From Spirogloea muscicola (taxonomy: Eukaryota > Streptophyta > Zygnematophyceae > Spirogloeales > Spirogloeaceae): a stretch of 34,081 nucleotides of DNA. Below the pieces are notes generated by a model. It was given only the letters and a program-made list of their open reading frames with translations, was not told the DNA's origin and searched no databases. The position numbers were made by a program, and so were the translations under genes. The stretch covers positions 62,366-96,446 of the forward strand of contig WELB01000315.1 in assembly GCA_009602725.1 (NCBI GenBank), in the 5' to 3' direction. Position 1 is the first letter of the stretch; each line of letters starts with the position of its first letter. Shown here piece after piece: positions 1-34,081 of this stretch.

Positions 1-34
1 GGGGGGGGGGCGGGGGGCCGTCGAGGGGCTAGCA
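1..34. repeat. G-rich tract at the window edge
   Basis: The first 20 bases are almost all G. The far end of the window (33990-34081) is also a G-rich purine tract. No coding sense is visible. Such tracts can form G-quadruplexes or mark hard-to-sequence contig edges; neither can be decided here. Confidence 0.6.
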
Positions 35-127
35 ACGTCAGTCCAGAAAAGAAGACAGTAACCAAAGGCCACAGGAAGATGCCGACAAGAAAAAATACTC
101 TAGACACGAGATGATGCAGATGGAAGC

Positions 128-310
128 TCAGTACCCACGAGTGAGCAACAGCAAGTCAGAATGATCTGAAGCTGGGAAGGAGGCAGCAGCCATAGCGCGG
201 ACAGCGCGCGTGTGGACTGCGTGAGCCACAGAGTGCTGGAGAAGAAAGAAAGTGCCCGCTCATTTCAGAACACCTGGGCGAGGGAGCACAATGTCCAGCT
301 CCGTCTCCCT
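128..310 (-). mobile_element. RLE-type retrotransposon 3' coding tail, inverted copy
   Basis: Read on the minus strand this gives the family's C-terminal signature, with SVAHAVHTRAVRAMAAAS followed by SDLLLLTRGY and a TGA stop at 128-130. The same tail recurs on the plus strand nearby. Only the last roughly 60 codons are present, so this is a fragment. It lies head to head with the plus-strand tail that starts near 290, making an imperfect palindrome. Confidence 0.7.
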
Positions 311-480
311 CTCCTTCCAACGTTCCCTGGCTCACACAGTGCACCTGCGGGCAGCTCTCGTAGCAGCTCTGTTTCTGTTACTTAGCGCTTCCCCTGGCCC
401 CCTTCTCGTACTCTGTTCATTCTTTTTCGGGCTGGTTGTTCCAGCCCCTATTCTCAATGGGCGAGCACTTTCTTCTGCGG
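290..480 (+). mobile_element. RLE-type retrotransposon tail fragment plus 3' hairpin unit
   Basis: Plus-strand translation gives SVSLSFQRSLAHTVHLRA, the C-terminal tail seen in the better copy at 538-1340. It is followed at about 410-470 by the element's 3' non-coding motif, a GGGCTGG/CCAGCCC inverted repeat ahead of an 'ATGGGCGAGC' string. The reading frame has decayed. Confidence 0.65.
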
Positions 481-537
481 GCAGGCCGCGCTTTGGCGGC
501 CACTTCTTGGTCTCGTCGAGGTGCCTCTTCCCCCCCT

Positions 538-1340
538 GCCTCATCGGAGTCATGCAATGCGAGTGCGGTGCCCGCCATGCCGACCCTGCGGAGCTGGCGG
601 CCCACATGCTCCGATGTGCCCACGGCGGCGAGAGGACCGGATCCCATGACCTTCTCAGGGATGGCATGCAGGGTGTCTACATCGAGGCGGGCTACAAGGT
701 GGCCGTGGAGCACTCGTCGATAATGCCCCCCGTGTGCGCAGCGCCGATGCTCAGCTCCACACTCGGCGCGCAGACCTAGTCGCCATCCCGCCCGGCGGCG
801 GTCCGCGTATCATCGCGGATGTGGTGACCGCCGACTGTGTCGACTCCGCCAATCCCTCCAAGTCGGCGGCGACCGCTGGGCATGCGGTCGCTTTGGCGGC
901 CCGGGGCAAGGAGCGGAAGTATGCAGATCACCCCTCAGGCGATGAGTTCGCGGCCCTTGCCATAGACGTCCACGGGGCTTATGGCAGCGGCTGGCTGGAT
1001 CTCCTCCAGCGGCTTGCCCGGCAGGCCATGGAGCGGCGGCCGGGTCCGCCAGGGGGGCTGCCCGGCTTCAACGCGGCCGGCTCCCTGGCCCAGGTCTTCC
1101 GGATGCGGCTCTCCGTGTCGCTTCAACGCTCCCTAGCTCATGCCGTCCACTCGCGCGCGGGCCGTGCTCTTGTTGCTGCTTCCGGGTCTCGCCTGCCTGC
1201 ATCCTTTCCAGCGCTCTTTGGCTGATGCGGTCCACGCGCGGGCTGGCCGTGCTATGGCTGCTGCTTCCGGGTCTCGGCAAAGTGCCGCTTCTCCTGCTCC
1301 GAGTTACTCTGATCTGCTGTTGCTCACACGTGGATACTGA
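538..1340 (+). mobile_element. RLE-type non-LTR retrotransposon: zinc knuckle and endonuclease C-terminus (broken)
   Basis: This is the best-preserved plus-strand copy. It encodes a CCHC knuckle (CECG, then 11 residues, H, 4 residues, C) near 552-610. After a frame change around 720-735 comes the restriction-like endonuclease core: RRADLV, 14 residues, then a second Asp (ADVV), followed downstream by KERKY and by AIDVHGAYGSGWLDLLQRLA. The CCHC knuckle plus the D-X(12-14)-D core matches the RLE C-terminus of R2-like non-LTR elements. The tail QRSLAHAVHSRAGRAL is then partly duplicated, ending in SDLLLLTRGY and a stop at 1338-1340. No reverse transcriptase lies upstream, so it is 5'-truncated and frame-broken. 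Confidence 0.8.
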
Positions 1341-1890
1341 GCAGCCATCTGCATCTCCCTCTGCACCATCTTGCACTTTGTAGTGTAGTCCTTTTTCAGC
1401 ACCTCTTTCTTTGGCTTTGAACATTGTCCATTCTTTTTGGGTTGGCTTTGCCAGCCCCTCTTCTCAATGGGCGAGCACCTTCTTTCCAGCTTGGAGCTAC
1501 TCTGACCTGATGTTGCTCACCCGCGGGTATTGAGCTTCCTGTGGTTTCGTCATGTCTAGTTGTCCAGATGCCTAGCTGTGTGTTTCCCTTCTTTTCGGCA
1601 CCTGTTGTAGCTCTTTGGATGTCCATTATTTTTTGGCTGGCTTCTGCCAGCCCCTCTCTTCTATGGGCGAGCTCATTCTTCTTTTCCAGCTGCAAGTTAC
1701 TCCGACTTGGCGTTGCTACTCGGGGTTACTAAGCTCCACGTTGCTGTAGTCACTTGCGTAGCTTTGTTTTCCGGCAAACAAAGCTATGCAAGTTTTGACG
1801 CATTCTGGCCCTTGTCCATTCTTGGACCTTGCCCATACTTTCTGGGCTGGCCAATCACAGCCCCCACCCCTCTCGGAAAAGGTATACCAC
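1301..1890 (+). repeat. Tandem ~190-200 bp retrotransposon 3'-tail units (three)
   Basis: Three head-to-tail units start at 1301, 1494 and 1694 (spacing 193 and 200 bases). Each begins with the end of the coding tail (GAGTTACTCTGATC or a variant, then the TRGY-stop equivalent). Each then runs through a TTTTCGGCACCT-like stretch in the first two units and ends in a GGCTGGC...GCCAGCC-type hairpin; the first two also carry the 'TCTATGGGCGAGC'-like string. The third unit is more diverged. The repeated hairpin is probably the RNA structure used to prime reverse transcription (inference). Confidence 0.7.
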
Positions 1891-1965
1891 GCAGGTGAAA
1901 TAAGCGATCGCCAAGAATGGCCGCTCAGTAATCCCGAGTTAGCAGTTAGCAGCCGCTCTCTTCTC
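1860..1965 (-). mobile_element. Inverted 3'-tail piece of the same repeat family
   Basis: On the minus strand this contains GGATTACTGAGCGGCCATTC followed by a CACCTGCGTGGTAT-like stretch. Nearly the same order occurs on the plus strand at about 27937-27990. It is a short, old fragment with no coding capacity. Confidence 0.5.
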
Positions 1966-2352
1966 AAGGCCTCCATGATGTCTCCAAGTCATTGCATGGC
2001 GCCTCTGAGCTGCTACGCCCCGCACTGAGGTAGCCGGCTAGGGCGGCGTGCCGACAGAGCTCCACATCAGATGCTGCCGCTACCGCTGGGCCGCGATGTG
2101 AGCTGCCGTCAGCTGCCGCCGTCTGCCACGTTCGCCTCGTATTCCTGCGCAGGCTGGCCGCCGACGGCAGGCGGGGCCAGCTGCCGAGCCGGCGGCGAGA
2201 GGAGGAGGAGGAGGGGCCAAGTGGGCGGCGGCGGCTTCGCTTCAGTGGGAGGGCGGGGCTTGCGCAGACGGCCAGTAGTCGCTGCTGCAGGGCCGGAGCA
2301 CGAGGATGCGGCCGCGGGTAGGGGTCCCGGGAGGCCACCACCAGCTGACAGG

Positions 2353-3711
2353 ATGCAAAGCCAGGAGGCCATGGCAGGAGCCACCAGTCACGGCAGTGCC
2401 AGTGCTCAAGCTGACGGTCGCGACAACGGCATGGACGGAGGCGAAGGTGGCGGCCGCGACGGCGGCAGCGGTGGCAACAGCGGCAGCGGGGGTGGTGGGC
2501 CGTCGGAAAATACGCTCGGTGGTAACGCCGAGGCAGGGCCCCCCTGGCGCAGCTGGCGCCTCTGGGCGGGCTCCGTCCTCATGCAGAACCTCGTCCTCCT
2601 CGCGCACGTCGGCCTTGCCATGTTGTCGCCACAACGGCACGCCCGCATGCGCTCGCGATATGACAATATCTGGGTGCGTACGTCCTTCAGCACTAAAACC
2701 TATTGTTCTTGCTCGGCTCTCACTGAACCTTGAGACCGCCTCAAGCGAACATCAGCTTCGAGTGGCTCAGTCATGCAGGGGACAGCTTACTCAAGACATA
2801 TTTACATATCTGACACCCATAGTCTAGACCCTGAACCATCTTGCAGGAGGGAGAGGAGGGGGAGGACAGGCAGAGGAGGAAGCGCAGGGGGCGACAGCAG
2901 CAGCAGCGCCGGCGACGACGTGCCGCTGCTGACGAGGCAGACCAGGAGGAGCAGTGGCGGGCACGCCGGAGGTACTGGCGGGCTTACCGTGAGATGCTGC
3001 GGCAGCGCGAGAGGGCGCAGCGGGCACACGAGTGGCGGCAGGCAGAGCACGCGGCTGCAGACGGAGCCACAGGCAGCGAGGGGCAGCGAGGTATATATCA
3101 TCAACCTCAGCATACCTTGTGCCATTTTATGTCAGGCTCAAGGAGCTCAGTGCCAGTATCAGGATTCGGACATAGGTTTCTTACATTATCTGATGCAGCT
3201 CCTACCTCAAGCCTCAGTACCACCATGGCGGCAGTGTGTCTGGGCTTGAGCCCCAAGTTGGCCGCCTGACTCCACTTTGGTGCACCTTCGAAGTCGACGC
3301 AGTAACAACGGCACCTTGAGGCTTGCACTTACTCATAAGTCTGCTCGTGGCTCCGCATGCACGTGCGTGCTGACCAGGCAATGCCTTCCCCTTGACAGTG
3401 GCGCCAGATCTCACATATCGACAGTACGTGGCAAGGTGGGCGCGGATTGCGAACTGCGACAGTGAGCACAATGAGCAGCTGACATTCGTAGACATCCCAT
3501 GGCCACCCGTCTGCAACCCGTTGTTCCTCAGAATGGCGACTCAGCAGACATCAAGCGGGTCAAGCTGCGGCGCGCGCTGCTGATGTGGCACCCTGACAAA
3601 TTTGCGGCGTGCTTTGCGGGCCGTCTCGACCAAGGCGAGCGTGAGCGCATTGGTCGCGAGGTAATGCGTGTGGCACAGGAGGTAATTCTCCTCAAGGAAA
3701 GGCTGGCATAA
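2353..3711 (+). CDS. NFKBIL1-like protein with J-like C-terminus (apparent frameshift)
   Basis: Suggested exons are 2353-2673, 2847-3090 and 3399-3711. The first two junctions join in phase (donors GTGCGT and GTATAT, acceptors TTGCAG and TTGACAG). Exon 2 is a highly charged Arg/Gln/Glu helix rich in RRYWRAYREMLRQRERAQ-like sequence. Exon 3 gives TYRQYVARWARI, then FVDIPWPP, then LRRALLMWHPDKF and a helical tail ending ILLKERLA. The order charged helix, IPWP and WHPDKF is that of the C-terminal half of NF-kappa-B inhibitor-like protein 1. The IPWPP part and the WHPDKF part are in different frames, so one base is missing or extra between about 3499 and 3531; a sequencing indel is the simplest reading. 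No ankyrin repeats are seen. Exon 1 is Gly/Ser-rich with one hydrophobic stretch (VLMQNLVLLAHVGLAML) and is less certain; the start could be 2353 or 2371. A TGTAA motif at 3864 could be the poly(A) signal. Molecular role unknown in algae. Confidence 0.7.
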
Positions 3712-4350
3712 GCCATGTTAGACGGGAGGCCGTTGATTCCTTGTTGTCCATTGATATTGTGTCACTTGTCGTTGAGCTATATGGACGTCTTGGAAGACCA
3801 GCGGAATCCCGTGACAGTAGCAGTGGCGCTCCTAGAAGCGACTGGACGTCTCTGCACACCTGGTGTAAGTTCAAGCCGTGAGCAAATACTAGCTCTTCAC
3901 AGCACTTTGAGGGCCTCGATCTGCTACAAGAGTCTATTGCAACTGGCTCATGCGAGACATTGCCATTGTGCTGAACAGCCTTGGCACAATTGGCCACTGC
4001 CCGAGTGCATTATCACAACAGTTGTTGAGTCCAGCAGAGAATGGACTTCTTCCTGCCAGCACTGCACTTGAGCCAGAAGTCTTTCTACACACTCAGCACT
4101 GATCACCCCTTACTAAGGTAATAACCTCACAATGGTGGGCAGGCTCTTGTAGCCTGCTGCGGCCACTATACTCACACAAGACTTCAACCAGCTCACTGAA
4201 CCCTAGCATTGTATGTCAGAAAATAGTGTAGGTATTGCCTTGTCCTGTGGTCTCAAGAAAGCAGAGTCTTACAGTCGAAGTCTCATGGTCTAGTACTGCC
4301 AGCTTCGTATTTAATGTTGAGGGTTCCGGCCATTTCAGACCTTGTCACAC
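3712..4350. other. Intergenic region downstream of the NFKBIL1-like gene
   Basis: I see no convincing gene. The open frames here lack family motifs and exon-like structure. The first part is probably 3' untranslated sequence, with TGTAA at 3864-3868 as a candidate algal poly(A) signal. Confidence 0.4.
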
Positions 4351-4352
4351 TT

Positions 4353-4446
4353 ATGGGCTGGCCTCTGCAGCCATTGCCTTCACATTGCAAGAGCGAAAGT
4401 AACAGCTACTACAACGTAAGGCAATGGCTGTGAGAGGCCAGTCCAA
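4353..4446. repeat. Long inverted repeat built from the retroelement hairpin motif
   Basis: The left arm (about 4353-4379) contains GGGCTGGCCTCTGCAGCC followed by ATTGCC. The right arm (about 4421-4446) contains GGCAATGGCTGTGAGAGGCC followed by AGTCC, the near-exact reverse complement apart from two extra bases. The loop is about 40 bases. The right arm continues to about 4560 as a minus-strand tail of the same repeat family found at 27065, 27295 and 27725. Confidence 0.65.
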
Positions 4447-4804
4447 AGGAATGTACAAGGTCCAAAGGGCCAAAAGGCGCCAAATCCACACGGCTATGCA
4501 AGAGACTACAGCAAATGGGAGCTTAGTGAACCCGCGTAAGCAGCCGCGAGTCGGAGTAAGTTGCAGAGCTGTTTCTGTTTCTAAGTTTTACTCGCGATTC
4601 AAGCACTCCACATTTCAAGCTGCAGCGATCTTCTTACAGACGCCCAGCTTTGCAGTAGTGCTCATTGTCACGCACTTATGTATAGCATAAGCATGTTGAT
4701 GCTGGCAATGCTGCAGGCAGCAGTAATCGACTGTGCCGTCGGCAGTCTGGCCGCAGCTGCCGCCGGCGCCGCCGCCATTGTCGCTGGTGCTGGCTACCCG
4801 CCCC

Positions 4805-7800
4805 ATGTGCAGCTTGCAGCCAGCGGCAGCCGCGGCGAGCCTCGTGCGCAGCTGCCTCCGGCGGTGGTGGGCGCCCGCGACGCCGCCCGAGAGCGCGCCG
4901 CTGCTCGGCCAGCGGGCTGCGAGACACACCAACGCCGCTGGCGGTGCAGCGACTGGCGACGGCGACAAGGCGCGCTCGAGGAGGTCCGCTGCGTAGCCGT
5001 GAGATGGCGGCCATCGCGGCATAGTCGCCAACCTCGCGGCTATGTCTTGGCAGTGGCCGTGCCTGATGTCCTGTGCTTGGTCGCTTTGCTTCAGGAAGGG
5101 AGGACAGCGGACTGCTGGCGTCAACGCCACGACCGCCGTCGACTGGTCGTTCGCCCTCCGCCTGCTGCGGCTCGCACGGCTGGCACGAGCTCGAGTGAGC
5201 ACTGCTGCTATCACGCTTAAGTCTGGGCTGTAAAGGGCAGGACTTGGGCATCAGAGTCAAGGCCTACAGTGTGAGGTCTAGCCCCGGGCTCTGCGGCCTT
5301 TGCGTAATTGCTTGTGCGCACTGGCAATGCCTTCACCGAGGCTCCCGCGCTGAGCTACCACTGACCAGAATTGTGCAAGTCATCAAGTATATGCAAAGTG
5401 TTGTTGTGCTCTTAGCTCAGTTGCAGCAAGCCTTTATCTTCATCTCCTAGTTCTAGACCCGCAGTCTAGGCCCTTATCTAAAAGCCGGAGTGCCAACGGC
5501 TGTGACAGGGTGCTCTGCTCCTGGTGGCGCTGGCCCTTGCCCACGTGCTGGTGACCGCGCAGGTCGGCCAGCTGGCTGGCCTCTTCTACAAGGCGCTGGT
5601 TGATGGGAATGCTTCGGTAGCTGCCCCCGAACCCAATTGTCAAGGGCCTCATATTGGATTCCCATGTCTTTACATCTGCTATGATCATACGCCAAATTGG
5701 TCACGGCAAGCCCTGTTGTGCACGTCGAAATCAAGTTCAGGAGCACTTGCCTTGGTATTACTTGTTATATCATGGCTCGAAGCACAACCCAATCCTAGTC
5801 GAGACCTGTCCAGAAGCTGACAGAAAGGGGACTGAGTTTGGTCTTGTGGCTTACACTGCAACGTCTAAGCTTCAGCATCAACATTGAAGCCACTTCCATG
5901 CCCTTTTCTTTATCATTGGTAATGTCTCCATGGTGCTCAAGCCACTGAAATAACTATGCAAACTTTGCCAAGCTCTTCTGGCGGGCGGTGAAGTGCAATG
6001 TGCTGTGGTACGGCCTGGCGACGCTTGGGAGCGCGGCACAGCAATGGGCGGCGGAGTGGCTGAGTCTGGGGTGGCGCCGCAACCTTACGCGAGCTGTGCA
6101 TGAGGCCTACTGCCGCAATGCCGCTTTTTACCGCGTCGGCCTGCACTTTCAAGAGCTGGACAACCCGGACCAGCGCATCGCGCAGGTAGTGACTTGCATT
6201 GAGCAGCTGCAACTTGCCCCAAGTTGGCATTTCACGACACTCGGCTTCTGATGGAGCCATCCTCTAATCATTGCCTAGACCTCTGCAGCATGTAGTTTAC
6301 ATCCCAATCAAGTGGCTCTGTTGCTGAAGCACAAGCACACACAAGCTTTGCAGGAGATCAGCAGCTTCTGCAGAGGGCTGGCTAATTTCCTGGCAAAGAC
6401 AGTGGCTGCCCCGTTCATGGTCCTATACTATGGATGGTGGACCTGGTCCCGAATGGGGTGGTATGCACCTGCCACTGGAGTTCTCTTCTTCCTCATGGCT
6501 GCAGCCTTGACGAGAAGGATTATCTCGCCCATCGCCGCGCTGGTGGCCAAGCAGGACAGGCTGGAAGCTGACTTTCGAATGTCCCACTTCAGGTAGCACC
6601 ATGGGCAGCGGTAATCACTAGATGACTGACTTGCCAGCTAGCAAAAGAGAGAGAACTGCAACTTCTTCCGGGCTACTTGTTGTCGATCTTGCAAAATTTC
6701 TGGCAAGGGGCTTCATAGGTACAATTGTCCTGTGGACTGCCATATTTGACTGACGAGATCCTTCACAGGCTGAAGAATTACGCCGAAGAGGTGGCTCTCC
6801 ATGGCAGTGGCCCCACGGAGGCGCACTACCTGGACGCGGACCTCACGAAGGTCCTGACTAACCAGAGGCTCCTTGCAGACCGCCACTTCCTGCTCAAGCT
6901 CGCCACCGGAGCCTGTGACTATTGTGGTCTGTAACCTGGCTTATCATGCTCTTCTAGTCACAAAGTGTTTACAATCTTGTTCGTAGACCTCCTTGACAAA
7001 TTGCCGCAGGTGTATTCCTCGGTGGCCGTGCAGCATCCTGGTAGTACAAAGAATGGAGATGCAGGCGCACCAGTGATTTTGTGCTTGTGCTACTTCTAGC
7101 TGACACAACCTGCCGGTATTTTGGTGCTACCAGGGTCTCTCTCAAGTTACTTGGTGCTGGCGCTGATGATCTTCGGAGGACAAGTTGATAAGACCATGGA
7201 CAAGGGCGCCATGGCTCAGCTGATCAGCAACTCTGCATTTGCAATACTACAGCTTATTTACAGGTATGAGTGTAGTTTAGTGGCTCTGCTGTGTTTGAAC
7301 ACAACTCGTCTTTGTGCTAACAAATTCCCATCAATAATCCGCTGGATGGTCCGCTTCCTCATGATACTTGCCAGCATCCTCATCAGAGTTGCCTCGTGCT
7401 TATAAAATAGGACAGCTTACTTGCCTTTATGGTTTGCGTGTACATATCTCACCTCAAGCACTGAGCGAGAGCTTTCTTTCCAGCTTCTCTCAGGTCATTG
7501 ACGCTTCCAAGGTTCTCTCAGAGGTGGCCGGCGCAGCCTCAAGAGTGGCAGAGCTATTGGAAGTGTTTGACACCATGTCTAGTGATTTGAAGGAGCCGAC
7601 GACTGCTGAGCAAACACTGGATATAGCCAGCTTCCCAGCTAAACCAGATGGCAGCATTGGCAGCTACGCACTGGCGATCACGGAAAACCCAGAGCTCGCC
7701 TCCAAAGAAGTTCTCATTGGCCCTGCATCTGTGACCCTCCCCAGCGGTGACGATACCGAGTTCTCCATCCACCGAGCCCCAGTGGAGCTTCTGAGCTTGC

Positions 7801-10043
7801 TGGCTGCAGTCTTTCCCGGGGTCTCGCCAGATGACATGCTCATCGTTTCGACGTTCCAGCGCAGTGCGCTCGACCTTTGTGCTGGTATCGCTGACGACCA
7901 AGACGAAGTTGCGGAGGAGATGGACCGGATGCTGGCCGCATTCCTCAGCTTCCAGATCTCAGTCTGTGAGTTTCTCAGAGGAAGGGGCCATTGGGCGGAC
8001 GCAGTCGACCCCAAGTCCGGGCATGCGCTTGCACCAAGTCCAGAGCGCCCAGTCCGGAGCCCCCAGTCCTCAATCGCGGATGGACAGGCAGCAGTCCTAC
8101 AAAGCCGCCTGCCGTACAGTGAAGCATACGCAGCCAGCGTCCTGCTGGGTTATGCGATGGTGGAGGCTGGCGCGTGCATTGTAACACGCCACCCAGTGTT
8201 TGGCACCCGCTGCTACCCGGCATCGCTCTTCACTAAGGCCCCACTGCAGGACCTGCTTCTTGCCATTGACCAAGTTGCTCCACACAGCATTCGTAATGAA
8301 CGAGCTCGAGTGACAGGCAGTCATAGTTTTGGTGGTAGAGGATGTCATGTGGAGCGGATTCGAAGTCACAGCATATTGGATATGTGCGACAGCGGATCTG
8401 CATCTGCCCATTTGGCTCATGAAGACTGTCGTCCAGATACAGAGCCACTTTCAAGAGAAGCAAGATGCAATGGGGAAGCTTCAAGTCAACCTATCCTTCT
8501 GGGGTTTCATCACTTGACCTTGTGTGCACCCAGGTCCGAGCTGGTTCTCATCAAAGACTTGTCTGTTACTGTGGCTGCTGGGAGATCCTTGCTCGTGATG
8601 GGAGACAGTGGGGCCGGCAAGTCCAGCCTCGTCCGCGCCATTGGTCGCCTGTGGCCGCTTGCGGCAGGTCCTATTCCTTGCTTGCTCACCTGTGGCCCCT
8701 GATGCACCACTGCAAATCAAAACCCACCAGAGTGACATAAAAGCATACCAAGAGCCACAGGCTGTGCTTGTGCAACTATGGTGACTGCATGACAATGTTA
8801 AGCTCTTCGCATTCCATACTGTGCAGCGCAGGGCCAAGTCGGCAATACAATGTGCTCTTGCTTATTCGTCGGAAGAGCTTATATTGCTGTTATGTTGTAG
8901 TTGAAATCAGATTGAGCTTCCTCTTGACAGGCACGGTAAAGAGCACCCCTGGCCTCCGGACCTTGTACGTCACACAGAGGCCACTGCTTTGCCGGGGCGG
9001 CCTTGCTGCTCAGATCCTGTACCCAAGGAAGCCTGACTCAATGTCGTGCAATGAGGGTACTGCTTCGTGGCTGGAGCCTTTCCTCGAGATGGTGGGCCTC
9101 CAGGACCTACTCCGCCTCACCGGCGGCGACTGGAATGTAAGACTCAGATAGGTGGCAGCGGACTATGTGATTCTTTCAAGCATTTGCGTGGCTCATATGT
9201 GAGCCACAGATTCTCTTTGTGAGCATTGTTGCAGGATGCATGCCTCAAACATTGGCACGTACATATTTGTAGTATGCGCACAGATGTGCCAGGATCTCAA
9301 AATTATCGGCCAATTGCACGAATGCATGATAAGTCCTTCCTACGGGTTTTGAGGTGTCTTGCTCATTTTGGGCAGAGCTTCATCGTGAATCTTGCTGTGG
9401 ACTGATGTTATGCTTTGCCCAGGTGCCTCTTGACTGGAGCCGGGAGCTGTCACCAGGCGAGCAGCAGAGCCTGGTGCTTGCTCGGGTCCTGTGCCACCGC
9501 CCGCAGCTTGCCATACTGGACGAGGCAACGACTGCCATAACAAAGCAGGCAGAGGTTGGCTGCTGGCCAAAGATGCTTCCTGTTGAGAAACAATGGCATG
9601 ATGTCCATTGTCTACCGCTTCCTCTGCTTCATTCACTACCTTTGCTTCTTCTACTTTGAAAGCCATAACCAGGAGCTCCTAAGAGTCCTGCTCGTGGCAA
9701 GGCAAGCAATAGCAACATATAGGTCCTCATATGTACTACCGGCAGCGTCTGTATGAACGGCAATTGCTACTGCGAGACTCTGTTGGCAGTCTCGTTTCCT
9801 CAACGAGCTGTAACCAGGTGGGCTCTATCTGCTCATCTGCACAACATTGTGGGCTTTCTTTGCTCACAGGCACAATTTTATGGGCACCTGGTGGCCACTG
9901 GTACGTGCTTTGTGAGCTTGTCTCATGGCAGCTCGCTGGAAAAGTGGCACCACAGTGTGCTCACGCTGCTGGGCGACGGGCGGGGTGGCTGGCGCCTTCG
10001 ACCGTCGACCATTGCACCTTCAGACAGCTCCCAGGCCTCTTGA
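4805..10043 (+). CDS. ABCD4-type ABC half-transporter with internal CblD (MMADHC)-like domain
   Basis: Eleven exons join in phase: 4805-4983, 5095-5194, 5509-5616, 5973-6185, 6354-6592, 6769-6926, 7134-7263, 7484-8667, 8931-9136, 9423-9554, 9870-10043, giving 940 residues. Residues 1-70 are Ala/Arg-rich and may be a targeting region. The ABC membrane domain follows to about 405 and holds the subfamily-D hallmark NPDQRIAQ (193-200), EADFR (276-280) and a DYCGSLSSYLVLAL helix as in ABCD4. Residues about 435-643 are the CblD-like domain. The ATPase domain has Walker A GDSGAGKSS (749-757), Q-loop VTQ (Q786), signature LSPGE (848-852), Walker B LAILDE (D872, E873) and H-loop LSHGSSLEKWH (H902). 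LSPGE and SLEKWH favour ABCD4 over ABCD1-3. ABCD4 exports cobalamin from lysosomes in animals; a half-transporter should act as a dimer. The same role here is inferred. Exon 1 and a possible small intron in 8290-8470 are the least certain parts. Confidence 0.88.
7660..8285 (+). other. CblD/MMADHC-like cobalamin-trafficking domain inside the ABC transporter exon
   Basis: This stretch lies in the 1,184-base exon 7484-8667, in the same frame as the last membrane-domain helices (VIDASKVLSEVAGAASRVAE) and as Walker A. It encodes VFPGVSPDDMLIVSTFQRSA, an acidic helix EVAEEMDRMLAAFL, CEFLRGRGHWADAVDPKSG (WAD at 546-548), and GACIVTRHPVFGT ending ASLFT. These match the MMADHC C-terminal (nitroreductase-like) domain in order and spacing, including the GYWADFIDP and VIRHSLWGT hallmarks. 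MMADHC binds MMACHC and steers cobalamin to its enzymes. At the GCC pair of the animal protein this one has Gly-Ala-Cys (Cys607). The next 180 bases to the ATPase domain are open but of unknown content. Confidence 0.85.
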
Positions 10044-10719
10044 AGGGATCCCAAGATCAGCACAGCTTCAGCTGCGCTACAACTGCGCTGCAACTCGCAG
10101 CTGACTGGGAATGGAGGCGCTGGCTTGCATGCAGCTGCTTACCAGGTCAAGAGCAGTGGTTGCGAGTATCAATTATGCTCTGCCACTTTTCCCACACCTA
10201 CAACATTGATGGAGTTGGACCAACAGTATGCCGTCTTGACAACCAGTAGTCTCCTGCATCAGCTAGTTCAAGCCCTGCGGATTCGAAGCATGCGCACTTT
10301 CCATCAATCTCAACAAACCTTCCCCCCGCCCTCCTCTAACACCCCCCTCTGTCTCTTCCTAGAACGGGTCCAATTCCGCCTATCCTTCAGTCACAAGTTG
10401 CTAAAATTGGACAAGCATAGCGCACAACTTATGATACAGAGTTGGGAAAGTGTCAAGCAGAACAGGTGCCAGTAGAAGGAGGCAATCTAAGCTCCAAGAC
10501 GAAAGGAGCTGAGCGCAAAGATGGCACGCTAGCTGGCCCAAAATTCTCGCTAACACAACCTAATGAACATGTCAGTGAATGCAGGCAAGGCTTGCCATAT
10601 TACCACCTGACTTGAGACCTCAACGGCCTCAACATTGGTCCAAGCAGCAGCACAGCAGGTGCCACGTCTAAAAACAATGGCTGGACACCTCGGGTGCGCA
10701 CACATTCAGGTCGTTGCTT
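10044..10719. other. Convergent intergenic region
   Basis: This lies between two convergent genes, the transporter and a minus-strand small gene. It should hold both 3' untranslated regions. I see no further gene, tRNA or repeat-family member in it. Confidence 0.45.
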
Positions 10720-11080
10720 TCAGGCTTCGTGCTTGAACGCCGTCTCCTTGGTGGCATTGCGTGCGTGCTCCTTCTCGGCGACCTCCGAGCCCTGCTCTTG
10801 GTCGCGCTCCTTGGCCGGGTCCTTGGCGAGGACGTCGCCCGTCGATTCCTGCTCGCCTGCGTCCCACGACGCCGGCGTGTTGCCCGTCCTGAACGGCGCC
10901 ACGGCAAGGAGCTCAGCGGCAGATGATGGCCGCGACGACCCAATTGCCGTCACGGCAGCGGCGCAGGTGCTGCGTTGCTCACTTGCCGACAGAGGTGCTG
11001 GTGACGGGCTCGCCGTAGATCTGGCCGAAGCCCTCGTCGGAGGAGCGGCTGGCGTAGCCGTCGCCGTACGAGTCGTTCAT
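10720..11080 (-). CDS. Small hydrophilic protein of unknown function (88 aa)
   Basis: Two exons join in phase on the minus strand: 10983-11080 (ATG at 11080-11078) and 10888-10720. The 94-base intron has donor GTGAGC and acceptor TTCAG. The 267 bases encode 88 residues starting MNDSYGDGYASRSSDEGFGQ. The second half is strongly charged, with DVLAKDPAKERDQEQ and VAEKEHARNATKETAFKHEA at the very end. There is no signal peptide, membrane segment or cysteine. The composition resembles stress-type disordered (LEA-like) proteins, but I do not recognise the family. The frame stays open upstream toward the assembly gap, so a longer N-terminus (for example a transit peptide) is possible, although no in-frame ATG is visible before the gap. 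Confidence 0.65.
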
Positions 11081-11226
11081 GTCGTCCCTGCCAAAACGAC
11101 GAAGGAGGCGTTCGCGAGGTCTTGCTGCGTTCACGAGGCCAGCGGCGGCGCGCCAATTGGCGCAGCGGGCGGTCAGTAAAGTGGCGGGGCGGAGACGGGC
11201 ACCTGTACTCCTGGCGCTCCGCCGCC

Positions 11227-11281
11227 ATGGCGGACGGCGGGGAGGCGGCGGGCGCGGCGCGGGCGGCGCGGGCGGTGGCGC
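11227..11281 (+). CDS. Possible start of a divergent gene, cut by the assembly gap
   Basis: An ATG in a strong Kozak context (GCCGCCATGGCG) opens MADGGEAAGAARAARAVA before running into the Ns. It lies 146 bases from the start of the minus-strand small gene, an arrangement typical of a bidirectional promoter. After the gap no recognisable continuation is seen before retrotransposon sequence. Only the start context supports this; it may be chance in GC-rich DNA. Confidence 0.25.
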
Positions 11282-11532
11282 NNNNNNNNNNNNNNNNNNN
11301 NNNNNNNNNNNNNNNNNNNNNNNNNNNNNNNNNNNNNNNNNNNNNNNNNNNNNNNNNNNNNNNNNNNNNNNNNNNNNNNNNNNNNNNNNNNNNNNNNNNN
11401 NNNNNNNNNNNNNNNNNNNNNNNNNNNNNNNNNNNNNNNNNNNNNNNNNNNNNNNNNNNNNNNNNNNNNNNNNNNNNNNNNNNNNNNNNNNNNNNNNNNN
11501 NNNNNNNNNNNNNNNNNNNNNNNNNNNNNNNN
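11282..11532. other. Assembly gap (251 Ns)
   Basis: All bases are N. The flanks are very GC-rich on the left (GCGGGCGCGGCGCGGGCGGC-like) and include a short GA run on the right. The gap may hide coding sequence of either neighbouring gene. Confidence 0.99.
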
Positions 11533-11659
11533 AGAGAGAAGGCGCGCGGTGCGCATGAACTTGAAGCGAGGCCAATTCAAGCCAATACATTGTTCAGGCA
11601 GAAAATGCAGAAAGTGCAAAGAATGCAGCGCAAAGAATGTGGCTACATGAAATGACGCC

Positions 11660-12160
11660 CTATACTAGGAGGGCCGGAGGTGCCACAGAGCGGTGGGAGC
11701 CGTGCTGACGGGGGCCATGTCGACTCGACCTGTACCGCCTGTGTGGCAGCTGCTAGAGGAGGTTGAGGAAGCAGCAATGGCAGGAGGGAGGGCGGGTGGG
11801 GGAAAGGAGGGCCGGAGGTGCCACACAAAAAGAATGAACAGAGTACGAGAAGGGGGATAGGGGCTGGAAAAGCCAGCTCCAAAAAGAATGAACCAAGTCC
11901 GAGAAGAGAGGGCGTCTGTTGAGAGAAGAAGAAGAAAGTGCTCGCCCATTGAGAATAGGGGCTGGAAAAGCCAGCCCAAAAAGAAGAAAGTGCTCGCTCA
12001 TTGAGAATAGGGGCTGGATCAACCAGCCCGTAAAAGAATGAACAGAGTACGAGAAGGGAGCTCGCCCATAGAAAAGAGGGGCTAGCAGAAGCCAGCCAAA
12101 AGCTGGCCTCTCCCTGTAGGAAGAGGCCAGCCCAGAAGACGAATCAACCCTCAGCTCCCA
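11660..12160 (-). mobile_element. Inverted array of retrotransposon 3' hairpin units
   Basis: On the minus strand the motif 'GGGCTGGCTTTTCCAGCCCC' with a following 'CTCAATGGGCGAGC' string recurs about four to five times at irregular 60-90-base spacing (for example near 11860, 11960, 12015 and 12075). Long stretches between them also repeat, such as a CTCGTACTCTGTTCATTC string. No coding frame is present. It is the 3' non-coding region of the element seen at 400-480 and 1400-1690, expanded in copy number. Confidence 0.7.
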
Positions 12161-12224
12161 TTTGCTGTAAGCTCTTGCATAGCGGGTTCAGGCGTCATCG
12201 GCCCTGTCACCCTTGCTCAGTCCT

Positions 12225-12521
12225 TCTGTGGCAATCGACATCTGTGGCTGTCTGGGTCCTCGTTTCCACACTCTGCTTCAAAACATTGCCAATCTAGGCT
12301 ACACTCGACGTGCAAATGTGTTTCCGGCTGAGATGGGCTTGCCAACTGCGTATCTGTCGCTCTTGCGAAGACGAGTTTCGGCCTGCGTGCAGCGTGCTCA
12401 GGCTAGTGCCTTGCACCAGAAAGCTGGGCGAGCTCTAGTTGGTGGCAGAAGGGCTTCGTTTCTGGCATCTAGTATTCATGCATCGGTTAGTGACCTTCAT
12501 CTTTTGACCCGTGGTTATTGA
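12225..12521 (+). mobile_element. RLE-type retrotransposon C-terminal fragment
   Basis: Translation gives VAIDICGCLGPRFHTLLQNI, then LPTAYLSLLRRRVSACVQRA, and ends SDLHLLTRGY with a stop at 12519-12521. It is homologous to the copy at 538-1340. It is closer to the minus-strand copy at 25.2-25.7 kb, which shares the GPRFHTLL and LSLLRR-type strings, so at least two subfamilies are present. Only the part after the endonuclease core remains. Confidence 0.75.
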
Positions 12522-12770
12522 GCGGGTCAATCTGCTGTAGGTTATGTAGATCTTCAGATGTGCTTGCCTTTGTACTTGGCCATTTGGCCTACATTTGTTT
12601 CTTATACACGAAATTTCTGTGGCACAAGAGCTTGTCGATGGCCGTCCGGTATTCGCGCATCAGTTAGCAACCTCCATGTGCTGACTCGTTGTTACTGAGC
12701 GGGTCAGCTTAGCAGCAGGTGATGTACATCTGTCAATGTGCTTGCCTTAGTACTCGGCCACACAGGCCCT
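12471..12770 (+). repeat. Tandem ~178 bp tail units of the second retroelement subfamily
   Basis: The stretch GTATTCATGCATCGGTTAGT near 12472 recurs as GTATTCGCGCATCAGTTAGC near 12650. Both are followed by a TTACTGAGCGGGTC-like stop region and a TGTGCTTGCCTT string. The second unit (12629-12710) is about 90% identical to the reverse complement of 25180-25260. Confidence 0.7.
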
Positions 12771-12919
12771 CCATCACTCAATACTCACTCCATTCCTCCT
12801 CCTGTGCTGGCTTTCCACAGGAAAAAGGAAGTGGCCTCTCCCAAAGGGGGCAAGGGCTGTGAACAGCGAACCGGAAGACAAGGTTGGAAGGGGCCGAAAA
12901 GCCACTTTCCAAAGCTTTC

Positions 12920-13155
12920 CCGGTAGGATAAGCAGTTAACAACCTCTATTTTAGAGCCGCAAGTCGGAAAGACTAGCCGCTAGAATGCAATCCCTCTTGA
13001 CGAAAGCCGTAGGCTGCAGCTAGAGCACGGCCAGCACGCAGATGCAAGGCGTGGGCCATGGACTGCTGGAGAAATAAGGACAGGCGCATGCAAAACACCT
13101 GCGCTAGCGAGTCAGCCGCGTTGAAGTTGGCCCGCTAGCCCGCCTGCGGGACACA
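12920..13155 (-). mobile_element. RLE-type retrotransposon tail, minus-strand fragment
   Basis: Minus-strand reading of 13000-13150 gives ANFNAADSLAQVFCMRLSLF and then SMAHALHLRAGRALAAA, the tail of the family, and near 12975 an SDLRL remnant of SDLLLLTRGY. It is a short, decayed piece next to the plus-strand fragments, making this a mixed-orientation cluster. Confidence 0.65.
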
Positions 13156-13159
13156 GCGC

Positions 13160-14288
13160 GTCGCGCAAGCCAAGTCATGAAAGTCTTTTGACTAATTTAT
13201 GGGGATAATTTAAATGTTGTTGGTATAAGTAGTAAATGTAGACTGTGGTAGCCTGGACATTGAGGCATGGAAAAGTATAAAATGTAGAAGATATTTATGA
13301 ACTTCCTCATAAATCTCTGGATGATATCACCTTGGCGGCAATTGAGGGTTAGCAGGTAAAAGACAGGATAGAATTAAAATAGGTTTGCAACAGTCCCTCA
13401 GCTGCACATACAATCTCCACACATTTACTCTATATTCATACAACCTCTGCACACCACCTACGAAGGAGTCAAGGTCACCTCCAAACACCCCGGTCGTCCC
13501 AAATCTGCAAGTAAATCTAGACAAAAGTGCGTTTGCATTGTGCATGTTTTGACATTGCCCGCATCCACCCGCACTTCCTATATTTCATCGCCATTTCCCC
13601 GTCAGACAAGCATAGCGATCTAGACAAAATTGCAGTCATCAGCAGAGTGACACCCAGGTCAGTTAGCAACCCATCTGCGCCGCCACCAACAGCAAATTGC
13701 AGTGACAGAAGGCTATCCTCTCTTTCTTTGTCAGTCGTGGTGACCTGCTGGGCGTGCCCAAGAGACTACAGGGTGCCCACCAGAACATCTTTGCTGGCCA
13801 GTGAATGCTGGGCTGCCTGTCAGTGGCCAGACAACAGGTTTACCAAGAAGACAAATCTATGTGGAGAAACTTGTGTCGTGCACAATAGCGACCGAAGTTG
13901 GGTGCTTCACCAATCGGCTCAAGCTGAACATGAAGTGGATGCCATTGACCTCCACAAAGGCCTCACTGTAACCCATACGTACATATGTGTGTTATGTCAA
14001 TTGCAGGACGATGTAATCATGAACGGAGCATTGAACGCAGTAACCTAACCACCACCAACCACAAATTTGCCATCTGGCTCAGCTTAGGTCCAGCACTATC
14101 ACGCTGTGTCAAGGGGTGCTGTTTTGTTGAGAGATAGTCTGCTATTGTGCTGGTAACAAGTACTTTGTCTTGGAACAAAAACTTTGTGGTGAGCATGACG
14201 ATGCATCACAAGTGAGTAGGATGCCAATCTTGTAGCCAGGTTTGAAGGACGGCCCATGAAATTTGGTGCCAAATGGTCTCTGCCAAAA
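13160..14288. other. Non-genic stretch, AT-rich in its first third
   Basis: Bases 13175-13320 are clearly AT-rich (runs such as TAATTTATGGGGATAATTTA), unlike the rest of the window. A 173-codon plus-strand open frame at 13527-14048 has no recognisable motif and odd composition; I do not call it a gene. The last part should contain the 3' untranslated region of the minus-strand mannosidase gene that ends at 14289. Confidence 0.45.
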
Positions 14289-17200
14289 CTAGCGCAGATA
14301 ATTGGTGTCATCCTTCTCAAGTAACTCGGGACAGGATGCTTGTCCTCTCATGGAGACCCTGCTGACTTGTATGGGCACCTCCATCTGCATGACATTCCAG
14401 CCTTGGAGCACAAGCCTTGGCACCTGGCCATCCTTCACACGGAACGTCACCCTGACATCTCGCCGTTCTCCAGGCACGAGGGAGAGGTAGTTATCCGAGT
14501 AGCGCACAGGTAAGATTCTGCCGTCTCCCAAGGTGTCGCTGCCGGCAGGTCCCCTGGCAAAAACGGCCAGCTGAAGCCAGAAGGCTATGCAGAGTGAGCT
14601 GTCACCATCAGCCTCCTCGGTGCTGCCTCGTACACTCGTTTCGGTGCTGCCTCGTACACTCGTTTCGGCAGCCGTGCACGGCGCCAAACGCTGCCTGTGA
14701 TACTCAAGAAATCGATTATGCTCATCCTCGGTCGCTGCCTCAGTGGATGGACGTGTGCAGCCACCATGACAGACCAGGGGCACCAGTCCCTGCAATGCAG
14801 TGCGCCCCCTGCTTTCGCATGTATTCTCAAGGGACACAGCAACCTCGTACTCATCAGCATTGACGCTCACAGTCGCGATAGCGGACACTTTGGCCTTTCT
14901 CTCTCTAAACGAGCCTTGCAGGGCAGCATAGTCAGCTCCCTTCTTGTGCAGCCAGTAGAAGTTGCGCGACACAGTGTGGCCCTCAGAGGTCTCAAGAGCC
15001 AAGCTGAGGAAGTATACGGGGCTGATCCCAATACACGAGCAACTTGGCACCTGCACAAGGACAAAAGTGGACTGGGCAACTCTCATCAGATATTCTGCAC
15101 TGTGCAAGAGCTTGTTAAGTACACAGACCATTGATGTGCATTATGCGGCCCAGCAAGCTGAGGGCTAGTCGACTGAGTCTGAAGCATCTCACAATCCCTT
15201 CATTACCTTCTTTACATCAATTGACTAGCACATTCTTGTGTATTGTATAACTAATTCCACAAGTGCTCGCTTAGGTGCGAGCACTTCTCCAGCCCAATGT
15301 GACTCCACATACCTGGGAGATCCTTGAGCTGGTGTGGGCTGGTAAGTCAATTTCCTCATACATGTCTCCGCTAGGGCAGGAACCATCGAGATTGAATATG
15401 TTAGCCAGCACTTTGACACTCCTCAGGTGTTGTCGTGTTGTGTTGATGACCTGAAAGACACCCAAATGACATTAGCAGGTGAACACTTTGCAGTATGATG
15501 CTCTTCGACCAAAGGGCATTGGGCGGCTTTCCTTGATGCATCCTGTCAAAGACGACCTTTCCGAACTAGAATGACGACTCTCCAGGTGATGCAAAGAAGA
15601 TCCAAGTCATGCACAAAAAGAGTAATTGGTGTGACCTTCATCATGGCCATAAAACTAGACCAGAATGTTACCTCCACAGCACAACTATGAGGGTTGTACT
15701 GGATATGGATGGGCTCCGCTGCAAGTTTGGTACCAAAAAAGCCACCAGTCACATCAAGAAGCGAGTCATAGAGCTGTCCTCTTAAACCTGGCCAAGGATT
15801 CTGAGTCTTCCAGATGAGTAGACCGGTGTATGACGTCCACATGCGAGAATTCCATGACTCAATCAATGCTCGGTATTGGACATAGTTCACCAGCTGCGCC
15901 TGAACGTCAGATTGACACAATATTTAGCAATAGAGACAAGCTGTAGCGTTACAGATAAGAAACGCTCTGTAGAGGTTGCTTCTTCGCCCATAACAGGCTT
16001 TGATATGACAGGGTGCAAGAAAGAGTGAGGAGAGCAACAGATGCTATCTCTAATGTATAGCCTCATCCTTGTCCTCTTCTAACAGTCTGCAGATACTCTT
16101 GGATGCAAAATCAAAGAGTGGGAGGGATACAATCCTTTACACTATACGACATAGAGCTATAGCAAATAAGGCATGACTGACCTTCTCACAGAAATCATCA
16201 AGGTCCGCATAAGAACCATACTGAGTAATTTGATTGGGCACCACATTTGGTTGTGAATGAGGAATATAAGCGTGTTGCGTCCAGGTCTCATTTGGCACCT
16301 CAATCTCTCCTCCTCCTGGCTGTGCCATGATGACAGGAGGGCTCCATGCTTCAATAGGCATGGTCGCTCTCACTGTGGCTGCTACTGGCACACCCACGGA
16401 GCCTACAGTGCATGCAACACAAGGCAGCTTGTCAGCCCTCTCCAGACCTTGCGGGTGCACTAATGCATGCATGCTGTGCACATAATAAGTATGAGTTACA
16501 CATGGGTTGTGGGTTCACCAATCTCGGGGTTAAAGGCGTACGGATAGAAGTTGTCCTTGAAGAATGTCTCTGGTTCCTGAATTGTGTATGGCCCATCGCG
16601 GAAGTCCCCATTCCCCTTCGCAAAGCCTTCCCAAAGAGAACCCTGGATGTAGATCCTGCTACCATCCAAGCACCTGCTGGGGTCATCCTTCTTACCATGC
16701 TGACTACCACAGATGGATGACGTGCCTAATGGGTAATCCGGTTGACAGTGTGTCAGATGGCAGCATATCCATGCTGAGGAAGGTAATGCAGAAGGTGGTG
16801 CTTCATTGGAGGTCAGCCCAATGGTCGAATCGCGTGAAGTGACCAATTCGTCTGAGGGCATCCAACTTTCTGCCTCTGTATCCTTGTCCACGATTCTCTT
16901 GTCGGAGATACCACGCAAGTGTAACCAGCTTTGCAGGGCGTCATTGATATCCTTTGCTGGATGCTGTTCATTTCCTCCGACCCAAAGAGCAAGGCTGGCA
17001 TGGTTTCTGAGCATCTTGATTGTGTCTTCGGCGGATTGAAGGAACAGGGCGTGATCAAGTGGCCAACTTGACTCTGATGGCGGAATGCCTCTCCCATTGC
17101 AATCTCCGGTGATCCAGAACTCCTGCCACACCTGATGACCCGAAGCAGAGCAAGCAATTGAGAACCCACCCACAAGCACACAGGGTGGACAAGGTATAGC

Positions 17201-20200
17201 CTGCAGCAATCACCTATATCTACCTCATAAGTCAAGCAATTGTAAGTAACTGATGGGGTGGACTGCGAGATAATGAGTATGTCTCTGTCAGAATGGCAAG
17301 GACGCTTGTCAACCCGAAACACTCCTGCAAGCCAACGGGCGACAAATATAAATGGCCTCATACTTCTGAGTAACATTTCATCAGCATGACCCAAAACAGG
17401 AGGTACTTGCTTACAAGGAGACCAAGCTCGTCACAAGCATTGTAGAAATCGGGACGCTCTGCGAGGGCGCCTCCCCAGATTCTCATCATATTGAGGTTCA
17501 TATCGGCATGAAACTGCAGCTCAGTATTGTACCTTTCTTTGGACAGCCTCAGCATGCCATCTGACACTATCCAATTTGCACCTCGGATGAAAAGAGGCTC
17601 TCCATTTACAAAAAACTTCCTGTGATTATGTCCCACAATGATGACACAGTCATGACCTGCACAGCTAATGATTTCTCATGGCGCAACAACAACAATGGCA
17701 ATCTACTTTCCATAACCGTGACACCACCTTCGGCCTCCTACTAGATTGAATCTAGTGGCATACTGATACCACTTACCACAGGAACATGAGGACAGCAAGC
17801 ACAGCAAAAGCAGCAGCTACAAGTTACTTAAGTGTCGATTCAGCTGTGACCCGCAATAGGTGTCACCTGCTTGCTAGCCTGTCTCCGAGCCCTGACATGG
17901 CTCGAGCAGTATGCAAGAGACTAACCTTCCCCCCGTGTCATCATCAATCACACTCTCAATGTCGCGGAAACCAAATCTGCCCATCCACGTGTCACTTTCT
18001 CCATAATGTCTGATATCTAAAATGATCTGAACTGAGTAGAGCGGTTGAGAGCCCATCCCATTGGGCCACCAAAGCCTAGGCTTCCTGAAGGTCAGCTGAA
18101 TAAGAGGCGTACAAGACAACACAACAAAGTGAGAATGAGTAACACCTTGCTCTCGTGCCAATGTTGTTTTTCACATATGATGGAGCAATTTCACATAACA
18201 ACGTCTACACGAACGATAACCATATCAGTTGACCGAACACTTGTAATTCAGATTGTATTCCAACTATGCAGTCGTAAATGAGTGAGAATGGGGAAGGCAT
18301 TCTCAAGAACCTGCAGAAAGGAAAAGCAAGACCCGAACGGGCATCCTCACGGGACTCACCGGTCGCAAAGTATGGAGGACAGACTCGTGGGCAGTCAACG
18401 TGATGTCCTCTGTATAGACATGTTCAATGCACACCAGGCCGCCTCCTTCTGGATCATCCAAAGAAACCTCAACAGTGAGGGTCCCCTGGCATGAATGTGG
18501 CAAACGGTTGACTAGCATCGCTGAAATGTGCAGCTTTGCTGTCTGGTAGGACCTCCTCGCTTGCCTCTCTTCCTCCTGAAATACTGCCACCAAGTGGGGG
18601 TCTCGCAAAACCGCTGGCTGGAAGGCAAGGGGTTGACATTAACAAGGTTGCTTGTCAATGTCTTTGAACAGACAATAATACTGTTTCTGAAGGGAAAGAG
18701 AATCGGTTTTAATCAGGAGCTCAAAAGCTAGAGTGGAAAAAAATCGAGCAGTCTGCGGGCCAGTGACCCAACTCACCCCTGACACAGAGACCACAACCTT
18801 GTCCCAAATGCCAGTATTCCGGTCCCTGCACGATGTCAAGGTGGCACTGATAAGGTCATAATATTATAAGCTATTGCATAGCCCTTTGGAAAGCACTAGA
18901 TGCAAGCATGAGGAACTGCCGTGATGGGATGAAGCAGCCTAGGACGCATGACTGCTATGTGGTGTAAGACATCCTGATGACGTGCAAGTGAAGCAGTTCT
19001 CGTCTCCAGCAAGGGATGCTAAGTTGCTGGTACGAGGAAAGTGCGCAAACGATAACCATGCCAGATTGCTCGTACACAGCTGACGTACTAGAGACCTTTG
19101 GGTAATAGTGCTCTGAAGGACTGCTTTGACCAATATTTACCAAGGGAAACAAGTATCACAATATGCTGGTCGAGCAATTTCAACATTGACGACATTCATA
19201 TTCCCAGACTGGCAAGAGCTCAAAATGTTGACACTTCCAACAACTCAGACCCTCTGCATCTTTTGAATGGTGAATGTGGAGGCTGACCTAATGGGAATGA
19301 TCCAATCCCAGCCCTCAACATACTGGGCAGTTACATCCTTGGCTATCTGCAACTTGTCAGACCACAAGATCAACATGAACAAATGTTGCACACAATTGAA
19401 GCACAGTATAGCAATATGTAGCAATTAACCATTAAGCGAGCTTTATGGAGCAGAGGAAACTCACATCGTGGTCACCACCCTGGCCCCCACCTTGGACATT
19501 GCCAGGGTGGTCAGGCGGGTGCACAAGTACAGCGAGTTGGTTGGTCCCCCCCCAGACGACATCGGTGATGTCAGCCTGGTGCCTGAGGAACATTCCCTTT
19601 GTCTCTGCCACCTTGAATCCGTTGACATATATTTCTGCCGAGTAATTGATGCCGCAAAACTCCAACCATACCCTGGATGTGAGCTGCTCCAACATGCTTC
19701 AGAAAAGGAAGTCAGCCCATATCGTCAACTGCAAGAGCGACACCAACTCAAGCAGCTCTACAGACCACAGATCGAGATTACCGTGAGGTGGGAGATGGGC
19801 GACCCTGGCAACTCAAAGGAGGTGCAGAACCAGAACGTGTAAAAGTCGCGACCAGCGGTGTGGATGTCAGGGATCTGCTGGTTGTTGAGACCATAGAACG
19901 GGTCTGGAAAAATCCCGTTGTGCACCAGGGTGGTCAAAACTCTGCAGGGTCTTGACCAGGACGTGGTCAAGGATGCTGCGCCCACAAGCATGCAGCGTGG
20001 CTTGGGTGCAACATATTTGCATGAATCGGAGCTAAGGTCCTGCTGGGGCCCCGCATCCGCTGCACTCTGCTATTCTGTGGTGCTTGAGGCCAGGCAGCTA
20101 AGCTTCTCCTCCACTAGACTATTGCAGTAATAGTGTGCGAAATCCTTTCTACTTTCAATGGGCTGCCTTGATGCTCCATCGAGTAGTACAGAATGAATGG

Positions 20201-20561
20201 GCAGGTGGGATATCCATAGGCACTCACGTGCCCGGCACCACGGCTGCGAGCCAAGTGTCATTACTGGAAGCCGGAGCAAGTCGCGAGCTGAGTTCTGACC
20301 CATTCTGTCGCACCTCGCTGCAACAGTAACAGATGCGAAATTCGAGACCAATGAGAAGGTGCACAACGGCAATAATCGCCGCTTATGTTGTAATTACAAA
20401 GCTCAGCCTGGCACTTGATCAGCAGCAGCTAATCAAGCTGGAGACAGTGAGCAGTCGTGCAAATTACAACAACAGCGCTGATGATAGTGCGTCACTGGCG
20501 AACTCCGACACTGCAAGCTCAGGGCTGGCGATGGTCCAGCCAGCCGTTCGCTAGCTTGCAT
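14289..20561 (-). CDS. Mannosylglycoprotein endo-beta-mannosidase (GH2)
   Basis: Minus-strand exons, high to low: 20317-20228, 19941-19782, 19683-19465, 19346-19288, 18825-18777, 18617-18360, 18095-17926, 17619-17415, 17131-16519, 16402-16182, 15899-15672, 15450-15313, 15050-14289. All join in phase, about 1,056 residues without exon 1. A first exon with ATG at 20561 is a guess. In order the product shows [25 protein letters not shown], a GH2 sugar-binding domain with HPPDHPG and [42 protein letters not shown], the barrel start [32 protein letters not shown] (Glu is the family acid/base) and FNPEIGSVGVP (Glu is the likely nucleophile), then [17 protein letters not shown]. This order is that of plant endo-beta-mannosidase, which cuts the Man-beta-GlcNAc bond of N-glycans. 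Exon 17131-16519 carries roughly 50 extra residues between DINDAL and [14 protein letters not shown], either an insertion or an unrecognised intron. Confidence 0.9.
14619..14666 (-). repeat. Perfect 24-bp tandem duplication in the mannosidase last exon
   Basis: Two identical 24-base copies (14619-14642 and 14643-14666) encode the eight residues ETSVRGST twice on the minus strand. The frame is kept. It lies in a variable region of the C-terminal domain. Confidence 0.9.
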
Positions 20562-21596
20562 CTAGACTGCACTGCTGCACCAGCAGAGCCTCTGGCCACC
20601 GAAGGCCATGCAAGCTGCAGTAGAGCCTCCTCGTAGCTGCGCTTCCCCGCGCAGGCACAGAAGCGCAGGGCTCAAGCTAGGCCAAGGGGCTGAGGGCGTC
20701 TCAGGGCCCGCTGCACCTGGCTCGCTTGGCCACCCAGCCGTGGTCGAGGTTGCGCCGCATGGCGCCGGACTGACGCCGCCGCCGCCGCCGCCCGCCGCCG
20801 CCGCCGCCGCCGCCGCCACCTCTGCCACCACTACCAACAGCTGACTGGCTGCTGGCAACTGCTCATTGCACCTGCTTAGACCACCATTAGCTGCCGCATT
20901 TGTACTGCAAATTCGGAAAACTTTAGCTTAGCAAATTCTTTGGAGGACTGACAGATCATCTTCTACAACTTGCAGTCCACATGACAAGCCATCTGCGGCT
21001 TCCTATGATCGCCCGCTTGCTTAGTAGCAAGCAATGGCGGTTGGTGCAGCCTGTGCGCGCCTCAAGTCCAGCCTTTGGACATGCATAGATGTCGACCGCT
21101 GTGTGGTGCAAGGCTCTGGTGTTTCATTGATGTGCCTCGCTGACCTTGCGCTATACTTAAAATCAGTGTAGCATGCGTCAATGATTGCGGTACACTCCAT
21201 TTAACACCTCGTCAATCCATGGACATATTTGGAAAACCAAATGACGAGCAGAGCTGTCGAGCCCAAAGGGGCGACATGTGATAGGAGGCGTGGCTGAGCA
21301 AACAAGGGCAAGTTGCGGATAAGGACGGGAATCCAGTCATCTTGCGCCCATAAGTGCCTGCCTCTAAGCAAGGACGATTTTACATGGCTGTGAGCTAAGC
21401 AGCGAGCAGCTAAAATGGCATCACTTGCACCTCAAATCTACATTCTGTACTTGCAGGTTTACTTCTCAAACCCAATGGAAATCGACCCAGATCTAAGCTT
21501 CACTCAGGAGTAAAGCAACGATGTCTGCCTCTGTTGCAGCTTGAGCTTGCGCATGCCCTCGAGCTCGTAACATGTGCAGTAAATAAGCGCATGGTC
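20562..21596. other. Intergenic region between mannosidase and aldehyde dehydrogenase
   Basis: The left part (20580-20840) is GC-rich and likely holds the mannosidase promoter and 5' leader. It includes a (CCG)n run at 20774-20818. Open frames in it are poly-Ala/Pro products of that run. The right part should hold the 3' end of the aldehyde dehydrogenase; TTACA at 21380-21384 (TGTAA on the minus strand), 213 bases past the stop, is a candidate poly(A) signal. Confidence 0.45.
20774..20818. repeat. (CCG)n trinucleotide run
   Basis: A 45-base run of GCC/CCG triplets with one slippage. In any frame it gives poly-Pro, poly-Ala or poly-Gly (or Arg), which explains the open frames on both strands here. 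Confidence 0.9.
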
Positions 21597-24500
21597 TCAC
21601 ATAATCTGACCCACATTGCGCATGAGCATGACGCGGGTCTCCGTCATGTCCTCCATGGCGTACCGCAGGCCCTCGCGGCCCAGCCCCGAGTCTTTCACGC
21701 CGCCGTATGGCTGCCATCAAGAGCAACACAAGGGCATCAAGCTCTGCAGACATGTGGAGCCCGATACGTGTTTGCAGCGTTGGCAGGATGCAGACACTGT
21801 AGCACAATTATTCGAGTCACCAAAGCTCACTTGCGAGTCAATGCGCATGCTTGGCACGTCGTTGATGCACACGCCGCCAACATCAAGGTGCTCAAATGCA
21901 TAGAAGGCCTTGTTCAGGTCCCTGTTGAATACTCCAGCCTGCAGTGCTCGCCGGAGCTTGGCTGTTAACAGGATGAAGAGACTAGAAAGTTGCTGCCACA
22001 GGGCCTCTACTTTGAATTGTTCCTTCTTGAGTACGAACTTTCCCCGCTGATAAATAGTACACATCCTTAAAGCTTCCTTCAGCATGGCCATAAGGACGAG
22101 GAGACCGCACTTAGAACTGGCCCACTTTGCAATTGCCAAGACGGCACATCAATTACCTGGAGCCCAAACTTTGAGGCATTGACATCGTTGATTGTAGTTG
22201 TGAAGTCGTCATAAGGTATGAGCACCACCACGGGCCCAAATACCTCCTCGCAAAGGACCTGCGCAAATACAATGCAAGGCTGTGTCTGCATCAGCTCTTT
22301 GAGTTGGCCAGCGAGATAGGACAGTCACTCTGTGGAGATTCAGAGCACTCTCTAATCCATTCAGGGTTGTGAAGTGTACTTCACAACGGCTGCATGCTGA
22401 TCCCTGAAGATTTCGTGCTTTTGAAGCATGCACTACCTTCAAGGACGGACGAGTGCTCACCTCCATGTCAGTCCTCACGTTCTCCATGACGGTTGCCTTG
22501 TAGAAGACGCCGTCGCGTTTGCCACCTATCAGGACTCTGTTGTGGGAAACCGGTGGCAAACGGCTGAGCTACAGATGTGTTGTTGGCAGAGATGGCACAA
22601 TGCATGAGGCACAAATAGGAGAGGTAAAGCCTCCTTGTTCTGGCAAGAGTTGCTAGGGGGTGGTGGTTACCGCGCCCCATTCTCAACTGCGTGATCCACC
22701 CACTGCTCGATGCGCTTGGCCTCTGACTCGGCAATTATTGGGCCTATGAATGTCTCCTCCTCTAGTGGGTCTCCCTGAGACAAGAACTCTGCAATCTCAG
22801 AAGGGCCTCGTGGTAGTCTACTTTTGAGTATGAACATTTCTGAGAGAGTGATGTGTTGACACCATCGTGTTACCCGACATTTCAGAGCAGTGGCTTGCAT
22901 CCACTTTCAGCAAGTGAAAGAACAATCACTTTGTCGTACCTCTTTGAGCTGCGAGACTGCCTCAGTCAGCGCCCCTTTGACCGTTTCATAAAGGTTCTGT
23001 GCATAGGCAGAGCAATGAGGAGGATCTCAATGGCAGGAATATGGGCTCTTTTTGGTAACTGAGTGGGTGTCAACTATCACACTCACTGACGCCCTATTGC
23101 CTCATTGCCTGATGCATCTCCACTTTCTGCTTTCGGCTGGCAACATTGCAAGATCGTGAGACTGACAAGGCAATTTGCACGAGATACAGTCAAAGTAGCG
23201 ATAGTCTATCATGCCTTTTTTATGTATATCCGCTGCACGCTGATGCACGACTGCCCACTCTGGTAGAAACCACCGTGCACGATGAGTGCAATTACACCGC
23301 CAATGTCAGGCACTAGCTCCTGTCACACCAGCAGAACAATGCATAAGTATGTTAGTAAGTGACAGCAGAAAGCAAGAGTAGTACCTGTTAATAATACAGG
23401 CAGAGTGAGTCTGAGCCCTCATAAGCAGTCATCTCTGCTATGTGAAATTGCTTGGGTGACATAATCACTGAGGATGGCTAAGGCGCAACAAAGTAGGAAG
23501 CAATGCTCACATCAACAATGCAGGCAGCATTGCCGCCCAGCTCCAGCACCACTTTTTTCTTTCCAGCTCGAGCCTTCATAGCCCACCCAACCTGTTGCAG
23601 ACAAGCCCATCAAGCTGTTAGGTGAGTCCAATTAAGGTAAGTATCAGCATAGACTTGGCACTGAGTCTCTCCAGGGGGGTTGCAGAACCTGGGCAGCAGT
23701 ACAGCCAGGGCAATGCAAGTGCAGAGGAGAGAGAAGAGCAGCTAACGAGAGACGGAACACACAGATGGGGACCCCGTGAAGGAGAGGAGCTTGAATCTAT
23801 CGTCCGTTGTGAAGAGATCAGCTCCATCTCTGGCGCATGGGAGGATGGAGAATGCTCCTTCCGGCAGGTTCGCACGCGACAGGATCTCTCCGAGAAGAAG
23901 TGCCCCGATGGGCGTACGGCTGCAAGCCAGCGGCAAAGCGGCAAAATGGCAACGAGGATAAGGAATCATCTCACGGATGATGGCGTTCAGCTGATGGTCA
24001 ATAAGATCAGGTCACTGTAATCAAGCCCCAAGCCTGCATGAAGGTGGCAGCCCACACCTGGCAGGCTTCATCACGAACGGGCAGCCGACAGCAAGCGCTG
24101 GGGCAATTTTGTGAGCAGCCTGAAAAGCAGATGATCAGGAGTCAGAGCATTGCAGCTGCGTGTGACAGTCTCACAGTGTAGCACTTTTAATTGCCTGCAA
24201 TCGACTCAATGCCACATGAGACAGGAGGATCCTTGCAGCTCGCTTGGTGAAGAGCCCAAGGGCTTACCAGATTGAGGGGGAAGTTGAACGGGCTGACCAT
24301 GCTGATGGGGCCTATCGGAAACTTTCTCACCTGTCAGCAAAATGTGCAGGGCTCCACCCAATCACGCCACCAGCAATCAGGATGGCACAATTATCAGGTC
24401 TAACAGCATCGCACCATGGCTTCAGTCACACAACTTGGTAAATCTTGTGCTTTTTCCTGCACGCTCTTAAGGCATGCACCAAAAATAGCAGCTTACCAGG

Positions 24501-25176
24501 GACTGGTAGCCTTTTGCTCTCTCTGAAATGTCTATGGGGGCATACTCGCCATACCTTCACCTCAGCAGAAGCAGGAGTAGTGTAAGATCCATATGTCATT
24601 TCTCCGGGATGCAGCAAGAAGGTCAGCATGTCACAGAAGTATTCCCATTTGCTGGTCACAGAAGTATTCCTATTTGCTGACGGTGAGGAGTGACATCTTA
24701 AATGCACAACTACCGCCTTAGGCCTTGATTGGACACAACTTGGACTGGGCACGGCTAATCTACAGTATCAAGCTAGGATAGCTGGACTGTATCAATGGCC
24801 ATGGGCAACAAGGACTGGTGCTTACATACGGACGCTCTCTTCTGCAGCAATCTGGAAGGTGTCAATGAGCCTCTGCACCTCTCCTCGTGAGTCCCTATAA
24901 ATCATGAACGAAGCGCACAATTAGTAGCCAATGACATTATCACTTGGTAGATTTGTGATTCTCAGTTTAATGGTCCACTCTTTCCAGTAAGGCTTTATGC
25001 AATCTTCAGAATAATGAGCACCAAGTACCTCGAAGCGTCAACCCAACAGAACCTGCTGAGAGCAGGGCCGGCAAGGGCAGCGGGCTACCTGATGGGCTTT
25101 CCAGCCTCCATGCAGAGGGCCTTGGCAAACTCCTCCGACCTCGCCTTCACTTCCCTCACAACCATCTCACAGACCG
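21597..25176 (-). CDS. Aldehyde dehydrogenase, 5'-truncated
   Basis: Minus-strand exons: 25176-25089 (partial), 24894-24830, 24601-24555, 24330-24268, 24119-24058, 23919-23763, 23591-23511, 23319-23215, 22996-22940, 22774-22671, 22536-22461, 22258-22157, 21938-21831, 21710-21597. All phases agree. Order of motifs: [52 protein letters not shown] (the Lys binds NAD), [21 protein letters not shown] (general-base Glu), [16 protein letters not shown] (catalytic Cys), [34 protein letters not shown] and [17 protein letters not shown]. This is a soluble NAD(P)-dependent ALDH with the active-site residues present. Substrate is unknown; the closest type I recall is the lactaldehyde/GAPN-like branch. 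The intron after 23215 uses a GC donor (AAAAAG|GCATGA). The first roughly 60-70 residues are missing because retrotransposon sequence starts at 25178-25181, next to an ambiguous N at 25177. Confidence 0.9.
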
Positions 25177-25180
25177 NCGA

Positions 25181-26640
25181 CCCGCTCAGTAACCACGAGT
25201 CAGCACATAGAGGTCGCTAACTGATGCTCGAATACCGGATGGCAATCGACAAGCTCTTGAACTACCAGCCAAAGCTCGACCAGCTTTCTGATGCAACGCA
25301 TGAGCCTGAGGAGAGGAGAGAGCCTGAGCTCGCTGCAGACAAGCTGACACTCAACGTCGCAAAAATGATAGATGGGCAGCCGGCATACCCACCTGGGCTG
25401 GAAGCATATCCTCGCGTAGTGCATATCCCAGACTCGCTATGTTCTCAAGTAGGGTATGGAAGCGAGGACCCATGCAGCCGAAAGTGTCGATTGCGGCCGG
25501 GAGAAGGTGGTCGCTGCGGGGGTAGTCAGAGTAGTGTCGGAGCTTTCCCTGCTCAGCACCTCCCACTGCGTGGCCAGCAATGTGCGTAGAAGCGGAACTC
25601 TTGTATGCCTCGGTCACCACGACATCCACCAAGGCTCGTGGGCCTCCGCCGGGTTGTACACCCACAATGTCCAGGGTGCGACGGTGATGGCGACCCTAGG
25701 GATCCGTGGTGATGGGCATTACATTGCTTACTCCACGATGGCGCGGTAGCAGGCGTCGCGCATCAAGCCCGCCAGGGCGTCTCGTAGGAGATTGTGGACG
25801 CCCACCACCTCAGGCCCTGTGGGACACCGCAGCATGTGGGTGGCTAGGTCTCCGCCCTCCGCAACGAAGCCACACTCACACTGAGTTACTCCAATTAGGC
25901 AGGTCGGGGGCAGGCCCAGGAACAGCTGGAGAAGCGTCCGGAATGCTTCAGGGCTGATTTTGAAAGCGTTGTAGATTGCGTGTGTGGTGAGCCAATTCGT
26001 TGCCCCAGGCGTTGCGAGCGATGTGAGACGTGCCAGAATCCTTGGATTGGTCTTCATATCCGGCATCGTCCTCAACGCCTTGCGACGCTCGTCCTCAACT
26101 GCAGCAACGAGTCTGGCCTGTGCCGCTTTGTCTGGTGCTTGAGCAAGCGCGGGGTGAGGAGGGGTTGTAAGGAGGGGAAGGAGCAGAGTGCTGACTCCTG
26201 GACGCTCCTCAATTGCACTTGAAATGCCAAGGAGCCTTCCTCCACCTCGGCTGCAGGGCCGGCCAGGCAAGGGAAGCGTAAGGGAAGAAAGGAGGCAACC
26301 GGGTGCCAGCAACCGAGAAAGGCTGCCTGCGCCGTCTGTTCAAGTGACCGGCAGCCCAGGCCGCCCATTCGTGTGGGAAGGGATGCCTGCAGGGAGGATG
26401 AAGGTGAGGGGAAGGATGGGTGTTTAATCAGGGAAGCCAGGGTTTGCAGGAGGGAGGTGTTAAACTCCTTATACAGCTCGCGCACCATGTCTGTTGGGGC
26501 GACTGTTCGCTGCAGGTAGCCAGCTCGTTGACCGGTTGCAGCAAGTTAGGATGGCCAGCGACAGCTGCGGATCCGAGGAGAGGAAGGGAGGGAAGGGGGG
26601 CAAGGTGTTGATGCAGACGTTCACGTAAGTCCTCCACAAC
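25181..26640 (-). mobile_element. RLE-type non-LTR retrotransposon, 5'-truncated and frame-broken
   Basis: On the minus strand this is the longest element remnant. From 26488 downward it encodes LPTRMGGLGCRSLEQTAQAA, a typical reverse-transcriptase C-terminal (thumb) motif. A shifted frame then gives ATPGATNWLTTHA and the zinc knuckle CECG(11)H(4)C near 25830-25880. Another frame gives the endonuclease core (VDVVVTEA, KLRHYSDYP) and AIDTFGCMGPRFHTLLENIA, ending in the tail unit at 25180-25260. At least two frameshifts make it inactive. The RT palm is missing. Confidence 0.82.
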
Positions 26641-26649
26641 TGGTTACAG

Positions 26650-27030
26650 CAGCTCAGTAACCCCTACTCAGCAGCCGCAAGTCAGGGGTATGCAGCAGCT
26701 GGACAAGAGTCACGACGAATTCAGAAGCAGCTGCTAAAGCGCGGCCTGCCCGCAAGTGCACTGCATGAGCCCAGGAATGCTGGATGAGACTGAGAGCTGC
26801 ACGCAGTGAGTGACCCCGCGGCATTGAAGCCGGGCAGCTCACCTTGCTGTCCTTGACGACGATGGAATGGCTGCCATGCGTTCGCTGCAGGAGTACCAGC
26901 CACCGACTGCCAAAGGCCCCGTGCACGTCCATTGCCAGCGCCACAGATCCTCGCCGGCAGGGTGGTCCTCGCACTTGCGCTCTTTGCTGCCTGCAGCATT
27001 GCACCCGTGTGCCCTGGCTCCGCCGCCAAT
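26650..27030 (-). mobile_element. Second RLE retrotransposon tail, minus strand
   Basis: Minus-strand reading gives LAMDVHGAFGSRWLVLLQR, GFNAAGSL in a shifted frame, then WAHAVHLRAGRALAAAS and LRLLSRGY at the stop near 26654. It resembles the 538-1340 subfamily (AIDVHGAYGS) rather than the neighbouring 25.2-26.6 kb copy, so two different elements lie in tandem. Confidence 0.72.
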
Positions 27031-27059
27031 TTTGTGGGAAAGAAGAAATAGCTTATTCG

Positions 27060-28060
27060 AATTGTAAGGCGATGGCTGTCAGAGGCCAGCCCAGAAGGAA
27101 TAGACAAGATTTGGGGCATGGAATGGAGCCGCCCCGCCCAAGCCCGAGGCGGCAGCCTGGGCACGACCAGCACGTGATTCAAGGCATGTGCCAACGACTG
27201 CTGCATCTACGTACTACAGCAGATATATATCACGTTATCAGGAAATAAGCATCGTTGCTCGATCTGGATAGGAGACTTATTCCCCCAAGGGGGCGATGGC
27301 TGTGAGAAGCCAGCAAACAAGGTTCGAAGGGGCCGGAAGGCACGAAAATCACACAGCTACGCAAGTGGCTGCTTCGAAAAGGTGGTCAATTTCCCTGGTC
27401 AGCAACTGCAAGTCAGAGTTGCTCGCAGCTGGAAAACTGTCACCCAACCGATTCCAGAAGCAGCAGCCAAAGGACGGCCTGCCAGCAATTAACTGCATTC
27501 ACTGCACTGGAGCAGAACTGGCAGGCAGATTCGCAACATCTGAATGAGCAACCCAGCGGTTCTGAAGCCGGGCTGCTCACCTCTTTGTCCTTGTTGCGGT
27601 CAAGAAAGTGCCCGCTCGATGGCCACAGCCTTGCCGACTGTGTCTCGCTTCCTCTGCCCATCTGGTGGGTTGGTGGGTTGGTGGGTTTGATATTGTCTGT
27701 AGAAGAAAAGTAGCTCTGCAAGGGGGCGAGGGCTACAAAAGGCCAGCCCAAATGAAATTAAGAAGGTTCAAAGACACTGACCAATAGCGGACAACACGCA
27801 GGAGAACAACGATCTCTAATGATGGCCTCTCAATCTTACCCTACTCAGCAGCCATTAGTCGGAAATACCCGGTGTCAGTGGTCATTACGCCCCGTGATGA
27901 TACGGGGTCCCGTCCAGGCATGTGGAACCAACTAGGGGTTACTGAGCGGCCATTCTTAGTGCTTCCTTCTTCACCTGCGTGCTATTCGCTTGCAATGGGT
28001 GCCTTCTGGACCTTGTGCATTCTTTTGTGGGCTGCCCGTTAGCGGCCCTCCGCCTTTTTG
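27060..28060. repeat. Cluster of 3'-tail hairpin units, both orientations
   Basis: GCGATGGCTG-type starts followed by AGAGGCCAGCCCA-like strings occur near 27071, 27295 and 27728 (minus-oriented units). A plus-oriented unit at 27937-28060 contains TTACTGAGCGGCCATTC and a GGGCTGCCCGTTAGCGGCCC hairpin. A GGTGGGTTGGTGGGTTGGTG run lies near 27664. I see no coding sequence. Confidence 0.6.
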
Positions 28061-28191
28061 AAGACTGCGACTGCTAATCTTAGGCTTCAAGCGGCTGTGA
28101 ATGCCAGCCAGGTGCATGCAGAGGATGTTGATAATCATATTAGCATTTCTCTCTTAGCGGAGCCACAGGCTAGGCAGAGAGGGCGTTCCAT

Positions 28192-28460
28192 TTAACCCCG
28201 TGTCAGCAATATGAAGTCAGATGAGCTGCGAGGAGGAAGAGCAACCCCGCTGCGCGAGCCAGATGCTGCTGCAAGGGCGCGGCCGGCACGGCGGTGCAAA
28301 ACAAGCGCTTGGGACCGGTGGAGGGACGTAGATAGACGCAGGCGGTAGCAGGACACAAGACCCAGAAGGCACCGAGCCTCCAGGATGTGCTGCACCCTGT
28401 TCGCGGCGCTGCTAGCCAGCTTAGTACTCTTGTTCGAGGGACCCCGTTGAAGCGCAACTG
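28192..28460 (-). mobile_element. RLE retrotransposon tail, minus strand
   Basis: The minus strand encodes RLRLSTSLHRSQALVLHRRA, then AGRALAAASGSRSG and SSSDFILLTRG at the end. It is the same C-terminal tail as at 1090-1340. Upstream sequence to about 28660 stays open but has no motif I can assign. A further hairpin unit (GCGATGGCTTCAATTGGCCA) lies near 28720. Confidence 0.68.
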
Positions 28461-28898
28461 CTCCTACCAGGCACGGTGGCGACGAGGCCGGCGCACACGG
28501 CGTGTGGAGGGCTCGGCCCCCGAGCCGGATCATCGGCAAGGCGGGCGTCCTGATCGAGCTCACTTTGCTGCCTGGCTGACGTCCTTTGGCAGCCCGTTGG
28601 CTCCTCCTTCGGGGAGCCGGAAGGCCAACCGCCGGGCGGGGCGCGGTGCGAAGGGGGACCACTGCCGAGGTGGAAGACTGTTAACTAAAAAAAGAGCGAA
28701 GGAAGAAACCTTCGAGACGGCGATGGCTTCAATTGGCCAACCCAGGGAAAAGGAATGAAAAAGATTTGAAGGAGCCAGGTAAGCGCAATATCACGGTGAC
28801 CCAAGCGGCCAACAATCAAGAGATATTCAAGGACGGCCTGCAGCCCCCCCCTGGCCAGAGCCCACGCGACCGCTGCCAGCCGCAGCTCCGAGAGCTCC

Positions 28899-28954
28899 AT
28901 GGCGGCCGCCGCGCAGCGCGCGCTCGCCGCACCGCCCCCGCCGCCGCCGCCGCC

Positions 28955-28988
<34 letters not shown>

Positions 28989-30783
28989 GCTCACGCGCCG
29001 CGTGGCCACGGCTCGCCCGGTCGGCATCTGCTGCGGCTCGCTCGCTCATAACCAGCGCCGTGAATATCCAATCTCGTGGCTAATCTCGTAGCCCGAGATA
29101 GCTCCTGTGGCGCCGTCGGTCTGCGTGTTGCGAACGTCGCAAGCTCGTCGCTGATGGCGCTGGCGTCCCATGCCAGACTGATCGCTCCCGCGTCGGCCTC
29201 CTGTGTCCCGCGGCCTGCAGCTCCTGACTGCTGGCCGCCGAGCGTTGCCGTGCGCCGCGGCGGCAGCCTCTACTGCCTCACGTGCACGGCTGATCAGACG
29301 CTCCAGGTACTTCAGACATCCTCGTTCTCTCGAGATCTCATGCGTGCTGCCACTGCGTGAAAAAAACTTGGTCAACACCTGTGCAGGGAATGTCTGATCT
29401 TGAAAGGAATCATGCATGACTGTCGGCAACTTGGCACTGCTGTAGTGGATGCTTCTCAAGTCAGGCCCATCCGTACACATGCATGTTAGTGACTGGTATT
29501 GTGTGAGTGTGGAGAACGCTACAGTCGACGAGTTCCTTGCAACAAGTGTGCTGCTGCTCATTTGCATTGCATGCACAGGTGGTGGATGACATCAGCTACT
29601 GCGCAGGCGTCGGCTGCACAGCCAAGTACGGCAGCGCCAGGCCACGATGGGATGCAGTGGCGGGCCTGTGCCAGGCCTTGGAGCCGCCGACCGTGACCTG
29701 CCTTCCGGGCTTTGTGAGAGGCCAGCTCGGCTTTGTCTACGCACTCTACGCCTCAAGCCAAGTCCTCTGCAACGACATGACAATACATAGCAACACAATG
29801 GCAGTAATGCCATGTTCCCAAATGCTTGTCACTGACTTTTTATCATATATATTAGTAAATATGGAAATGCATATCACTTCGCAGGCATGCGAGACGCCGA
29901 TGTGGCCGTCTCCACGGGCAGTGCAGCCAAGTAGCGCCCTCCTGCCCAAGCCGCCAGTTACACTTGGGCCGCCCGTGCCTCGTCAATCCACGCCTGATAC
30001 AGCGCAGCCACCGGCACGTCCTCAAGCAAACCCACGGCCAGAGCCAGCCGCGCACTCCCCACTCGTCGTGCCCAACTCTCAACAGCCACCGCAGTCGCCA
30101 GGACCAGACTGCAGCGGCCATGGGACAGCCAATGCCGATGGCGCAGGCTGCAACTGCAGCGCCGGCTGGTTAACCAACCCTGCACAAGTGAGCTCCCCGC
30201 CCAGAGAAAGCTGCAGCATCCACACTATGCTCTGTGCACTATGTCAGCATGAAGTTGTGCACAGCGCCAAGGCTGACGGAAGATAAGAGCGCCGCAAGGC
30301 AGGGCATGACGGGTGTCGTCTTCTGCAACGTTCCCGTTGGTACACTCGCAGACCCTCCCGGCACAAAATCGTATCCAGTAACCCCCGCAGCTACTACGGG
30401 TAGCAACAGTCCAATGGCTGCACCCTCACCGACAGACACAAGCAATCTCTCTGACCTCGCCGACTCATCGTCTCAGCCCTTCCTCTCAAGGGTAAGCCCT
30501 GCCCTGTTCGAGAATGTCGCACCAACATGCAGCCAGCCATCGTCGCCTGGACAGTAATGCTTAGGACCCGCAACTGGCTTAGGACCCACAACTACTGGCC
30601 TCTGGAAAGTATCTTCAAATAAGGCAAAGCCTCATGCTTGTGGCTTGCATGGGACAGTTGGCAGGGATCGTTGTGCTTCTCGCCATCCTCCTCTGCTGCT
30701 GCTGCTGCTGCCGCCGACTGTGTTGCCGCAGAAGCAAGCCCAGTCGTTCAGAGGTGACAACACGGCTTGTCTTCGAGGTTTGA
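28899..30783 (+). CDS. Single-pass membrane protein with Cys-rich/EGF-like ectodomain (unknown function)
   Basis: Six exons join in phase: 28899-29019, 29092-29306, 29579-29761, 29885-30187, 30303-30491, 30658-30783, totalling 1,137 bases (378 residues plus stop). The start (CTCCATGG) opens MAAAAQRALA, eight Pro, eleven Leu, then AHA: a signal peptide with cleavage likely after AHA. The ectodomain has a Cys-rich part (DSSCG, SLYCLTCTA, ISYCAGVGCTA, VTCLPGFVRG, ACETP), a Pro-rich linker, and an EGF-like module CSGHGTANADGAGCNCSAGW followed by VVFCNVP. A Ser/Thr/Pro-rich stalk follows. The last exon is a membrane helix LAGIVVLLAILL, six Cys in a row, then a basic tail ending TTRLVFEV. Adjacent cysteines beside a helix suggest palmitoylation. 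I do not recognise the family; a surface adhesion or receptor role is inferred only from architecture. Confidence 0.72.
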
Positions 30784-31612
30784 TTTCTGGAACTTGCTCT
30801 TCGGCTCCACGGTGCAGCCAACTAAGTAGCAAGATGTGCTTCGCAAGCTCAGCACTCTTACAATCTGTGACCTGAATCTTGTGCCGGCACATCACAAGGC
30901 TGCATGCCCGCAGCCATGCACATCCTTACCAGTGCTCCTCTTCCTTCTCTCATCCAGCCCAGCAGGGTCGCTCCAGCATGGCACTTTCAAGTGCCCCCAC
31001 ATGATGTCCCATGGTTAGCCAGGGCGCGAGAGAGGGCAGCCAATTGATTGAGGCCAGGAGGTGAGAATCCCATTCTGCCATTCATCCAAGGATGGCTGAC
31101 AAATACGCCAGAGCGACTCTTTATTAGAACAGCGCGTCGAAGTATAACATTATTATTGCTGCCGCTGCTTGGCTCTAGCAGCTGTATTCATCCCAAAATC
31201 CTTTGATGCCGAAAGTAGCCCACAGATGTTGAGCGTGTTGATAGTCTTGTTGCATGCATATGTGACTGCTCTTACCACACCACTTGCAGTATGAATGAAA
31301 ATTGTACTCTTAGCACCAAAAAATATAACTTTTGGTGAATGATCAGGTGCATATTTGAGCTACAGGGCTTGCGCAGCGTGTGCTCAAGCCCTACTTACAC
31401 GTTCCTAACTGCTGATTCTCACCATGAATCAGCAAGCAAACGGGCCGTGCCTTGCCATAATAGCAACCGTCATGGGGCAACCAGGATAAGCTCCTTCTAA
31501 TGATGCCCTTCTGCATGTGTGCATGTAGAGCTTGACTAAGATTTATCAGAATGCTGAAGAAAGCTACAGCTCAGAAGCAACCCCTGCGTATTGCAAGGCG
31601 TCTAGGTGCTGT
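30784..31612. other. Convergent intergenic region
   Basis: The 3' regions of the membrane-protein gene and of the ureidoglycine aminohydrolase gene meet here. TTACA at about 31395 (TGTAA on the minus strand) lies 218 bases past the latter's stop and could be its poly(A) signal. No further gene is seen. Confidence 0.4.
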
Positions 31613-33766
31613 TTAGGTACGATGGAGCGGGTCCCGGTTGGTGTCCTTGTAAAGCAGATACCGAGACCTTGTCGCGCCCAGTGCGGCGTACCTGTGGCAG
31701 GGTACGGCCATTAAAAGGAAAAAGCAGAGGGCATCAGAAGGCGTCCAGTGCCGGACACTTGCAAGGTGTGATGCGGGGCAAAGCAATTCTCCCTGAGCAG
31801 ATAACATTTGCTACAGATGCAATGGTGGCGAAAATCTGGAAATCTAAAGACAATGCATTGTACACTTCTTGACCACCAGGTTTTGCAGGCAAGCCCAGCT
31901 TTGCTATAAAAGTCGAGATCATCAGCAATAGTGATGGCTGAGCAGCTCAAAGTGACCGCATGCACAAGCACACAAAACACTGTAATGAGCAGGGCACACC
32001 ACTGCGGCACAAATGGTGCCATCCAGATGACGTCCCCGGCCTGCACGGGGTACCTGGTCACAAGAAGGGTGGACTTCAGAGTATCAGCTGGCAGCTAGTA
32101 CGCTGAAATAGTACCAGCTACAAGTGAGGCGAAGCTGTTGCGTGGATCGTACCACATTGCAGGAGGCCGCCTGAGTCTGCCATCTTACCACTGATCATCC
32201 AGCCGGTAAATGCCTCGTCCCTCAAGGAGCAAAAGACCGTGCTGATTGTAGTGCACTTCCTGAAGCACGGAGCGAATGCATGAGGCAAGTATGAGGATGG
32301 CAGAAAGCTGTGCGACACCATGAAGGACGGCCCATGCGATCTCAATGTCTGGCGCCAGGTTGCCTTCCCATCAAACGACATATGAGCAACGAGGAGGCCT
32401 CCATCTCTCAATGTGGTGGACTGCAGCTGTAAGGTTGATGCAAAGCTTGAAGCTTGCACCACCTGAAAATTGTCTTGACCTTCATACGCAGACCATGTCC
32501 ATCTTACAATTGCCAGTTGCATTTGCAAAGACGAGTAGAGCGCCTGTAACTAGCGCGTCAGACGATGAGGTGGCTTTTGGGGGAGGACAAGCACCTTGAC
32601 ATTCAGGTACTCGCCAGGCTCAAAGTCCATAATCTGTGCATGCCAGCAGGTGAAAACCATGCCGCGGCCTGAGATGCTCACGCAGCTTGCAGGCTTGGTC
32701 GGCATGAAGGCAGCTGCCACTCACTGCCATCAAACCTCAGGAGCTTCACATTATCCAGAATCCTGGAAGAGCTCAGAGTCTCTGCAGCTGCAAAGCATGC
32801 TGCTACATTGGGTCCTCACGCACGTGGATGTTGAAGTCGTAAGCGGGCCCCGTGGGAAGCAGCTTCCGGAGTGCGAAAACCTGCAGACGAGCAGCACAAT
32901 CATACAGACCCAATCATGCATCTGGACAGACTACTGAGCCAAGCGTACATCTCAAATTTTGAGATCAACAGGGTCCAACTTGAAAGTGAGCTTCAGGCTG
33001 ACCTCGCCTGGCACTGCGACTACGGGCTGCTCATCTGTCGAGCCCACGGCGGCCTCGGGCATGTCGTCTGTGCCGCAACTTGGCTGGTACCTGGCGCAAC
33101 GGCAGCCCAGAACTTGCTGAGAATTGCAATCGGAGCAGCCTAAGAAGTACAAGGTGCATGGCATGCTCGGGTGGCTATTATGCACTTGGGTTTCTTCTTC
33201 GGACTTCCTTTGCTTCTTGTTTGAACAGCATATCAACTCAGTTTAGCCTTCGCACTTTTACATGGTACAGCCCACCGCCTGCCTTTCTCTTCTTACATGC
33301 GTTCAAAAACGGCAAGCACGGCTCCCGAAGGCGACGCCAGCGCGTGGGGCTGGCCAGCAGGGGCGTAAGCAAACGAGTCTGCCTGTCAAGGGCGACGGGA
33401 GCACAAATCAGGGGGGTGGTCAGAGCAGGGAGCTGGAGGTGCTGCGAGCCGCTCCAATCGACCGGCATGCGACACATGGTGGCTGGCAATCGCCATGGAG
33501 CTGAAGCATCGGCAGAGCGGGCCAAAGGAGGGGGGGAGATGCAGAATGGAGGACAGGGTAGGAGGGAGGGGAGGGGGGGGCCAACAGGGAGGAGGTGGGA
33601 GAGGGAGAGGGAGAGGGAGAAGGAGAGGCAGAGGGAGAGGGAGAGGCAGGGGGAGAGGCAGAGAGGTGCAGACCTGCAATCTCCTGACCAGACTCCCGGC
33701 CCGGAACTCGACCTCGCCCTTGATGACGAAGGCCAGCCTGAGCTCCCGCACGCCGGCCAGCTCCGG
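31613..33766 (-). CDS. UGLYAH: (S)-ureidoglycine aminohydrolase, 5'-partial
   Basis: Minus-strand exons: 33766-33689, 33382-33297, 33090-33003, 32880-32824, 32633-32595, 32259-32189, 32053-32000, 31691-31613. All join in phase. They encode LAFVIKGEVEF, DSFAYAPAGQPHALASPSG, AVLAVFERMYQPS, VGSTDEQPVVAVPGE, LRKLLPTGPAYDFNIH, IMDFEPGEYLNVK, EVHYNQHGLLLLEGRGIYRL, YPVQAGDVIWMAPFVPQW and YAALGATRSRYLLYKDTNRD with the stop at 31613. This is the bicupin of plant UGLYAH, which releases ammonia from (S)-ureidoglycine in allantoin (purine) catabolism. The Mn ligands of the second cupin are present: Glu, His and His in EVHYNQH and Gln in VPQW. In plants the enzyme acts in the ER. The N-terminal part, with any signal peptide, lies in unread exons or beyond the window. 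The 33766 exon start is the weakest border. Confidence 0.9.
33587..33665. repeat. GA-rich low-complexity run in an intron
   Basis: Repeats of GAGAGG/GGGAGA units lie between the two most upstream exons of the aminohydrolase gene. They create Arg/Gly/Glu-rich open frames on the plus strand that are not genes. On the transcribed strand it is a pyrimidine-rich tract. Confidence 0.8.
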
Positions 33767-34081
33767 CTTACAAGAGCGCAGCAGCCGGCAGGAGCACTCG
33801 CTCAAACAGTTGGCTTATCGGCACTTGCAGTGCCACTGCTCGGCAAGCAGCCCTGGGCCCAGCGCACCTCTCGACGCCAGTGAGGGGCGGGCCAGCAGTC
33901 CCGTTCGCTGCAGAACTCACAAGCAGAGGCAATCAGCTCAGACGACAACCTCGAGTGGCTGTGAATCGACAAGAAATGGGGCACAGTGATTTTGGTGGGG
34001 TGCGGGGAGGGGGGCAGTAGGAGGGAGGTGTCTGGAGGAGGAGGAAGGAGGGTCGCTTGAGGAGGAGGGAGGAGGAGGGGG
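33767..34081. other. Upstream part of the aminohydrolase gene region, no exon resolved
   Basis: The family's next motif upstream would be a stretch like SPAMGSHFVMYL; I do not find it here on the minus strand. The region is probably an intron with the remaining exons outside the window. The end (33990-34081) is a G/A-rich tract without coding sense. Confidence 0.4.

Follow-up and report, generated by a model that had tools for sequence, protein, structure and literature searches.

The window, by which we mean the whole stretch of 34,081 nucleotides that was analysed, carries on its forward strand a gene whose predicted product joins an ABCD4-type transporter to a CblD (MMADHC)-like domain (Table 1). 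Its eleven exons have GT-AG borders throughout and, as the initial annotation had proposed, join in phase to 940 residues and a stop; the splice model put forward here is based on the sequence itself, on phase and on conservation across three copies. In the protein, the Pfam domains follow one another in the order PF06472 (ABC_membrane_2, residues 95-346, 3.8e-54), PF10229 (MMADHC, 465-558) and PF00005 (ABC_tran, 733-875, 8.8e-15). Exon 8 has no internal stop and lies in a frame that is open from stop to stop over 445 aa (7365-8702). This single frame takes in the last part of the membrane domain, then the MMADHC-like stretch and Walker A, such that transporter segments flank the CblD-like domain on both sides. 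The same exon content had been claimed before, and the motifs could all be located; the single polypeptide inferred from it is supported by the open frame and by a structure kept in three copies, and the earlier domain limits (residues 435-643) are close to those set here (453-641). The first 50 residues contain 5 Arg, 0 Lys, 1 Glu and 0 Asp, and the N-terminus could be a transit peptide.

Table 1. Features of the ABCD4-CblD gene, in window coordinates
Feature	Position	Strand	Basis or remark
ABCD4-CblD fusion gene, 11 exons, 940 aa	4805..10043	+	exon joining, GT-AG borders, PF06472-PF10229-PF00005 order
Exon 1: Ala/Arg-rich N-terminus, weakly constrained	4805..4983	+	exon joining; dN/dS
Exon 2	5095..5194	+	exon joining
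Exon 3: membrane domain begins	5509..5616	+	exon joining, Pfam
Exon 4: membrane domain	5973..6185	+	exon joining, Pfam
Exon 5: membrane domain	6354..6592	+	exon joining, Pfam
Exon 6: membrane domain	6769..6926	+	exon joining, Pfam
Exon 7: membrane domain	7134..7263	+	exon joining, ABCD alignment
Exon 8: membrane-domain end, linker A, CblD-like domain, linker B, ATPase start with Walker A	7484..8667	+	
Linker A, residues 413-452	7593..7712	+	dN/dS 0.47-0.49
CblD (MMADHC)-like domain, residues 453-641	7713..8279	+	dN/dS 0.20-0.26
GRGHWADAVDPKSG, counterpart of human GYWADFIDPSSG	7980..8021	+	
Ala codon at human MMADHC Cys261 position (cobalt ligand)	8172..8174	+	
Cys262 counterpart codon	8175-8177	+	directly after Ala codon
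VTRHPVFGT of MMADHC-like stretch	8181-8207	+	
Linker B, residues 642-710	8280..8486	+	dN/dS 0.97-1.90, no gap columns
Walker A GDSGAGKSS	8601..8627	+	
Exon 9: ATPase domain with Q-loop	8931..9136	+	exon joining, ABCD4 alignment
Exon 10: signature LSPGEQQ, Walker B LAILDEATT	9423..9554	+	exon joining, ABCD4 alignment
Exon 11: H-loop, C-terminus, stop	9870..10043	+	exon joining, ABCD4 alignment

The transporter part was compared with ABCD chains using the fusion protein with the CblD insert cut out. This query scored 312 bits against human ABCD4 (24VE), 307 of them in a single alignment block (4-538 of the query, 44-598 of the chain), versus 191 bits for ABCD3 and 174 for ABCD1 as half-size chains; no chain named ABCD2 was among the 19 hits ranked. 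The whole-chain ranking is topped by the double-length plant ABCD1 (9WFG, 396 bits), whose halves reach 209 and 189 bits. The best half-transporter score thus supports the transporter part as an ABCD4 orthologue, in line with the initial annotation. GDSGAGKSS, the Q in TQRP, LSPGEQQ, LAILDEATT and LSHGSS align with human ABCD4, and we take them to be Walker A, Q-loop, signature, Walker B and H-loop, respectively. On human ABCD4, the CblD insert maps to the linker that connects the membrane domain to the ATPase. No unfused ABCD4 was seen in a search of the genome, though such a search cannot prove absence.

That the inserted stretch belongs to the MMADHC family, as had been suggested from its motifs, was confirmed by Pfam, with 53.8 bits (3.1e-14; cut-off 27) for the exon 8 frame and 50.8 bits (same cut-off) for the whole fusion protein, covering positions 122-211 of the 272 in profile PF10229. 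A phmmer search of the PDB found mouse and human MMADHC (8e-12 and 7e-11), and identity to human MMADHC is 28-31% over residues 145-286. The cysteine-bearing C-terminal piece by itself matches human MMADHC weakly (i-Evalues 0.33 and 0.54; E 5.3 and 7.6), but is 44-47% identical over about 55 residues to separate MMADHC copies of the alga (E 1e-5 to 8e-5), and these copies determine its placement. Homology suggests a modified nitroreductase fold; AlphaFold2 on the CblD segment alone (7665-8318, single sequence, without alignment) gave a mean pLDDT of 39.8.

The fused domain keeps the core MMADHC positions Asp223, Asp226, Pro227 and Cys262, the last in all three fused copies. At the position of Cys261, all three carry Ala, whereas the three separate MMADHC copies carry Cys. 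In human MMADHC, Cys261 is the sulfur ligand of cobalt according to PMC7847965; PMC13376404 attributes binding and loading to both Cys261 and Cys262. Trp189 is replaced by Gly in 3/3 fused and by Phe in 3/3 separate copies, a call that depends on the alignment because a four-residue insertion adjoins the column; Thr182 is replaced by Ser and Ala, respectively, again in 3/3 copies each. Both residues have roles in MMACHC binding (PMC4705923). The counterpart of Asp246 is Tyr in the fused domain and Asp in the separate copies.

These separate MMADHC genes, for which the initial annotation had recommended a search, were found in the same genome (C26, C11 and C18). Their gene model has four coding exons, whereas the fused domain has no intron, and they are 36-39% identical to it. 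With such genes present, their cysteine intact, the fused domain is an additional, diverged MMADHC copy. MMACHC gave no match in the genome with PF16690, where the control was equally silent, nor with human MMACHC as query at E up to 10. An empty result alone is no proof; however, human MMADHC, searched in the same way, returned 10 matches, located in fused and separate copies, and MMACHC is therefore likely absent or strongly diverged. The known partner of CblD may thus be missing, given an MMACHC that was not found and a Trp189 patch that is not kept. Two loci encode methionine synthase, and three carry a gene assigned, at family level, to the LMBR1 family.

Two further copies of the fusion lie on other contigs (C3 and C100); all three sit on collinear segments with the same splice sites, and GT-AG is kept at all ten introns. 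Their introns are 76-96% identical and show 28-53 indel events, whereas the 1184 bp of exon 8 have no gap column in any of the three pairwise comparisons, which at the intron indel rate has a probability of 9e-7 to 3e-12. Because the further copies keep the splice sites and a gap-free exon 8, the fusion is not a product of chance. All three comparisons show purifying selection on the CblD segment (dN/dS 0.20-0.26), at a level similar to the ATPase domain (0.21-0.23), and third-position changes in this segment are in excess. Exons 1-2 are weakly constrained (0.73-0.81), and the residues of linker B are unconstrained, yet without gap columns. It could be argued that what looks like a CblD segment is an intron left unspliced, a gene of its own or an error of assembly: exon 8 greatly exceeds the other ten exons in length (100-239 bp), the gene model comes from genomic sequence, and linker B is free to vary. 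We consider this most improbable in view of identical junctions on three contigs with diverged introns, the missing gaps, and the third-position excess and low dN/dS of the CblD part. Nor does exon 8 contain an in-frame splice pair that is conserved in the three copies, no poorer than the weakest genuine site and able to remove half of the CblD domain. The assembly chimera that the initial annotation had considered is strongly argued against by the splice sites and the gap-free exon 8 of the further copies.

With respect to function, we lean towards the reading that a diverged C-terminal domain of CblD, set between variable linkers where an ABCD4-type half-transporter has its linker, acts as a tethered docking platform, and this seems likelier than a literal built-in CblD hand-over. 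Human ABCD4 transports cobalamin toward its ATPase side, in the lysosome and together with LMBD1 (PMC8113721). If the algal protein dimerises like human ABCD4, two CblD-like domains would thereby hang on the ATPase, i.e. the receiving, side. There, they could dock client proteins at the transporter exit, for example methionine synthase or free MMADHC, which would receive B12 without dilution. No enzymatic activity is known for MMADHC, which acts through contacts with other proteins (PMC4705923, PMC7847965); the C-half of methionine synthase is one of its binding partners (PMC13376404). Having lost the cobalt-gripping cysteine, the platform itself would probably not use the human Co-S mechanism to carry cobalamin. 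Of the earlier proposal that export is coupled to chaperone hand-over, the part that stands is one polypeptide uniting ABCD4 with a CblD homologue; the hand-over is weakened, since it needs a cobalt-holding CblD, and position 261 is Ala, Trp189 is lost and MMACHC was not found. The fusion is also independent evolutionary support for the predicted ABCD4-CblD contact, but the contact is not new: binding of human ABCD4 and LMBD1 to the cblC and cblD proteins has been reported (PMC8113721).

One could still imagine the fused domain as a functional CblD taking cobalamin directly from the transporter via Cys262 or a nearby cysteine. Cys262 in all three fused copies, its naming beside Cys261 for binding and loading, and purifying selection on the domain would fit, but the sulfur ligand is assigned to Cys261, here Ala, and Trp189 and Asp246 are changed too. 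Moreover, the human chains in 6X8Z, which coordinates thiolato-cobalamin (PMC13376404), and in 9MRS, an entry containing both CblC and CblD, read Cys261 and Ser262, which suggests that Cys261 suffices. We thus hold a working CblD to be unlikely. A further, likewise unlikely reading is that, in a lineage without CblC, the CblD-like domains borne by the ABCD4 dimer would pick up cobalamin as it leaves the transporter, either via Cys262 or with no thiolate involved, and load docked methionine synthase, bypassing the soluble CblC-CblD relay. At the other extreme, the insert might be a structural or regulatory spacer without contact to B12 proteins, such as an element for ATPase coupling or targeting, which would accommodate the altered counterparts of Cys261, Trp189 and Asp246 and the undetected MMACHC. 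However, such a spacer would hardly be constrained as strongly as the ATPase domain or retain Asp223, Asp226, Pro227 and Cys262, and its partner being precisely a B12 transporter would be an odd coincidence, which makes this distinctly unlikely.

The host had been taken for a chlorophyte, which was not borne out: 92 GRAS exon matches (cf. PMC11712027 on Zygnematophyceae and land plants), chlorophyll a/b LHC and the collinear triplicate segments point to a zygnematophycean, Spirogloea-like streptophyte. Outside this genome, a scan of viral contigs by a few peptide patterns gave 0 of 9 exon 8 matches confirmed, and in a collection of genome contigs without eukaryotes 4 of 549 were confirmed, all in bacterial MAGs or genomes and all in the Walker A part (query residues 344-396). 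Among titles and abstract openings, no description of an ABCD4-MMADHC fusion was found, in agreement with the initial annotation, to which no described protein of this architecture was known. For Chlamydomonas, ABCD4 and LMBD1 homologues are reported by BLAST, without domain detail, in PMC10828217.

In this fusion, relatives of two genes of human B12 disease, ABCD4 (cblJ) and MMADHC (cblD), are covalently joined in nature. The arrangement provides evolutionary support for the idea of B12 hand-over at the membrane as opposed to free release, and it shows that the algal class nearest to land plants has retained and reshaped machinery for B12 transport. Furthermore, with Ala in place of Cys261 in a domain that is still selected for, the docking role of CblD and its cobalt chemistry come apart and can be tested individually.

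Compared with known systems, the fused domain resembles the C-terminal domain of MMADHC/CblD (5CUZ, 5A4R, 6X8Z, 9MRS) in its PF10229 match, its D-P-SG motif and Cys262, and differs from it by Cys261 to Ala, Trp189 to Gly and Asp246 to Tyr, by internal insertions and by being embedded in a transporter. The separate MMADHC proteins of the same genome are of the same family, but are free-standing and keep Cys261, Cys262 and Asp246, with Phe at 189. Full-size plant ABCD1 belongs to the same ABCD subfamily and has the highest total score as a double-length chain, though each of its halves scores below human ABCD4. Human ABCD4, the lysosomal cobalamin transporter (6JBJ, 24VE), aligns from end to end once the insert is removed and shares the ATPase motifs, but has a short linker where the algal protein has about 300 residues with the CblD-like domain, and the algal protein adds an Ala/Arg-rich N-terminal stretch.

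The eleven exons that the initial annotation had proposed for the fused gene do join in phase when assembled on the window sequence, and they give the claimed 940 residues followed by a stop, with GT-AG at all exon borders. A profile scan of the spliced protein found, in this order, ABC_membrane_2 (residues 95-346, 3.8e-54), MMADHC (residues 465-558, 2.6e-13) and ABC_tran (residues 733-875, 8.8e-15), and the inserted domain falls into the linker that joins the last membrane helix to the ATPase domain. The Ala/Arg-rich N-terminus of the protein (see table) could be an organelle transit peptide.

Features of the window with their coordinates
Feature	Position	Strand	Observation
Fused gene, ABCD4 transporter with CblD (MMADHC)-like insert	4805-10043	+	eleven exons
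N-terminus of fused gene	4805-5194	+	Ala/Arg-rich, poorly constrained
Exon 8	7484-8667	+	contains the CblD-like domain
Run of N	~11.2-11.5 kb		just downstream of fused gene; a gap or withheld sequence
Glycoside hydrolase family 2 exo-beta-D-glucosaminidase-like gene, exons	14292-17209	-	PF18368 6.8e-14; PF02836 0.0025, below cut-off
Open stretch	225-776	+	common CLIGVxQCECG ... HMLRC
Similar open stretch	25731-26339	-	common CLIGVxQCECG ... HMLRC

The two similar open stretches gave no Pfam match and are likely fragments of a retroelement or other dispersed repeat.

With the insert removed, the transporter scored 312 bits with human ABCD4, of which 307 fall within a single stretch (query 4-538, chain 44-598), as compared to 191 bits with ABCD3 and 174 bits with ABCD1. 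The top chain was a double-length plant ABCD1 (396 bits), whose halves reached 209 and 189. A genome search with the fused protein returned 48 matches (54 of 79 candidates scored), and among these no transporter exon above 48.5 bits was found outside the three fused copies. Among the candidates scored, the fused gene thus seems to be the only ABCD4.

An MMADHC match, on which the proposed fusion hinged, was obtained: the MMADHC profile hit the exon-8 frame by itself at 3.1e-14, and the CblD segment retrieved mouse and human MMADHC among PDB chains at 8e-12 and 7e-11. With a profile built from all six algal copies, three of them fused and three separate, these chains were found at 4.5e-24 and 1.1e-23, which is no independent proof for the fused domain, because the separate copies are part of the profile. 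The MMADHC score of the fused domain comes from its N-terminal two thirds. Taken by itself, the cysteine-bearing C-terminal piece matches human MMADHC weakly (i-Evalues 0.33 and 0.54); with the free-standing algal copies it shares 44-47% of ~55 residues (E 1e-5 to 8e-5). By homology, the fused domain can be assigned to the MMADHC family.

One might suspect that the junction is a local assembly chimera, but a PF10229 search found the same exon on C3, C315 (the contig holding the window) and C100, and the same error would need to be repeated on three contigs. GT-AG is kept at the positions of all ten introns in the C3 and C100 copies. The introns of the fused copies are 76-96% identical and gapped, while exons 3-11 align without gap columns in all three comparisons (gaps do occur in exons 1 and 2). 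For exon 8 (0 gap columns in 1184 bp), the probability of such gaplessness is P = 9e-7 to 3e-12 if indels occurred as often as in the introns (28, 43 and 53 events per ~2,370 aligned bp). Exon 8 lacks a donor-acceptor pair that would remove half of the CblD domain while being in frame, shared by all three copies and no worse than the poorest real site. Collinearity with C3 and C100 extends, with some gaps, over roughly 1.9-20.8 kb of the window at ~78-89% identity in long pieces; we read the three segments as homoeologues, consistent with a genome triplication.

Nei-Gojobori dN/dS was computed pairwise among the three fused copies for the membrane domain (0.07-0.11), the CblD domain (residues 453-641; 0.20-0.26) and the ATPase (0.21-0.23); the CblD values show a domain that is translated and constrained. 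Linker A (residues 413-452) gave 0.47-0.49, and linker B (residues 642-710) 0.97-1.90, which means that its residues are unconstrained. The 207 bp of linker B without indels are only mildly unlikely by chance (P 0.01-0.09), which leaves linker B as the least certain part.

The host had initially been taken for a chlorophyte, which is at odds with the triplicate collinear segments, the chlorophyll a/b light-harvesting proteins encoded in the genome (among LHC chains, one exon scored highest in total with LHCI-2, followed by many named chlorophyll a-b binding protein) and 92 GRAS exon matches, several in contig triplets. This gene content points to a zygnematophycean instead, in all likelihood Spirogloea or something closely related to it (cf. 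PMC7994812).

A search for separate MMADHC genes, suggested with the initial annotation, found them on C26, C11 and C18. For the spliced C26 model, PF10229 gave 107 bits and human MMADHC 93.6 bits. In this model the domain is spread over four coding exons, whereas the fused domain is intronless; insertion of a retrocopy into the transporter gene would be one way to arrive there. The C26 copy is adjoined by exons resembling an ABC ATPase, presumably of the LptB kind.

Both sets were aligned with human MMADHC residues 145-286. All three fused copies carry Ala 261, Cys 262, Ser 182, Gly 189, Asp 226 and Tyr 246, and all three separate copies Cys 261, Cys 262, Ala 182, Phe 189, Asp 226 and Asp 246. 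Human CblD uses Cys261 as its sulfur ligand for cobalamin (PMC7847965), Cys261 and Cys262 are named jointly in PMC13376404, and the 6X8Z and 9MRS chains have Cys at 261 and Ser at 262. MMACHC binding requires Thr182 and Trp189 (PMC4705923). Thus, both functional hallmarks tested, Cys261 and Thr182/Trp189, are absent from the fused domain. Since neither Thr182 nor Trp189 is present in the separate copies, part of that loss predates the fusion or is unrelated to it.

With respect to the remaining B12 pathway, the genome has two methionine synthase loci, three LMBR1-family loci and three methylmalonyl-CoA mutase loci (C12, C30 and C95; 27 exon matches); C30 also holds light-harvesting exons. Methylmalonyl-CoA mutase was reported as undetected in streptophytes in PMC11439496, a survey of plant and algal CblD and CblJ, whose sections 8 and 9, as well as some passages elsewhere, do not mention an ABCD4-CblD fusion. 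No description of the fusion was found in the titles and abstract starts of the literature searched. A search with human MMACHC stayed empty even with E values of up to 10 allowed, while an identical search with human MMADHC returned 10 matches, located in the fused and the separate copies; a PF16690 search for MMACHC was empty, and its control was silent as well.

What, then, might the fused domain do? A self-contained cobalt relay is conceivable, but we favor a tethered docking platform because Cys261 is lost. At the transporter exit, such a platform might recruit methionine synthase or free MMADHC. The predicted topology would place the linker domain on the receiving (ATPase) side. Human ABCD4 in liposomes moved cobalamin toward the ATPase side at, by context, ~50 ATP per cobalamin, and it was hypothesized that the cblC and cblD proteins make in vivo transport more efficient (PMC8113721).
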